Part shown: piece after piece, positions 1 to 64,000 of the stretch
Layout of the letters: each line of letters starts with the position of its first letter
Numbering within the stretch: the first letter of the stretch is position 1
Origin: Synechococcus sp. LTW-R
GTDB taxonomy: Bacteria; Cyanobacteriota; Cyanobacteriia; PCC-6307; Cyanobiaceae
NCBI RefSeq assembly: GCF_014217875.1
Contig: NZ_CP059060.1
Coordinates: 1,488,001 to 1,552,000 of the forward strand
Length of the DNA stretch: 64,000 bases
Direction: 5' to 3'
Made by a program: the position numbers and the translations under genes
The notes under the pieces: generated by a model
Databases searched by the model: none
The model's input: the letters and a program-made list of their open reading frames with translations, nothing else
What the model was told of the DNA's origin: nothing

Positions 1-367
1 CGACGTCACTCATCCCTGCGAGGTGCTGCAGGGCCAATTCACCGATGTCCTTACTGGAGACTTCTCGACCGCTGCGGCTCTGGAGCTCCAGCTCCAGCTC
101 GTCGACCACCAGTTCCAAGCGGCTGGGCTCCAGGCCCGTCTTGTCGCAGGCCCGCAGCAGACCGTGGAGGAGCTTGCCGCGATTGAACGCTTCCCGATTG
201 CCGTTGCGCTTGAGAACCGTGATCGGCACCGTCTCCACCCGTTCATAGGTGGTGAAGCGAAACTCGCAATTCAGACACTCCCGACGACGACGCACACTGC
301 GACCGGTGTCCGCGGAACGCGATTCAAGAACGCGGCTATCGGTGTGCTGACAGGAGGGGCACTGCAT
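1..367 (-). CDS. nrdR: Transcriptional repressor NrdR (C-terminus cut by window edge)
   Basis: The reading frame starts at the ATG ending at 367 and runs off the left edge after about 122 codons; the family is usually about 150-160 residues, so the end is missing. The N-terminus shows the zinc-ribbon pattern CPSC near residue 3 and CLNC near residue 31, followed by [10 protein letters not shown], and then an ATP-cone region beginning around [11 protein letters not shown]. NrdR proteins bind NrdR boxes upstream of ribonucleotide reductase genes and repress them according to the nucleotide pool. It lies in the same direction as psbB-psbT, but a strong terminator separates them. The identification rests on the zinc ribbon plus ATP-cone order and is secure. 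Confidence 0.93.
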
Positions 368-569
368 GCCCGAAGTTCCGCCGGAGAAGTTGCTCAAGTT
401 TAGACAGAACAATTCCCTTTGAGAAGGGCTGCTGCAACTTGGGTCTTGCACAGCAACAGTTCAACTCCCCGCATAAACCAATGAGACTCAGCGCTCAAAC
501 AAGGGGCAGAAAAGTCGAAATGAGATTGCCTAAGAGCCGCAGCTCCGTTGACTGGGATCCCCAGCCATG

Positions 570-594
570 AAAAAACCCCCGCCGGTGGCGGGGG
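570..594 (-). terminator. Rho-independent terminator of psbB-psbT
   Basis: An 8-bp perfect GC stem (576-583 with 587-594, loop GGT) is followed on the minus strand by a run of six T. It lies just downstream of psbT and closes the psbB-psbT transcript before nrdR. Confidence 0.9.
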
Positions 595-617
595 CCTGTG
601 GACTCAGGAGAGTCGAA

Positions 618-713
618 TCACTTGCCGATCTTCGGGGGATCGCGGAAGGCGATCGCGAAGAACAGGGTGGAGATGGCTAACGCCAGGATCAGGATGTAAG
701 CAAAGCTTTCCAT
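618..713 (-). CDS. psbT: Photosystem II reaction center protein PsbT
   Basis: A 31-residue protein of the usual PsbT length. It begins [14 protein letters not shown], has one membrane helix (about residues 4-22) and ends in a charged tail containing FRDPPKIGK. PsbT is a single-helix thylakoid subunit at the PSII dimer interface that stabilises the QA region. The gene starts 18 bases downstream of the psbB stop with an AGGTAAC-like sequence before the ATG, so the two are very probably co-transcribed. The psbB-psbT order is conserved in cyanobacteria and plastids. The call is secure despite the small size. Confidence 0.96.
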
Positions 714-731
714 GAGTTACCTCCGAGGCGC

Positions 732-2291
732 TCAGCTGAGGGTGGTGCCTGCGGGGGGCACGTAGCCCTCCGGCAGACGACGGGTGGAACGGTCGCCCAG
801 TTTCTGGAACAGACCGAACTCAACCTGCTCACCGAGATCGGGATCGATACCGGCGAACACATCGCGGTACAGGGTGCGAGCACCGTGCCAGATGTGACCG
901 AAGAAGAAGAGCAGCGCGAAGCAGGCGTGGCCGAAGGTGAACCAGCCGCGGGGGGAGCTGCGGAAGGTGCCGTCGGAGTGATAGGTCTCGCGATCGAATT
1001 CGAACGCTTCACCCAGCTGGGCCTTGCGAGCCAAGCGCTTCACGTCCGCGGGGTCGGTGAAGGTCTGACCGTTCAGGGCACCCCCGTAGACGGTGGCGGT
1101 CACGCCGGTCTGCTCGAAGGAGTACTTCGCTTCAGCGCGGCGGAAAGGAATGTCAGCGCGGACGATGCCTTGGCTGTCTTCCAGAACCACAGGGAAGTTC
1201 TCGAAGAAGTTGGGCAGACGACGCACCTCGAGATCGCGACCCTGGTTGTCGGTGAAGGCAATGTGACCCAGCCAGCCGGTGGGCAGGCCATCACCGTTGA
1301 CCATCGGACCGACGCGGAAGAGACCGCCCTTGGCAGGGCTGTTACCGACGTAGTCGTAGAAGGCCAGCTTTTCAGGAATCTGGGCGTAGGCCTGTTCCTT
1401 AGTGGCACCGTTGTCCAGAGCGGTCTGAACGCGGCGGTTGATCTCGGTCTTGAAGTAGCCCTGATCCCACTGGTAGCGGGTCGGACCGAAGAGCTCGATG
1501 GGGGTTGCAGCGGCGCCGTACCACATGGTTCCAGCCACGATGAAGGCGGCGAAGAACACAGCGGCGATGGCACTCGAGAGCACCGTCTCGATGTTGCCCA
1601 TGCGGAGAGCCTTGTAGAGGCGCTCGGGCGGACGAGTGGTGATGTGGAAAACGCCGGCAATGATGCCGACAATGCCTGCTGCGATGTGGTGGGCAACGAT
1701 GCCACCAGGGTTGAAGGGGTTGAACCCTTCAGGACCCCAAGAGGGCTGTACAGCCTCAAGGTGTCCGGTCACGCCGTAGGGATCAGAGACCCACATGCCG
1801 GGGCCAAAGACGCCGGTGAGGTGGAAGGCACCAAAGCTGAAGCAGCCGAGGCCAGCGAGCAGCAGGTGGATGCCGAAGATTTTGGGGAGGTCAAGGGCAG
1901 GCTCGCCAGTGCGAGGGTCCTGCCAGATCTCCAGATCCCAGTAGGTCCAGTGCCAAATGGCGGCCAGCATCAGCAGGCCACTGAAAACGATGTGAGCAGC
2001 TGCCACACCTTCAAAACTCCAGAAGCCGGGGTCGACACCGGTGGCACCGGTGATACTCCAGCCGCCCCAGCTATCCGTCACACCCAGGCGAGCCATGAAC
2101 GGCATGACAAACATGCCCTGGCGCCACATGGGGTTGAGCACCGGGTCGGAGGGATCGAAGATAGCCAGCTCATAGAGCGCCATGGAACCGGCCCAGCCGG
2201 CAACCAAGGCAGTGTGCATGAGGTGCACGGCGAGCAAACGGCCCGGGTCGTTAATCACGACCGTGTGCACCCGATACCAGGGCAATCCCAT
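732..2291 (-). CDS. psbB: Photosystem II CP47 chlorophyll apoprotein
   Basis: CP47 is the inner antenna protein of photosystem II: it binds chlorophyll a and beta-carotene and passes excitation to the D1/D2 core. The 519-residue product has normal family length. It begins [20 protein letters not shown], shows several histidine-bearing hydrophobic helices, a large lumenal loop (about residues 260-440) and the C-terminal [12 protein letters not shown] segment. psbT follows closely on the same strand. The gene is divergent from the ferredoxin gene, and the roughly 280-base gap between them must hold both promoters. No frameshift or unusual feature is seen. Confidence 0.98.
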
Positions 2292-2568
2292 GGGGGTCAG
2301 GTCCGAGGAAACATCGAGGCTTCCGCTTCAGAAAACCGAAACCGGAAGTCAGCGCGATCAGGCTTTGCCAGCGAAAGCCAGCAAATCGTTGATCCGTGCT
2401 CGCGATCGTAAGGGTTTCAGCTGACGGAACGTTTTGAAGGGTCGCGAGCTGAAACGTGCCGTGACGGGAAAACGGCTCTGCAGCCCCAGGGAGCGCTCCT
2501 CACAGCAAAGCCGCGGTTACAAATCGCAATCCATTCCCTCAGAATGCGGAGATTCCGTTTCCGCCGCC

Positions 2569-3027
2569 ATGCCCGTCATTCGCTTCGTTCGTGAGGGCCG
2601 GGATGTGGAGTGCTACCCCGGCGAGAACCTCCGCGAGGTCGCCCTGCGTGAAGGCCTTGAGCTCTATGGCCTCAAAGGGCAGCTCGGAAACTGCGGCGGC
2701 TGCGGCCAGTGCATCACCTGTTTCGTCGATGTGGTGGGCGAAAGCAGTCCCGGAAGCCTGAGCGGCAGGACCGCCGTTGAAGAGCAGAAGCTGCGCCGCC
2801 GGCCCCAGACCTGGCGCCTGGCCTGCCAGACCCTCGTCCAACAATCGGTCCTGGTGTTGACCCGACCCCAGGTGCGCTTTGGGGACGCCGAGCAACGCAT
2901 TGCCACCGCCAAAGCCAACCCGCTGCCAGCCGGGCCCACAGCCTGGCCGGAACCTGAGCCCCAGGAGGAGGACGCCGCAGAAACCGCTGCCGAGGCCGAA
3001 ACCACAACGAGGGATGAAGAGGCCTGA
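2569..3027 (+). CDS. [2Fe-2S] ferredoxin-like protein
   Basis: The product is 152 residues if the ATG at 2569 is used; the frame is open further upstream, but the ferredoxin fold begins at MPVIRFVREG. Cysteines at about 42, 45, 48, 51 and 86 fit a beta-grasp [2Fe-2S] domain (NCGGCGQCITC, then LACQ). An acidic, Ala/Glu/Pro-rich tail of roughly 40 residues follows. It probably transfers electrons in or near the thylakoid, but the partner is unknown. psbM lies 48 bases downstream on the same strand and psbB is divergent upstream, so a photosynthetic link is likely. It is not the classical PetF, which is shorter and has a CxxxxCxxC pattern. Confidence 0.85.
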   Translation: MPVIRFVREGRDVECYPGENLREVALREGLELYGLKGQLGNCGGCGQCITCFVDVVGESSPGSLSGRTAVEEQKLRRRPQTWRLACQTLVQQSVLVLTRPQVRFGDAEQRIATAKANPLPAGPTAWPEPEPQEEDAAETAAEAETTTRDEEA

Positions 3028-3075
3028 TGAAGCCCCTTTGGCGGTGATACGGTCACCTGGCTCAAGACTTTTGCG

Positions 3076-3180
3076 ATGGAAACCAACGATCTCGGCTTCG
3101 TCGCCAGCCTGATGTTCGTGCTGGTGCCGACGGTGTTTCTGATTGTTCTGTACATCCAGACCAGCAGCCGCCAGAGCTGA
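3076..3180 (+). CDS. psbM: Photosystem II reaction center protein PsbM
   Basis: A 34-residue protein beginning [19 protein letters not shown], with one membrane helix (about residues 6-27) and a short polar tail ending SSRQS. PsbM is a single-helix subunit at the PSII dimer interface. Length and sequence are typical. It follows the ferredoxin-like gene on the same strand and is closed by terminator-like hairpins between 3200 and 3310. Confidence 0.95.
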
Positions 3181-3274
3181 GCCGGCTCCATTGGTTTCGC
3201 CAACCCTGGACGCCTCTCCTTGATGCGTTCAGGGTTTTCTTTGTGCCTGCACCTCGCCCTTGAAGGCGCAGCAC

Positions 3275-3309
3275 AAACCCCCAGGGCCTAGCGGTCCTGG
3301 GGGTTTCTT
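3275..3309 (+). terminator. Terminator between psbM and the UspA gene
   Basis: An 11-bp perfect inverted repeat (3275-3285 with 3296-3306) with a 10-base loop ends in TTTCTT on the plus strand. It lies between convergent genes and could stop transcripts from either side, mainly psbM. A weaker hairpin (AACCCTG...CAGGGTT then TTCTTT, about 3200-3241) precedes it. Confidence 0.75.
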
Positions 3310-3350
3310 GTCTCGAGCCGCAATCAAAAAGGAGTGTGCCGCCTGGATCC

Positions 3351-4199
3351 TCAGCCGCGACCTTCGGGCTCGCGCACCAGAAGAACCGGAGCCGGAGCAT
3401 GCACCCGGATGTAGTCGCTCACCGAGGAGCCCAACAGGCGATCGATATCGACAAGACCGCGGGCCACCAGCGGGCGTCGGTCCTGGGAGGCGATCACGAC
3501 AAGATCAGCGTTGTGCTCTTCAGCGGCCTGACAGAAACCGCGGCCAACGTCACCCGTGCCGTGGATCGCTTTCATCTCAACGCCAAAACCACGGGCCCGT
3601 TGCACGGCCTTCTCCAGCAATTCATCGGCAGGGGTTTGACCACCACGGGTGGGGGTGATGTCCTGGCGGCTGATGTGAACGCCGGTCAACGTGCTGCCGG
3701 GCACATCACGCACGAGCTCACAGGCCAGCTTTAACGCGTCATCACCGACCCCGGTGCCGTCAATCGCCACCATCACGCGATTGATATGACGGACATAAAG
3801 GTCATCGCGCACCAGCAACATCGGCCGGGTCGAGAGCTGGAAGACGTACTGACTCGCGCTGTTGCTCAGGATCGACTGCAGCCGGCCCAGGCCCCGAGAG
3901 CCCATCACGATCAGATCAGCGTCCAATTCATCGGCCACCTTCAACACCGTTTGCTTGGTGTCGCCTTGGCGAATGATCGTGTTGACCTCAGAAGGATTCA
4001 GTCCCAGTCGCTGAACGGCCTCAGCGACGATGCCTGCAGCCTTCTGGGAATGCTCGGCGTAGTCCTGACCGGCCTGCTCGGAGACCACATGCAGGAGGTT
4101 GATGCGGGCCTGCCGCACGGTTGGGATGTCGCGCAGCATGCGCACCATTTCCTCGACGTGGCCTTTGCCTGAATCGGCGATCAGAAGATTGGAGAACAC
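3351..4199 (-). CDS. Universal stress protein, two tandem UspA domains
   Basis: The 282-residue product contains two UspA folds in a row (about residues 1-130 and 138-278). Each begins with a beta strand (NLLIADSG; RVMVAIDGTG) and ends with the PMLLVRD or PVLLVRE strand. The first domain keeps a G-x2-G nucleotide-binding-like loop (MGSRGLGR); the second has ASQDRRP there, so ATP binding may be limited to the first half. Usp proteins are cytoplasmic stress-response proteins of varied, mostly unresolved roles. It is convergent with psbM and divergent from the thioesterase gene, with about 54 bases between starts. Nothing here shows its target. Confidence 0.9.
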   Translation of the reverse strand: MFSNLLIADSGKGHVEEMVRMLRDIPTVRQARINLLHVVSEQAGQDYAEHSQKAAGIVAEAVQRLGLNPSEVNTIIRQGDTKQTVLKVADELDADLIVMGSRGLGRLQSILSNSASQYVFQLSTRPMLLVRDDLYVRHINRVMVAIDGTGVGDDALKLACELVRDVPGSTLTGVHISRQDITPTRGGQTPADELLEKAVQRARGFGVEMKAIHGTGDVGRGFCQAAEEHNADLVVIASQDRRPLVARGLVDIDRLLGSSVSDYIRVHAPAPVLLVREPEGRG

Positions 4200-4253
4200 A
4201 TCCCAGGGGCGCGTTGGGGCAGCCTATGGCTGATTGGCCAGCAACCTCGACTT

Positions 4254-4736
4254 GTGCCCGAGACCGTGACGGAGCAGCAACATCAGCGCCCTTGGCAGAT
4301 CGAGCGAGCGGTGCTGCCCCAACACACCGACCATGCCGGAGTGATGTGGCATGGCAGTTATCTGGCCTGGCTGGAGGAAGCCCGCGTGGAAGCCCTCCGC
4401 CGGGCGGGCCTGGCCTACAGCGACCTCTCCGAACGCGGCCTGGAACTGCCCGTCATTTCCCTAAAGATCGACTACCGGCAAGCCCTGCTGCACGGAGAGA
4501 CCGTCCGGGTCGAGAGCTGGGTGCTGCCCCAAAAGGGGGTCAAGCTCCCTTGGCGCAGCGCCTTCCTCAAGGCCAATGGAAGCGTGGCCGCCGAAGCGCA
4601 CGTGGAGCTGGTGCTCGTGGACCTAAGCCAAGGCCCCGGGCAAAGGCGACTGCTACGCAAAGCACCTGAGGACCTGCTGCAAGCGCTTGAGCACCTAAAG
4701 AAAGGTCCAAGGCAAGACTCAAAGGCCGCGCAGTAG
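4254..4736 (+). CDS. Acyl-CoA thioesterase, 4HBT/YbgC hot-dog family
   Basis: The 160-residue product (GTG start) has the hot-dog thioesterase core with the signature HTDHAGVMWHGSYLAWLEEAR near residues 24-44, where YbgC-type enzymes carry their catalytic Asp and the helix that covers the substrate. A strand-rich region (ISLKIDYRQALLHGE) follows. Such enzymes hydrolyse acyl- or aryl-CoA/ACP thioesters in the cytoplasm. In cyanobacteria one 4HBT protein cleaves DHNA-CoA in phylloquinone synthesis, but the motif here is closer to general YbgC proteins, so I do not assign the substrate. It sits at the left border of the AT-richer stretch. Confidence 0.8.
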   Translation: MPETVTEQQHQRPWQIERAVLPQHTDHAGVMWHGSYLAWLEEARVEALRRAGLAYSDLSERGLELPVISLKIDYRQALLHGETVRVESWVLPQKGVKLPWRSAFLKANGSVAAEAHVELVLVDLSQGPGQRRLLRKAPEDLLQALEHLKKGPRQDSKAAQ

Positions 4737-4836
4737 TGCGGATGCATTAAGTCATCGAACGTGCGCAGGACCAATGTGCCAAACCAAATAGCTCAGACAA
4801 AAGCCCACCCCCTACCACCGGAGGATACAAATAGAG

Positions 4837-5160
4837 CTAACCCCAAACTTCAAAAACCCCATCAACGGGTCGTCCTTGCTTGAGGCCGTCCCAACTAATG
4901 GTCTTGAGGAAAGCGCCTGCGTCATAAGTTTCGACCACGTCGACGCCCCAGTAGCCCTCTTGGAGAGGTGATCCCGGCATGCATGGGTTGTCTTTGCGAC
5001 CTCCCAATGCCAGAAGCTCATGGTCCGCACCATGTCCCAACATCCTTCGCATGGCACGCCATGCGCGGGGCAATTCCACGGCTAGAGCAATGGCATCAAG
5101 CTCCGAATCAATACGCACGAGCCAATGGGGTGATCTAGTGGTTCTGCTGTTTTGATGCAC
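4837..5160 (-). CDS. Hypothetical protein
   Basis: A GTG-started frame of 107 codons with a protein-like composition: WLVRIDSELDAIALAVELPRA followed by helical and then Gly/Asp-rich segments, ending in DGVFEVWG. I do not recognise a family. No signal peptide or membrane segment is visible. It is convergent with the thioesterase gene and has no obvious partner. A shorter frame on the same strand overlaps it and reads as low-complexity noise. Only the protein-like residue pattern supports this gene; it could also be a remnant. Confidence 0.45.
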   Translation of the reverse strand: MHQNSRTTRSPHWLVRIDSELDAIALAVELPRAWRAMRRMLGHGADHELLALGGRKDNPCMPGSPLQEGYWGVDVVETYDAGAFLKTISWDGLKQGRPVDGVFEVWG

Positions 5161-5562
5161 TGGCTGCTCGCTTGCAATGTCTCAGCAAACACTGCTGGAG
5201 CGAGACTTGGTACGGCCTGGGCATGAACCTGCAAATTGTGGGAGATAACAAAGCAGGTCGTGACATGGGTGAGGCTTTAAGGACCTTAAAGCTTGATGCG
5301 GGCGTTCGCGATGTAAGGACATTTTCATAGACATCAATTACCGACCAACCCTTATCTAGAAATATTTTCCAAGATCTCCCAGCCATACCTTGGTTTCTGC
5401 AACAATCCAAACGCACACAAGAATTGCGGGCAAGACGCCATGAACACATCGCACGGATTCTGTTAGTCATCTCCCTTGACTGAAGCAAGATTGCAACTTC
5501 GCATTGCAGGCAGGGCGCCGACGCGTTATAGTCTTATGGACTATTCTACTCCAGAAGACCCC
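5161..5562. other. Region without a confident gene
   Basis: Nothing here can be called with confidence. A plus-strand frame open from 5139 to the TAG at 5330 reads plausibly in its second half (ATG at 5223, MNLQIVGDNKAGRDMGEALR and onward, 35 residues), and could be a tiny gene or a gene remnant. A 117-codon minus-strand frame (5135-5488) is rich in Arg, Cys and Ser and looks spurious. A small inverted repeat ATAGTC-TTATG-GACTAT lies at 5528-5544, just beyond the 3' end of the next gene. Confidence 0.4.
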
Positions 5563-5796
5563 TCATTCAGAGCGTCGAATCAGCTCGGCAAGCATCTCGA
5601 GTTTCGAATTTTCAGATTGAGAGGCACGAGTTGCCATCCACGCTCGCGCAGCCTTCTGCTGTGCCAACTGCTGAACAAGCAAAAGCGCTATCTCACGCAA
5701 CTCATCGAAATCTCTACAATCATTAATTAGGCGAACGAACTTCTCAGTCTCAAAAGACATTTCTAGGGACTGTTTGATAGGATCCATCGAAGCCAT
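5563..5796 (-). CDS. Small helical hypothetical protein
   Basis: About 77 residues from the ATG ending at 5796; a TTG two codons earlier and an ATG at 5787 are alternatives. The sequence is almost entirely amphipathic helix, with FVRLINDCRDFDELREIALL in the middle and a C-terminus ending in LIRRSE. It has no membrane segment or metal motif. The charged, leucine-rich pattern suggests a small helical-bundle or protein-binding factor, but I cannot name a family. It lies 17 bases downstream of the VTT-domain gene on the same strand and could be co-transcribed with it. Confidence 0.6.
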   Translation of the reverse strand: MASMDPIKQSLEMSFETEKFVRLINDCRDFDELREIALLLVQQLAQQKAARAWMATRASQSENSKLEMLAELIRRSE

Positions 5797-5813
5797 GATC
5801 AAGTGTTCGGGTT

Positions 5814-6482
5814 CTATTTTCGGTTCAGCAACGAAAAACGGCGTCGAACCGTGGACTGGATCAACGCTAAGACAAACACACCTACAACCGCGGCGACCAA
5901 GGTCGACTTTCCACTGTCGAAAATGCCAGCGCCAAGAGCCACAATCGGCAGGTCACTCATGAAGACACTCAAAAATAAAGCCGGCAGGAAACGCTTTAGC
6001 GGCGTACCTGCGATACCCAAGCCATAACTCACGAAATCAAAAAAACCGGTCATCAAAAGACCGGTCATCAAAAAGAAATTGGACTCAACCTTGGAGCCAC
6101 TGAAACGCTCCACAACAGACATAGCTTTGCCACCAACTAGCCGACGCACGGGGCCCCTTCCAAACTGACGAGCCAAACAGAATGCTAGGGAGCAGGCAAG
6201 TATGTCAGTGAATACAATCGTCAAAAAGCCGGTCTTAAAACCCAGTAGAGCACCGGCGGCAAGAGAATAAGCGGTGCTCGGCAAAGCTGGCAGAACAATG
6301 CTGACTCCGCGCAACAGCATGATCCCGATAGGAGCCCAAACGCCCATAGCACCAAGTGACTGCCGAATTTGAGGCATGACATGGGCCTGGGCCAAAAGAG
6401 TCAAGCCAATAAACCCGAGGAGCCCCAATAAGACCAGAAGCACTCTGCGAAAGAACGGGGAAACCAAGACTCCACTGGGCAA
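5814..6482 (-). CDS. VTT-domain (TVP38/TMEM64, DedA-superfamily) membrane protein
   Basis: The 222-residue product (TTG start) has an N-terminal membrane helix (about residues 11-30), a re-entrant loop region with PALPSTAYSLAAGALLGF (about 65-83) characteristic of VTT/DedA proteins, and further helices to the C-terminus. A short tandem repeat at DNA level (around 6045-6076) encodes a doubled LMTG. Family members act in lipid scrambling or membrane homeostasis; the substrate here is unknown. It would sit in the plasma or thylakoid membrane. The small helical gene follows on the same strand. The family call is good, the function is not known. Confidence 0.8.
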   Translation of the reverse strand: MPSGVLVSPFFRRVLLVLLGLLGFIGLTLLAQAHVMPQIRQSLGAMGVWAPIGIMLLRGVSIVLPALPSTAYSLAAGALLGFKTGFLTIVFTDILACSLAFCLARQFGRGPVRRLVGGKAMSVVERFSGSKVESNFFLMTGLLMTGFFDFVSYGLGIAGTPLKRFLPALFLSVFMSDLPIVALGAGIFDSGKSTLVAAVVGVFVLALIQSTVRRRFSLLNRK

Positions 6483-6581
6483 CAGAAGCTATCATCCTTC
6501 CACAACAGCTCCGTCAAAACAAAACAGATACACTAAATTTATCCAAAAGACAGAAAACAGCTCAAGCAAGAGAGGCAGCCA

Positions 6582-7232
6582 GTGGCAACACAAGAACATC
6601 AAAACAGCAAAGATGCGCAACGTAAAACAAGATTAATAAATGCAAACTGCGGAAAATGGGAGAGCATCTTCATTCGCATCGGATCCAGTCGAGAGGAATG
6701 CGAACGCTTTCCATGCAACCTCAGCGTTAGCGAAGACAATGGCTTGATCGAAGCTCAACTGACATACCAGCAGTCTGGAAAGATTGCACGCTCCGCTTTT
6801 CGTGAAATTCCAGAATCGATGCAAATTGAAGCCGCTGGTCATTGGTCCCTCGGCCCCCAGTTTCTCACGCAAGAGTTCTGGACCACAGAGTTTTGCATCT
6901 GCAGACCACATGAGCGCCGAAGGGCAATAGTCCGACAACGCAGGAACTGGCTTGAATCAATGGTTGTGATCGTGGAATGGAGAGCAGGGCATGATCATGC
7001 AGCCTTTTCGGGTGATCTTCCACGCCCCATTTACCTCAGCGAATCCAGAGGCGAAACGACGTCTACCTTTGAAGTCATGGCTGACGGCGTATCACTTGGC
7101 TTAGAGCTCACGCTATTCAATACTCATAAACAGCAAGCAACTACCTGGACCTGGGACTCAGCATCTATCACACGGCTATACGGCATCGACAATCAACTCA
7201 TACAGGAACAGGCTAGGACTCACCCTTCCTGA
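6582..7232 (+). CDS. DUF3598-like (calycin-type) protein
   Basis: The 216-residue product (GTG start) begins with a polar segment, then CGKWESIFIRIGSS and alternating strands, with the pattern GHWSLGP...FCICRPHERRRAIVRQRR near the middle. This strand-rich organisation resembles the DUF3598 family, a calycin-fold group related to CpcS-type bilin lyases. No Cys or His positions prove pigment binding. The frame begins in an AT-rich gap with purine-rich sequence before the GTG. It is convergent with, and overlaps by 20 bases, the next gene. The family assignment is from residue pattern only. Confidence 0.5.
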   Translation: MATQEHQNSKDAQRKTRLINANCGKWESIFIRIGSSREECERFPCNLSVSEDNGLIEAQLTYQQSGKIARSAFREIPESMQIEAAGHWSLGPQFLTQEFWTTEFCICRPHERRRAIVRQRRNWLESMVVIVEWRAGHDHAAFSGDLPRPIYLSESRGETTSTFEVMADGVSLGLELTLFNTHKQQATTWTWDSASITRLYGIDNQLIQEQARTHPS

Positions 7233-7443
7233 AGTTCCGCAAGATTTCAACGTCCTGCTCGGGGTCAATGCTTAGGTCCGTCAAAACCAACGCCTTACCA
7301 ATCGTGTTGATGGCGTACTCAATGGCGGACAGGGACTTCGCCCCGGCAGGACTCCTTCGTCCAGCACGAATGACTTCTGGGGTCACGAATGCGGCAGCCT
7401 CATTGAACTGAGCCGCAATCTGGGCCAATTGCTCATCCATCAT
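7213..7443 (-). CDS. Small hypothetical protein
   Basis: A 76-residue product starting MMDEQLAQIAAQFNEAAAF, with amphipathic helices, a basic AGRRSP turn and a C-terminal acidic helix (DPEQDVEILRNFRKGES). It has no membrane helix, signal or cysteine motif, and I do not recognise the family. Its 3' end overlaps the 3' end of the convergent DUF3598-like gene by 20 bases, which would produce antisense overlap between the transcripts. The residue pattern is clearly protein-like. Confidence 0.55.
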   Translation of the reverse strand: MMDEQLAQIAAQFNEAAAFVTPEVIRAGRRSPAGAKSLSAIEYAINTIGKALVLTDLSIDPEQDVEILRNFRKGES

Positions 7444-8041
7444 GCAGTAGGCAAGAGATCAACTCTGAGCATCTCATTCGCCGCACCGGTGCAGCAGTGT
7501 GCCAGGATGAGACTTGCGAGTCCAGCCCAAAGTCGTCGCGCATGAAATCGAGGCGGTTCAGGCTTGGAAGTGACGCAAGGAACGGAGCGCATCCGGCGAT
7601 CACAGCACGGGCAATCGCGAGACTTCACCGCGTCGAGCGGAGTGAAATGATCACGACCTTCCTTCTGACGGGCGCCTGGTCATCAAGAGCCCAAGTCGGG
7701 CGGATGCCGTTGAAGCTAAACCGCTGGCAACAATTCAGCAATGACGGCAGAAGGATACTCATCAAAACTCTTCAAGACCAGGTGCCAAAGCCAGCCGGCG
7801 GAATGACGACGGACCCCATAAAACAGGAAACCGCCACCTTGGGCTCGATTATTAGGCGACTGAGAGGGCGAACAAAGAAGGATCCACTAACAGGCAAAAA
7901 AAGAGCCCCTGCTGGGGCTCGACGCATTTCTCTTGAAGGAACCTAAAGAAAACAATGCGGGCGATCAAGCGAGATTAAGCAATTCGACCGATCGCATAAG
8001 CTCAACTTATAGCCCAGAGGGGCAAGCCCTCTCGAGAAGAT
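7444..8041. other. Region without a confident gene
   Basis: Open frames exist here (149 codons plus at 7497-7946; 62 codons minus at 7440-7628), but both are Arg/Ser/Pro-biased with no recognisable motif and are probably spurious. The only firm element is the minus-strand terminator at 7896-7920. From 7955 to 8041 the plus frame that continues into the next small gene is broken by two stop codons, giving fragments MRAIKRD, AIRPIA and AQLIAQRGKPSREDV, which suggests gene decay or chance. Confidence 0.45.
7896..7920 (-). terminator. Strong Rho-independent terminator without an obvious gene
   Basis: A 7-bp perfect stem (7903-7909 with 7914-7920, loop TGCT) is followed on the minus strand by seven T. 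The nearest minus-strand gene upstream ends at 8285, so a long 3' UTR or an unannotated small RNA is implied. Confidence 0.8.
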
Positions 8042-8263
8042 GTGATTATAAGGCAAGTGAAGACCGCCAAGAAAGTGGACCAAGCCTGGAAGGAGAGCGA
8101 GCAAATACGGCTCGAGAAGGTTCTGGCAATCGCCATAACTAGTCAGAACAAAGACATGGAAGCAAACATCAAACGCGAAATAGGAGCCCTCCAGCGAGAA
8201 GAACCATCGCCACTCATCGAGGAATACCTCAACGAATACGGTGAAGTTAGGGACGATCTGTAG
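8042..8263 (+). CDS. Hypothetical protein, possibly a degraded gene end
   Basis: A GTG-started frame of 73 codons, rich in Lys, Glu and Gln (VKTAKKVDQAWKESEQIRLE), predicted wholly helical and ending EYLNEYGEVRDDL. The frame stays open back to a TAA at about 8000 without a better start. Short in-frame fragments continue further upstream beyond stop codons. It could be a small intact protein or the tail of a decayed gene. No family is recognised. Confidence 0.4.
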   Translation: MIIRQVKTAKKVDQAWKESEQIRLEKVLAIAITSQNKDMEANIKREIGALQREEPSPLIEEYLNEYGEVRDDL

Positions 8264-8284
8264 CGGGAATGCAGTAAAGACGAA

Positions 8285-8434
8285 TTAAGGCAGGAACTCA
8301 TCCAACTCTGCCAATGGATCCGGCTGCCCCTCAGCAATTGCTCTAGCTCGGGCGTAAAACCAGCCACCCGAGGAAGTAGATCGTTCCAAACAAGCAGCGA
8401 TCTTGAGCCAGTTCTCACGCGATGCGGAATCCAT
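8285..8434 (-). CDS. Small hypothetical protein (49 aa)
   Basis: The product from the ATG ending at 8434 is 49 residues: MDSASRENWLKIAACLERST, then a WFYARARAIAEGQPDP segment and an acidic end. The mix of Trp, Leu and Ala in helical spacing reads as a genuine small cytoplasmic protein. The frame is open further upstream to 8530, but that extension looks non-coding. I do not recognise a family. It is divergent from the SDR gene, and the terminator at 7896-7920 is the first one downstream on its strand. Confidence 0.5.
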   Translation of the reverse strand: MDSASRENWLKIAACLERSTSSGGWFYARARAIAEGQPDPLAELDEFLP

Positions 8435-8572
8435 CAAAAAACCCAACCCTCCAAAAGATCGCTGGCCCAATGCTGCAGTGCGAGCTCCGCAAGGTTCGGA
8501 TCCCCACATCTGATGACAGCGCCACAGCACGAGCGGTCGGTCTGTATAGTTTTATTAAGCTGCGCTGTTGTG

Positions 8573-9448
8573 GTGCTCAAGCGCTTTGGTGTTATTGGCT
8601 GCGGCTACGTGGGTTCGGCAGTATCCAGGCGGCTCCACAGGGCCGGATACGACGTCGTAGCGACAGTCCGAGATCAGTTGCGTTTCCCGCTCGTTGAGGC
8701 CCTGGGTGCAACGCCAGCGCTACTGGATCTTGCCTCCGAACAAGCAGATTTCCGCTTCCTTGAAAAGCTAGATGGCTTACTGATCAGCGTTGCCCCCACC
8801 CGGCAAGACGACAACTACGAAGATGTCTATGCCAAAGGAATCGGCAACCTTGTTCAAGCTTTAAAGATATCCTCTAATACCCGGCCTCTTCACATCACTT
8901 ACATCAGCACTGTCGGAGTCTTCGGGGACCAAGGCGGGAACAGGGTGCACGAAGGATCACCACTTGACCTCAGCCATCCAATAAACCGTCTACTTATCAA
9001 TGCTGAGCAGGAGATACTTGGGCTGCAGGGAGACAACAGAGATGTCTGCGTACTGCGCTTGGGAGGCATTTATGGACCTGGCCGGGACATGGTTGCCCTA
9101 GTCCAACAAGCCGCTGGGCGCAACATCTCTCGAGATGGTGACCATATTCCCGCCTGGACTCACCTCGAGGACATTACTCGAGGCGTAGAATTTGCCAGGA
9201 GGGACAACCTAAAAGGGACTTTCAACCTTGTCGACGATATGAGCCTAAGCCGCAGGCAATTGGCCAACATAATTTGTGAGCGCAGGGGACTTCCCCCAGT
9301 GATATGGCGCGGTGCACCCAATGGGGCCCGTGTAGTAAACGCGTCGGTTTCAAATACCAAGATCAAGCACCACGGGTTCACATTTCACTCCCCATCCATG
9401 CTGGGTTTATCAACACTCAGCAGCGAGAGAGTCAACAGCCAAGCCTGA
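8573..9448 (+). CDS. NAD-dependent epimerase/dehydratase-like SDR protein
   Basis: About 291 residues from the GTG at 8573; the open frame begins at 8513, but the Rossmann fold starts immediately with LKRFGVIGCGYVGS. The nucleotide loop GCGYVGS (about residues 8-14), a THISTVGVFG-like strand (YISTVGVFGDQGG) and RLGGIYGPGRD are typical of extended SDR proteins of the YeeZ/SDR type. The usual Tyr-x3-Lys pair is not evident: the region after STVGVFGD shows INRLLINAEQ instead, so catalysis may be altered or absent. A TATAGT element at 8545-8550 is a possible -10 box. Substrate unknown. It is the last larger gene of the islet. Confidence 0.75.
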   Translation: MLKRFGVIGCGYVGSAVSRRLHRAGYDVVATVRDQLRFPLVEALGATPALLDLASEQADFRFLEKLDGLLISVAPTRQDDNYEDVYAKGIGNLVQALKISSNTRPLHITYISTVGVFGDQGGNRVHEGSPLDLSHPINRLLINAEQEILGLQGDNRDVCVLRLGGIYGPGRDMVALVQQAAGRNISRDGDHIPAWTHLEDITRGVEFARRDNLKGTFNLVDDMSLSRRQLANIICERRGLPPVIWRGAPNGARVVNASVSNTKIKHHGFTFHSPSMLGLSTLSSERVNSQA

Positions 9449-9733
9449 TCTGAGTTCAACTCAACAAAAAGAAATCAGTTTGTCAATAATATACCATTGC
9501 AACATTACAACAGTTACATCAATTAAATTCTCTCAAAGCGTTGATTGCGCGCCTGCGCACAACCGATAAGGATGCCGAAAGAATCGCTGAATTTAGCGAT
9601 TTTCTATTAGCGCAGAACTTGAGGTCTTAAATATTGCTTAGCACAGTTAGCAATGAATCCTCCACTCCTTCTTAAGTCACATGAATCCATTAAAGAGTAG
9701 TAGTTTTCTCTCAATAGAAGGACGTTTTAGATC
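9449..9733. other. AT-rich non-coding stretch
   Basis: About 285 bases, distinctly AT-rich, with no convincing frame. A 7-bp hairpin AATCGCT-GAATTT-AGCGATT followed by TTCTATT (9582-9607) could be a weak terminator of the SDR gene. The rest may hold the promoter for the small ORF and prmC. Confidence 0.5.
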
Positions 9734-9889
9734 GTGAAGTCTGAGTCGGGTTTGAGCTACTCGAGCTGGTTGGTCAAATCCGTGGGACAACGCGCTAGTT
9801 ACCTAAATCAACGGCTGCTGGAGCTGGCGAGACTGGTGCGCAGCACTCGAGGTCTGTGGTGGCATCCCAGCTGTGTGAAGAGTTCATAG
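9734..9889 (+). CDS. Hypothetical 51-aa protein upstream of prmC
   Basis: A GTG-started frame of 51 codons preceded by AGAAGG about 11 bases upstream. The product reads SGLSYSSWLVKSVGQRASYL, then an RLLELARLVRS helix and a Trp/Cys-containing tail (LWWHPSCVKSS). It is weakly amphipathic with no clear signal peptide. prmC begins 11 bases after its stop, so they could be one transcript. No family recognised; the GTG start, ribosome-binding-like sequence and helix-like composition are the only support. Confidence 0.4.
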   Translation: MKSESGLSYSSWLVKSVGQRASYLNQRLLELARLVRSTRGLWWHPSCVKSS

Positions 9890-9899
9890 GCTAAGGAAC

Positions 9900-10796
9900 A
9901 TGAAGGAGTCGGTCACAGCCAAAACCCTGCTGAGCTGGCGCCAGACCATGCTTAACGAGGGCGGAGGGGCCAACGAGCTGGACTGGTTACTGGACCTCAA
10001 AGGGGGGGTGCGCCGGCAGCAGTTGCAGGCCTTGCGGCTCCATCCCGAATCGACGCTGACGCTCGAGCACGGGCTCGAAACGCTTGAGGAGCTCTGGCGG
10101 CGCCATCTGCGCCAGCAGATTCCACTGCAATACCTGGTCGGCCTCTGCCCCTGGCGCGATCTCGAACTCAAGGTGGCCCCGGGGGTCTTGATTCCCCGCC
10201 AAGAAACCGAACTGCTCGTTGATCTCGCCGTGGGGTGCTTCAGCGGCGAAGACCGCCAAGGCGATCTGCACTGGGCCGACCTGGGAACGGGATCCGGGTG
10301 CATTGCGATCGGATTGGCCAAGGCGCTGCCGGGTAGCCAGGGCGTGGCCGTGGACCAATCCCGCGAGGCCCTGACTCAGGCGAAGGCGAACGCTGAAGCG
10401 CTCCTGGGGAAAGGAGTTCTGGCCTTCGCGCAAGGGGACTGGTGGGAGGCGATCCCAGACCGGTGGGGAAAACTCGATCTGGTGGTCAGCAACCCGCCCT
10501 ACATCCCAGCTGCAATCTGGGCGGATCTTGAACCGGTGGTGCGCGATCACGAACCGGAACTCGCCCTCAATGGGGGTGGCGATGGCTTGGATGCCATTCG
10601 AGCCATTGCCGGCGGAGCCTGCGCAGCCCTAAAGCCAGGCGGTTGGCTAGTGCTGGAGCACCACTATGACCAGAGCAAGACGGTGCTTGAACTGTTGGAC
10701 CGTGCCGGCCTCGTCAATGAACAAGCCCACACCGACCTGGAGGGTGTCCAACGGTTCGCCATTGCACAGCGGCCCAAGAAAACGGAGAAGGACTAG
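9900..10796 (+). CDS. prmC: Peptide chain release factor N5-glutamine methyltransferase PrmC (HemK)
   Basis: PrmC methylates the glutamine of the GGQ motif in release factors RF1 and RF2 using S-adenosylmethionine. The 298-residue product has the N-terminal helical domain, IPRQETELLVDLAV before the SAM loop DLGTGSGCIAIGLA (about residues 123-136), and the catalytic NPPYIP motif (about 198-203). Length is normal. tsaC follows after 2 bases, so translation of the two is likely coupled. Both serve translation fidelity. A small ORF of unknown function lies immediately upstream. Confidence 0.95.
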   Translation: MKESVTAKTLLSWRQTMLNEGGGANELDWLLDLKGGVRRQQLQALRLHPESTLTLEHGLETLEELWRRHLRQQIPLQYLVGLCPWRDLELKVAPGVLIPRQETELLVDLAVGCFSGEDRQGDLHWADLGTGSGCIAIGLAKALPGSQGVAVDQSREALTQAKANAEALLGKGVLAFAQGDWWEAIPDRWGKLDLVVSNPPYIPAAIWADLEPVVRDHEPELALNGGGDGLDAIRAIAGGACAALKPGGWLVLEHHYDQSKTVLELLDRAGLVNEQAHTDLEGVQRFAIAQRPKKTEKD

Positions 10797-10798
10797 CC

Positions 10799-11386
10799 GT
10801 GGGCCAGAGCCTCGAGGCGACAGCATTTGCGGCGGCACTCCAACAGGGCCAGGCCGGCGTCTTCCCCACCGACACCCTGCCGGCGCTGGCGACAACACCG
10901 GAGCATGCCGCTCTGCTCTGGCAGATCAAACAACGCCCGCAGAACAAGCCCGTGATCCTGATGGGCGCGGACGGCGAGCAGCTCTTCAGCAGCTTGAAGC
11001 TGCAACCCGAGCCAAGCTGGCTGGAGCTGATGGAGCGGCACTGGCCCGGTGCTTTGACCCTGGTCGTTCCGGCCGCAGGCCCGCAGCTCGAGCTGCTTAA
11101 CCCCGGTGGGTCAGCGTTGGGCCTGCGGGTACCGGCCTGCGAGCAAGCGCGGGCACTTCTGCGGATCAGCGGCCCCTTGGCCACCACCAGCGCCAATCGC
11201 TCCGGGGAGGAACCCTGCAAGAACGCAAAAGACGTGGAGCGGACGTTCCCTGAACTCAACCGACTGGCCCCCGAACCATGGCCAAGGCCCTCCGGTCAGG
11301 CCAGCACCGTGATTGCCCTAGAGCCGGGGGGCGGATGGCGCCTGCTCCGCGCTGGTGCTGTGATGCCGAAAGAGCGCTTGAACTAA
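10799..11386 (+). CDS. tsaC: L-threonylcarbamoyladenylate synthase (TsaC/YrdC/Sua5 family)
   Basis: This enzyme makes threonylcarbamoyl-AMP from threonine, bicarbonate and ATP for the t6A37 modification of ANN-decoding tRNAs. The 195-residue product (GTG start) has the YrdC core: VFPTDTLPALA (about 21-31), the KQRPQNKPVIL basic loop (about 44-54), WPGALTLVV and GPLATTSANRSGE (about 126-138). It lacks the C-terminal Sua5 domain. It begins 2 bases after prmC, and a 54-residue membrane ORF follows 6 bases after its stop. Confidence 0.92.
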   Translation: MGQSLEATAFAAALQQGQAGVFPTDTLPALATTPEHAALLWQIKQRPQNKPVILMGADGEQLFSSLKLQPEPSWLELMERHWPGALTLVVPAAGPQLELLNPGGSALGLRVPACEQARALLRISGPLATTSANRSGEEPCKNAKDVERTFPELNRLAPEPWPRPSGQASTVIALEPGGGWRLLRAGAVMPKERLN

Positions 11387-11392
11387 CCGGCG

Positions 11393-11557
11393 ATGGCTTG
11401 GTTGCCCCTGCTCCTGGTGATCCTGCTGAGCCTGCACGAATGGTTGTTCCAGCCCCTGCTGGTCATCAGCGCGACGCTGTTTGAGCTGCGGCCGCTGCCC
11501 TGGCTGCTGCTCGCTGGTCTGGCCTGGTTGATGGCGGGGAAACCGGGGAAGCGTTAG
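11393..11557 (+). CDS. Small hydrophobic protein (54 aa)
   Basis: From the ATG at 11393 the product has 54 residues: MAWLPLLLVILLSLHEWLFQ, a short polar break around ELRP and a second hydrophobic stretch (WLLLAGLAWLMAG), ending PGKR. Two short membrane helices with a basic C-terminus are predicted. It starts 6 bases after tsaC and is probably co-transcribed with prmC-tsaC. It is convergent with psaB. The function is unknown; the consistent hydrophobic pattern and tight spacing argue that it is translated. Confidence 0.55.
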   Translation: MAWLPLLLVILLSLHEWLFQPLLVISATLFELRPLPWLLLAGLAWLMAGKPGKR

Positions 11558-11587
11558 GCCCGGACTTCTCGCACTCTGATCCGGCAT

Positions 11588-11615
11588 AAAAAAAGCCCCC
11601 GGCTGAGCCGGGGGC
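11588..11615 (-). terminator. Rho-independent terminator of psaA-psaB
   Basis: A 9-bp GC stem (11595-11603 with 11607-11615, loop TGA) is followed on the minus strand by seven T. It lies about 50 bases beyond the psaB stop codon. Confidence 0.92.
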
Positions 11616-11663
11616 GCTTGGTCGTCCCTCAAGGGGAGCAAGTCAGGAGCTGATCAAGAGAGA

Positions 11664-13874
11664 TCAGCCGAACTTGCCAGAGGTGGAGGCGATCAAGAAG
11701 GCGGCGTAGGTCACGAAGTAGCCCACGGTGAAGTGAGCCAGACCAACCACACGGGCCTGAACGATCGAGAGAGCGACGGGCTTGTCGCGCCAGCCCACCA
11801 GGTTGGCGAGCGGGGTGCGCTGGTGAGCCCAGACGATGGTCTCGATCAGTTCCTGCCAGTAACCGCGCCAGGAGATCAGGAACATGAAGCCGGTGGCCCA
11901 GATCAGGTGACCGAACAGGAACATCCAAGCCCAGACGGCGAGGTTGTTGCTGCCGAACGGGTTGTAACCGTTGATCAGCTGAGAGGAGTTGAGCCACAGG
12001 TAGTCGCGGAACCAGCCCATCAGATAGGTGCTGGATTCGTTGAACTGAGCCACGTTGCCCTGCCAGATGGCGAGGTGCTTCCAGTGCCAGTAGAAGGTGA
12101 GCCAGCCCACGGTGTTCAGGGCCCAGAAGACAGCCAGATAGAAGGCGTCCCAGGCACTGATGTCGCAGGTACCGCCACGACCGGGGCCGTCGCAGGGGAA
12201 GGAGTAGCCGAAGTCCTTCTTGTCGGGCATCAGCTTGGAACCACGGGCATCCAGAGCACCCTTGACCAGGATCAGGGTGGTGGTGTGCAGACCCAGGGCG
12301 ATGGCGTGGTGCACCAGGAAGTCGCCAGGGCCGATCTGCAGGAACAGATCGTTGCCACCGTCGTTGATGGCGTTCATCCAACCACCCATGTAGGCGGCGC
12401 TGGCGCTGCTAGCGGCGCTACCGGCGTTGGAGAGGAGCACGTCGAAGCCGTACATGGCCTTACCAGAGGCGGCCTGCACGAACTGTGCGAAGACGGGCTC
12501 AACCAGGATCTGCTTCTCAGGGGTACCGAAGGCCACAACCACGTCGTTGTGGACGTAGAGGCCGAGGGTGTGGAAACCGAGGAACAGGGAGACCCAGCTC
12601 AGGTGGCTGATGATCGCTTCTTTGTGCTCGAGCATCCGAGCAAGAACGTTGTTCTTGTTGGCCTCGGGGTCGTAGTCACGGATGAAGAAGATCGCACCGT
12701 GAGCGAAGGCACCGCACATCAGGAAGATGGCGATGTACTGGTGGTGGGTGTAGAGGGCAGCCTGAGTCGTGTAGTCCTTCGCGATGAACGCGTAGGACGG
12801 CATCGAATACATGTGCTGCGCCACCAGGCTGGTCACAACGCCCAGGGAAGCCAGGGCCAGACCGAGCTGGAAGTGGAGCGAGTTGTTGATGGTGTCGTAA
12901 AGACCCTTGTGGCCAGCGCCCAGGTCACCGGGGGTGCCGTTGGGCGGGTTGTGGGCTTCGAGGATCTCGCGGATCGAGTGACCGATACCGAAGTTGGTCC
13001 GGTACATGTGACCGGCGATCACGAACAGACAGCCAATCGCCAGGTGGTGATGGGCAATGTCAGTCAGCCAGAGGGCCTCACTTTGGGGGTGGAAACCACC
13101 CAGGAAGGTGAGGATCGCGGTGCCAGCGCCTTCTGAGGTACCAAACACCTGGTAGGCGGTGTCGGGGTTCTGGGCGTAAACGCCCCAGTTACCAGTGAAG
13201 AAGGGAGCCAGGCCTGCCGGGTGAGGCAGCACGTTCAGGAAGTTGTCCCAACCCACGTGTTGACCACGGGATTCGGGAATGGCCACGTGAACCAGGTGAC
13301 CGGCCCAAGCGATGGAGCTGAAGCCGAACAGCACCGCGAGGTGGTGGTTCAGGCGGGACTCAGCGTTCTTGAACCAGGCCAGGGAAGGCCGGAACTTGGG
13401 TTGGAGGTGCAGCCAGCCAGCGAACAGGGCCCAAGCCGACAGGATCATCATGAAGATGGAACCCTGGTACAGCTCGGCGTTGGTGCGCATGCCGATGGTG
13501 TACCACCAGTGGTACACGCCGGAGTACGCAATGTTCACCGGGGAGGAGGCACCTGCCTGGGTGAAGGCAGTGATGGCGCCTTGGCCGAAGTGGGGATCCC
13601 AGATCGCGTGAGCGATGGGACGGACATGCAGAGGATCGGCGACCCACTGCTCGAAGTTGCCCTGCCAGGCGACGTGGAACAGGTTGCCCGAAACCCAGAG
13701 GCCGATGATCGCGAGGTGACCGAAATGGGTGGAGAAAAGCTTTTGGTAAAGCTTTTCCTCCGTCATTCCGTCATGGCTCTCGAAGTCGTGAGCCGTGGCG
13801 ATCCCGTACCAAATACGACGGGTTGTCGGGTCCTGTGCCAGACCCTGGCTGAACGAAGGAAATTTCGTTGCCAT
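11664..13874 (-). CDS. psaB: Photosystem I P700 apoprotein A2
   Basis: PsaB is one half of the photosystem I core heterodimer. It binds P700, the A0/A1 electron carriers and half of the ligands of the FX [4Fe-4S] cluster. The 736-residue product begins [20 protein letters not shown] and has the many His-containing helices expected. The FX segment [10 protein letters not shown] lies near residues 560-569, and the C-terminus ends in ASTSGKFG. It starts 19 bases after psaA on the same strand, and a strong terminator follows. No frameshift is seen. Confidence 0.99.
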
Positions 13875-13893
13875 TGGGAAAGGTCAGGAGAGG

Positions 13894-16197
13894 TCAGCCG
13901 ACCGCAATGATGCGGGCCAGGAAGAACGACCAGGTGGTCGCGATGCCGCCCAGCAGATAGTGGGCAACACCAACGGCACGGCCCTGGGTGATGGAGAGCG
14001 CCCGCGGCTGAATGGCGGGAGCAACCTTCAGCTTGTTGTGAGCCCAGACGATGGACTCAATCAGCTCTTGCCAGTAGCCGCGGCCACTGAACAGGAACAT
14101 CAAGCTGAACGCCCAAACGAAATGGGCACCCAGGAACATCAGGCCATAGGCACTGGTGGCAGAGCCATAGCTGTTGATCACCTGTGCGGCCTGAGCCCAC
14201 AGGAAGTCACGCAGCCAGCCATTGATGGTCAGTGCGCTATTGGCAAAGTTGCCATTAGTGATGTGGGAGACAGAGCCGTCAGCGTTGACGGTGCCCCACA
14301 CGTCGCTCTGCATCTTCCAGGAGAAGTGGAAGATGACGATCGACAGGGAGTTGTACATCCAGAACAGGCCCAGGAACACGTGGTCCCAAGCCGACACCTG
14401 GCAGGTACCGCCACGGCCGGGGCCGTCGCAGGGGAAGCGGAAACCGAGGTTCGCCTTGTCGGGAACCAGGCGGCTGCTGCGGGCATAAAGCACACCCTTC
14501 AGCAGGATCAGCACCGTCACGTGAATCGTGAAGGCGTGGATGTGGTGGACCATGAAGTCGGCCGTTCCCAGGGGAATCGGACCGGCGGCCACCTTGCCGC
14601 CCACGGCAACCACAGAACCGTTGAACACTTCGCTCACGCCGGCGAGGGCGTTGGGAGCGGTGCTACCGGCTGCAGCAGCGTGCAGACCCTGGATCCACTG
14701 CGCGAAGACGGGCTTCAGAGCAATGGCGGAGTCGCTGAACATGTCCTGGGGACGGCCCAGGGCACGCATGGTGTCGTTGTGGATGTAGAGGCCGAAGCTG
14801 TGGAAGCCGAGCCAAATGCACACCCAGTTCAGGTGGCTGATCAGGGCATCGCGAGCCTTGAGCACCCGGTCGAGCACGTTGTCCACATGCTTGGCGGGGT
14901 CATAGTCGCGAATCATGGCGATGGCGGCGTGGGCGCCAGCACCAACGATCAGGAAGCCACCAATCCAGGTGTGGTGGGTGAAGATCGACAGCTGCGTGGG
15001 GTAGTCGATGCCGATGTAGGGGTACGCGGGCATCGCATACATGTGCTGAGCAACGATGATGCTCAGCGAGCCCAGCAGAGCCAGGTTCACGGCCAGCTGG
15101 GCGTGCCAGCTGGTGGTCATGAACTCATAGAGGCCGTCGTGACCTTTGGTCGCGGGGAACAGCAGGGGGTCGCCCTTCTGGCCCTCGAGGATCTCCTTGA
15201 TGCTGTGGCCGATGCCCCAGTTGGTCCGGTACATGTGACCGGCAACGATGAAGAGCACGGCGATCGCCAGGTGGTGGTGAGCGATGTCGCTCATCCACAT
15301 GCTGCCGGTCACAGGATTCAGTCCACCTTTAAAGGTGAGGAAATCGCTGTAAGCAGCCCAGTTGCCGGTGAAGAAGGCGTTGATACCAGCACCGAAACCG
15401 GGGAACAGCTGAGCCAGCAGGTCCTGGTTGAAGAACTCGTGGGGCAGGGGGATGTCCGCCACGGTGGCGATGGTCTTGCCATTGAGCGACAGGGGGCTGC
15501 CGGCATCGATGGCGTCCATCAGCGCGGTGGTGGGCAGAGACACATGGATCAGGTGACCCGCCCAGGACAGGGAACCCAGACCAAGCAGACCGGCCAGATG
15601 GTGGTTGAGCATCGACTCAACGTTCTGGAACCACTCGAGCTTGGGAGCTGCCTTGTGGTAGTGGAAGACGCCCGCATTGAGCATCAAACCGGCCATCACC
15701 AGAGCACCGATGGCCAGGGCCATGAGCTGGGTTTCAGTGGTGATGCCCCAGGCCCGCCACACATGGAAGAGGCCTGAAGTGATCTGGATGCCGTGGAAAC
15801 CGGCACCCACATCGCCGTTAAGGATTTCTTGGCCGAAGACAGGCCAGACCACCTGCGCACTGGGTTTGACGTGCGTGGGGTCAGCGAGCCAGCCGGAGTA
15901 GTTGGAGAAGCGAGCACCGTGGAAGAAGGCGCCGCTCAGCCAAACAAAAATGACAGCCAGGTGACCGAAGTGGGCCGAAAAGATCTTCCGGCTGACCTCT
16001 TCGAGATCGCTGGTGTGGCTATCGAAGTCGTGAGCGTTGGCGTGGAGGTTCCAAACCCAGGTTGTGGTTTTGGGACCTTTGGCAAGGCTGCGATCGAAAT
16101 GGCCGGGCTTACCGAACAGTTCGAAGGTGGCCGGGTTGTTCACCCGGTCGACCTGGGCCTTCGCCGTTTTCCCACGCTCTGGTGGGCTGATGGTCAT
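13894..16197 (-). CDS. psaA: Photosystem I P700 apoprotein A1
   Basis: PsaA is the other half of the photosystem I core; with PsaB it binds P700, most antenna chlorophylls and the FX cluster. The frame is open upstream to 16425, but the family start is the ATG ending at 16197 ([18 protein letters not shown]), giving 767 residues. The FX loop [10 protein letters not shown] is present about three quarters of the way along. The first gene of a two-gene operon with psaB, 19 bases apart. The long open leader upstream (about 200 bases to a TATACT box) suggests an extended 5' UTR. Confidence 0.99.
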
Positions 16198-16405
16198 CGA
16201 GAGGTTCCTCGAGGGACGGGGTCGAGGTGGAGGTCCACCCTTCTGGTCAAGCACATCGACGAATCGAGGAGCCGCCAGTGGAGCCACGGACGCAAACCAA
16301 GGGCTCGCGCCATGGGCGCCGGGCCAAGAAAACCCGCTCCGACCGAGGTCGAAACCGCTTTTCCTGTCTGGCGCGTTGGGCCCCAATAAGGGGACCGCTG
16401 GGGGA

Positions 16406-16449
16406 AGTATAAAAGCGGAATCCAAGCCTCTTGGGTGAGCAGTTACAAA
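16406..16449 (-). promoter_or_regulatory. Candidate psaA promoter and RpaB-type half-site
   Basis: On the minus strand TATACT (16406-16411) resembles a -10 box, about 209 bases upstream of the psaA ATG. A small inverted repeat CCAAG-CCT-CTTGG (16422-16434) and GTTACAAA (16442-16449, plus-strand reading) lie just upstream. GTTACAAA matches one half of the HLR1 element bound by RpaB, which activates PSI genes from this kind of position. The second half-repeat is not seen. Inference from motif and spacing only. Confidence 0.4.
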
Positions 16450-16662
16450 GGTTCAACCCGGAACTGAGCCAGTCAGGGACTGAGTTCTCACGGGAGCAAA
16501 GAATCATCAACTTTTCTCAGATTGAACCCTTCTTGTTAAGCAAATCGGGGCATTTCAACCCTTCTATTTATCGAATTTGCTCTAGTCCTTCCAGTCAAAT
16601 AGTCCGCAAACCTGCAGAATGTGTTCAGTCATTCGCCCAAACGAGTGGGGAGAGCCAAGCGC

Positions 16663-17994
16663 ATGCGCCAATCGGCACTGAAGGCCATCTCGGCCCTGGT
16701 GCTTGGGGTCTTACTCATGGTCACCAGTGGCTGTACATCCAGCGCCAGTGCACGAGGGAGCCGAAACGAGGCCTCCCCAGTAGCCAGCTCAAAACCAAGT
16801 GGACAGCTGCAGGAAGTTGCCCCGCCAGGAGCAGTCCAGGAACTCAAGGAAAGGTTGAACGACCGGGCCCCACAGATCGACGTCTTGGCACCCGCAAATG
16901 ACAGCACCCTCCCGGCCGGGCCCTGGACGCTGAAGCTCAAGGTTCAGGACTGGCCCCTCTATGCCGACGAGAGCAATGGGATCGGCCCCCACCTCGTCCT
17001 CCAGCTGGATGATCAGCCGCCCCGACGCATCAGCAGCAGCGCCGAGGCGGAATCCATCGCCATGCCCGAGCTCAGTCCTGGCAGCCATCGCCTGACGGTC
17101 TTCGCCGCCCGGCCTTGGGGAGAGGTCGTGAAAGCACCCGGTGCCAGCCAGCAATTGCGCTTGCACCGGGTCGCCCGCAACCCCTCTGAACTCCCAAGCT
17201 CCGGTTCACCGCAACTGATTGCGGCCAGTCCCTCGGACCTCCAGCACAGCGAACCCGTCCTGATCGACTGGCTCCTGATCGACGCACCGCTCCAGCACCT
17301 GCGGGATGACGACGCCCGTTGGCGTCTGCGGGTCAGCGTCAATGGGGACAGCTTCCTCGTGGATCGGCAGACCCCCCTCTGGCTCAAGGGCCTCAAGCGA
17401 GGCAGCAATGCCGTTCAGCTGGAGCTGCTGGATGGCCGGGGAGACCCCTTAAATCTTCCCTTTAACAGCGTTGTTCGCGAGGTCGTCATCGACACCAGCC
17501 CCAGGCCCAGCTGGCAGCAGAGCCATCTGAACGCCGAGAGCCTGGCCGCCCTCAGTGGCACCCCAATCCCTGAGCCCGAACACGAGCCGGCAGTGCTCGA
17601 CGAGGAGGTCGTCCCGGAGCCGGCCCCGCCGGAGCCAGTGGAACCACAAGCGAGCGAACCCGAACCTCAAACCGCACCGATGGCTCCAGCCCTTGAGGTC
17701 CCATCCGAGGCCGCCCAGCCAGCACCCAGCCCGGAGAAGAGCGAAGAGCCTCAACCCGCCGCCGCAGTGCCGGTTGCTGAGCCTGAGCCCGTCCCCGCGC
17801 CCACTCCAGAACCCGCACCACAGCCAGCCCCCGTGGCGGTGCCAGCTCCGGCGGCCAGTGCCAGCCCGGACGAGCGCCTGGCTCCCAGCAGTCGCCTGGG
17901 GGGATCGGCCCGTGACTTGGTCAGCAGCGATGGCTCCTTGATCGAAGCCCAGCCCAAGGGCCCCTTCGCCGGCCTGAAGGCGAAGCTGGGTTGA
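16663..17994 (+). CDS. Putative Pro/Glu-rich lipoprotein
   Basis: From the ATG at 16663 the product is 443 residues. The first 24 residues form a signal peptide (MRQSALKAISALVLGVLLMV then TSGC) with a lipoprotein-like cysteine at 24, although Thr rather than Leu/Val at -3 is a weak lipobox. A strand-rich domain follows (about 70-290) with Ig-like patterns such as IDVLAPANDSTLPAGPWTLKL. After it comes a long Pro/Glu/Ala-rich tether (about 300-410). It is probably exported or periplasmic. The function is not known. Its TGA overlaps the ATG of the CbiG-CobJ gene by one base, so translation is coupled, though no functional link to cobalamin is obvious. Confidence 0.7.
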   Translation: MRQSALKAISALVLGVLLMVTSGCTSSASARGSRNEASPVASSKPSGQLQEVAPPGAVQELKERLNDRAPQIDVLAPANDSTLPAGPWTLKLKVQDWPLYADESNGIGPHLVLQLDDQPPRRISSSAEAESIAMPELSPGSHRLTVFAARPWGEVVKAPGASQQLRLHRVARNPSELPSSGSPQLIAASPSDLQHSEPVLIDWLLIDAPLQHLRDDDARWRLRVSVNGDSFLVDRQTPLWLKGLKRGSNAVQLELLDGRGDPLNLPFNSVVREVVIDTSPRPSWQQSHLNAESLAALSGTPIPEPEHEPAVLDEEVVPEPAPPEPVEPQASEPEPQTAPMAPALEVPSEAAQPAPSPEKSEEPQPAAAVPVAEPEPVPAPTPEPAPQPAPVAVPAPAASASPDERLAPSSRLGGSARDLVSSDGSLIEAQPKGPFAGLKAKLG

Positions 17995-19775
17995 TGAACG
18001 AGAACCTGATTTGGGGTTTCAGCCTCAGCGTCAGCGGCCTCCCGCTGCTGCGACGCCTCTTGCAATCAGGTGACATCGACCGTCTGGCTAGCCCGGCCGA
18101 AGGAAGTCATTGGGGCCGGGGAGAGCTGCAGACCCTGCTGGAGGCCAACTGGAGCGCGAGTCGTGCCTTTGTGGCCGTCGGGGCCTGCGGGGCCATCACC
18201 CGACTGATCAGCCCTCAGCTCAAGGACAAAGCCAATGACCCAGCCGTCGTTGTCCTCGATCCCCACGGGCGCTTTGCGATTCCCCTCCTGGGGGGCCACG
18301 GAGCCGGTGGTGAGGCCCTCGCCCAAAGCCTGGCGGCCCGCTGCGAGGGTGAGGCAGTGATCACGGGAGCCGCCCACGGCGAAGGCCGGGTCGCCCTGGA
18401 CAGCTTTGGTCAGGCCTGGGGCTGGAGACGCAACGGAGGCCCCTGGGACAGCCTGATGAAGGCAGCGGCCCGCGGCGAAGCGCTGACCAGCCGACACCTG
18501 GAGGGCAATCCCCATTGGCGAGAGCTGCCGGGCCTCGCCCCAGGGCAAGAGGACTCCGATCCAGGACTCTCGGTGGGCATTCGCGCGGATCAGGGCTGCC
18601 GCTGGCACCCCCCCAGCGTCTGGCTGGGCATGGGCTGCGAGCGCAACACCAGCTTGAGCCTGCTCGAGCGCTGCTGCGACAGCCTGATCGCACGACACCA
18701 GATCGCACCGGAGGCGATCGCCGGCTTGGCCAGTGCCGATCGCAAGGCCGATGAACCAGCGCTGCTGGAGCTGGCTGAACATCGCGGCTGGCCCCTGCGC
18801 TGCTTCAGCGCGGAACGCCTGGCACCGGTCGCGGTGCCCAATCCATCGGCGGTGGTTGCCGCGGAACTGGGGACGGCCAGCGTGGCGGAAGCCTCAGCCC
18901 TGCTCGCGGCCGGCCCCGAGGCGACGCTGCTGGCCGAGAAACAGATCACCCGCGCCGAAGCCGGGGAACAAGGGGCCGCGACCGCCGCTCTGGCCCTGGC
19001 CGCCAGCCAGTGGGCACCCCATCGCGGCCATCTCCATCTGATTGGCAGTGGTCCTGGACGACTGGACCTCCTCACTCCAGACGCCAAAGCAGCCCTTAGC
19101 CAAAGCTGCATCTGGGTTGGTTATGGCCTCTATCTCGATTTGCTGGAACCGCTGCGCCGGCCGGATCAACTGCGCAGTGATGGTCAACTCACGCAGGAAC
19201 GCGAGCGCTGCAAGGAAGCGCTGCGACTGGCCTGCGAAGGCCAGACCGTGTCCCTGATCTCCTCCGGTGACAGCGGCATCTACGGCATGGCAGGCCTGGC
19301 CCTGGAGCTGTGGCTCGAACTGGATCCAGGCGATCGCCCCAGCTTCGACGTGCACCCCGGCCTCTCCGCCCTCCAGGTCGCCGCGGCCCGGGCAGGGGCA
19401 CCCTTGATGCACGACTTCTGCACCATCAGCCTGAGCGACCGGCTGACGCCCTGGGAGGTCATCGAAAAGCGCCTCGAGGCCGCGGCCGCAGGGGACTTTG
19501 TCGTGGCCCTCTACAACCCCCGCTCCAAGGGACGAGATTGGCAGCTGGAGCGGGCTCAACAGCTCCTTCTCAGCGGCAGACCCGAGAACACCCCAGTCGT
19601 TCTGGCTCGCCAACTGGGCCGCCCCGAGGAGCAGGTCAGCCTGCACGTGCTGGGCAGCCTCCCCATCGAGGATGTGGACATGCTCACCCTCGTGCTGGTG
19701 GGCAACAGCAGCAGCCGCGCGGAATCTGGCCGGATGGTCACCCCGCGGGGGTATCCAGGCGCTGAGCTGCAATAA
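17994..19775 (+). CDS. cobJ: CbiG-CobJ fusion: cobalt-precorrin hydrolase / precorrin-3B C17-methyltransferase
   Basis: The 593-residue product joins two corrin-ring enzymes. The N-terminal CbiG-like part (about residues 1-335) contains FVAVGACGAITRLISP and the later GMGCERNT and EKQITRAEAG segments. The C-terminal methyltransferase (about 340-593) contains LIGSGPGRLDLLTPDA, the SAM-binding SSGDSGIYGMAG and DFCTISLSDRLTPW. Together they would open the delta-lactone and methylate C17 during ring contraction. The ATG at 17994 overlaps the lipoprotein stop. The fused arrangement is common in cyanobacteria. No cobalamin riboswitch is apparent upstream. Confidence 0.92.
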   Translation: MNENLIWGFSLSVSGLPLLRRLLQSGDIDRLASPAEGSHWGRGELQTLLEANWSASRAFVAVGACGAITRLISPQLKDKANDPAVVVLDPHGRFAIPLLGGHGAGGEALAQSLAARCEGEAVITGAAHGEGRVALDSFGQAWGWRRNGGPWDSLMKAAARGEALTSRHLEGNPHWRELPGLAPGQEDSDPGLSVGIRADQGCRWHPPSVWLGMGCERNTSLSLLERCCDSLIARHQIAPEAIAGLASADRKADEPALLELAEHRGWPLRCFSAERLAPVAVPNPSAVVAAELGTASVAEASALLAAGPEATLLAEKQITRAEAGEQGAATAALALAASQWAPHRGHLHLIGSGPGRLDLLTPDAKAALSQSCIWVGYGLYLDLLEPLRRPDQLRSDGQLTQERERCKEALRLACEGQTVSLISSGDSGIYGMAGLALELWLELDPGDRPSFDVHPGLSALQVAAARAGAPLMHDFCTISLSDRLTPWEVIEKRLEAAAAGDFVVALYNPRSKGRDWQLERAQQLLLSGRPENTPVVLARQLGRPEEQVSLHVLGSLPIEDVDMLTLVLVGNSSSRAESGRMVTPRGYPGAELQ

Positions 19776-19778
19776 GAA

Positions 19779-19852
19779 TCGGGATGACAGGATTCGAACC
19801 TGCGGCCCCTTCGTCCCGAACGAAGTGCGCTACCAAGCTGCGCTACATCCCG
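19779..19852 (-). tRNA. tRNA-Pro (anticodon CGG)
   Basis: A 74-base cloverleaf reads from 19852 to 19779. Acceptor CGGGATG pairs with CATCCCG, discriminator A. The D-arm is GCGC-AGCTTGGTA-GCGC, the anticodon stem CTTCG/CGAAG encloses TTCGGGA, and a GGTTCGAATCC T-arm follows. The C1-G72 pair is typical of bacterial tRNA-Pro. CCA is not encoded. Confidence 0.97.
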
Positions 19853-19935
19853 ATGGCCGGAGTGTAGGAGATGGCCGCCCAGTCGCTACCTAGAGTCGAC
19901 GGGCTCTCTGGTGCCTTCGGCGCGCTCACGATCCC

Positions 19936-20805
19936 TTGCTGAAACCCGACTGGCTGCGCGTTAAAGCTCCCCAGCGGGAACGCATCGGCGAAGTCGCCGA
20001 TCTGCTGCTGGATCTCAAGCTCAACACCGTTTGCCAGGAAGCCAGCTGCCCCAACATCGGCGAGTGCTTCGCGGGCGGCACGGCGACCTTTTTGATCATG
20101 GGCCCCGGCTGCACCCGGGCCTGCCCCTACTGCGACATCGACTTCGACAAGAGCGTTCGCAGCCTCGATCCCACCGAACCGGACAGGCTGGGGGAGGCCA
20201 CGGCGCGGCTGGGCCTCAAGCATGTCGTGATCACCTCGGTGAATCGCGATGACCTCAGCGATGGCGGGGCCAGCCAATTTGTGGCCTGCATCGAGGCGGT
20301 GCGTCAGCGCTCTCCTCAAACAACGATCGAGCTGCTCATCCCCGATTTCTGCGGGGACTGGAACGCCCTGGCCACGGTCATGGCCGCCGGCCCCGATGTG
20401 CTGAACCACAACATCGAGACCGTGCCGAGGCTCTACAAGAAAGCGCGGCCCCAGGGGATCTATGAGCGCTCCCTGGAACTGCTCTTGCAGGTGCGGGAGC
20501 GGTGGCCCAAGGCCTACAGCAAATCGGGCCTGATGGTCGGCCTGGGGGAAACCGACGAGGAGGTCATGGAGACCCTGATGGATCTGCGCGAGCACCGGGT
20601 CGACATCGTCACCATCGGCCAGTACCTCTCTCCAGGTCCAAAGCACCTGCCGGTGGATCGCTTTGTCACCCCCGAGCAGTTCGAGAGGTTCCGCACCCAC
20701 GGCGAGCAGGAGTTGGGCTTCCTGCAGGTCGTCAGCACGCCCCTCACCCGCAGCAGCTATCACGCCGGTGAGGTGCAGCGCCTGATGCAGCTTCACCCGC
20801 GTTAG
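19936..20805 (+). CDS. lipA: Lipoyl synthase
   Basis: LipA is a radical SAM enzyme that inserts two sulfur atoms into octanoyl chains on the E2 and GcvH proteins. The 289-residue product has the auxiliary-cluster motif [12 protein letters not shown] (Cys about 33, 38, 44) and the radical SAM motif CTRACPYC (about 59-66), followed by [11 protein letters not shown] and VGLGETDEE. Start assignment is uncertain: the frame opens with a TTG at 19936, since no ATG or GTG lies in frame upstream near a Shine-Dalgarno sequence. It ends overlapping the last bases of a convergent small gene. Two lipA copies are common in cyanobacteria. Confidence 0.96.
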
Positions 20806-20987
20806 GGCTGGGGCTCGAGCAGAAATTCAGCTTCCATGGCTTGGGCTTCAGGGCCGTCGCCGAGGGCATCCAAGCGCTGATTAACCAGGCTCACCGGAGC
20901 ATCCAAGCGAACGCAGTGTTCGAGCAATGCCAGGGTCATCTGGCGAGCGAAGAGCTGCTGGAAGGGTTGGGCGAACTCAGGAGGCAT
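20802..20987 (-). CDS. Small hypothetical protein
   Basis: A 61-residue product beginning [20 protein letters not shown], with [20 protein letters not shown] in the middle and an acidic end ([11 protein letters not shown]). The pattern is helical and protein-like. No membrane segment or metal motif is seen, and I do not recognise the family. Its 3' end overlaps the lipA stop by 4 bases, convergently. It is on the same strand as glutamate synthase and lies 134 bases downstream of that stop codon. Confidence 0.55.
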
Positions 20988-21050
20988 GGCTCCGTTGCGG
21001 GTGCCCGAACGCTATTGAGACTCTCCCGTTCGGGCGGTCGGGCGAGCCGA

Positions 21051-21081
21051 ACCAGGGGGTGGGGTGAGCCGACCCCCTGGT
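21051..21081. repeat. 10-bp perfect inverted repeat downstream of glutamate synthase
   Basis: ACCAGGGGGT (21051-21060) and ACCCCCTGGT (21072-21081) are exact reverse complements around an 11-base loop. There is no T run on either side, so it is not a classic intrinsic terminator. It lies 41 bases beyond the gltB/glsF stop and may act as a transcript-end stabiliser or Rho-related pause. Confidence 0.6.
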
Positions 21082-21121
21082 GCAACAACCGAACGGAACG
21101 GGCGGTGAACCGGCAGCTGCC

Positions 21122-24100
21122 TTAGGCGGCCACCGCCTCCCGCTTAGCCAAGCCGACATTGGCCTTCTCGCTGGGGGGGACCAGCACCTTGAAGCGGGGC
21201 TTCCAGCTCGACCAATCCGCAAGGATCGCCGCGCCCTTGGTGCTGCCCGTGGCGGCGACATGAGCCTCCAGCAAGGGCTTGAGTAGGGCCTCCTGCTCGG
21301 GGGTGCTCAGGGCACAGATCTCGACGATCTCGGGATTGACCCGATCGCGCAGACCACCGGTCTCATCCAGAACGAAGGTGACCCCTCCGGTCATGCCGGC
21401 ACCCACATTGCGGCCGGTGCTGCCCAGCACCACGACCACACCGCCCGTCATGTACTCGCAGCAGTGATCGCCGGCACCTTCCACGACGGTCTTGGCACCA
21501 CTGTTGCGAACAGCGAAGCGTTCGCCGGCGCGGCCGAGGGCGAAGAGCTCGCCGCCGGTGGCGCCATAGAGGCACGTGTTCCCGAGGATCACCTGCGAAC
21601 CGGGGTCATTGCCGCCCGCCGGGGGAACGACGGTGAGGCGACCACCGTTAATGCCCTTGCCGACGTAGTCGTTGGCTTCGCCCACCAGGCGCACATTCAT
21701 GCCTTGAACGGTGAAGGCGCCGAAGCTTTGACCAGCGGCGCCCTCATAGGTGAGGTCGAGCTGGCCCTTGAAGCCGGTGTTGCCATGGCGGGCCGCAATC
21801 TCACCGCCGAGACGGGCGCAGACACTGCGATCGGTGTTGATGATCGGCAGGGTGCGGGCCAGCTGGCCGTGGTTCTCGATGGACGCCATCAGTTCGGCGT
21901 CCGCCAGCAGCTGGTCCTCCAGGATCACGCCGTTGCCGTGGGCGACCTCGGCGTGGCGCAACCAGGCGCGGTCAGCCGCCTGAGGGATGGGATCCAGCAG
22001 GCAAGAGAGGTCGAGGGCGTTCGTTTTGGCCAACTGCACAGCGCGGGGCTTGAGCAGATCCGTGCGGCCGATCAGGTCGTCCAGGCGAGCTACGCCGAGG
22101 ACACTCATCAGCTGACGCACCTCCTCCGCGACGAACAGGAAGAAGTTGACCACCTGCTCCGGCAGACCGGTGAAGCGCTTGCGCAGGGCTTCTTTCTGGG
22201 TGGCCACCCCGACCGGGCAGTTATTGGTGTGGCAAACGCGGGCCATGATGCAGCCCTCGGCGATCATCGCGATCGAACCGAAGCCGTATTCCTCGGCACC
22301 CAGCAGAGCCGCAATCACGACGTCCCAACCGGTCTTGAGGCCGCCGTCGGCCCGCAGCAGGACGCGATCGCGAAGGCCGTTCTCGAGCAGGGCCCGGTGC
22401 ACCTCGGTCAGGCCGAGTTCCCAGGGGCCGCCGGCGTGCTTGATCGAGCTCAGGGGCGAAGCGCCGGTGCCGCCGTCATGGCCAGAGATCTGGATGACGT
22501 CCGCGTTGGCCTTGGCCACACCAGCCGCGATCGTGCCGATGCCGATCTCGGCCACCAGCTTCACGCTCACCTTGGCGGCGGGGTGCACCTGGTGCAGGTC
22601 ATGGATGAGCTGCGCGAGGTCCTCGATCGAATAGATGTCGTGGTGGGGCGGAGGTGAGATCAACGCCACCCCAGGCTTGCTGTTGCGCAACCAAGCGATG
22701 TAGGGGTCGACCTTTGGACCCGGGAGCTGGCCACCTTCACCGGGCTTGGCGCCCTGGGCGACCTTGATCTCGAGCTGCTTGCCACTGCGCAGGTATTCCG
22801 GGGTGACCCCGAAGCGACCCGAGGCGATCTGCTTAATCGCCGAGCAGGCCGTGTCGCCATTGCGGAGGCCCTTGATCGAGGGCAGGGTGGCCGAGAGGCC
22901 CTCCGCATTCACATCGCCCAGAACGTTGAAGCGGGCCGGATCCTCACCGCCCTCACCGCTGTTGCTCTTGCCGCCGATGCGGTTCATGGCCACCGCGAGC
23001 ACCTCGTGGGCTTCGCGGGAGAGGGCACCCAGGCTCATGCCGCCGGTGCAGAAGCGCTCACAGATGCTCTCAATGCTCTCGACCTGGTCGAGGGGCAAGG
23101 GCGTCGCGGCAGGCTGCAGTTCGAGCAAGTCCCGCAGGGCCGTCACCGGACGGTTCTCCACCAGGGTCTTGTAGGTGGAGAAATGGTCGTAACCAGGGCC
23201 CTGCTTGATCGCGGCGTGGAGCGCCTTGGTCATCTCCGGGCTGTTGAGGTGGTACTCACCACCCGTGCGGTACTGCACGAAGCCCATGAACTCGAGCTTG
23301 GTGCGGTTCAGCTCTGGGAAAGCCTTGGCATGGAAGGTAAGAGTCTCACTCGCCAATTCCTCCAGGCTCAGGCCGGCCACCCGACTGGTGGTGCCCTTGA
23401 AGGCGCGCTCAATCAGATCCGCACCAACACCGATCGCCTCAAAGATTTGGGCGCCGTGATAGCTGGCGAGCAGGGAAATGCCTATCTTGGAGAGAATCTT
23501 GCGCAGACCGTCCTCCAGGGCCTTGCGCACATTGGCTTGGACCTGATCCGGAGTGAGGGCCGGCAACTTGCCGCGCTCGATCAGTTTCTGGGTCTTGGGA
23601 TGGGCCAGCCAATGGCGGGTGGTCTCCCAGGTCAGCCAGGGGCAGACCGCGCTGGCGCCGTAGCCAATCAGACAGGCCAGATGGTGGGTGCTCCAGCACT
23701 GGGCGGTCTCGGCCACCAGGGAGGTCTGCAGCCGCAGCCCCTGCTTCAAGAGGTGGTGGTGAACCGCGCCAACCGCCAGCAACGGCGGGATGTAGGAGGT
23801 GGTGGCCGTGATGCCGCGGTCGGAGAGAACCAGGATCTCACTGCCGTTGCGCACGGCGGCTTCCGCGTCGCTGCAGAGCTGGGACAGGGCCGCCTCCAGA
23901 CCCGCCGGTCCACCGCTGATCGGCATCAGGGTCGAGAGGGTGCGGCTGGCAATGCCCTGTTGGGTGGCAGCCGCCAGCTCGGCCTCATTGAGGATCGGGC
24001 TCTTGAGGTGCAGGACCGCTGCCGCTGAGGCATCCGGCTTGAGCGGAGAACCCCGCTTGCCCAGATGCATCTCCAGGCTCATCACCAACTTCTCCCTCAG

Positions 24101-25705
24101 GGGATCAATCGGCGGGTTCGTGACCTGGGCGAAGCGCTGCTTGAAGTAGTCGTAGAGCAGGTGGGGCTTATCGGAGAGCACCGCCAAGGGGATGTCATCA
24201 CCCATGCAGTACGTGGGCTCCTTGGCTGCACCCGCCATGTCCTCGATCACCAGATCGAAGTCCTCGGCGGTGAAGCCGAAGGCGGTTTGCTGCTGCAGCA
24301 GCTCAAGATCCGCCAGCTGACGCTCCTGGGTCCAGGGCAAGTCGCCCAAGCTGCGGCGATGCTCCGCGAGCCACTGGCTGTAGGGGTGACGGGATGCCAC
24401 CTCCTGCTTCACATCCCAGTTGTGGAGCAGACGGCCCTTCTCAAGGTCGACCGCCAACATCTGGCCAGGGCCGAGGCGCCCCTTCTCGATGATCCGGCTC
24501 TCCTCGAGCTCCACCACGCCGGTTTCGGAGCCCATCACCACGAAACCGTCGCTGGTGATGCAGTAGCGGGCAGGGCGCAGACCGTTGCGGTCCAGGGTGG
24601 CGCCAACGCTGCGGCCATCGGCAAAAACCAGCAGGGCTGGTCCATCCCAGGGTTCCTGGGTGCAGGCCGAATACTCGTAGAAGGCGGTGACCTCGGGCTT
24701 ATCGGCCAGGGCCGGCTGATCGCGGAAGGCCTCCGGCACCAGGGTGAGCAGGCTCTCGGTGATCGGGCGGCCGCTGCGGACCAGCAACTCCAGGGTGGCG
24801 TCGAGGTTGGCGGAGTCGCTGAAGGCGGAATTCACCACCGGCTTGAGATCAGCGGCGTCATCGCCCCAGACCGCATCAAGATCCGCTTCGGCCGCACGGG
24901 CCCAGTTGAGGTTCCCGAGCAGGGTGTTGATCTCGCCGTTGTGGCCGAGCAGCCGCATCGGCTGGGCCAGCGGCCAGCGGGGCAGGGTGTTCGTGCTGAA
25001 GCGGCGGTGGTAGACCGCGAAGCTCACCGCGAAACGCTCATCGCGGAGGTCGCCATAGAAGGCGGAGAGGACCTCCGAGCGGACCATGCCCTTGTAGACA
25101 ACGGTCCGCCCACTCAGGGAGGCGAAGTAGAGGTCGCTTGGGGCCTGGCCCCAGACACTGCGAGCACGGTCACCACAACGGCGGCGCAGACGGAACAGCA
25201 GCGCCTCGAGGGCATCGCCATCGCAGTCGGCGCTGAGCAACCACTGCTCAATCACCGGAGCGGTTCCGCGGGCCAGAGGGCCTAAAACGCTGGAATCGAC
25301 GGGAACGGCGCGCCAACCCAGGCTGCGTAGCCCCAGGGCCTGGGCTTCCTCATCGCAAAAGGCTTTGGCCTGATCGCGCTTGCCGGCCTCGGCGGGCAAA
25401 AACACCATGCCCAAGCCACGGGTGGCCGTGGATGCAGCGGCGGCCTCTGGCCAGACCGCCTCGAGATACGACCAAGGGATGCCGCACAGCACGCCGGCAC
25501 CATCGCCGGAGTCACCATCGCCGCCGCAGCCACCGCGGTGCTCCATGCAGTCCAGGCCGCGCAGGGCCTGCTTCAACACCCAATGGCTGGTTGCACCCTT
25601 GAGGTTCGCCAGAAAGCCGACGCCACAGGCGTCCTTCTCGCCAGCCACCTCGAGCGGAGCGGGGCTGTCGCAATGGGGCCAAACAGGACGAGAAGACAGC
25701 GGCAT
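21122..25705 (-). CDS. gltB: Glutamate synthase, large subunit (ferredoxin-dependent type likely)
   Basis: Glutamate synthase converts glutamine and 2-oxoglutarate to two glutamates, the second step of ammonium assimilation. The 1527-residue product has a short propeptide of 26 residues before the catalytic Cys27 (DACGVGFLANLKG), the amidotransferase domain to about residue 420, an FMN-binding TIM barrel with GSMSLGALSREAHE-like GGMSLGALSREAHE, and a 3Fe-4S signature in ARVCHTNNCPVGVATQ. A GXGXG beta-helix domain ends the protein. No small NADPH subunit is adjacent, and the length fits cyanobacterial ferredoxin-dependent GlsF; that assignment is inferred. Divergent from the phosphodiester-glycosidase gene. 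Confidence 0.95.
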   Translation of the reverse strand: MPLSSRPVWPHCDSPAPLEVAGEKDACGVGFLANLKGATSHWVLKQALRGLDCMEHRGGCGGDGDSGDGAGVLCGIPWSYLEAVWPEAAAASTATRGLGMVFLPAEAGKRDQAKAFCDEEAQALGLRSLGWRAVPVDSSVLGPLARGTAPVIEQWLLSADCDGDALEALLFRLRRRCGDRARSVWGQAPSDLYFASLSGRTVVYKGMVRSEVLSAFYGDLRDERFAVSFAVYHRRFSTNTLPRWPLAQPMRLLGHNGEINTLLGNLNWARAAEADLDAVWGDDAADLKPVVNSAFSDSANLDATLELLVRSGRPITESLLTLVPEAFRDQPALADKPEVTAFYEYSACTQEPWDGPALLVFADGRSVGATLDRNGLRPARYCITSDGFVVMGSETGVVELEESRIIEKGRLGPGQMLAVDLEKGRLLHNWDVKQEVASRHPYSQWLAEHRRSLGDLPWTQERQLADLELLQQQTAFGFTAEDFDLVIEDMAGAAKEPTYCMGDDIPLAVLSDKPHLLYDYFKQRFAQVTNPPIDPLREKLVMSLEMHLGKRGSPLKPDASAAAVLHLKSPILNEAELAAATQQGIASRTLSTLMPISGGPAGLEAALSQLCSDAEAAVRNGSEILVLSDRGITATTSYIPPLLAVGAVHHHLLKQGLRLQTSLVAETAQCWSTHHLACLIGYGASAVCPWLTWETTRHWLAHPKTQKLIERGKLPALTPDQVQANVRKALEDGLRKILSKIGISLLASYHGAQIFEAIGVGADLIERAFKGTTSRVAGLSLEELASETLTFHAKAFPELNRTKLEFMGFVQYRTGGEYHLNSPEMTKALHAAIKQGPGYDHFSTYKTLVENRPVTALRDLLELQPAATPLPLDQVESIESICERFCTGGMSLGALSREAHEVLAVAMNRIGGKSNSGEGGEDPARFNVLGDVNAEGLSATLPSIKGLRNGDTACSAIKQIASGRFGVTPEYLRSGKQLEIKVAQGAKPGEGGQLPGPKVDPYIAWLRNSKPGVALISPPPHHDIYSIEDLAQLIHDLHQVHPAAKVSVKLVAEIGIGTIAAGVAKANADVIQISGHDGGTGASPLSSIKHAGGPWELGLTEVHRALLENGLRDRVLLRADGGLKTGWDVVIAALLGAEEYGFGSIAMIAEGCIMARVCHTNNCPVGVATQKEALRKRFTGLPEQVVNFFLFVAEEVRQLMSVLGVARLDDLIGRTDLLKPRAVQLAKTNALDLSCLLDPIPQAADRAWLRHAEVAHGNGVILEDQLLADAELMASIENHGQLARTLPIINTDRSVCARLGGEIAARHGNTGFKGQLDLTYEGAAGQSFGAFTVQGMNVRLVGEANDYVGKGINGGRLTVVPPAGGNDPGSQVILGNTCLYGATGGELFALGRAGERFAVRNSGAKTVVEGAGDHCCEYMTGGVVVVLGSTGRNVGAGMTGGVTFVLDETGGLRDRVNPEIVEICALSTPEQEALLKPLLEAHVAATGSTKGAAILADWSSWKPRFKVLVPPSEKANVGLAKREAVAA

Positions 25706-25928
25706 AGCCCAGCGACAACAGGTCTATCGGTAGTAACGAAGCAGCCGGGTCGACGGCCTGGTCTGAAGGCCTTCAGTCCCACCGAACCGAACGGAAGGCG
25801 ACGAATCGCCCTAAACCTCGGTCCCGCTGCCAACTTCTTAATCTAAAAGCTGGACCACCTGCAACTCAAGGAAGTGCTGGCGGACGGGCGCAAGCTCGCT
25901 AGCGTTTCTGGACTCAGCGGGCTGCTTC

Positions 25929-27683
25929 ATGGCTTTCGCGCCCGTTCTGGCAGCCCTCCATCCAGGGATCCCCCTGCTCCCGCCGCCGCCGCTTCCCGCC
26001 GAGGAACGGCCGATTCGCCAGGCGGAAGGATCCCTGATTCGATCCAACGGGCTGAGCCAACCGGCCCGTTGGCGCATCGAGCGGGGCGAGCTCTGGCTCA
26101 CCCTCGAATTCCTCGAGCAGCAACTCGGGGTCCAGCGCTCCAGAGGCGAGAGAGGGGGCCTGCAGCTGGAGTGGTTTGGCAGCGAAATCAACCTGTCCTC
26201 GAGGCGGCAACAGTCCCTCGGGGATGAGGTCGCCGTTCCGGTCTCAGACCTGATGCGCCGGATTGGTGTCCGCTTCGCGCCCTTTGGGAAAAACGAACTG
26301 AGCCTGGAGCTACCCGCCGGACCGCTTCAGGCGGTCCGCGCCCGGGACAACGGCATCAGCGGCAAACGGGTGGTGCTGGACCTCGGCGCCCCAGCCCTGG
26401 TGCGCAGCGACGATGGCGAACTGGCCATCAGCACTGAGACCAGCCGTGAGCAGCGGCAGCAACTGTCGCGGCTGGGTCTGAATCCCCGCCAAGACCAGGG
26501 CTGGTTGCGACTGAAAGCAGAAGGGGAACGCCTCACCCTGGGACGCCCCTGGCGCCTGGTGCTCGATCTGCCCAGCGACACCGCCCTCAAAAGCCTCAAT
26601 CGGCCGAGCAGCAACAGCCCAAACGCCGCGCTGGCGGCGCTGCAACGCCAGGGATTGGTGCTCAATCGCAGGGTGGGGCGCATCGGCAACCGCCAGGTCC
26701 TGATCAACAGCGTCCAACTCGATCCCCGCCGGGTCCCCGTCGATCTCCGCCCCCTGAACCGCGCCAGCGGGATGAAGGGCCTGAGCAGCCTCAGTCAGCT
26801 GGCCCGCAACAAATCCGCCCTGATCGCGATTAATGGAGGGTTCTTCAACCGCGTCAACCGGCTTCCCTTAGGGGCGCTCAAGGACAACGGACAGTGGCTC
26901 TCGGGGCCAATCCTCAACCGGGGGGCCGTGGGCTGGGGCGATGGCGAGCTACCGCAATTCGATCGCCTACGGCTTCAGGAAATCGTGGTCGATCAACGCC
27001 AACAACGCTGGGCGCTCTCGAGCCTCAACAGCGGCTATGTCCAGAAGGGCGTGGCGCGTTACACCGAAGCCTGGGGACCGCGCTACCAACCCTTGACCGG
27101 AAAAGAGCAGGGCTTCGTGGTCCGCGATGGCGTCGTCCAACAGCGCATCGAGGCCATTCCCCAGCCCGGTGTGCCGCTGCGCGCCGGGGACATGCTCCTG
27201 GTCACCCGGGGCGGCATCAAGGCCGACTGGCAGCCAGGGGAACGTCTGGTGATCAGCAGCCGCTCAACGTCCGTGGTCGGCGACAAGCCCTATGTGGTGG
27301 GCGGCGGGCCGCTGCTGCTGCGCTCGGGACTGGTGGCCCTCAATGGCCAGGCGGAAGGCTTCAGCCCGGGATTCATCCGCCAGGGGGCGCCGCGCACCGT
27401 GATCGCGAGCGATGGACGGCAGCTCTGGCTGATCACCCTGCAAGGGGTCAACAACGCCGGGCCGACCTTGATGGAGACCGCCTTATTGCTGAAGCAACAG
27501 GGTCTCAAGGAGGCCTTGAACCTCGACGGAGGCAGCTCAACGGGCCTGGTCCTTGCGGACGTGCAGACCGTGAAAGGTCGCGGGATTGCCGGATCAGTCC
27601 ACAACGGCATTGGTCTGATTCCCCGCGTCCCGATGCCGATGCCGAACCGCCCACCCGCACGGCTGGCCTCAAGCCCGCCCTGA
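25929..27683 (+). CDS. Phosphodiester glycosidase family (NAGPA-like) exported protein
   Basis: The 584-residue product has an N-terminal hydrophobic/proline-rich segment (MAFAPVLAALHPGIPLLPPP) that could be a weak signal or anchor. It is followed by a domain of about 200 residues of unclear type and a C-terminal NAGPA-like catalytic domain (about 285-570). Typical motifs are ALIAINGGFFNR, RTVIASDGRQLWLI and LNLDGGSSTGLV. Related proteins remove sugar phosphodiesters or act in exopolysaccharide handling; the substrate here is unknown. It is divergent from glutamate synthase with about 220 bases between. An IscA-like gene starts 31 bases downstream on the same strand. Confidence 0.8.
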   Translation: MAFAPVLAALHPGIPLLPPPPLPAEERPIRQAEGSLIRSNGLSQPARWRIERGELWLTLEFLEQQLGVQRSRGERGGLQLEWFGSEINLSSRRQQSLGDEVAVPVSDLMRRIGVRFAPFGKNELSLELPAGPLQAVRARDNGISGKRVVLDLGAPALVRSDDGELAISTETSREQRQQLSRLGLNPRQDQGWLRLKAEGERLTLGRPWRLVLDLPSDTALKSLNRPSSNSPNAALAALQRQGLVLNRRVGRIGNRQVLINSVQLDPRRVPVDLRPLNRASGMKGLSSLSQLARNKSALIAINGGFFNRVNRLPLGALKDNGQWLSGPILNRGAVGWGDGELPQFDRLRLQEIVVDQRQQRWALSSLNSGYVQKGVARYTEAWGPRYQPLTGKEQGFVVRDGVVQQRIEAIPQPGVPLRAGDMLLVTRGGIKADWQPGERLVISSRSTSVVGDKPYVVGGGPLLLRSGLVALNGQAEGFSPGFIRQGAPRTVIASDGRQLWLITLQGVNNAGPTLMETALLLKQQGLKEALNLDGGSSTGLVLADVQTVKGRGIAGSVHNGIGLIPRVPMPMPNRPPARLASSPP

Positions 27684-27714
27684 CACACTGGACCGACCCA
27701 GCCATTCATTTGCC

Positions 27715-28083
27715 ATGCCCAAGGGCCAAGGCATGCAACTCACCGCAGCGGCTGCCGCAGAGCTCGGCCGCCAAGCGGCCGTCGCCGGCACCCCGGGGAT
27801 GATGCACCTTGACCTGGTGGATGGCACCTGCGAGCGCTGGGTGATTCGCATCCGTCCCGGCCGTCTGGCAGGCGTTCCCGTGGCCCGTGCCGACGGGATC
27901 ACGCTGTTCGCCCCCGGCGACCAGGGGGAGCGACTCAACACCCTCGAGCTCGACTATCGCGGTGATCTCAGCGGGGGCGGATTCCTGATCCGCACCGGCC
28001 GTGACCACCGTGTCTGCGCTTGTGGTGCGGCCTTTGGCCCCGCTGACGAACCCTCTCCGGGTGGCAGCACCTCGACAAAGTAA
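27715..28083 (+). CDS. HesB/IscA-like A-type iron-sulfur carrier protein
   Basis: The 122-residue product (alternative ATG at 27733) follows the A-type scaffold fold: a helix, then strand MHLDLVDGTCERWV with Cys39, and near the C-terminus VCACGAAF with Cys101 and Cys103. These three cysteines match the spacing of IscA. However, the usual GCSGxxY loop around the first cysteine is replaced by GTCERWV, so it is a divergent member. Such proteins carry [2Fe-2S] clusters to apoproteins. rpsL lies 69 bases downstream on the same strand. No other isc or suf gene is nearby. Confidence 0.65.
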   Translation: MPKGQGMQLTAAAAAELGRQAAVAGTPGMMHLDLVDGTCERWVIRIRPGRLAGVPVARADGITLFAPGDQGERLNTLELDYRGDLSGGGFLIRTGRDHRVCACGAAFGPADEPSPGGSTSTK

Positions 28084-28152
28084 TGTGGCGGATTGTCGAA
28101 ACGGTCGGCTCTCCGACCTCGCTTCCGGCCCCTCGAAAACTCCCGGCCCTCG

Positions 28153-28527
28153 ATGCCCACGATTCAGCAGCTGATCCGCAGTGAGCGGACGCGCCTTACC
28201 CGCAAGACCAAGTCGCCCGCACTGCGCTCCTGCCCTGAGCGCCGTGGTGTCTGCACCCGCGTGTACACCTCAACCCCCAAGAAGCCGAACTCGGCTCTGC
28301 GGAAGGTGGCTCGTGTGCGCCTGACCTCCGGCTTCGAGGTGACCGCCTATATCCCCGGTATTGGCCACAACCTCCAGGAACACTCCGTGGTGATGATCCG
28401 CGGCGGTCGTGTGAAAGACCTGCCCGGTGTCCGCTACCACATCATTCGCGGCACCCTGGATACCGCTGGCGTGAAGGACCGTCGTCAGTCCCGCTCCAAG
28501 TACGGCGCCAAAACCCCCAAGGATTGA
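28153..28527 (+). CDS. rpsL: 30S ribosomal protein S12
   Basis: S12 sits at the decoding centre of the small subunit and influences fidelity. From the ATG at 28153 the product is 124 residues, the normal length; the frame open upstream is not part of it. It contains the conserved [18 protein letters not shown] segment (about residues 41-58) and the loop around [13 protein letters not shown] (about 88-100). First gene of the str cluster, followed after 42 bases by rpsG. The Lys at the streptomycin-relevant position in TPKKPNSA is the ordinary residue. Confidence 0.98.
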
Positions 28528-28569
28528 TCTCCTTTCGTCGCTCGTTTCTGACTTCCTCCCCTTAGCTCT

Positions 28570-29040
28570 ATGTCACGCCGCAACGCCGCTGAGAAGCGCC
28601 CGGTTCTCCCCGATCCTCAGTTCAACAGCCGCCTGGCAACCATGATGGTTGCTCGGCTGATGAAGCACGGCAAGAAGTCCACCGCCCAGCGGATTCTTTC
28701 CGACGCCTTCACGCTGATCAACGAGCGGACCGGCAGTGACGCCCTCGAGCTGTTCGAGACCGCAGTGAAGAACGCCACTCCCCTCGTGGAAGTGCGCGCT
28801 CGTCGCGTCGGTGGCGCCACCTACCAGGTGCCCATGGAAGTGCGTCAAGAGCGCGGCACCGCCATGGCCCTGCGCTGGCTGGTGAACTTCTCCCGCGCCC
28901 GCAACGGCCGCAGCATGGCTCAGAAGCTGGCCGGCGAACTGATGGATGCCGCCAACGAAGCTGGCAGCGCCGTCCGCAAGCGCGAAGAGACCCACAAGAT
29001 GGCCGAAGCCAACAAGGCCTTCGCCCACTACCGCTACTAA
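28570..29040 (+). CDS. rpsG: 30S ribosomal protein S7
   Basis: S7 nucleates assembly of the 3' domain of 16S rRNA and lies near the E site. The 156-residue product begins [10 protein letters not shown] and shows the typical [14 protein letters not shown]-like segment ([16 protein letters not shown]), [16 protein letters not shown] and the C-terminal [15 protein letters not shown]. Length is normal. Second gene of the str cluster. About 110 bases with a small GC hairpin (GCAGG...CCTGC, near 29050-29072) separate it from fusA. Confidence 0.98.
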
Positions 29041-29150
29041 GCCTCACTGGCAGGGCCGCGAGCGGTCCTGCTGCATCTCGGGTCGGGTGAGACCGACTTG
29101 TAGAGTGACGCCCGCTTTTTTGTCGATCCCACCCTCCGGAGACCTGCCCC

Positions 29151-31226
29151 GTGGCTCGCGCTATTCCCCTGGAACGCGTCAGGAATATTGGTATTGCGGC
29201 ACACATTGATGCCGGTAAAACCACCACCACCGAACGAATCCTGTTCTATTCAGGTGTGGTGCACAAGATCGGTGAGGTGCACGATGGCGCCGCCGTGACC
29301 GACTGGATGGCCCAGGAGCGCGAGCGGGGCATCACCATCACCGCTGCTGCGATTTCCACCAGCTGGAAAGACCACCGGATCAACATCATTGATACCCCTG
29401 GTCACGTGGACTTCACCATCGAGGTGGAGCGTTCCATGCGGGTGCTGGACGGCGTAATCGCTGTGTTCTGCGCCGTGGGTGGTGTTCAGCCCCAGTCGGA
29501 AACCGTCTGGCGCCAAGCGGATCGCTACAGCGTTCCCCGCATGGTGTTCGTCAACAAGATGGACCGCACCGGCGCTGACTTCCTGAAGGTGCACGGTCAG
29601 ATCAAGGACCGCCTGAAGGCCAACGCCGTTCCCATCCAGCTGCCCATCGGCGCTGAGGGTGAACTGAGCGGCATCATCGACCTCGTCAAGAACCGCGCGT
29701 TCATCTACAAAGACGACCTGGGTCAGGACATCGAAGAGACCGATGTGCCCGCCGACATGAAGGATCTCGTCGACGAGTGGCGCGCCACTCTGATGGAGAC
29801 CATCGCTGAAACCGATGAAGCACTGATCGAGAAGTTCCTCGAAGAGGGTGAACTCTCTGAAGCTGAACTGGTCAAAGGCATCCGTGATGGCGTGCTGAAG
29901 CACGGCCTGGTGCCGGTTCTGTGCGGCTCGGCCTTCAAGAACAAGGGTGTGCAGCTGCTGCTCGACGCCGTCGTCGACTACCTGCCCGCTCCCGTGGACG
30001 TGCCCCCGATTCAGGGCGTCCTCCCCAACGGCGACGAAGCTGTTCGCCCCTCCGACGACAACGCTCCCTTCAGCGCCCTGGCGTTCAAGGTGATGGCCGA
30101 TCCCTTCGGCAAGCTGACCTTCATCCGGATGTACTCCGGTGTGCTCCAGAAGGGCAGCTACATTCTGAACTCCACCAAGGACAAGAAGGAACGCATTTCC
30201 CGCCTGATCGTGCTCAAGGCCGACGACCGCGAGGAAGTCGACGAGCTGCGCGCGGGTGACCTCGGTGCTGTTCTGGGCCTCAAGAACACCACCACCGGCG
30301 ACACCCTCTGCGTCGATTCCGATCCGATCATTCTGGAATCGCTCTACATCCCCGAGCCTGTGATCTCGGTGGCCGTGGAACCCAAGACCAAGGGCGACAT
30401 GGAGAAACTCTCCAAGGCCCTGCAGTCCCTGTCGGAGGAAGACCCCACCTTCCGGGTCTCCACCGATCCGGAGACCAGCCAGACCGTGATCGCCGGCATG
30501 GGCGAACTCCACCTGGAAATCCTGGTGGACCGCATGCTGCGCGAATTCAAGGTCGAAGCCAACATCGGTGCGCCTCAGGTGTCCTACCGCGAAACCATTC
30601 GCGCAAGTGCCAAGGGCGAGGGCAAATTTGCCCGTCAAACCGGTGGAAAGGGCCAGTACGGCCACGTGGTGATCGAAATGGAGCCCGGCGAGCCGGGCAC
30701 CGGATTCGAGTTCGTCAACAAGATTGTTGGCGGTGTCGTTCCCAAGGAGTACATCGGTCCGGCCGAGGCCGGCATGAAGGAAACCTGCCAGTCCGGCGTG
30801 ATTGCCGGTTTCCCCCTGATCGATGTCAAGGTCACCATGGTCGACGGGTCGTACCATGACGTCGACTCGTCGGAGATGGCGTTCAAAATCGCCGGCTCCA
30901 TGGCCTTCAAAGACGGCGTCAAGAAGTGCAATCCTGTACTTCTTGAGCCCATGATGAAGGTCGAAGTTGAGGTTCCCGACGACTTCCTCGGAAGCGTCAT
31001 CGGTGACCTCTCATCGCGCCGCGGTCAGGTTGAAGGACAGTCCATCGATGATGGTCAGTCCAAGGTCCAGTCCAAGGTGCCCCTGGCCGAGATGTTCGGC
31101 TACGCCACCCAGCTCCGATCCATGACCCAGGGTCGGGGTATCTTCTCGATGGAATTCAGCCATTACGAGGAAGTTCCTCGCAATGTGGCAGAAGCCATCA
31201 TCTCCAAGAATCAGGGCAATTCCTGA
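29151..31226 (+). CDS. fusA: Elongation factor G
   Basis: EF-G is the GTPase that moves tRNA and mRNA through the ribosome after peptide bond formation. The 691-residue product (GTG start) has the P loop [13 protein letters not shown] (about residues 17-29), the switch element [18 protein letters not shown] and NKMDRTGAD in domain I, followed by domains II to V. Motifs and length are those of a canonical EF-G. It lies between rpsG and tuf in the usual str order, with 39 bases to tuf. Confidence 0.98.
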
Positions 31227-31265
31227 TCTTTTTCCTACCCATTCACCCCCCGATTCTTTTTAATC

Positions 31266-32465
<1,200 letters not shown>

Positions 32466-32500
32466 TCCTGCTGATCCGGCCTCGGCCGTGATCTAGGGTT

Positions 32501-32527
32501 GAGGGGTGGAGCGCGTCTCCACCCCTC
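32501..32527 (+). promoter_or_regulatory. Strong stem-loop between tuf and rpsJ
   Basis: An 11-bp perfect stem (32501-32511 with 32517-32527) around a CGCGT loop. It is followed by TCTCATGC rather than a T run. It is likely a partial terminator/attenuator or an mRNA processing and stability element that sets the ratio of tuf to rpsJ expression. Confidence 0.6.
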
Positions 32528-32660
32528 TCTCATGCACCTCGACAATCCAGCTGCTTTGGGTTTGTTCCGGTTCCCCGGCACCCAGCGCTTCCCTTCCTGC
32601 GCCTTCATCCATCAAGGATCAAGCCAGAACCGTTGAACGCTTAACGACGTCAGACACTCC

Positions 32661-32981
32661 ATGTCCACCGCTATTGCCCAGCAGAAGATCCGCATCCGCC
32701 TGAAGGCGTTTGATCGCCGCATGCTGGATCTGTCCTGCGAAAAAATCATCGAAACGGCTGATCACACCGCTGCAACTGCGATCGGTCCAATTCCCCTGCC
32801 CACCAAGCGCAAGATCTACTGCGTGCTGCGCTCGCCCCACGTGGACAAGGACTCCCGTGAGCACTTCGAGACCCGCACCCACCGCCGGATCATCGATATC
32901 TACAGCCCCTCAGCCAAGACCATCGACGCGCTGATGAAGCTGGACCTGCCCAGCGGCGTTGACATCGAAGTCAAGCTCTGA
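32661..32981 (+). CDS. rpsJ: 30S ribosomal protein S10
   Basis: S10 is a small-subunit head protein that also binds NusB in transcription antitermination. The 106-residue product begins [20 protein letters not shown] and contains [29 protein letters not shown] and the C-terminal helix-strand ending DIEVKL. Normal length. In cyanobacteria rpsJ ends the str cluster rather than heading the S10 operon, and that is the arrangement here. An intrinsic terminator follows 28 bases beyond the stop. Confidence 0.98.
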
Positions 32982-33008
32982 TTCCTAGCCACCGCAGCTG
33001 GATCTCCA

Positions 33009-33034
33009 AAACCCGCCCCAGGGCGGGTTTTTTT
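33009..33034 (+). terminator. Rho-independent terminator after rpsJ
   Basis: A 9-bp stem made of AAACCCGCC/GGCGGGTTT (33009-33017 with 33022-33030, loop CCAG) runs into seven T (33028-33034) on the plus strand, closing the str transcript. Confidence 0.93.
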
Positions 33035-33106
33035 GTGTGTTCGAACCACACGAAGCCGAAACACCGCTGCCTAGGATTCGCCCTCGCAAGGCACAGGTGC
33101 AACAAC

Positions 33107-33778
33107 GTGACGCAACTGGCCGTGAGAGAACTGCCGCTGTTCCCGCTGCCGGATGTGGTGCTCTTCCCCCAGGAAGTGCTGCCGTTGCACATCTTTGAGC
33201 CGAGGTACCGGATGATGCTGCGCACGGTCCTCGAAAGCGACCGGCGCTTTGGTGTGGTCCGCTGGGACCCCCAAGAAGGAACGATGGCCAGCGTGGGCTG
33301 TTGTGCGGAAATCCTTCAGTGCCAGACCCAAGACGACGACCGCAGCTACATCGTCACCATGGGCCAGCAGCGCTTCAGGCTGCTGGAAGTGGTACGCGAA
33401 GCCCCCTTCAAAGTCGGTCTAGTCAGTTGGATTGAAGACGAGCAACCCGAAGACCACAACCAACTGCAGGAGCTCTCAGGCGAAGTCAGTGGTGCTCTTA
33501 AAGACGTGGTGGAGCTCACCGGAAAGCTGATGGGCAAGCCCACGAGCCTCCCCAGCGACCTGCCCGATCTCCCGCGGGAACTCTCCTATTGGATTGGTTC
33601 ACATCTGGGGGGCCCCGTTGCCGATCAGCAGCAGGCCCTGCTGGAGATTACGAACACCGAAGAACGGCTGCGACAAGAGTTCGAGCTGCTGGATGAGACC
33701 CGCCGCCAGCTGGCCGCCCGCACCGTCCTGGAGTCGACCCTGCGGGACCTGAAGACCGGCGAGAGCGAGGACGACTGA
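33107..33778 (+). CDS. LON peptidase substrate-binding domain protein
   Basis: From the GTG at 33107 the product is 223 residues: it opens with LAVRELPLFPLPDVVLFPQE and VLPLHIFEPRYRMML, the signature of the Lon N-terminal substrate-binding domain. It has no AAA or protease domain. The C-terminal half is helical (about 125-215). Such stand-alone proteins are conserved in cyanobacteria; some related proteins act in protein quality control, but the role here is not established. It begins after the rpsJ terminator and is followed after 1 base by the MPBQ methyltransferase gene, suggesting co-transcription. Confidence 0.88.
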   Translation: MTQLAVRELPLFPLPDVVLFPQEVLPLHIFEPRYRMMLRTVLESDRRFGVVRWDPQEGTMASVGCCAEILQCQTQDDDRSYIVTMGQQRFRLLEVVREAPFKVGLVSWIEDEQPEDHNQLQELSGEVSGALKDVVELTGKLMGKPTSLPSDLPDLPRELSYWIGSHLGGPVADQQQALLEITNTEERLRQEFELLDETRRQLAARTVLESTLRDLKTGESEDD

Positions 33779-33779
33779 G

Positions 33780-34766
33780 ATGACCACCACCGCCGTTTTG
33801 GCGCTGCTCTCCCCTTGGGCGAGCGGCCTGATGCTGACCGTCGCGATTGCGGCTGTCCTGCTCTTGATTGGCCTCGCGATTTGGTCCTCCCGAGACCGCG
33901 CCTTCGAGAGCACCGACAGCGTGGCGGAGGCCTACGACCGCTGGACCGATGACCAGCTGCTGGAGCGGCTTTGGGGCGATCACGTGCACCTCGGCCACTA
34001 CGGCTCCCCACCGCAATCCCGGGATTTCCGAGCCGCCAAGGCGGACTTCGTCCATGAGCTAGTGCGCTGGAGTGGACTGGATCAACTTCCCCCGGGCAGC
34101 ACCGTTCTGGATGTGGGCTGCGGCATCGGTGGCAGTGCCCGGATCCTGGCCCGCGACTACGGCCTGAATGTGCTCGGCATCAGCATCAGTCCAGGACAAA
34201 TCCAGCGAGCCCAGCAGCTCACACCCGAGGGCCTGAGTTGCCGCTTCGCCGTGATGAATGCCCTGGATCTGCAACTGGAGGACGCCAGTTTTGACGCGGT
34301 CTGGAGCGTGGAAGCAGGCCCCCACATGCCCGACAAGCAGCGCTACGCAGATGAATTGCTGCGGGTGCTCAAACCCGGTGGCCTCCTGGCCGTAGCCGAC
34401 TGGAACCGCCGCGATCCCGAGGTCAAACCCCTGAACCGCAAGGAGCGCTGGGTGATGCACCAGCTGCTCGTGCAGTGGGCCCACCCGGAATTCGCCAGCA
34501 TCCCGGGGTTTCGCCGCAACCTCGAGCAGAGCCGCTGGAGCCATGGCGCCCTGGTGGAGACCGCGGATTGGAGCCGCGAGACGCTGCCCTCCTGGATCGA
34601 ATCGATCCTTGAAGGCGTCCGCCGACCCGGTGCGGTGCTGGGCCTCGGTCCCAAAGCGGTCTTGATGGGCCTGCGGGAGTCGCCGACCCTGCTGCTGATG
34701 CACTGGGGCTTCGCTACTGGAATGATGCAGTTCGGCGTCTTCCGAACCCGCAAACCGGCGGCCTAG
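33780..34766 (+). CDS. MPBQ/MSBQ methyltransferase (tocopherol and plastoquinone pathway)
   Basis: The 328-residue product has an N-terminal membrane helix (about residues 12-36) and a class I SAM methyltransferase domain. The segment VAEAYDRWTDDQLLERLWGD, the HVHLGHYGSPP stretch, the SAM loop VLDVGCGIGGSARILA (about 107-122) and VWSVEAGPHMPDK are as I remember in the Synechocystis sll0418 protein. That enzyme methylates 2-methyl-6-phytylbenzoquinone and its solanesyl analogue, giving precursors for tocopherol and plastoquinone. The helix would anchor it to the membrane. It follows the LON-domain gene by 1 base and overlaps the end of pheA by 4 bases convergently. Confidence 0.85.
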   Translation: MTTTAVLALLSPWASGLMLTVAIAAVLLLIGLAIWSSRDRAFESTDSVAEAYDRWTDDQLLERLWGDHVHLGHYGSPPQSRDFRAAKADFVHELVRWSGLDQLPPGSTVLDVGCGIGGSARILARDYGLNVLGISISPGQIQRAQQLTPEGLSCRFAVMNALDLQLEDASFDAVWSVEAGPHMPDKQRYADELLRVLKPGGLLAVADWNRRDPEVKPLNRKERWVMHQLLVQWAHPEFASIPGFRRNLEQSRWSHGALVETADWSRETLPSWIESILEGVRRPGAVLGLGPKAVLMGLRESPTLLLMHWGFATGMMQFGVFRTRKPAA

Positions 34767-35587
34767 AGCAGGGTCATCGGGTAGGCGCCAAAGACCGCCA
34801 GGTGCTCGCAGAGGGGCTTGAGTTCCTCCATGGCCTGGTGCAGGGGCTCCGCTCCTTCGGGAAGCTCCAGGTCCACAAAAAAGATGTATTCGCCCATTTC
34901 CCGCTTGGAGGGGCGGGACTCGATCCGGCTCATGTTCAAGCCGCGGTGGGCAAAACAAGCCAGGGCCTTAAGCAGGGCACCGGGCTGGTTGGCCTGAAGC
35001 GAGAAGGCCAAGCTGGCCAGCTCCCCTTGCCAATTGCGCTCCCCTTGGCGGAGCAGCAAAAAGCGGGTGCAGTTGCCCGGCACATCATTGATCGGATAGG
35101 CCAGGTCCTCGAGCCCGTGCTCCTTCGCAGCCTGCTGGGAGGCGATGGCGGCGCGGAAATGACTCCCGGCCACCATCCGGGCCGCCTCGGCGGTGGAGCT
35201 GGTGGGCAGCTGCAGGGCATTGGGCAGGTTGTTGCTCAGCCAGAGGCTGCACTGCGCCAGAGCTTGGGGGTGGGAGAGCACTTCACTGACCCCCCCGACA
35301 CTGCCGCTCCCCACTAGGGCATGGCGAATCGGCAGGACCACCGCCCGGGCAATCTCCAGCTCCGGGTGCTCCCAGAGAGCATCCAGGCAAGCGGTGACCC
35401 CGCCTTCCACGGAGTTCTCGACGGGGACGACAGCCGCTTCCACCCGGCCGGCCGCCAGGGCCTGGATCACCGCGCGGATGCCCGTCTGGGGCAGCAATTC
35501 AGGCGCCTCCCACTGCTCGAGCTTCGCGAAGGCCTGGGCCGCCTGCTCCCCATAGGTGCCCACCGGGCCAAGAAAAGCAATGCGCAT
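34763..35587 (-). CDS. pheA: Prephenate dehydratase
   Basis: The enzyme decarboxylates and dehydrates prephenate to phenylpyruvate in phenylalanine synthesis. The 274-residue product starts MRIAFLGPVGTYGEQAAQAF, contains VVPVENSVEGGV (about 54-65) and the catalytic NCTRFLLL (about 175-182), then a C-terminal ACT domain (about 195-270) with ESRPSKREMGEY, the likely phenylalanine feedback site. Monofunctional: no chorismate mutase domain. Divergent from the DUF1997 gene with 52 bases between starts. Confidence 0.96.
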   Translation of the reverse strand: MRIAFLGPVGTYGEQAAQAFAKLEQWEAPELLPQTGIRAVIQALAAGRVEAAVVPVENSVEGGVTACLDALWEHPELEIARAVVLPIRHALVGSGSVGGVSEVLSHPQALAQCSLWLSNNLPNALQLPTSSTAEAARMVAGSHFRAAIASQQAAKEHGLEDLAYPINDVPGNCTRFLLLRQGERNWQGELASLAFSLQANQPGALLKALACFAHRGLNMSRIESRPSKREMGEYIFFVDLELPEGAEPLHQAMEELKPLCEHLAVFGAYPMTLL

Positions 35588-35639
35588 TGGGCTGATCGGG
35601 CCGTGCTCGATAGGATCATGGCGCCCCGGCCGCCCTTTG

Positions 35640-36179
35640 ATGCCCCTGGCCTTCAGTGCCAGTCAAGCGTTGCAGTTGCCGGTGCAGCAAAACGCCGACC
35701 GTCTGGGTGCCTACCTGGACGACGAAGAGCAGGTCATTGAGGCCCTGCTCGAAGCCCAGCAGCTCAGCAAGATCGCGCCTGGGCGCTACCGTTACACGGT
35801 GACCAAACTGCAGGTCTTTCAGCTGCAGATCCAACCCGTGGTGGACCTCGTCGCCCGCCGCAGCCCCAACCGCATCGAACTCGAAGCCATCGACTGCCAG
35901 CTCGAGGGCCTTGGGGTCGTCGATGATTTCCAGCTCAGCCTGGGCTCCTGGCTGGAGGCCCGAGACGGTGCCTTGGTGGGTGAGGCCAGCCTGGCGGTGA
36001 GCGTCAGTCAACCCAGCCTGCTGAAACTGATTCCGGCCAAGGTGCTCGAGGCCACCGGCCGCTCCCTACTCGCCGGCATCCTGTTAGGCATCAAGACCCG
36101 GGTCGGTCAGCAATTGATCAGCGATTTCCAGCGCTGGTGTGCCCAGCACGCGATCAACCCGGCCGGCGCCAAGACCTAG
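35640..36179 (+). CDS. DUF1997 family protein
   Basis: From the ATG at 35640 the product is 179 residues: [20 protein letters not shown], then a beta-rich domain with [20 protein letters not shown] and [14 protein letters not shown], and a C-terminal helix. This matches the cyanobacterial DUF1997 pattern, a SRPBCC-like lipid- or ligand-binding fold by general resemblance; no function is established. The frame is open to 35556, but the upstream part overlaps pheA. Its end overlaps the rnhB stop by 4 bases in a convergent arrangement. Confidence 0.7.
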
Positions 36180-36751
36180 GCCGCCAGGACCTTCCGCAGA
36201 AAACTGCGGCGATGCAAGACGGTCGGCCCCAGCTCGAGCACAGCCGCCCGGTGCTGGGCGGTCCCATAGCCCGCGTGACGCTCAAAGCCATAGCCGGGGA
36301 AGCGCTGGGCTAGACGCACCAAGAGGGCATCGCGGGCATACTTGGCCAACACACTGGCCGCCGCAATCTCCAGGTGCTCGCTGTCGCCGCGCACCACCGT
36401 CTCCTGCGAGCCCGCCCAAAGACGCAGGGGCAGGTTCCCGTCCACCAGGACATGGTCTGGGGCCGGGGAACCCAGGCGCTGCAACGCCCGCAGCATCGCC
36501 CGTTCGGTGGCGCTGCGAATGCCAAAGCGGTCGATCTCGAGGGCTGAAGCCTGCCCAAGGGCCCAGGCCTCCGCCTGCTTAAGGATCAAGGGCACCAGCT
36601 GGGCCCGGCGCTTGGCCGAGAGGGCCTTGCTGTCGGTCAAGCCAGCCGCGGCCAGGGACTCGCGGGCGGAGTCGCTCAAGATCACGGCCCCAGCAAAGAC
36701 AGGGCCAAACCAGCAGCCCCGTCCGACTTCATCGACGCCAGCGATCCGCAT
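36176..36751 (-). CDS. rnhB: Ribonuclease HII
   Basis: RNase HII cleaves RNA in RNA-DNA hybrids and removes single ribonucleotides from DNA. The 191-residue product has the RNase H fold with metal-binding residues in [14 protein letters not shown] (Asp7, Glu8), the [12 protein letters not shown] loop, Asp in VLVDGNLPL and the helix [13 protein letters not shown]. It begins 14 bases after the rne stop on the same strand and is likely in one transcript with rne and the radical SAM/DUF2344 gene. Normal length for the family. Confidence 0.95.
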
Positions 36752-36765
36752 CGCCGCCGCGGGCC

Positions 36766-38817
36766 TCAGTCGCTGGCCGACGAACGGCGGCGGCGGCGGC
36801 GGGGCTCACCGTTGTCCTCAGCCTCCTCTGCAGGCGGCGCCGAGACCACGGCGACCGTCGCCGCGGGCGCTTCGGTTACGGCCACGCTGGCTGCGGCTGC
36901 ACTGCTGCGGCTCCGGGTGCGGGTGCGGCCCGTGCGGGCAGGCGCAGCTTCGTCCTGGGACGCCGTCGTGGCCGTTGAATCGGGGATCGACACCGTGGTC
37001 ACTGAAGAATCCGTGAGCGCCACTTCCGTGATCGAGACGGTGGGCAGGGGGGTGATCGCCACGCCCATGGGCTCGGTCTGCGCGACGGCGACCGGGGCCG
37101 GAGCAGCGCTGTGTCCATTGCCGATGTTGCCACCGCGACCACGGCGGCGACGGCGGGGACCGGCGGCCGCCAGCTGCTGGCGGGCCTCATCGAGGACCGC
37201 TTCAGCGTCTTGCCCCGGACGCACGACCCGCACCATGAGGTTGTCGGGATTTGGAGCCGGATCAAGCAGCAGCGCTGGGTTCAGGCCCAGCCAGCCATAG
37301 ACCAATTCCTGGTCAGGCTCCATCGGAACAGCCATCAGTTCCGGCTCAGGCCGGCGGTTGTGGCCCTCCGAGCCGCTGCTGGCCTGAGGCGCAGCATCGA
37401 CTTGGGCCGACACCACCACAGCGCCGTCGTCATAGGCGGTGGTGCTGTCGCCATCGGAACTGCGTCCACCGCGACCGCGGCCGCGGCGACGGCCACCACT
37501 GCCGCCCTCCAGAGCTGCAGGGGTCGAGGCTTCAGCGCGGGCCGAGGCGGCGGAGCGCACCAAACCCGAGACGCTCGCCAGGGGCTGAAGCGTGTCTTGA
37601 CCAGGCAGAACCACCACGTGACCCAGGCCACCGCAACTGGGGCAGGCCCGGCCGAAGAGCTCATAAATGTTCTGGCCCTGGCGCTTGCGGGTGAGCTCCA
37701 CCAAGCCCAGTTCGCTGATCTGAGCAATCTGTGGGCGGGCTGAATCGGAGCGCACTTCAGAGGTGAAGTGCTCGAGCAGTTGCAGCTGATCGCGGCGGGA
37801 CTCCATGTCGATGAAGTCGATGATCACCACGCCACCGATGTTGCGCAGTTTCAGCTGACGGGCGATCTCGGTGGCTGCCTCGTAGTTGGTCCACAGCACC
37901 GTCTCGCGGGCATTGGCCGAGCGGGTGAAAGAGCCCGAGTTGACGTCAATCACCGTCAGGGCCTCGGTGGGCTCGATGATCACGTAACCGCCCGAAGGCA
38001 GATCCACCCGAGGCTTGAGGGCATCGCGAATGGCCGCGTTGACCTTGTAGTGCTCCAGGATCTCGGTGGGCTCACTGTGGTGCTCCACCAGCACGGGGTG
38101 GGGATCGTTGCCCAGGAACGTGTTGACCCGGGAGACCGCATCCGGAGCGTCCACCACAATCCGCGCCACCTCAGGGGTGTAGTGGTCGCGCAGGATCCGG
38201 TGGATGAAATCGTCGTCGCGGTTCAGCAGAACCGGCGGGTTCGCGGATTCAGCGGCCGTCTGGATGGCTTCCCACTGGCGCAGGAGCGCCTCGAGGTCGT
38301 CGATCAGCAGCTCTTCGCTGATCCCTTCGGCCTCGGTGCGGATCAGCAAGCCTGCACCGGGGGGCTTGATCAAGACACCGAGGGCACGCAGGCGGTTGCG
38401 CTCGCTCTCAGCAGTGATCCGGCGCGAGATATTCACCCCCTGACCATGGGGTTGAAGCACCAGGAACCGGCCAGGCAGAGTGAGATTTCCCGTCAGCCGA
38501 GGCCCCTTCGTTCCGGTGGGCTCCTTCATCACCTGAACGAGCACCTTCTGCCGGGGCTCCAGCAGCTCGGTGATGCCGACGGTGCCTTTCTTCAGGCGAA
38601 GTGGACCGAGGTCCGTGACATGAATAAAGCCGTTCTTCTCACCCTCACCGATGTTGACGAAGGCGGCATCAATGCCAGGGAGGACGTTCTCGATCGTCCC
38701 GAGATACACGTCACCGATTTGATAGCGACCCTGTGCGACGACGAGTTCGTCGACACGCTCATCGGTGAGAACAGCGGCAATCCGCAGTTGCTCGGCGATG
38801 ACGATCTGCTGGGGCAT
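36766..38817 (-). CDS. rne: Ribonuclease E/G
   Basis: RNase E is the main endonuclease of mRNA decay and rRNA/tRNA processing. The 683-residue product is the compact cyanobacterial type: an N-terminal catalytic region with an embedded S1 domain (about residues 35-110), the metal site in [15 protein letters not shown] and VIIDFIDME, and the Zn-link [10 protein letters not shown] (about 395-404). The C-terminal third is disordered, Ala/Thr/Pro-rich with Arg blocks (RRRRRGRGG and [11 protein letters not shown] at the very end). The terminal Arg-rich motif resembles the cyanobacterial nonapeptide reported to bind PNPase. Long leader upstream; rnhB follows 14 bases downstream. Confidence 0.95.
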
Positions 38818-39223
38818 GGAAGGTCAGGAAATGACCTGCACGGGGCAGGAAGGGATAAGAAATGACGCGCCGAACGCAGTGCGTTGGCCTGAGACAGAGA
38901 TCTGATCGCGGCATCGCCGATGCCGGGTGACTCCTGCCAGTGGGATGTGAGAAAAGCTCAGAACACGACGCCGAGGCTGAAGCTGCGGCGAAAGAGGGGG
39001 GCGTTGAACCAGCGAGGTTGAACGCGAAAGAGTTGCGGGTGCCAATTGGTGCCCGTCTGAACAGCGCCGCCTTAAGCGACTTTCAGGAAGGGAAACTCGT
39101 GAAAGCTGCTGAGGAAGTTCCACTCGCTCGCCATCAACATCGGTTGACGGGGCGAAGGAGAGATCAACGAACCGACTTCGGTCAAGGATCTGCTGTCCTG
39201 ATCGCAAGCTAGCACGGTTGATT
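38818..39223 (-). other. Leader region upstream of rne
   Basis: About 405 bases separate the radical SAM gene stop from the rne ATG, with no convincing frame on either strand; the 90- and 127-codon frames found there are Arg/Ser-biased and motif-free. Long rne leaders are cleaved by RNase E itself for autoregulation in several bacteria, so this may serve that role. No T-rich terminator is seen, leaving the upstream gene free to read through. Confidence 0.45.
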
Positions 39224-41887
39224 TCAAGAGTCAGAAGGGCTTTGGAGCAGTAACGATTGGCGCCGCAGGCCCACCAGCGCCAAGGGCCGAGCCAAGCGTC
39301 CCGCGAACCATTGCTGCAGCTGTTCCGGCTTCAAACTGCGGCCGGCAGGATCCACCACTGCGCTGTAGCGAAGCCCCTGAAGATCGGGATCGTCGGCCGA
39401 ACGGGGAAGCAGCTCCAGCGCGCTCAGGTAAGGCCTGAGGTCCCGTTGCCGAGGCCGCCCCTTCTTATCGGTGTCCTCCCAAATCCAGCTCTCCTGGGCC
39501 AACAGACCCGCCGCCGCCGCCGCCCATTCCTCGGACGTCGCCTTGGCCTGGCCGTGCTCCACCCGCCACTGGGCGACCCAGATCGCACCAGAGAGCTCCT
39601 GCGAGAGGCTGGAACCAAAGACCTCCACGGGCTGGACCTCGAGCAGCGCGAAGCCGGGGGGCAGTTGGCGCTGGAGCTGCTGGCGAGCCGGCTCCGGATC
39701 CAACGGAGCCGTGAACTCGACATCCATCCATTCCCCATCCGCTTCGGCGCCCAGGGGCAAAGCCAAAGCGAACTGCACCCGCGGCAAGGGGTGGAAGCCT
39801 CCGGTAAAGCTCACGGGCAGCCCCGAGCGGCGCAGGGCGCGCTCCATCAGGCGCACCAGATCCAGGTGGCTGAGCAAAGCCAAGGACCCCGTCTTGGCAA
39901 AGCGGAAGCGGAGGCGTTGGATCCGCTCGCTGGCGGGAGGACGCTGGGGAAGGGGCTCCGGAATCGCAGGCGGGGCGACCACCACGTTGTGGCCCAACTC
40001 GGGGCCGCAAACCCCGCAGCTGCTGCAGCCCTCAAAGGAGCAGTCCGGCACCACGGCCGCCGCCAGGGCGTTGCGCAGGTCCTCAGCCAGCCAGCGTTTC
40101 TCCACCCCTGAATCGATGTGATCCCAGGGCAGGGGCTGGGCGCAGAAGGCCGCTAGGTCGCTTGGGTCCATGCCCTCGGCGGAACTCCACTCCCCCATCT
40201 CGTGCTCGCGGTAACGCCCGCCCAACTCCGCCGCCTCGATGGCATCGGTCCAGGCCTGATAGGTGCGGTGGGCGGCTTCGAACCAGGCATCCAGCCCCGC
40301 ACCAGCCCGCCAAGCCGCCTCGATCACAGGCGCGAGACGGCGATCTCCCCGCCCAACAAAGTCCTCCATCGCCGAAAGGCGCACATCGGTGAAATTCGTC
40401 TTCAGGCCACGCAACTGGCGCAGAGCGTCGCGCAGCAGCTGCTGACGGCGCACGAATTCAGCCGTGCTGACGCTGTGCCACTGGAACGGGGTGTGAGGCT
40501 TGGGCGTGAAGTTGCTGATGGTCAGGTTGAGCTCCAACCGTCCCAGGTCCCGGCACTGCTGCTGCAACGACCGGCAGGTCTCGGCGATGCCCAGAACGTC
40601 GGCATCCGTTTCACCGGGCAGGCCGATCATGAAATAGAGCTTGATCTTGCGGTAGCCGCTCTCCATGGCGGTGCGAATGCCCCGCAGCAGCTCAGCATCC
40701 GTGAGCCCCTTATTGACGATGTCCCGCAAACGCTGGGTGCCGGCCTCGGGCGCGAAGGTCAGACCAGCCCGTCGGGTGCCGCCCAGGATGTGGGCAATAT
40801 TGCTGTCGAAGCGATCAACCCGCTGACTCGGCAGGGTCAAGGTGACGTTCTTGTCCGCCAGGCGGTTGCGCAACTCCACCCCCACCGCGGGCAGCGCCAA
40901 ATAGTCCGAGCAGCTCAGCGAGAGCAGGGAGAAGTCGGAATACCCCGTACGCTCCATGCCTGTCTCAATGGCCTCCACCACGGCCTGCGGTTCCGCGTCC
41001 CGGGCCGGACGGGTGAGCATCCCCGGCTGGCAGAAGCGACAACCGCGGGTGCAGCCGCGGCGGATTTCGACGGTGAGACGGTCGTGCACCGTCTCGATGT
41101 GGGGGACCAGACCCATCGCGTAGTGGGGCATGGGCGTCGCGGTGCGGCGCATGACCCGCTTGGGCACCCCCGGATGCAGCGGCTGCTGGCTCACCCCATC
41201 GGGACCCGGCCCGTAGAGGGATGGGACATAGACCCCCGGCACCTGGACCAGGTCCCGCAACAAGGCACTGCGGCTCAGCCCCGCAGCCTTGGCCTCGGCC
41301 ACCACCAGACCCAGCTCTGGCAACACCTCTTCGCCATCGCCCAGCACGATGAAATCGAAGAACGCCGCGAAGGGCTCCGGGTTGCTGGTGGCGGTGGGAC
41401 CGCCGGCAAAGATCAGGGGAGGGGCGGCTGGATCCGCAAGGGGCAGATCGCCGCGATCGGCGGCCCGAATCGGCACATGGGCCAACTCCAACATCGCCAG
41501 GATGTTGGTGGCTCCCAACTCGTAACTGAGGGAGAAGCCGAGGATGTCGAAGGCAGGCAGCGGCCGGCGACTTTCCACGGCAAAGAGGGGCGCTCCCCGC
41601 TCGCGCAAGCGGTCCGCGAGATCCGGACCGGGCAGATAACTGCGGTCACAGATCTGCCCAGGGACGCTGTTGAGAATGGAATAGAGAATGATGTGGCCGG
41701 TGTTGCTGGAGCCGACCTCGTAGATCTCGGGGTAGGTGAGGGCCCAGCGCACGGCAGCGGCGGGCCAGACCTGATCCCAGTCCCGCTCCTCCACCCCCAG
41801 TTCATTGCCGAGATAGCGGCCCGGCTTGGCAATGCTGCGATCCACCAGGGCGTCGAAATCCACCGGTGCATCGAAAACGGTGGTCAC
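39224..41887 (-). CDS. B12-binding-type radical SAM protein fused to DUF2344 (TIGR03960/TIGR03936)
   Basis: From the GTG ending at 41887 the product is 887 residues. An N-terminal B12-binding-like domain (about 50-230) is followed by a radical SAM core with CTRGCRFCQPG (about 280-290) and EAGTQRLRDIVNKG. After a Cys-containing linker (CSFEGCSSCGVCG) comes a DUF2344 domain (about 685-850) with RLRFAKTG-like RFRFAKTGSLALLSHLDLVR. The substrate is not known. In many bacteria the DUF2344 module is next to an rne/rng gene, as here, hinting at RNA-related chemistry. The frame is open upstream to 41971 but the B12 domain begins later. Confidence 0.88.
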   Translation of the reverse strand: MTTVFDAPVDFDALVDRSIAKPGRYLGNELGVEERDWDQVWPAAAVRWALTYPEIYEVGSSNTGHIILYSILNSVPGQICDRSYLPGPDLADRLRERGAPLFAVESRRPLPAFDILGFSLSYELGATNILAMLELAHVPIRAADRGDLPLADPAAPPLIFAGGPTATSNPEPFAAFFDFIVLGDGEEVLPELGLVVAEAKAAGLSRSALLRDLVQVPGVYVPSLYGPGPDGVSQQPLHPGVPKRVMRRTATPMPHYAMGLVPHIETVHDRLTVEIRRGCTRGCRFCQPGMLTRPARDAEPQAVVEAIETGMERTGYSDFSLLSLSCSDYLALPAVGVELRNRLADKNVTLTLPSQRVDRFDSNIAHILGGTRRAGLTFAPEAGTQRLRDIVNKGLTDAELLRGIRTAMESGYRKIKLYFMIGLPGETDADVLGIAETCRSLQQQCRDLGRLELNLTISNFTPKPHTPFQWHSVSTAEFVRRQQLLRDALRQLRGLKTNFTDVRLSAMEDFVGRGDRRLAPVIEAAWRAGAGLDAWFEAAHRTYQAWTDAIEAAELGGRYREHEMGEWSSAEGMDPSDLAAFCAQPLPWDHIDSGVEKRWLAEDLRNALAAAVVPDCSFEGCSSCGVCGPELGHNVVVAPPAIPEPLPQRPPASERIQRLRFRFAKTGSLALLSHLDLVRLMERALRRSGLPVSFTGGFHPLPRVQFALALPLGAEADGEWMDVEFTAPLDPEPARQQLQRQLPPGFALLEVQPVEVFGSSLSQELSGAIWVAQWRVEHGQAKATSEEWAAAAAGLLAQESWIWEDTDKKGRPRQRDLRPYLSALELLPRSADDPDLQGLRYSAVVDPAGRSLKPEQLQQWFAGRLARPLALVGLRRQSLLLQSPSDS

Positions 41888-41997
41888 AGCAGCAGGCCTG
41901 GCACTGTCTTGATCGTATGCAGAGGCACCCCCAGGGGGCCCCCTCCGCATAGGACAATCCGGCCAGTACAACCGGGCCCGCGCGGCCCCTCGGTGAG

Positions 41998-43248
41998 ATG
42001 GCCCAGGTCAACGGCAACTACCTCAAGCTCAAAGCGGGCTACCTCTTCCCGGAGATCGCTCGTCGCGTCAAGGCCTTCAGCGAAGCCAATCCCACCGCTC
42101 CGATCATTCGCCTGGGCATTGGCGATGTCACCGAGCCGCTACCGGAGGCCTGCCGCAACGCCATGAAGTCGGCCATCGACGAGATGGGGACCCGTGAAGG
42201 CTTCCACGGGTACGGCCCCGAGCAGGGCTACGCCTGGCTACGCGAGAAGATCGCCAGCCACGATTTCCAAGCCCGCGGCTGCACCATCAGCGCCGAGGAG
42301 ATCTTCGTCTCCGACGGCTCCAAGTGCGATAGCTCGAACATCCTCGACATCCTTGGCACCGGCAACCGCATCGCCGTCACGGATCCCGTCTACCCGGTGT
42401 ACGTCGACAGCAACGTCATGGCAGGCCGCACGGGTGATGCCGATGACGCCGGCCAGTACGGCGGTCTGACCTACCTACCCATCAGCGCCGACAACGGCTT
42501 CACGGCCCAGATCCCCAGCGAGAAGGTGGATCTGATCTACCTGTGCTTCCCCAACAACCCCACCGGTGCGGTGGCCTCCAAGGAGCAGCTCAAGGCCTGG
42601 GTTGACTACGCCCGAGCCAACGACGCCTTGATCCTGTTTGACGCGGCCTATGAGGCCTTCATTCAGGACCCCTCGCTGCCCCACTCCATCTATGAGATCG
42701 AGGGCGCCCGCGAATGCGCCATTGAGTTCCGCTCCTTCTCCAAGAACGCCGGCTTCACCGGCACCCGCTGCGCCCTGACCGTGGTGCCCCGCGGCCTGAT
42801 GGGCACGGCGGCCAACGGCGAAAAGGTGGAACTCTGGGGCCTCTGGAACCGCCGCCAGTGCACCAAGTTCAACGGTGTCAGCTACATCGTTCAGCGGGGC
42901 GCCGAAGCGGTCTACTCCGCTGAAGGTCAGGCCCAGGTGAAGGGGCTGATCAGCTTCTACATGGAGAACGCCGCCATCATTCGCCGCGAACTCAGCGCTG
43001 CAGGCCTGACGGTCTACGGCGGCGAGCAGGCCCCCTACGTCTGGATCAAAACCCCCGCAGGCGTTGATTCCTGGGGCTTCTTCGATCTGCTCCTCAACAA
43101 GGCCAACGTGGTCGGCACCCCCGGCAGTGGTTTTGGTGCCGCCGGCGAGGGCTACTTCCGTCTTTCGGCCTTCAACAGCCGCGAGAACGTCAATGAAGCC
43201 ATGCGCCGGATCAAGGAAGCCCTGACCCCCACCGCAGCTGCGGCCTAA
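41998..43248 (+). CDS. dapL: LL-diaminopimelate aminotransferase
   Basis: DapL is a PLP enzyme that converts tetrahydrodipicolinate directly to LL-diaminopimelate, the short lysine/peptidoglycan route used by cyanobacteria, plants and chlamydia. The 416-residue product begins [20 protein letters not shown] and has the class I aminotransferase pattern: [29 protein letters not shown], the PLP lysine in [13 protein letters not shown] and [12 protein letters not shown]. Length is normal. The next gene is clpS, 27 bases on, the same strand. No oddities seen. Confidence 0.96.
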
Positions 43249-43275
43249 GGAGCTGCCTAAAGTCCCTACCTCGTC

Positions 43276-43614
43276 ATGCCGGAGCTGATCAGGATGATCC
43301 GATCAACTCAGGCGCCTGGCCGCGAAAGCGGTGGCGCCGCTGTGATGGAGAAAGCGCCGGAGCGGGTGCGCAAACCCTCGCCCCGCTACAAGGTGCTGCT
43401 CCACAACGACCCGGTGAACACCATGGAATACGTGGTGTCCACCCTGCGGCAGGTGGTGCCCTCCCTCAGTGAGCAGGACGCCATCGCCGTGATGATGGAG
43501 GCCCACAACACCGGTGTGGGCCTCGTGATCGTTTGCGATATCGAGCCGGCGGAGTTTTACAGCGAAACCCTCAAGGCCAAGGGCCTCACGAGCACGATCG
43601 AGCCCGAAGAGTGA
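43276..43614 (+). CDS. clpS: ATP-dependent Clp protease adaptor ClpS
   Basis: ClpS binds N-degron substrates and hands them to the ClpAP/ClpCP protease. The 112-residue product has a variable, polar N-terminal stretch (about 1-35), then YKVLLHNDPVNTMEYVVSTL and AIAVMMEAHNTGVGLV, which hold the conserved residues of the N-degron pocket (the HND and the later MEAH). Its stop overlaps the ATG of the CPBP protease gene (TGATG), so the two are translationally coupled. The alternative start at the internal ATG near residue 24 would give a shorter protein. Confidence 0.92.
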   Translation: MPELIRMIRSTQAPGRESGGAAVMEKAPERVRKPSPRYKVLLHNDPVNTMEYVVSTLRQVVPSLSEQDAIAVMMEAHNTGVGLVIVCDIEPAEFYSETLKAKGLTSTIEPEE

Positions 43615-44429
43615 TGGAGGCCCCCACCAGATCGACGTTGCACTGGTGGGGAACGCTCCTCTATGTGCCCGTGCTCTACGGGCTGGGTTGGTTGAGTGCC
43701 AGGCCTCTGGCGTTGCTCTTTCCCCAATGGCGCCCCGACCAGGTGGACCTGGCTGGGGTTGCCTTCGCGCTGGTGCTGCTGCTGCTCACCCTCCCTTGGC
43801 GCCTACGCCAGGGCTGGGGCGTTGAGCATCCCTGGCGGACGCTGGGGGTTGTCCTGCCTGCGGCGGCCGGCCTGCGCGCTTTCCTGCGGGGCTTGCTGAA
43901 AGCGGCCGGACTGCTCTTTGGCGTGGTGGTCGTCCTTCTGCTCAGTGGTCAAAGCCACTGGCAAGGCCAGATCACCTCAGGAGAACTCCTGAATGCCATC
44001 GCCCTGCTGCTGGGGGTGGGCTTTGCCGAGGAATTGCTCTTCCGGGGTTGGCTCTGGGGTGAGCTGGAGCTGCTCGGGGGGCGGCAGCGGGCGATCGGGC
44101 TGCAGGCCGCCTTCTTTGCCCTGGTGCATCCCTGGTATCAGCTTCCCGGCTTCGAAGCCATCGGCTTGCTGGTGGGGCTGGTGCTCCTAGGACTTGCCTT
44201 GGCCCTGCAACGACGCGCCGATCACGGTGCGCTGTGGGGCTCGGTGGGACTCCACGGCGGACTGGTCGGCGGCTGGTTTGCCCTCCAAGCCGGCCTGATC
44301 AGCGTGCCGGAGGCCGGTCCGGCCTGGCTGCTCGGTCCGGGAGGCGTCAGCCCCAACCCCATCGGCGGCTTGCTCGGCTGGGCAGGCCTGGCGGGCTTAA
44401 TCCTGGTACGTCGCCGCTGGTGGCGCTGA
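43614..44429 (+). CDS. CPBP-family intramembrane metalloprotease
   Basis: From the ATG at 43614 the product is 271 residues with about eight hydrophobic segments. The CPBP (Abi) signature is present: GFAEELLFRGWLWGELE (about residues 136-152), holding the EExxxR motif, followed by AAFFALVHPWYQL with the zinc histidine and a later SVGLHGGLVGGWF. Family members include type II CAAX prenyl protease-like enzymes and cyanobacterial proteins of unknown substrate. Its start overlaps the clpS stop. The 3' end lies 1 base before the stop of the convergent radical SAM gene. Confidence 0.88.
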   Translation: MEAPTRSTLHWWGTLLYVPVLYGLGWLSARPLALLFPQWRPDQVDLAGVAFALVLLLLTLPWRLRQGWGVEHPWRTLGVVLPAAAGLRAFLRGLLKAAGLLFGVVVVLLLSGQSHWQGQITSGELLNAIALLLGVGFAEELLFRGWLWGELELLGGRQRAIGLQAAFFALVHPWYQLPGFEAIGLLVGLVLLGLALALQRRADHGALWGSVGLHGGLVGGWFALQAGLISVPEAGPAWLLGPGGVSPNPIGGLLGWAGLAGLILVRRRWWR

Positions 44430-44430
44430 G

Positions 44431-46089
44431 TTAGCGGGTCGCCGTCGCCAAGGCCTTTCGGCCTTCAACGGGAGCGCGCAGCGCTTCTTCGAGGGGAGCG
44501 GTGCCGTAGTCGCGCTCGAGCAAATCCATCACGGTGCGACCGAAATCTGCGGGATTGCGCTCAAAGGCTTCCAAACAGATGCGGCCAAAGGTGCTGCCCA
44601 TCGGTTCAGGATTCCAAAGGAGTTGCCGCGCCGTCCAGGGCAGCATGCTCATCGGGTTGTAGCCGGGCTTAATCAGCCCCTGATCGAAGCCGTACTGCTC
44701 GAGATGGGTGTGGGGCTGCAGGCCGATGAAAAAGATCGCTGGCTCCACCTTGTCGGCGCCAAAAATCCGCTCCAGCTCGCGGTGGTAGGCGACGGTTTGG
44801 CGGATCGTCTCGGGCCGTTCGTCGATGACGTTGAACGAGTAGTTGACCGAGACGTGTTCCCGGAACCCGGCCTCGGCGAGCAGGCGGCAGTTCTCGAGGA
44901 CGGTACGCAGGTTGTAGCCCATCCGCATCTTGCGCACGAGCTCCTGGGATCCCGAGGTGATGCCGATCTCGAAGTAGTCCATGCCGGTCTCGACCATCAG
45001 CTGGGCGAGCTCGGCGTCGAGGTTGTCGGCTCGGATGTAGGCCGCCCAGCGAATATCGCTCCAGCCCTGGGCCTTCACCGCCCGCAGCAGCTCCTTGGCG
45101 TCGTCGATGTAGCGACGGGCCGGGATGAATTGGGCATCGGTGAACCAGAAACCGCGAACCCCGCGCCGATAGAGCTGATGCATCTCAGCGATCACCTCAT
45201 CGACGGGATTAACCCGGACCGCCTTGCCCTCAACGACCGTGTAGACGCAGTAGCAGCAGTTGTGGGGGCAGCCCCGCTTGGTCTGAACACCGACGTAGAA
45301 GTCGCCGCCGTCGAGGTACCAATCGAGCTGCGGCCAGATCGAGGCGATGTAGTCGTAGTCGCAGGCCGTCTTCTCCATGCCGGAGGGCTGCTCGTGAATC
45401 AGACCCGGCCGTGGCGCGTCTCCCGCCAGGAAACAGCGCTCGTTCGCGAGGGACTCCCCGCGCAGGAGCTTCTCCAACAGCGGCTCACCCTCACCGACGG
45501 AGACGACGGTGCCGCGGGGGAGACGTTTGCCGAGCTGTTCGTAGAAGACACTGACGGCGCCGCCGCCCAGAACCGCCTGGGCCCCGGGGTGATGGCGCCG
45601 CGCCCGCTTCAAGCCACGGCGCACCAGGCGCAGATTGCGCCAGAGCTCTCCATAGAACGAAGCCATCAGGCGTAAGCCGCCGAAGGCACCGCGCAGCCGG
45701 CGGACCGGATTCAGGGCGTAGAAGACCTCGAAGGAGTTCTGGAGCGGATTGCCACCGCGGCCATCCACCGGGGCATAGATCTGAATGTCCCGCCACGAGA
45801 ACACCAGAACCGTGGGCCGGAAGCTCTCGATGCGCTCCAGCAGGACAGCCTCGACATCCAAGAGTGGGACGGCCGCCAGATCAAGGATCTGCTGCGGCAA
45901 ATCCGGGAACTGCTTGTGCAGGTGATCGGCCAGGTAGACCGGCCCGATCGGAAAGATTGGATTGCAGGGGAGCCGCACGAGCAACACCCGCTGATCAGCT
46001 GGCGGTAGTGGTCTCAAGCTGCGACGCCCGTGGCGAAGTTGGACGCTAACAAGCAGCTGTTGCCCAACGTTGCTGGAGGGTTTGATCAA
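44431..46089 (-). CDS. B12-binding-domain radical SAM protein
   Basis: The 552-residue product has a B12-binding-like N-terminal domain (VLLVRLPCNPIFPIGPVYLA to about residue 215), the radical SAM motif in GCPHNCCYCVY (C-x3-C-x2-C, about 271-281) and EIGITSGSQELVRKMRMGY. The C-terminal region (about 450-550) is family-specific. The substrate is unknown. The longest frame starts with a TTG ending at 46089 and overlaps the cofG stop by 44 bases; a TTG ending at 46017 is an equally plausible start. Same strand as cofG; convergent with the CPBP protease gene. Confidence 0.82.
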   Translation of the reverse strand: MIKPSSNVGQQLLVSVQLRHGRRSLRPLPPADQRVLLVRLPCNPIFPIGPVYLADHLHKQFPDLPQQILDLAAVPLLDVEAVLLERIESFRPTVLVFSWRDIQIYAPVDGRGGNPLQNSFEVFYALNPVRRLRGAFGGLRLMASFYGELWRNLRLVRRGLKRARRHHPGAQAVLGGGAVSVFYEQLGKRLPRGTVVSVGEGEPLLEKLLRGESLANERCFLAGDAPRPGLIHEQPSGMEKTACDYDYIASIWPQLDWYLDGGDFYVGVQTKRGCPHNCCYCVYTVVEGKAVRVNPVDEVIAEMHQLYRRGVRGFWFTDAQFIPARRYIDDAKELLRAVKAQGWSDIRWAAYIRADNLDAELAQLMVETGMDYFEIGITSGSQELVRKMRMGYNLRTVLENCRLLAEAGFREHVSVNYSFNVIDERPETIRQTVAYHRELERIFGADKVEPAIFFIGLQPHTHLEQYGFDQGLIKPGYNPMSMLPWTARQLLWNPEPMGSTFGRICLEAFERNPADFGRTVMDLLERDYGTAPLEEALRAPVEGRKALATATR

Positions 46090-47050
46090 CCCGCGCGACC
46101 GTTCTCCTCAGGCCATGGGGCAAGCGCGGCCACCACTGGCGGTGGACACAGGTCCGGGGTGCGAGTTGCCGGCCGGACGCCTCCACCACCGCCCGCAGGG
46201 CTTCAACCCTTGGCTGCGGATAGGCCGGATTGATCACATCGGCCAGATCGATTCCGCCGAGGTCATCAATACCAGCGGCCAGCGCAGCCGGAAGCCCTTC
46301 CAGGGGCCAAAGGTTCGGGGGCGTCTGGAGATGGACCTCCGGCGGCAGCAACGCACGGGCCGCCGCAATCAGCTCCAACAGATCTCCCTGCTCCTGGGCA
46401 GTGAGGGCAACGGCGGAGGTGCCATCGGGGCGCCATGGCTGAAGGATCACCTCCTGAAGATGTCCCCACCGCAGCTGCAGATCGCGAAGGACTACAAGGG
46501 CATCCAAACGATCGGCACGGGTTTCACCCACCCCCAGCAAGAGTCCCGTCGTGAAGGGAATGCCCAAGCGGCCGGCCTGCTCGAGCTGGGCCAAGCGAAC
46601 CTCCAGCCGTTTACTGGGGGCGTGGGCATGCAACGGGGCGTAGGCCGGCCCAAGGCCTTCGAGCATCAAGCCAAGCGAGGGGTTGGAGCGGCCAAGGCAC
46701 GCCATCTCTCTGGCACTCAGGGGACCGGCATTGGTGTGGGGCAACCGTCCTTGAGCCAGGGCGAGCTGGCTGAACTGCAGTAGGCGGTCGAACCAGGCAC
46801 CGCGACGCGGCGAACCCGGGGCCTCCTCACCACTGAGGAGCAACACCTCGGCGGCATCCGGCCGCTGAGCAAGCTGGCGCTGAGCAACCTCAAGCGATAG
46901 AGGAACGGCTGAATCCGGATCAACGCGAAAGCTGCAGTAGCCGCAACGGTTGAAACAGCCGTGGGTGGGCACCAGCGTGACGCTGGGGCTCCAGGTGACG
47001 ACCGGAACAGATACCACCGGAGAAGCACTGAAAAGGGGAGCTGATGTCAC
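46046..47050 (-). CDS. cofG: FO synthase subunit CofG
   Basis: CofG is a radical SAM enzyme that, with CofH, makes the deazaflavin FO used by cyanobacterial photolyases. The 334-residue product has the motif CFNRCGYCSF (about 32-41), VLLLSGEEAPGSPRRGAW, the HTNAGPLS loop and LQPWRPDGTSA, as in CofG. The two proteins are separate genes in cyanobacteria; CofH is not in this window. The downstream radical SAM gene overlaps its end. The upstream side faces psbA with about 156 bases between. Confidence 0.9.
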   Translation of the reverse strand: MTSAPLFSASPVVSVPVVTWSPSVTLVPTHGCFNRCGYCSFRVDPDSAVPLSLEVAQRQLAQRPDAAEVLLLSGEEAPGSPRRGAWFDRLLQFSQLALAQGRLPHTNAGPLSAREMACLGRSNPSLGLMLEGLGPAYAPLHAHAPSKRLEVRLAQLEQAGRLGIPFTTGLLLGVGETRADRLDALVVLRDLQLRWGHLQEVILQPWRPDGTSAVALTAQEQGDLLELIAAARALLPPEVHLQTPPNLWPLEGLPAALAAGIDDLGGIDLADVINPAYPQPRVEALRAVVEASGRQLAPRTCVHRQWWPRLPHGLRRTVARVDQTLQQRWATAAC

Positions 47051-47085
47051 CGATTAGGAGCGCTGAGGGAGCCCGGAGCCTGAGA

Positions 47086-47128
47086 ACGCGTTAACGCGTC
47101 GCAATGTGGCGCAAACATCCGTTACATT
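47086..47128 (+). promoter_or_regulatory. Palindrome and candidate psbA control sites
   Basis: A perfect 14-bp palindrome ACGCGTTAACGCGT lies at 47086-47099 between cofG and psbA. Further on, GTTACATT (47121-47128) matches one HLR1 half-site of the RpaB regulator and overlaps TACATT, a weak -10-like sequence about 80 bases before the psbA ATG. A second half-repeat is not found. Motif and position only. Confidence 0.4.
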
Positions 47129-47206
47129 GGCGCTGGCAGGGCGGGTTACCGACCTGTCCTTCCCTAACCGCCAAGCGTTCGCGCAAGGCCTTTCTTTCCC
47201 GTACTC

Positions 47207-48286
47207 ATGACGACCACCATCCAGCAGCGCCAAGGCGCTTCTGCGTGGAACCAGTTCTGCGAGTGGGTCACCAGCACCGACAACCGCCTCTATGTGGGTT
47301 GGTTCGGCGTTCTGATGATTCCCTGCCTGCTGGCCGCCACCATCTGCTTCATCGTTGCGTTCATCGCAGCACCCCCCGTCGACATCGACGGCATCCGTGA
47401 GCCTGTTGCTGGCTCCCTGATCTACGGAAACAACATCATCTCTGGTGCTGTTATCCCCTCCAGCAACGCCATCGGCCTGCACTTCTATCCCATCTGGGAA
47501 GCCGCCAGCCTCGACGAGTGGCTGTACAACGGCGGTCCTTTCCAGCTGGTTGTTTTCCACTTCCTCATCGGCATCTACGCCTACATGGGTCGTGAGTGGG
47601 AACTCTCCTACCGCCTCGGCATGCGCCCCTGGATCTGCGTTGCTTACAGCGCACCCGTGGCTGCTGCTTCCGCAGTGTTCCTGGTGTATCCCTTCGGTCA
47701 GGGCTCCTTCTCGGACGCCATGCCCCTGGGCATCTCCGGCACCTTCAACTACATGCTGGTGTTCCAGGCTGAGCACAACATCCTGATGCACCCCTTCCAC
47801 ATGCTTGGTGTGGCTGGTGTGTTCGGTGGTTCCCTGTTCTCCGCCATGCACGGCTCCCTGGTGACCTCCTCCCTGGTGCGTGAAACCACCGAGAGCGAGT
47901 CCCAGAACTACGGCTACAAGTTCGGCCAAGAGGAAGAGACCTACAACATCGTGGCTGCCCACGGTTACTTCGGTCGCCTGATCTTCCAATACGCCTCCTT
48001 CAACAACAGCCGCAGCCTGCACTTCTTCCTGGCTGCCTGGCCTGTGGTTGGTATCTGGTTCACCGCCCTGGGCGTTAGCACCATGGCGTTCAACCTGAAC
48101 GGCTTCAACTTCAACCAGTCGATCCTGGATTCCCAGGGTCGTGTGCTGAACACCTGGGCTGACGTGCTGAACCGCGCCAACCTCGGTATGGAAGTGATGC
48201 ACGAGCGCAACGCTCACAACTTCCCCCTCGACCTGGCTGCTGCTGAGTCCACCCCCGTGGCTCTGACTGCTCCCGCCATCGGCTGA
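47207..48286 (+). CDS. psbA: Photosystem II D1 protein, E130 (D1:2) form
   Basis: D1 forms the PSII reaction center with D2, and binds P680, pheophytin, QB and the Mn4CaO5 cluster. The 359-residue product has all expected regions, and residue 130 is Glu ([11 protein letters not shown]) rather than Gln, the form named D1:2 and usually raised under high light. The C-terminus shows [13 protein letters not shown] followed by a 15-residue tail removed after Ala344. A terminator follows 51 bases downstream. It is not next to other psb genes, and marine picocyanobacteria usually have several copies. Confidence 0.98.
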
Positions 48287-48337
48287 GGCTGAACCCCAAG
48301 ATTCAGCTTCTTCTCGAACTTCGAGGAGTGTTGAATC

Positions 48338-48366
48338 AAAAGCCCCCGCTTTCGCGGGGGCTTTTT
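48338..48366 (+). terminator. Rho-independent terminator of psbA
   Basis: A 9-bp stem AGCCCCCGC/GCGGGGGCT (48341-48349 with 48354-48362, loop TTTC) is followed by TTTTG on the plus strand, 51 bases after the psbA stop. Confidence 0.93.
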
Positions 48367-48402
48367 GTTGTTTGGGCTTGCAGAGACCGACAGACTGCAG
48401 CG

Positions 48403-48630
48403 ATGAAGCGCAGCCTTCAACTCCTCCTCATCGCGGCTCTTGTGTTGGGAGGTTGGCGCCAACGGGGCAACTACCTAAGCGGCGGCTGCAGCTGGCTCGC
48501 AGACGCTCTCCCCAGCGCCTTTATCGACGCGCTCGCTGAATTGGCGAGCATCAGCAGTTACCCGCGCCAGAGCGTGAGCAGCAGCAAGCTCATCCGCGAC
48601 TGGTGCGAGCCATTGCGGCAAGGGCCCTAG
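48403..48630 (+). CDS. Small exported or membrane-anchored hypothetical protein
   Basis: From the ATG at 48403 the product has 75 residues: MKRSLQLLLIAALVLGGWRQ forms a typical signal peptide or membrane anchor, then a short Ser/Ala-rich domain with two cysteines (GGCSWLADAL and RDWCEPL). No family is recognised. The frame stays open upstream into the psbA terminator, but that part does not look coding. It is convergent with nth, overlapping its stop by 4 bases. Confidence 0.55.
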   Translation: MKRSLQLLLIAALVLGGWRQRGNYLSGGCSWLADALPSAFIDALAELASISSYPRQSVSSSKLIRDWCEPLRQGP

Positions 48631-49298
48631 GCCTTCTGCCAAAGGACGGGCTTGCGTCGCTTGGGATAGAGCTCTTGGCAGAGGGGACAAACCCGTCCAT
48701 CACAACCGCGGGCCGTGCAGAACTCACGCCCGTAAAAGATGATCTGCAGGTGGAGCTTGTTCCAAGCGTCCTTGGGGAAGAGGCGCTTGAGATCCGTCTC
48801 GGTACGCGCGACGTTCTCGCCACTGCTCAAGCCCCAACGTTGGGCCAGGCGATGAATGTGGGTGTCAACGGGAAAAGCGGGCACACCAAAGGCCTGAGCC
48901 ATCACCACGCTGGCGGTCTTATGGCCCACTCCGGGGAGCGCCTCCAGTGCGGCAAAACTGGCGGGGACTGCACCCCCGTGGCGCTCAAGCAACAACTCCG
49001 CAAGACGCTTGACGTTGCGCGCTTTGGTTTTCGCGAGACCCAGCTGACGGATGTAGCCCAGGATCTCGGCCTCCGGTAAAGCAGCCATGGCCTGGGGCGT
49101 TGGTCCAGCGGCGAACAACGCCGGGGTGACCTCATTGACCTTTTTGTCCGTGCATTGGGCGCTAAGGAGCACCGCAATCAACAAGGTGAAGGGATCGCTG
49201 TGGTCCAGAGGAACCGGCGTCTCGGGGTAGTGCTCTTCAAGGCGGCGCATGATCAACGCCGCTCGCTCCTGCTTCCTCAAGACGGGACGCTGCTGCAA
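48627..49298 (-). CDS. nth: Endonuclease III (DNA glycosylase/AP lyase)
   Basis: Endonuclease III removes oxidised pyrimidines and nicks abasic sites. The 223-residue product has the helix-hairpin-helix [20 protein letters not shown] (about residues 120-139) with the catalytic Lys in GHKTA, and Asp in [11 protein letters not shown]. The C-terminal iron-sulfur cysteines are spaced C-x4-C-x4-C-x2-C ([15 protein letters not shown]), not the textbook C-x6-C-x2-C-x5-C, so the cluster loop is altered. It is convergent with the small exported protein and divergent from aroC. Confidence 0.93.
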
Positions 49299-49339
49299 CC
49301 AAAGCCCAGTTTGTAGGCTCGCTTCAGCGCACTCAGCCC

Positions 49340-50428
49340 ATGGGAAGCAGCTTCGGCGATCTCTTCCGCATCAGCACCTTCGGCGAATCGCACGGCGGCG
49401 GTGTTGGCGTGATCGTGGAGGGCTGTCCGCCGCGATTGGACCTCGACCTGGACGCGATCCAGAACGACCTGGATCGGCGCAAACCGGGCCAGAGCAAGAT
49501 CACCACCCCGCGCAAGGAAGACGACCGGGTCGAAATCCTAAGCGGCCTGCTCGACGGGGTCACCCTGGGCACCCCGATTGCGATGGTGGTCCGCAACAAG
49601 GACCAGCGTCCGCAGGACTACAAGGAAATGGAGGTGGCCTTCCGCCCCTCCCATGCCGACGCCACCTACCAGGCCAAGTACGGCATTCAGGCCCGCAGCG
49701 GCGGCGGACGGGCTTCAGCCCGGGAAACAATCGGCCGCGTGGCCGCCGGTGCGATTGCCAAACAGCTGCTGAACAAAGCCAACGGCACCGAAGTCGTGGC
49801 CTGGGTCAAGCGCATTCACGACATCGAGGCGCCGATCGATCCAGCGGCCGTGACCCTCGATGCCGTTGAAAGCAACATCGTGCGCTGTCCCGATGGTGCC
49901 GTTGCCGAAAGGATGATCGAGCGCATCGAAGCGATTGGCCGCGAAGGCGACTCCTGCGGTGGCGTCATCGAATGTGTCGTCCGCGGCGTCCCCGCCGGAT
50001 TGGGCATGCCCGTCTTCGACAAGCTCGAAGCGGATCTGGCCAAGGCGGTGATGTCGCTGCCCGCCACCAAGGGCTTTGAGATTGGATCGGGCTTTGCCGG
50101 GACCTTGCTCAAGGGCAGTGAGCACAACGACGCCTTCCTCCCCACCGCCGACGGGAGCCTGCACACCGCCACCAACAATTCCGGCGGGATTCAGGGGGGC
50201 ATCAGCAACGGCGAATCAATCGTGATTCGCGTGGCCTTCAAGCCGACGGCGACGATCCGCAAGGCGCAGCAGACGATTAATGCGCGCGGTGAGGCGACGA
50301 CCCTGGAAGCAAAAGGTCGGCACGACCCCTGCGTATTGCCCAGGGCCGTGCCGATGGTGGAAGCGATGGTCGCCCTTGTTCTGGCGGACCACCTGCTGAG
50401 GCAGCAGGGTCAGTGCAGCCTCTGGTGA
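49340..50428 (+). CDS. aroC: Chorismate synthase
   Basis: AroC forms chorismate from EPSP with reduced FMN, the last shared step of aromatic synthesis. The 362-residue product begins [20 protein letters not shown] and contains the family signatures [29 protein letters not shown] and [13 protein letters not shown]. Length and motifs are normal. It is 41 bases from the start of the divergent nth gene. It is convergent with the H1-like gene, whose stop lies 7 bases away. Confidence 0.97.
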
Positions 50429-50435
50429 CGAGGGC

Positions 50436-51074
50436 TCAACGCACGCTGGTCAGCTGACCGGCGCCATTGGTGGAGGGGGCCCCACCCAAGCGGCCGACGG
50501 CCTTTGCCATCCGCTTCGCCACTGAACCACCGCGGGTCGCACCGGTCTTCTTCACCGGGTTACGGGCGGCTTTTTTGGCGACGGGCTTGGCCTTCGGAGC
50601 CACCTTGGATTTCGCCGCTGCAGCGGGCTTGGCCTTCGCTGCGGTGCTAGCCGCTTTCTTGGGGGCGGCCTTCTTCACAGCTGCGGGCTTCGCTTTGGCG
50701 GCGGGCCGCTTGGTGGTGGTTGCCGATGCCTTTTTGGCCGACGCCTTTTTGGGGGCTGCTTTCTTTGGAGCGGCCTTGCTGATCGTGGTGCGACTGCGGT
50801 GGCTCAGGATCAGCGCCCATTCCGCATCCGAGAGATTGGCCGGCTTGGCGCCATGGGCGTTAGCCAATTTGGCTGCTTTCTCGATGTCGGAAATGAGGTT
50901 TTTCCAGGAGGTCGCGAAGCGCTTGTCGGATTGCGACTTGGCACCGCTTTCAACCAGGGTTTCGACAACCCCAGCGGCGGTGACTTTTTTGCGCCTGCGG
51001 TTGAAGATCTCCTTTTGGAGCTGAGCGATCAGAGCATCAGCTTTATCGCTCAACTTGATGGTGAGTTGAGACAT
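50436..51074 (-). CDS. Histone-H1-like Lys/Ala-rich basic protein
   Basis: The 212-residue product has two parts. Residues 1 to about 95 are an ordinary helical domain (MSQLTIKLSDKADALIAQLQ, then KKVTAAGVVETLVES and SDAEWALILSHRSR). Residues 97-190 are almost only Lys, Ala and Pro with repeated PKKA and AKP blocks, ending in a basic segment and STNGAGQLTSVR. The tail resembles histone-H1/HBP-like and nucleoid-associated proteins and would bind DNA or RNA without sequence preference. I do not recognise the N-terminal domain. It stands between convergent aroC and the KDPG-aldolase gene. Confidence 0.75.
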   Translation of the reverse strand: MSQLTIKLSDKADALIAQLQKEIFNRRRKKVTAAGVVETLVESGAKSQSDKRFATSWKNLISDIEKAAKLANAHGAKPANLSDAEWALILSHRSRTTISKAAPKKAAPKKASAKKASATTTKRPAAKAKPAAVKKAAPKKAASTAAKAKPAAAAKSKVAPKAKPVAKKAARNPVKKTGATRGGSVAKRMAKAVGRLGGAPSTNGAGQLTSVR

Positions 51075-51113
51075 GCATCGAAAGACGTCTATCTCATGAG
51101 TAACACTCTGGTC

Positions 51114-51815
51114 TCAATCTGACAACAAAGCGTCATTGGCGCGCTGCTCGAGCCATGCCAAAAGGGTGGTCAACCCCGGCCGCAGTTTCACGGACTCGCC
51201 GGGAGCCGTAGACGTCTCAAAGAGGCTGCCCCCCAAGGCGACTGCGTCGACGCCCGACTCCAGCCAGAGCCGTGCATCCAGGGCCGACAACCCTCCAGCT
51301 GCAATGCAATAGGGCAATGGCGAGAGGGGGCCCGCCAGCGAGCTCCAATAGCTCGGGCCAACACTGCTGGCGGGGAACAGCTTCACCGCTGGCGCCCCGA
51401 GCGCTTGGGCCTGGGCCACTTCCGATGGGGTGTATACGCCAGGAATCAGGGTGATGCCGTCCTGACGGGCTTGCGCCAAGAGTTGCGGCTCAAGAATCGG
51501 AGAGACGACATAGTCCAGACCGGCGGCTTGCGCGGCGACCAGGCCCTGGAAACAGCGGACCGACGCCGCGCCAAGCCGAAGTGCGGGAAAGCGTTCACGC
51601 AGGTCGATCGCCAGATCGACCCAGGCTGGGGTCAGGGCGACAGCGAGCTCGACATGCTGCAGACCAGCATCCATCAGTTGGCTGAGCTGGGCTTCAGCCA
51701 GACGACGCTCAGACACACGAAGCACCGCCAGCACAGGCTGGCGGTGCAGTCCCCTCAGGAGGCCCGAGGGATCTGAGGCCCAGGCCTCAGACGTATTCGG
51801 CAACGCGGACGTCAC
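51114..51815 (-). CDS. eda: KDPG/KHG aldolase-like protein
   Basis: KDPG aldolase splits 2-keto-3-deoxy-6-phosphogluconate to pyruvate and glyceraldehyde-3-phosphate (Entner-Doudoroff pathway). The 233-residue product is a TIM barrel with the Schiff-base lysine in PAVKLFPASSVG (Lys145), Glu56 in GLQHVELAVALTP, IPGVYTPSEV and a CIAAGGLSAL strand. The loop SPILEP replaces the more usual SPG of well-studied enzymes, so the substrate could differ. Its first codons overlap the ftsH stop region by 29 bases, meaning it is translated with ftsH. No other Entner-Doudoroff gene is nearby. Confidence 0.78.
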   Translation of the reverse strand: MTSALPNTSEAWASDPSGLLRGLHRQPVLAVLRVSERRLAEAQLSQLMDAGLQHVELAVALTPAWVDLAIDLRERFPALRLGAASVRCFQGLVAAQAAGLDYVVSPILEPQLLAQARQDGITLIPGVYTPSEVAQAQALGAPAVKLFPASSVGPSYWSSLAGPLSPLPYCIAAGGLSALDARLWLESGVDAVALGGSLFETSTAPGESVKLRPGLTTLLAWLEQRANDALLSD

Positions 51816-53631
51816 TGCGGATCAGCAGCTCTTGCAGATCCTCAGCATCGACGGTCTCGCGCTCCACCAGCATCTCGGCGAGCTCATCGAGCACGCTGCG
51901 GTTGCCGTTGAGCACTGCGATCGCCCGCTTGTAGGCCTCAGCCACCAGCAGGCTGACCTCTTCGTCGATGGCGGCAGCGGTGTCCTCGGAGAAATCACGC
52001 TCGGAAGCGATGTCACGCCCCAGGAACATGCCGCCCTGGCTGCGGCCGAGGGCCACGGGACCAAGGCGATCACTCATACCGAAGCGGGTGACCATCTGAC
52101 GAGCAACACGGGCGACCTGCTGGAGGTCGTTGGAGGCACCCGTGGTGACCTCGTCTTCTCCGTAGACGATCTCCTCGGCAACGCGACCGCCGAGGGCAAC
52201 GGCCATCTGGTTCTGCAGGTAGGCACGGGAATAGAGACCCGATTCCATCCGCTCTTCACTCGGGGTGAAGAAGGTCAGACCACCCGCGTTACCGCGGGGA
52301 ATGATCGAAATCTTCTGCACCGGGTCGTAGTCCGGCATCAAGGCACCCACTAGAGCGTGGCCGGCCTCGTGATAGGCCACGAGACGCTTGCGCTTCTCGC
52401 TCATCACCCTGTCCTTCTTCTCAGGGCCGGCCATGACCCGTTCAATCGCGTCGTTCACCTCATCCATGGAGACTTCGGTGAGCTGACGGCGAGCCGCGAG
52501 GATGGCGGCCTCGTTCAGAAGGTTGGCGAGATCAGCACCGGTGTAACCGGGAGTGCGGCGCGCAATCTTGTCGAGATCGACGTCCTTGGAGAGGGTCTTG
52601 CCGCGGGCATGGACACCAAGGATCTGCAGACGGCCGGCGTAGTCGGGACGATCCACAACCACCTGACGGTCGAAGCGACCGGGGCGCATCAGCGCCGCAT
52701 CCAACACGTCGGGGCGGTTGGTGGCCGCAACGATGATGATGCCGGTGTTGCCCTCAAAGCCGTCCATCTCCGTGAGGAGCTGGTTGAGGGTCTGTTCCCG
52801 CTCGTCGTTGCCGCCGCCGAGGCCAGCGCCACGCTGACGACCCACGGCGTCGATCTCGTCAATGAAGACGATGCAAGGGGCGTTCTTCTTGGCCTGCTCG
52901 AACAGGTCGCGCACCCGGCTGGCACCGACACCCACGAACATCTCGACGAACTCCGAACCGGAGATCGAGAAAAAAGGCACACCGGCCTCGCCAGCGACGG
53001 CCTTGGCCAACAGGGTCTTACCGGTACCCGGAGGGCCCACCAGCAGGACACCCTTGGGAATCTTGGCGCCGACGGCGGTGAAGCGATCGGGGTTCTTGAG
53101 GAAGTCGACGACCTCGGTCAGCTCGAGCTTGGCGCCTTCAATGCCGGCCACATCACCAAAGGTGACCTGGGTTTCGGGCTCCATCTGAACCCGGGCCTTG
53201 CTCTTGCCGAAGTTCATGGCGGGGTTCCCGCCACCGCCCTGGGCACGACGCAAGAGGAAGAAGAGACCACCCAGCAGGAGCAGGGGGAAGATCAGGGAAC
53301 CAAGAGCCTGCTGCCATGCCTGGGGCTGACGGGAAGGTTCGACAGCGATGTCGACCTTGTGCCCCTCAAGGAGCTTCAGCAGATCCTTGTCGGGGGCGAG
53401 GTTGACCACGGCGCGCTGGCCGTCGTTCTCGACCACTTGGGCCGTGCCGCGATCGGGAGCGATCAGAACCCGTGACACCTCATTGGCTTCAACGGCTTCC
53501 ACGAAGTCGCTGTAGCGCAGTGTGCGCGGCGCATTGGCGGGATCAGGACGATCCAGGAACGCCGTACCCACGGCGATCACTACTACGGCTAAGAGGACAT
53601 AAAGCCCCGCATTGCGCCAGCGCTTCTTCAC
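51787..53631 (-). CDS. ftsH: ATP-dependent zinc metalloprotease FtsH (FtsH3-like)
   Basis: FtsH removes damaged membrane proteins, including photodamaged D1, as a hexamer of thylakoid or plasma membrane. The 614-residue product has two N-terminal membrane helices (about 8-26 and 108-128), the Walker [12 protein letters not shown] (about 200-210), Walker [12 protein letters not shown], the second-region ATNRPDVLD and the zinc site HEAGHALVG in the protease domain. Sequence resembles the Synechocystis FtsH3 type (slr1604) as I remember it. The KDPG-aldolase-like gene overlaps its end. sat lies upstream, 49 bases away, the same strand. Confidence 0.97.
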
Positions 53632-53680
53632 TTGGTTCTCCGCTTGATCGAGGACAGTGATTAAGGAATGTTAACCGGAC

Positions 53681-54850
53681 TCAGGCAGCTGAGCGCAGAA
53701 CCTCGACGACGCTCTTGAAGGCGAACCACTCGGGGATTTCTTCGCCGCCGCGCAGCATCTGGCGGAACTGGGTGCCGCTGAGCTTGCGGACGTGCAGGCC
53801 ACGGGCATCGGCGTGTTCGGCGGTCACGTAGCCCTCTTCCTCGGTGTACACCAGGTTCAAGGACGGGACCGTCTCCATTCCCAGCTCCGGAGCATTCTCG
53901 CGGGCGAAGTCCTGGGCCTGGTAGGGGCCATAGAAGTCCTCACCGCTGATGGAGGACTTACAGCCGGCCATGTCGCGGCCAATGATGAAGTGGGTACAGC
54001 CGTAGTTCTTGCGGATGATCATGTGCTGCAGCGCCTCACGGGGCCCAGCCATGTGCATCGAATAGGGCAGGTAAGCCCAGCGGATGCGGGGGTTGTTCAC
54101 CTCAGCGGCCAGACGCTCGTAGGTCTGGAAGCGAACGGCACCGGGGATGTCGTCGTCTTGGGTGGGGCCGCAGGTGGGGTGCACCAGGACCACGCCCTGC
54201 TCACTCACATTGGTGGCATCGAGGGCCCGGGTGAAGAGCTCGTAGTGCGCACGGTGGATGGGGTTCCGGCACTGGAAGGCCACCACGTCCTGACCCTCGG
54301 GCAGGTTCGCGCGCACCTCAGCGGGGGTCTTGCAAGGGAAGACGCGCTCGGGCAGCTCCAGGCCTTGAATCGAACCACCCAGATAGAAGCGACCGCGCTC
54401 GGTGGCGATCATCTTCACCGCGGGATGCTCCAGGGAGGAGGTGCCGTAGCAGCCAACCGCCTCACGGGCCTTATCGGGCTCCCACTTGCTCTCCACCGTC
54501 ATCACGGCGAGCTCTTGACCGCGGTAGGTCAGCAGCAGCTTCTGACCAACGGCGATGTCGTCGCGATCGGTGTCCATCACGATCGGCAGACCAAAGAGAA
54601 GGCCGCTGGTGGTGCGGTTCTTCTCGACCACCGACAGGTAGTCGTCCTGGTGCATGAAGCCGCGCAGGGGTGAGAAACCACCCACCATCAGCAGCTCGAT
54701 GTCGCAGGCGTTGCGATCGGAGCACTCGACCACGTGATCCACGCCAGCCTTCGCCGCTTCCCGCTGGGCTTCAGGCACCCGCAGGTCCACAAGCGTGCCG
54801 CCGTGGGGAGCGATCAAACCCTGACGGGGTGCAGCGGCTGCGGTGGTCAT
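53681..54850 (-). CDS. sat: Sulfate adenylyltransferase (ATP sulfurylase)
   Basis: ATP sulfurylase makes adenosine 5'-phosphosulfate from sulfate and ATP, the first step of sulfate assimilation. From the ATG ending at 54850 the product is 389 residues: MTTAAAAPRQGLIAPHGGTL, then the PUA-like domain, VAFQCRNPIHRAHYELFTRA (the substrate-site QxRNPxHxxH motif, about residues 190-210) and IIGRDMAGCKSS. The frame is open further upstream, but that stretch overlaps the psbO terminator region and is not coding. It follows the psbO terminator and likely has its own promoter; ftsH is downstream after 49 bases. Confidence 0.95.
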   Translation of the reverse strand: MTTAAAAPRQGLIAPHGGTLVDLRVPEAQREAAKAGVDHVVECSDRNACDIELLMVGGFSPLRGFMHQDDYLSVVEKNRTTSGLLFGLPIVMDTDRDDIAVGQKLLLTYRGQELAVMTVESKWEPDKAREAVGCYGTSSLEHPAVKMIATERGRFYLGGSIQGLELPERVFPCKTPAEVRANLPEGQDVVAFQCRNPIHRAHYELFTRALDATNVSEQGVVLVHPTCGPTQDDDIPGAVRFQTYERLAAEVNNPRIRWAYLPYSMHMAGPREALQHMIIRKNYGCTHFIIGRDMAGCKSSISGEDFYGPYQAQDFARENAPELGMETVPSLNLVYTEEEGYVTAEHADARGLHVRKLSGTQFRQMLRGGEEIPEWFAFKSVVEVLRSAA

Positions 54851-54906
54851 GGCAACGGGGAGTGGATCCAATGCCGGCGATTCTCCCAGAGCACTCGAAA
54901 CGCCAT

Positions 54907-54931
54907 AAAAAAAGGGGCTCCGAAGAGCCCC
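54907..54931 (-). terminator. Rho-independent terminator of psbO
   Basis: A 7-bp stem (54914-54920 with 54925-54931, loop CGAA) is followed on the minus strand by seven T, 32 bases beyond the psbO stop. Confidence 0.9.
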
Positions 54932-54962
54932 CTGATCAAGCGTTCTGAGTCCGAAAAGACGA

Positions 54963-55784
54963 TCAGGCCTTCTCGAGCCGGCCGTAGAGCTGGCCAACGA
55001 TCTTGACGTCGACGGGGTCATGGCTGCCCATGTCGGTGTCAGAGGGCTGGACAGCGGTGAAGACGCCGGCGAACTCACCGGTGGAGGCATCCACCTTGGT
55101 GATGGAGAGATTCATCTCACCGGTGCCGTCGATGTAGCGCTTGCTGTTCTCGCGGGCCAGTTCGTCGTCCTGACCGTTCAGAGCGACCAGACCCTGGGCG
55201 TACTGAACGCCGGTGGTCAGCGCGCGGCCCTTGGGATCCAGGAAGTTGGAGGTGCGGTAGCTGGGGACGCGATAGGCACCGTTGAGGTCGGTGCTGGTGC
55301 TGATGGCAGCGCCTTCAGCGGTGGCGTCGAGCTCCTTCGAGGAGAAGGTGAAGGGGACTTCCTCACCACCGGGCAGCAGCACGGTGACGATCTGGAAGTC
55401 GATACCGCCCATCTCCTTGAAGTTGACGCCGTTACCGGTGACGGACAGGTCGCCATAGACCTGGTCAAGGCTCGTGGTGAAGCGGGTCAGGATTTTGGTG
55501 GCCACAAACTGGGCCTCCTGACGCTTGTTGGCGGGCTCGCCCTTCACATACACCTCAGCGGGGTGCATGCAGACCTCGCGCAACTCGTACTTGGTGTTGC
55601 TGTCGAGGGCGATAGAGCCGCGGGCGGAGTCGGGAAGGGTCGGGCAATCGTTGGCCAGACCGGTGTTGTGGATGTCGTCGTAGGTCAGATCGGCCCGATC
55701 AACAGCCTTCGCACCGCCACTGCAAGCGGTCACGAGGGTCAGGCAAAGGGCCAGCACGACGGCCAGCAAAGGACGGAAACGCAT
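54963..55784 (-). CDS. psbO: Photosystem II manganese-stabilising protein PsbO
   Basis: PsbO shields and stabilises the oxygen-evolving Mn4CaO5 cluster on the lumenal face of PSII. The 273-residue product begins with an export signal (MRFRPLLAVVLALCLTLVTA), then Cys21. The mature part opens with DRADLTYDDIHNTGLANDCP and contains the PsbO cysteine pair (NDCP near 47 and REVCM near 72), GGIDFQIVTVLLPGG and FTFSSKELDA. VTAC fits a lipobox, while AKA-V downstream fits ordinary signal peptidase I, so the mode of processing is unclear. A terminator follows; upstream, the 112-residue hypothetical gene is divergent. Confidence 0.96.
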   Translation of the reverse strand: MRFRPLLAVVLALCLTLVTACSGGAKAVDRADLTYDDIHNTGLANDCPTLPDSARGSIALDSNTKYELREVCMHPAEVYVKGEPANKRQEAQFVATKILTRFTTSLDQVYGDLSVTGNGVNFKEMGGIDFQIVTVLLPGGEEVPFTFSSKELDATAEGAAISTSTDLNGAYRVPSYRTSNFLDPKGRALTTGVQYAQGLVALNGQDDELARENSKRYIDGTGEMNLSITKVDASTGEFAGVFTAVQPSDTDMGSHDPVDVKIVGQLYGRLEKA

Positions 55785-55926
55785 GGGGGAGAAACCGGTC
55801 TGGCGGGGAAAACCTCAGGGATGGGGTAGGCCCGATCGGGATACTACCGGTGCAAAACGCCCATTCCGCGTACCATGTCGCGGCTCTCAACAACCTGTAT
55901 GCGAGAGCGGCTGAATTAATCCCTGT

Positions 55927-56265
55927 ATGAGCGACGCCAGCAACACCTCTCAGATCGACGACAGCCTGGTCCGAGGCGACTGGGAGGCCCGGCTGAGTTC
56001 CGAGCTGGAGAGCCTGGAAGAACTGGCCGCCGAGGTGGATGGCGAAGCCCAAGCCCTGCTGCTCCTGCTTCGGCGCCTGGAGGAACTACACCGCACCATC
56101 CAAGACGGTGCGTTCCGCTCGAGCCTTCCCTCCGATCGCGGCGAGCTCTTCAACCTGCTGAAGGGCATGGAGAAGAGCGGCGGATGGCCCTACATCCCCC
56201 GGCTGCAGCTGCGGACCTTTATGGACCTGCTGCAGAACGACGACGACTCAGCCCTGGCCGCCTGA
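55927..56265 (+). CDS. Hypothetical helical protein
   Basis: The 112-residue product begins MSDASNTSQIDDSLVRGDWE and is almost entirely charged helix, with ELESLEELAAEVDGEAQALL and LLRRLEELHRTIQDG suggesting a coiled coil. The C-terminal part (MEKSGGWPYIPRLQLRTFMD) is aromatic and distinct. No membrane segment. I do not recognise a named family, though the pattern is that of a conserved small cyanobacterial protein. Its 3' end overlaps the stop of the convergent coaBC by 18 bases. Confidence 0.65.
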   Translation: MSDASNTSQIDDSLVRGDWEARLSSELESLEELAAEVDGEAQALLLLLRRLEELHRTIQDGAFRSSLPSDRGELFNLLKGMEKSGGWPYIPRLQLRTFMDLLQNDDDSALAA

Positions 56266-57501
56266 AGCCGTAGCAAGAGCACTCAAGAGCCGGTGGGCCA
56301 AGGCGAGCTTGCCCATCGGTTCAACGCGCTCCACCGCCGCTCCTGGGCCCAGGATCCAGCCTTCGTTGGAGAGGCTGCCGAAACCCGCCCCCGCTGCGTC
56401 AATGGGGTTGGCGAACAACAGATCACAGCCCTTGCGCGCAAACTTGGCCTGGGCCTGCGGCAGGACATCACCGGTGTGGGCCGCAAAGCCAAGGATCGCC
56501 TGACCAGCAAGGCGACGATCCACCAGGGCGCGCAGCACGTCAGGCACGGACTCCCAGCCCGCCCCCATGGCATCCGCCAAGGCCTGTTTGTCGGGCTTCT
56601 CGCTAAAGCGCTGCTTCGGGCGGTGGTCCGCCACGGCCGCAGCCATGGCAATGGCACTGGCCTGGGGCTGGAGCTCCTCTAAGGAACGCTGAAGCTCCGC
56701 TCCAGTCTCCACCGGATGGCAGCGCAAGCCCTCGAGCCAAGCCGGCTCGACCTGCAGAGGGCCATGGACCAGATCCACCTCGGCGCCACGTAGACGGGCC
56801 GCCTGGGCCAACAACACCCCCATTCGTCCGGTGCTGGGATTGCTGATGCAGCGGGCTGGATCCAGCCACTCCCGCGTGGGCCCCGCGCTCACGAGCAGGC
56901 GACGTCCCTGCCAATCGCGCTGCCAGCCCCAGAGCGCCAGGGACTCCAGGGCGAGCAGCAGGGAGGCCGGCTCCGCCATGCGTCCAGCCCCCTCCCGATC
57001 ACAGGCCAGCAGACCGTCAGCGGGGCCCAACGGCAACACCCGCTCAAAGTCCTGGAGGGCCTGCCAATTGCGATGCACCCCAGGGGAACTCCACATGGCG
57101 GTGTTCATGGCCGCTGCCGCCAACACCGGCGCTTCCGTGGCCAGCAACAGCGACGCCAAGAGGGTGTCCCCGAGTCCATAGACCCAACGCCCGAGGCTGG
57201 TCGCGGAGAGCGGAGCCAGGAGCACCAGTTCAGCCCACTCCGCCAGCTCCACATGCAGGGGACGCGCGGCGGTGTGACTCCACTGATCGGCGTCGAGGTA
57301 GCAGCGCTGACGGCTCAGGCTGGCGAGCGCGCCGGGGCTGACCAGCTGCGCCGCACTGGGAGTGAGAACACAACGGACCTCAGCGCCACGCTTCGCCAGG
57401 GCGCTGACCACCAGTGGAAGCTTGACCGCGGCGATGCTGCCGCTGATCCCCACCAGAACACGCCGCCCCTTGAGGGGATCAACCGGGATCTCAGTCCTCA
57501 T
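56248..57501 (-). CDS. coaBC: Bifunctional CoaBC (phosphopantothenoylcysteine decarboxylase/synthase)
   Basis: CoaBC joins cysteine to 4'-phosphopantothenate (CoaB) and decarboxylates the product (CoaC) in coenzyme A synthesis. From the ATG ending at 57501 the product is 417 residues. The flavoprotein CoaC part (about 1-175) has GRRVLVGISGSIAAVKLP, and AAMNTAMWSSP, and the CoaB part (about 190-415) has SAGPTREWLDPARCISNPSTGRMG and AAAVADHRPK. The family usually has SSGKMG, so STGRMG is a mild variant. DUF2555 lies upstream on the same strand with an 11-base overlap. Confidence 0.93.
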   Translation of the reverse strand: MRTEIPVDPLKGRRVLVGISGSIAAVKLPLVVSALAKRGAEVRCVLTPSAAQLVSPGALASLSRQRCYLDADQWSHTAARPLHVELAEWAELVLLAPLSATSLGRWVYGLGDTLLASLLLATEAPVLAAAAMNTAMWSSPGVHRNWQALQDFERVLPLGPADGLLACDREGAGRMAEPASLLLALESLALWGWQRDWQGRRLLVSAGPTREWLDPARCISNPSTGRMGVLLAQAARLRGAEVDLVHGPLQVEPAWLEGLRCHPVETGAELQRSLEELQPQASAIAMAAAVADHRPKQRFSEKPDKQALADAMGAGWESVPDVLRALVDRRLAGQAILGFAAHTGDVLPQAQAKFARKGCDLLFANPIDAAGAGFGSLSNEGWILGPGAAVERVEPMGKLALAHRLLSALATASGGQG

Positions 57502-57706
57502 CAAAGGGTTCTTGATCGACCAAGTGCACGTAGGGGCGAGCCAGCTCTGGACGGTGAATGGCGACAGCCCGCAGCAGGTGCCAATCGTTCAACGCGGCAA
57601 ACGGGGAGGGGTAGTCGTCCTCATCGAGACGCCGCCCCAAGTCCTGCATGGAGGCCTCGGTCTGCGCCGCGATCAACTCGGGGGTGATGGAGGGGGAATC
57701 GGTCAT
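57491..57706 (-). CDS. DUF2555 family protein
   Basis: A 71-residue product with the small conserved core LGRRLDEDDYPSPFAALNDW and LLRAVAIHRPELARPYVHLVDQE, which is how I remember the cyanobacterial DUF2555 family. The sequence is helical, acidic and soluble with no membrane segment. Role unknown. The stop overlaps the start of coaBC by 11 bases, so the pair is probably co-transcribed. It faces tRNA-Ala across a short gap. Confidence 0.75.
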   Translation of the reverse strand: MTDSPSITPELIAAQTEASMQDLGRRLDEDDYPSPFAALNDWHLLRAVAIHRPELARPYVHLVDQEPFDED

Positions 57707-57760
57707 GGCCGTTGAAGACTGATAAGTTCTGGCCAGGACAAGGATTCTTCCTGGTCTTGA

Positions 57761-57833
57761 GGGGAATTAGCTCAGCTGGTAGAGCGCTGCGATCGCACCG
57801 CAGAGGTCAGGGGTTCGAGTCCCCTATTCTCCA
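57761..57833 (+). tRNA. tRNA-Ala (anticodon CGC)
   Basis: A 73-base cloverleaf: acceptor GGGGAAT pairs with ATTCTCC, including the G3-U70 wobble that marks alanine tRNAs. D-arm GCTC...GAGC, anticodon stem CTGCG/CGCAG with loop ATCGCAC, T-arm AGGGG-TTCGAGT-CCCCT. Discriminator A; CCA is not encoded. The palindrome GCGATCGC of the HIP1 type falls across the anticodon. Confidence 0.97.
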
Positions 57834-57865
57834 TCCACCCTTGAAATCCCTCTGCGGATCTGGCC

Positions 57866-58027
57866 ATGAACTGGAAACTAGAGGCCGAGGCCAAGCTCAA
57901 GGAGATCCCCTTTTTTGTGCGCCCTGCCGCCCGTAAGCGCATCGAAGCCATGGCCAGCGAAGCCGGCCTGGATCTGATCGACGAAACTTTTTTTGAAAGC
58001 GCGAAGGCGAAATTCGGCCAGAAGTAA
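57866..58027 (+). CDS. PCP_red-domain small protein
   Basis: From the ATG at 57866 the product is 53 residues: MNWKLEAEAKLKEIPFFVRP, then AARKRIEAMASEAGLDLIDE and a short tail ending KFGQK. It closely resembles the small proto-chlorophyllide-reductase 57 kDa subunit-like (PCP_red) domain proteins of cyanobacteria, with the conserved IPFFVRP and RKRIE pattern. Its role is not established; a link to chlorophyll synthesis is suggested only by family name. It follows tRNA-Ala by 32 bases. Confidence 0.8.
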   Translation: MNWKLEAEAKLKEIPFFVRPAARKRIEAMASEAGLDLIDETFFESAKAKFGQK

Positions 58028-58099
58028 AAAGCCCGGTCACCCCTGTGGGGTTTGGCGCGCTGGCCGTAGCCCGGTCTCTGCTAAAAGGCGATGGGGTAG

Positions 58100-58122
58100 A
58101 AGGGTTTAGCTTTCAAACCCTT
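58100..58122 (+). promoter_or_regulatory. Hairpin in front of a small gene
   Basis: AAGGGTTT (58100-58107) and AAACCCTT (58115-58122) form an 8-bp perfect stem with a 7-base loop, only 8 bases before the ATG at 58131, where a ribosome-binding site would lie. There is no Shine-Dalgarno match. It may be a weak terminator for the upstream gene (TTTCCT follows) or a translation control hairpin. Confidence 0.45.
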
Positions 58123-58130
58123 TCCTGCTC

Positions 58131-58331
58131 ATGTCGCAGTCGAAGCGCGAGCAAGTGGTGAGCCACCTGCGTTACATCCGCCAAGAGCTGCGCGAGATGC
58201 ACCAAGGCGTCATGGAAGACGGCCTGCTGCCTGAAGCCGGCGAAGTGCGCGGCGTGATGGCCCAGATGGAAGCGCTGCTGGAACTCCTTGAAGGAAAAGG
58301 CAGCCGCAAAGCCAAAGATGGCGACAAGTGA
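58131..58331 (+). CDS. Small conserved-looking hypothetical protein
   Basis: A 66-residue helical protein: MSQSKREQVVSHLRYIRQEL, then REMHQGVMEDGLLPEAGEVR and an amphipathic helix (VMAQMEALLELLEG) with a Lys-rich end. No membrane segment. The pattern is that of a short cyanobacterial protein of unknown function. An intrinsic terminator follows 17 bases after its stop, so it is expressed as a short transcript, alone or with the PCP_red gene. Confidence 0.65.
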   Translation: MSQSKREQVVSHLRYIRQELREMHQGVMEDGLLPEAGEVRGVMAQMEALLELLEGKGSRKAKDGDK

Positions 58332-58347
58332 GCTGAGCTCATCCGTC

Positions 58348-58373
58348 AAGCCCGGGGAAACCCGGGCTTTTTT
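58348..58373 (+). terminator. Rho-independent terminator
   Basis: A 9-bp stem AAGCCCGGG/CCCGGGCTT (58348-58356 with 58361-58369, loop GAAA) runs into TTTT (58370-58373) on the plus strand, closing the small upstream gene and isolating ycf20. Confidence 0.93.
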
Positions 58374-58419
58374 AGTGCCCCTGCGGTAAACCTCAGTCCA
58401 TCTGCCGGCGACGCCTCCC

Positions 58420-58767
58420 CTGACCCTGCTGCCCCCACCCCAACGCACCCGGCTGCAGCGCAACCTCGGCGGTGCCTGGCCGCGCCTGGAGCGCTGGGCG
58501 AGCAACCCCTGGCGGCGGCTCTCGGTGCTGCTGATCGTGCTGCTCAGCACCTTTTTCCTGGGGAACGCCATCGCCACCCTGACCGGTGCGCGCTCGTTTC
58601 TGGACCCCCCTGCGGCGCTCCTCTGCGTCTTGGCCATCGAAGCGGCGATCCGCCTGCGTGGTCCACTGCTGCGCAAGACCAGCAATCGATTGGGGCTGCA
58701 GCTCCTGGACATGAGCCGCATGGGCTTTTGCTACGGCCTACTGCTGGAGGGCTTCAAGCTGCTCTGA
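58420..58767 (+). CDS. ycf20: Ycf20-like (DUF565) membrane protein, apparent CTG start
   Basis: The coding frame includes the DUF565/Ycf20 features NPWRRLSVLLIVLLSTFFLG, then FLDPPAALLCVLAIEAAIRL and the C-terminal SRMGFCYGLLLEGFKLL. It has two or three membrane helices. No ATG, GTG or TTG lies in frame between the upstream TAA (58387) and the GTG at 58525, which is inside the conserved part. A CTG at 58420 would give a natural N-terminus (LTLLPPPQRTRLQRNLGGAW, 115 residues). Real start is therefore uncertain: CTG, or an upstream sequencing change. Ycf20 homologs are linked to energy dissipation in algae; here function is unproven. It starts after the terminator at 58348-58373. Confidence 0.75.
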   Translation: MTLLPPPQRTRLQRNLGGAWPRLERWASNPWRRLSVLLIVLLSTFFLGNAIATLTGARSFLDPPAALLCVLAIEAAIRLRGPLLRKTSNRLGLQLLDMSRMGFCYGLLLEGFKLL

Positions 58768-58768
58768 G

Positions 58769-59782
58769 CTAGCCGGCGGCCAGGAGATAGAGCAGTGCCA
58801 TCCGAATCGGGATGCCATTGGTGACCTGCTCCTCCACCAGGGATAGGGACGGATCATCGACCAGCGCGCCGCTCATCTCGACCCCACGGTTCACCGGGCC
58901 GGGGTGAAGGACGGGAATCTTGCCTGGCAAGCGCTCATGGGTGAGACCAAACCGGCGGTGATAGCTCTCCAAGCTGGTGAGCAGGTTTTGGTTCATCCGC
59001 TCCTTCTGCAGGCGCAGGGTCATCACGGCATCGGCGCCAGCCAAGGCCTGGTCGAGATTGCGCTCAATGCTGATGCGACCGCGCTGGGCCACGGGATCGC
59101 TGGCCTGCCCGGGCGGGGGAGCATCGACGAACTGCTCAAACGCCTGCGGCAGCAAGGTGGCGGGCGCGCAGAGCACCACATCGGCACCGCACCCGGTTAG
59201 CGCCCAAAGGTTGGAGCGGGCTACTCGGGAATGCAGGATGTCGCCGACGATCACGATCCGCCGGCCCCGCAGGGCCTCCGGGGTGGGGTTGTCCGGGTTG
59301 AACTGACGCGCAAGCGAAAAGAGATCCAGCAGACCCTGACTGGGATGGCTGTGCAAGCCGTCGCCGCCATTGAGGACCGCGACGCGATCGCCGCTGAGAT
59401 CCAGGTCGTTCGCCAAGGACGCCGGAATCCCCGTGCAGCGGTGACGCACGACGAGCAAGTCGGCGCCCATGGCCACGTAGGTGCGCACCGTGTCGAGCAA
59501 GCTCTCGCCTTTGCTCAGGGAACTGGACGAAGGAGAGAAGCTCTGAACATCCGCGGACAATCGCTTGGCGGCCAGCTCAAAGCTGCTGCGGGTGCGGGTG
59601 CTGGGCTCAAAAAAAAGGGTGGTGACGAGCTTGCCCTGCAGGGCCGGCAACTTGCGGGCACCACTGGTGGGCATCGCCCGAAAGCGCTGGGCCAGCTCTA
59701 AAACAGTGGTGTAGTCCTCAAGCGAGAAGGCCGCCAGATCCAGCACATGGCGATGGGTCCAGTCGCTCAAGGTCTGCGGCAA
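58769..59782 (-). CDS. pyrB: Aspartate carbamoyltransferase, catalytic chain
   Basis: PyrB joins carbamoyl phosphate to aspartate, the first committed pyrimidine step. The 337-residue product has the carbamoyl phosphate site [13 protein letters not shown] (about residues 57-69), the [11 protein letters not shown] loop (about 142-152) and [12 protein letters not shown] near the C-terminus. These are the standard ATCase residues. No regulatory subunit pyrI is visible. Its stop lies 1 base from the ycf20 stop. The mpg stop lies 14 bases upstream of its start, on the same strand. Confidence 0.96.
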
Positions 59783-59796
59783 GCGTCACCTGCAGG

Positions 59797-60447
59797 CTAG
59801 AAGCCCGTGGAGCAAGAGGCCACGTCCCAGGCTTCCGCGACAGCAGGGGTGAGGTCCCCCTTGGCACGGCGACTAATGCTGCGGCTGCTGCGCAGGTACC
59901 AGCGCCAAGGCAGGTCCTGGCCCTGGCTGATGCCGATGCGACTGGTTTGAACCAGGTCATCGGCTCGAAAGGCGACGGGTGCTGGAGCAAACCAAAGCCC
60001 CTGCTCCGGGCTGCTCGGGCAGCGGTCGTGGCTGCGGTCGAGGCCAAAGCGACGGGCCAGCAGAGCCGGACCCGCGGCGACCCGCTCGGGCTCCCCCGGG
60101 ATAGCCAAGGCCCGAAGCAAGACCCCATTGGCCCAGTCCGCCCGGTCGGTCACGACGTTCACGCAGTGGTGGATGCCGTAGCTCACATAGACGTAAAAAC
60201 GTCCTGGCTCACCAAAGAGCGTTTCGTTGCTAGGGGAGCGGCGGTGGTAGCCGTGGCAGGCGGGGTCGTCCTGGGAATACGCCTCCGTTTCCACCACCAC
60301 ACCCCAGAGCAGGCTGCCGTCTGCTTGGCGTTTCACCAACCTGCAGCCAATCAGCGCAGGGGCAACGACCTGCGCTGGACGGCAGAAGAAGGCGTGGGGC
60401 AGGGCTGGGACGTGACGCTCCATCCATCCGCGCAACCTTCTGATCAC
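59797..60447 (-). CDS. mpg: DNA-3-methyladenine glycosylase (AAG/MPG family)
   Basis: The enzyme excises alkylated and deaminated purines. The 216-residue product (GTG start) has the MPG fold: [20 protein letters not shown], the catalytic [20 protein letters not shown] (about 51-70), [16 protein letters not shown] and [13 protein letters not shown], with the catalytic Glu and substrate-pocket Tyr/His visible. It is normal in length. The pyrB gene follows in the same direction 14 bases after its stop. Upstream, a small membrane protein gene is divergent. Confidence 0.9.
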
Positions 60448-60517
60448 AGTTAACCGAGCCGTTGCTGCGGGCCGCCGAAACGGACGCCAGAATCAAGCCA
60501 TCGGCTCGGCCCCTGCG

Positions 60518-60655
60518 ATGCACTCCGACGGCTTCACCCTTGCCACGGTCCTGATTGGCGGCAGCGGCCTCTTCGTCCTGGCCACCCTCTTCTTCGGGAC
60601 CAAGGGCGGCTACTACGACACCGACAAGTACGACGGCAACGGCACCGCCCACTAA
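60518..60655 (+). CDS. Single-helix small membrane protein (45 aa)
   Basis: A 45-residue product starting with MHSDGFTLATVLIGGSGLFV, one membrane helix (about residues 6-26) and a polar C-terminus containing GTKGGYYDTDKYDGNGTAH. The size, single helix and Tyr/Asp-rich end resemble small subunits of thylakoid complexes (NDH-1 or photosystems), but I cannot name it. It is divergent from mpg. Its stop faces the stop of the convergent DUF6679-like gene 6 bases away. Confidence 0.55.
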   Translation: MHSDGFTLATVLIGGSGLFVLATLFFGTKGGYYDTDKYDGNGTAH

Positions 60656-60661
60656 GGCCGC

Positions 60662-60961
60662 CTAGCTCTCGCTGGAGAGACGCTCTGACTGAGGGCAGTC
60701 CGAGGTGGTCTCAAGGTCCTCGGGCAAGGCGGAGCGACTGAAGTAGGCCAGGCGGGTGCTGACCGCGCCGATGGAATCCAGGCGGACGGTCTCCTCCCAG
60801 CTGTGGAGCTCGTCGTCATCCTCAGCGTCGTAGCGCAGGGTCACCAGGTCCCCCTCCAGCTCAACAACCAGCGCCTCTTCAATCCAACGCTGCTGGTCGC
60901 GCAAGAACACCCATATGGGCCGTTTCTCGCATTGATAGCGGTAAAGGCGTCGCTGAAGCAT
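60662..60961 (-). CDS. DUF6679-like protein
   Basis: From the ATG ending at 60961 (MLQRRLYRYQCEKRPIWVFL) the product has 99 residues; an upstream ATG ending at 60982 adds 7. The region RPIWVFLRDQQRWIEEALVV followed by ELEGDLVTLRYDAEDDDELH and SWEETVRLDSIGAVS resembles the cyanobacterial DUF6679 family as I remember it. It is a short, acidic, beta-rich soluble protein of unknown function. Its start is 59 bases from the divergent creatininase-family start. Convergent with the 45-residue membrane protein. Confidence 0.55.
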   Translation of the reverse strand: MLQRRLYRYQCEKRPIWVFLRDQQRWIEEALVVELEGDLVTLRYDAEDDDELHSWEETVRLDSIGAVSTRLAYFSRSALPEDLETTSDCPQSERLSSES

Positions 60962-61020
60962 GGACGGCCGCCGGACGCCCAAATCCTAGGGATACTGAAC
61001 CGATCTCACGCCCCAGCTCC

Positions 61021-61797
61021 GTGGTTGCTCACAGCACCGAAGACATCCGACTGCAGCTGCGGAGCTGGCCGGAAGTGGAGGCCTATCTCCAGCAGAACAA
61101 AGGGGTGATCATTCCCCTGGGGTCCACCGAGCAGCACGGTCCCACTGGAGCGATCGGCACCGATGCCTTAACAGCTGAAGCCGTGGCCCTGGAAGTCGGC
61201 CGGCGCCTGGGGGTGCTGGTGACCCCCGCCCAGGCCTTTGGCATGGCCGAACACCATCTCGGCTTTGCCGGGACCATGAGCCTGCAGCCCTCGACCCTGT
61301 TGGCGGTCCTGCACGACCTGATTCTGTCCTTGGCCCGCCATGGGTTTGAGCGGATCTATGTGATCAATGGCCATGGCGGAAACATCGCCACCTGCAAAGC
61401 CGCCTTTGCCCAGGCCTATGGCACCGCCGCGGCCCGCGGCCTCCCCAATGCCCCTCAGCTGCGCTGCAAGCTCGCCAACTGGTTCATGACCTCCGAGGCG
61501 ATGGGCCTAGCCCGGGAGCTCTACGGGGATAAGGAGGGGCACCATGCGACCCCCAGCGAAATCGCCATCACCCTGGCGCTGGAGCCCAGCCTGGAGAGCA
61601 AGCAGAAACCCCTGCCCGACCCAGCCCCAGCGGGCCCCATTCACAGCCCCGAGGACTTCCGCCGCCGCCACCCCGATGGTCGGATGGGCTCCCATCCCTC
61701 CTTGGCCACCGCCGAGGACGGCCGCCGCTTTTTGGATGTGGCCGCAACGGGTCTGGTCACTGATCTGGAGCGCTTTTTAAGCGAGTCGGCCAGCTAG
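61021..61797 (+). CDS. Creatininase family protein
   Basis: The 258-residue product (GTG start) has the creatininase/creatinine amidohydrolase fold. GVIIPLGSTEQHGPTGAIGT (metal-ligand Glu and His, about residues 29-48), EHHLGFAGTMSLQPST and VINGHGGNIATCKAA (about 116-130) and GHHATPSEIAI carry the expected metal ligands. The natural substrate in cyanobacteria is not established; related enzymes act in riboflavin/F420 or mycofactocin synthesis. It is followed by gatC after 9 bases. Confidence 0.85.
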   Translation: MVAHSTEDIRLQLRSWPEVEAYLQQNKGVIIPLGSTEQHGPTGAIGTDALTAEAVALEVGRRLGVLVTPAQAFGMAEHHLGFAGTMSLQPSTLLAVLHDLILSLARHGFERIYVINGHGGNIATCKAAFAQAYGTAAARGLPNAPQLRCKLANWFMTSEAMGLARELYGDKEGHHATPSEIAITLALEPSLESKQKPLPDPAPAGPIHSPEDFRRRHPDGRMGSHPSLATAEDGRRFLDVAATGLVTDLERFLSESAS

Positions 61798-61806
61798 GTT
61801 CACCCC

Positions 61807-62100
61807 ATGAGCAACATCAGCGCCGACGACGTCCGCAAGGTGGCCAAGCTGGCTCGCCTGGATCTGCCCGATGAGAAAATCGCGACCTACACCGGTCAAC
61901 TCGAGCGAATCCTCGACTACGTCGACCAGCTGCAAGCGGTCGATACCGATGGGGTGCCCGCCACCACCCGCGCCGTTGAGGTGGTCAACGTGACCCGCGA
62001 AGACACCGTCGTGCCCACCGATGTGCGCGAGCAGCTTCTGGATGAGGCGCCCCTGCGGGAAGGCGATTTCTTCCGCGTTCCCAAAATCCTGGCGGACTGA
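61807..62100 (+). CDS. gatC: Aspartyl/glutamyl-tRNA amidotransferase subunit C
   Basis: GatC supports GatA in GatCAB, which converts Glu-tRNA(Gln) to Gln-tRNA(Gln). The 97-residue product begins [20 protein letters not shown] and has the typical [20 protein letters not shown], and a C-terminal [14 protein letters not shown]. These are diagnostic. It starts 9 bases after the creatininase gene and is convergent with crtR, 44 bases between stops. The gatA and gatB genes are not in this window. Confidence 0.95.
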
Positions 62101-62143
62101 TCCGACGCGAGCCGACTGCAAGCTCGAGTTCGGCTTTCGGCCC

Positions 62144-63169
62144 TCAGCGACGCGGGGAAACGGCCGTGCGGTGCAGCAGCGCGACCACATGGCGACGGGC
62201 CCTGAACGAGGGCAGTAAACCAGCAATCGGACGAAGCTTGCTGCGGCGGCGACGATGGCTGCGCACGCCCAGGACGATGTCGTAGAGGAAATTCGTGAGA
62301 TCACTCTTGGTCTCGAACAATCCGAGGCGCTGGGGAGATCCCTTGGCATCCAGGATTGGCTTGGTTGCGTGATACGCAGGCCGGTATTCAAACCAGGGAA
62401 TCGACGGCCAGAGGTGATGAACCAAGTGATAGTTCTGACCCATGATCAGCCAGTTCATCAAACGCCCGGGATAGACCCTGGCGTTGTGCCACCGATTCCG
62501 GGACGAGAAGGGGCGGTGAGGCAGGTAATCGAAGAACAACCCAAGCGTCACTCCAACCATCAAGGCTGGGGCGAACCAGACATTGAAGATGAAATCAATG
62601 AAGCCATATTTAATTCCAGCGAGCACAATCGCGAAGAAGATTCCCCGCCCTAATCCCCATTCCAGGAGCTCATGGCCGCGCCAAAGCTTGCGCTGGAAGA
62701 AGAAGTACTCGTGATAGAAGAATCGGGGCGCAATTAACCAGAGCGGACCGAAGGTACTGACGATGTGATCGGGATCGTTCTTCGGATCGTTCACATGGGC
62801 GTGGTGCTGTAGGTGCACGCGCGTGAAGACCGGGAAGCTGAAGCCCAGCAACAACGCGGCTCCGTGCCCCATAAAGGCATTCCAGAACCGGCTGGGATGC
62901 GCCGCGTTATGGCAGGCGTCATGAATGACCGTGCCCTCCAGATGCAGTGCCAGAAAGCCCGTGGCCAGCAAGACAGGCAGGGGCCAGCCCCACAGAAACC
63001 AGCCGGCAATGCTCAGAGCAGCCAGGGCGTAACCGCCCAAGAAGAGCCCCACCGTTGGGTTCCAGGGGGCAGGGGGATCGAGGTATTCACGCGGTACAGC
63101 GCTCACCGAAGCACGCACCTCTTGGCGTCCAAGCTCTCTCGACTCAGCTGGGGCCAAGATTTGCGTCAT
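62144..63169 (-). CDS. crtR: Beta-carotene hydroxylase, CrtR type
   Basis: CrtR is a diiron membrane hydroxylase that adds hydroxyl groups to beta-carotene on the way to zeaxanthin. The 341-residue product has four or five hydrophobic segments and the three His boxes of the fatty-acid-desaturase superfamily: HDACHNAAH (about 84-92), HLQHHAHVNDP (about 118-128) and HLVHHLWPS (about 250-258). Length fits CrtR. The C-terminal 40 residues are Arg-rich, which is less usual. tRNA-Leu lies upstream on the same strand; no terminator is evident between gatC and crtR. Confidence 0.88.
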   Translation of the reverse strand: MTQILAPAESRELGRQEVRASVSAVPREYLDPPAPWNPTVGLFLGGYALAALSIAGWFLWGWPLPVLLATGFLALHLEGTVIHDACHNAAHPSRFWNAFMGHGAALLLGFSFPVFTRVHLQHHAHVNDPKNDPDHIVSTFGPLWLIAPRFFYHEYFFFQRKLWRGHELLEWGLGRGIFFAIVLAGIKYGFIDFIFNVWFAPALMVGVTLGLFFDYLPHRPFSSRNRWHNARVYPGRLMNWLIMGQNYHLVHHLWPSIPWFEYRPAYHATKPILDAKGSPQRLGLFETKSDLTNFLYDIVLGVRSHRRRRSKLRPIAGLLPSFRARRHVVALLHRTAVSPRR

Positions 63170-63216
63170 ACCTACTGAATAAGGACCAGCTTAGAAAAGC
63201 TGACGTCTCGAGCGGA

Positions 63217-63298
63217 TGCCCACCGGGGGACTTGAACCCCCACGACCGAAGCCACTGGTACCTAAAACCAGCGCGTCTACCAATTCCGCCAGGTGGGC
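63217..63298 (-). tRNA. tRNA-Leu (anticodon TAG)
   Basis: An 82-base class II tRNA: acceptor GCCCACC with GGTGGGC, D-arm GCGGAATTGGTAGACGC, anticodon stem CTGGT/ACCAG with loop TTTAGGT, a long variable arm and GGGGG-TTCAAGT-CCCCC T-arm. Discriminator A; CCA is not encoded. Confidence 0.97.
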
Positions 63299-63349
63299 AG
63301 GCGACGACTGTAGAGAGCGGCCCAGAATGGGGTCAACGCCTCAATTCCG

Positions 63350-63997
63350 ATGCTGGCCACCCTTGGCGGAACCCTTGCCCTGCTGGTGGGCCTGACGGTG
63401 ATGCTGTTGCCACTGCTCGCCACCGAGCTCAGCCGCCCCCGCGACGCCGCCTGGGGGGCCGTGGTGTTGCTGCTGGGTCTGACCCTGGTCACCAGCGCAG
63501 ACCGACTGACCGGCTCCCCGATGCTGGCCGTGCTTTGCGGAGGCCTCCTCATTGCTCGGCTGGGTAGCGAGGTCCTGCAAAGCCGCTGGCGCATGCTCAC
63601 CCCAGAGGAGCAGCAGCGAATCGCCTCCGTGGAACGCTGGCAGACCAGCCTGGGCGAACTGTTCAGCAGCAGCTCCAAGGCCGCTGCCGTCTTGAACGAA
63701 ACGGGTGGCTCCCTGCTGAGCGCCTTCAAAGGGGGGCCAAAACCAGGCAAGACCAGCAAACGTTGGGTTCGCTCTGAAACCGAGTCAGCCAGCACTGACT
63801 CAGCCAGTACTGACGCAAAAACCACGGCGGAAGTTCCCAGCACAACGCCAGAGGAGCCAGCTCCCGAGGCGCCGGCGCTAAGCGACGTCGATCTCACCGT
63901 TGAGACCAGCACCGAGCCGATCACGGAGCCCACCGTGGTGGCGTCCTTCGACGAGGTGGAAGAGCTGCTCGAGGCCTCCAGCCCCCAAGCGGGATAA
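63350..63997 (+). CDS. Ycf66-like protein
   Basis: The 215-residue product has two or three N-terminal membrane helices (MLATLGGTLALLVGLTVMLL and WGAVVLLLGLTLV to about residue 75), followed by a soluble tail rich in Ser, Thr, Glu and Pro (about 125-215), including an ESASTDSASTDA repeat and a final acidic SFDEVEELLE segment. This fits the Ycf66 family: membrane N-terminus plus variable tail. Role unknown. It follows tRNA-Leu on the opposite strand and ends 3 bases before the window edge, so any downstream partner cannot be seen. Confidence 0.7.
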   Translation: MLATLGGTLALLVGLTVMLLPLLATELSRPRDAAWGAVVLLLGLTLVTSADRLTGSPMLAVLCGGLLIARLGSEVLQSRWRMLTPEEQQRIASVERWQTSLGELFSSSSKAAAVLNETGGSLLSAFKGGPKPGKTSKRWVRSETESASTDSASTDAKTTAEVPSTTPEEPAPEAPALSDVDLTVETSTEPITEPTVVASFDEVEELLEASSPQAG

Positions 63998-64000
63998 TCG

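Follow-up and report, generated by a model that had tools for sequence, protein, structure and literature searches.

The locus lies in a window of 64,000 nucleotides (G000:C1:1488001–1552000) taken from a complete 2.4 Mb genome, here called G000. It comprises ycf20, a Ycf20-like gene with an unusual putative start codon, together with the small gene above it and the spacer between them. The features are as follows, with positions counted from the first base of the window:

58131–58331, plus strand: upstream gene encoding 66 aa, without matches in Pfam or NCBIfam and present ahead of ycf20 in the 20 genomes that have CTG or TTG at the start position
58348–58369, plus strand: terminator-like hairpin with a T tail, in the spacer that separates ycf20 from the upstream gene
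58386–58391, plus strand: conserved GTAAAC, a possible −10 element of a promoter belonging to ycf20 itself
58387–58389, plus strand: TAA stop in the ycf20 frame, with no ATG, GTG or TTG from there to 58525
58420–58422, plus strand: CTG, the putative start codon; CTG in nine and TTG in eleven of 25 same-genus genomes, with coding-type substitutions from here on
58420–58767, plus strand: Ycf20-like (DUF565) coding sequence, 115 codons from the CTG plus the stop TGA, with a PF04483 match
58525–58527, plus strand: GTG, the first canonical in-frame codon, rejected as the start because of selection on codons 8–34

The open frame at 58390–58767 on the plus strand reads TSVHLPATPPLTLLPPPQRTRLQRNLGGAWPRLERWASNPWRRLSVLLIV... 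from the TAA at 58387 and continues uninterrupted to the TGA at 58765–58767. Its product matches the Pfam family PF04483 (DUF565/Ycf20) with an E value of 8.5e-10 and 39.3 bits, above the gathering cut-off of 27, which bears out the identification as a Ycf20-like gene made in the first-pass annotation; we take Ycf20 to be the name for DUF565. The match covers residues 71–124 of the 125 translated and no more. The product has no match in NCBIfam and no sequence match to solved structures at E 0.01. Membership of the Pfam family is shared with the YCF20-like genes of Arabidopsis, from which the present gene differs in being cyanobacterial and, as we infer from sequence comparison, in being initiated at CTG. 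The Arabidopsis genes have been linked to thermal dissipation, according to a title cited in PMC12791165. Two Ycf20-like matches are found in each of the 25 same-genus genomes searched, and a second Ycf20-like stretch of G000, 31% identical, is located outside the window at G000:C1:801015–801338 on the minus strand. Near ycf20, a 53-aa protein encoded at 57866–58027 on the plus strand consists solely of the PCP_red tail domain of the light-independent protochlorophyllide reductase subunit B (PF08369, E 4.4e-16). A 202-aa open frame at 58113–58721 on the minus strand runs antisense to ycf20 and the upstream gene, and its third-position-biased differences are those expected of a frame that mirrors the genes on the sense strand.

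As the first-pass annotation had stated, the frame contains no ATG, GTG or TTG between the TAA at 58387 and position 58525, where the GTG is the first canonical in-frame codon. Translation could begin at this GTG, leaving the upstream part untranslated and giving an 80-residue protein; the Pfam match falls within such a product and by itself is no evidence that conservation reaches above 58525, as had been claimed. The relatives provide it. To compare them, we numbered the codons from 58420 as codon 0, a register obtained in 25 same-genus genomes by counting back from the conserved NPW. The nine genomes with CTG at codon 0 comprise group a (G000, G014, G017, G003, G021 and G010) and group b (G004, G022 and G020). 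The 25 same-genus genomes all carry the block from TRLQ to NPWRRLS (58447–58524), with minor differences. In the wider family, with matches in 285 of 300 genomes and 260 of them outside the genus, we examined 60 of the latter: the top 40 by score and another 20 from lower ranks. All 60 have an aligned counterpart of the N-terminal block ending in NPWR, and all 60 have an ATG, GTG or TTG in the open frame ahead of it; in some, the canonical start directly abuts the block, as in MQNTRL.

The substitutions within the block point the same way. For codons 8–34 (58444–58524), the comparison of G000 with G017 gave a dN of 0 and a dS of 0.27, that with G003 a dN of 0 and a dS of 0.41, and that with G021 a dN of 0.06 and a dS of 0.77. 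Selection appears weaker in comparison with group b, dN being 0.12 with a dS of 0.37 (G004) and 0.54 (G022). Of the positions in these 27 codons, six first, four second and 19 third ones vary across the nine CTG genomes. The purifying selection on codons 8–34 and the canonical starts ahead of the block in all 60 further members together indicate that the block is coding and that translation begins ahead of it. The internal start at 58525, which the first-pass annotation had named as grounds for abandoning its reading, is contradicted by this selection, and we regard it as very improbable.

The codon at 58420 is TTG in 11 of the 25 same-genus genomes, in the same 115-codon register, and the length from codon 0 to the end is 115 codons in all 20 genomes with CTG or TTG. 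The remaining five have neither: a TTG lies four codons past codon 0 in G018, G005 and G024, the last of which has GTG at codon 0 itself, and G001 and G019 have GTG far upstream of that codon. Nine CTG and eleven TTG at a single codon would not be expected by chance, and the position proposed for the start in the first-pass annotation is thus upheld. CTG occupies the homologous start codon where no canonical start is available, and it is common to nine separate genomes of the genus. In these nine, codon 0 is unchanged and codons 1–7 vary at two first, two second and seven third positions of seven. The invariance of the CTG would alone be weak evidence for a start: of the 22 columns that are leucine in all nine genomes, five are codon-invariant, including the CTG at codon 11, which varies among CTC, CTG and CTT in the TTG genomes. 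The case for a start codon appears strong because of the TTG found at the same codon in sister genomes and because the coding pattern has its boundary there. As the TTG is at exactly this codon in eleven genomes, the start position is likely to be common to both groups.

The presence of TTG in eleven relatives might also suggest a sequencing or assembly error, the true codon being TTG, GTG or ATG. The first-pass annotation had left the choice between a rare CTG start and a sequence change, and had held that a canonical codon here in relatives would imply an error. The canonical codon is indeed found, as TTG, but the error does not follow: the same CTG recurs in nine separate assemblies, of which three are complete single-contig genomes, and the sequences around it differ from one another. 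Since eight other genomes share the CTG, a base error in the present assembly is excluded for practical purposes, its probability being close to nil, and of the two options the CTG start is the one that stands.

Above 58420, the substitutions are of another kind. In the six group a genomes, the ten codons above this position vary at 10, 9 and 9 of 10 first, second and third positions, and the seven codons just below at 1, 1 and 6 of 7; the pattern above resembles that of non-coding DNA, with codon position ignored. In the alignment, G003 and G021 each carry an extra base above the CTG that shifts the frame there, and the numbers of open codons above the CTG in the six genomes are 10, 10, 10, 15, 27 and 10. 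Because the substitutions ignore codon position and single-base indels occur, a start above the CTG is unlikely. This bears on the possibility that another non-canonical codon serves as the start, be it the CTG at 58402 or the ACG at 58411 on the upstream side or a CTG at codon 2, 3 or 11 on the downstream side. The upstream CTG is found also in G014 and G017 and the ACG also in G014, but G003 has CCG at 58402. Among the downstream candidates, codons 2 and 3 are not kept constant; codon 11 is CTG in all nine CTG genomes but an ordinary leucine codon in the TTG group, whose TTG lies at codon 0. From the stop to codon 11, no ATT, ATC, ATA, ACG, AAG or AGG is common to the nine CTG genomes, and three of them have none. 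Taken together, we find a start at any of these other codons improbable and retain the CTG at 58420.

To place this codon in the context of its genome, we compared 256 kb of G000 (10.6% of the genome) with two 260 kb portions, one from G017 and one from G003. We found 49 frames in which third-position-biased differences extended above the first canonical start, and scored these against the codon usage of 90 long frames. For 47 of them, a different frame over the same bases scored higher, and these are therefore mirror images of other genes. The two that were the best frame over their own bases were ycf20, whose stretch above 58525 scores as coding by the codon usage of its own genome (0.15), and G000 1428063–1429154. 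The latter was rejected as a second case, as its stretch above the first canonical start scores −0.32 and is not coding. Within this sample, and for genes matched in both relatives with frames of at least 50 codons and stretches of at least 15 codons and five differences, no second non-canonical start was found and ycf20 is the sole case.

The CTG and TTG genomes differ in what precedes the gene. The stop of the upstream gene is 88 nt above the CTG in G000 and 61–98 nt above it across the nine CTG genomes, whereas in the 11 TTG genomes 0–8 nt separate it from the TTG. A hairpin followed by a T-run is visible in this spacer in the six group a genomes and absent from the three of group b; terminator-like sites number two in the 511 bases scanned, compared with 0.7 expected in shuffles. 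All nine CTG genomes have GTAAAC, TTAAAC or GTAGAAC approximately 27–30 nt above the CTG, as counted by eye, and a consensus scan of the locus for sigma-70 promoters found no match. Between −20 and −4, none of the nine CTG genomes has a Shine–Dalgarno core, and a Shine–Dalgarno-like GAGG is found there in one of the 11 TTG genomes. Compared solely with windows in the body of the same gene, the start region (−10 to +10) of the nine CTG genomes is predicted to be 0.53–0.76 unpaired, against gene-body means of 0.37–0.46. Of 38 overlapping gene-body windows, 0–3 are predicted to be as open in each of the CTG genomes and 3–24 in the TTG genomes.

The putative start reads CTGA in all nine CTG genomes, and the overlapping TGA could end a small leader frame from which ribosomes reinitiate at the CTG. 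Short ATG or GTG frames do run into this TGA in G004, G020 and G021, and a TTG frame does so in G014. Against termination–reinitiation, such a leader frame is absent in five of the nine, G000 included, that of G014 would begin within the terminator T-run, and the A of CTGA may be explained by ACN as the second codon. With five of the nine lacking the frame, we reject reinitiation as a common rule and consider it unlikely as an explanation of the CTG, if marginally less so than a start at another codon.

The initiation machinery shows no sign of change. We found the anticodon stem GGG-CTCATAA-CCC of the initiator tRNA in 20 genomes and IF3 in 19 of the 25, with each present in all 14 of the better assemblies, and both look ordinary as far as their sequences tell. 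With that stem present in 20 of the genomes, an altered initiator tRNA is not supported as the cause.

We consider it very likely that ycf20 encodes a 115-aa protein translated from the CTG at 58420, and that the following explanation holds as a whole. The ordinary initiator tRNA would decode the CTG as formyl-methionine, and the product would have 115 residues. In the CTG groups, ycf20 would have a promoter of its own and a short leader; in the absence of a Shine–Dalgarno sequence, the unstructured start region would allow direct binding of the 30S subunit. In the TTG groups, where the gene lies right behind the stop codon of the upstream gene, it is probably translated by coupling. As CTG is a weak start elsewhere, low-level expression of ycf20 would be expected.

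The history of the codon was studied with a tree built from pyrB and the part of ycf20 that begins at codon 8. The nine CTG genomes fall in two places of this tree, and no single branch separates them from the rest in any of 200 bootstrap trees; the starred branches are still compatible with one origin. Two histories accord with the data: the CTG may have arisen twice, or it may be older and have given way to TTG in the genomes in which coupling came about. A more speculative proposal is that the CTG has been selected as a deliberately weak, IF3-sensitive start giving low and tunable output of a photoprotection-related protein, gained or kept in the two groups along with a separate leader and an open start region, the codon being TTG where the gene is coupled to the one upstream. 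We think this doubtful, although less remote than any of the alternative starts weighed above.

Genetic code table 11 includes CTG among its start codons. In PMC11497404, CUG accounts for 0.024% of bacterial start codons and is very inefficient, with an output in Escherichia coli of 0.86% of that of AUG. For switches from UUG to CUG, PMC5622118 gives one among 2,468 ancestral UUG starts, and in mycobacteria CTG is described in PMC4633059 as showing no enrichment at leadered starts and as initiating poorly at leaderless starts. Against this rarity, the CTG of ycf20 is held in nine genomes and at two places of the tree. Like ycf20, the rare CUG-initiated genes of other bacteria have the codon at the homologous start, presumably read by the initiator tRNA. 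The sigR gene of Streptomyces likewise has a non-canonical start codon, which is reported in PMC5472188 to expose its translation to repression through IF3; that repression is a feature of sigR, which differs from ycf20 in its codon (GTC), gene and phylum. Our literature search of open-licence papers, judged by titles and the opening lines of abstracts and in one case by the best 15 of 2,545, found no report of a CTG start in a cyanobacterial gene.

The conserved CTG start of ycf20 would thus be a new example of a known rarity, well supported by comparison. For annotation, its consequence is that a gene finder limited to ATG, GTG and TTG would start ycf20 35 codons late and lose a conserved part of the protein. 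For biology, the gene offers a natural comparison within one genus, between ycf20 with CTG and its own leader and ycf20 with TTG behind an upstream stop, and may be used to ask which context lets CTG work with an ordinary-looking initiator tRNA and IF3.
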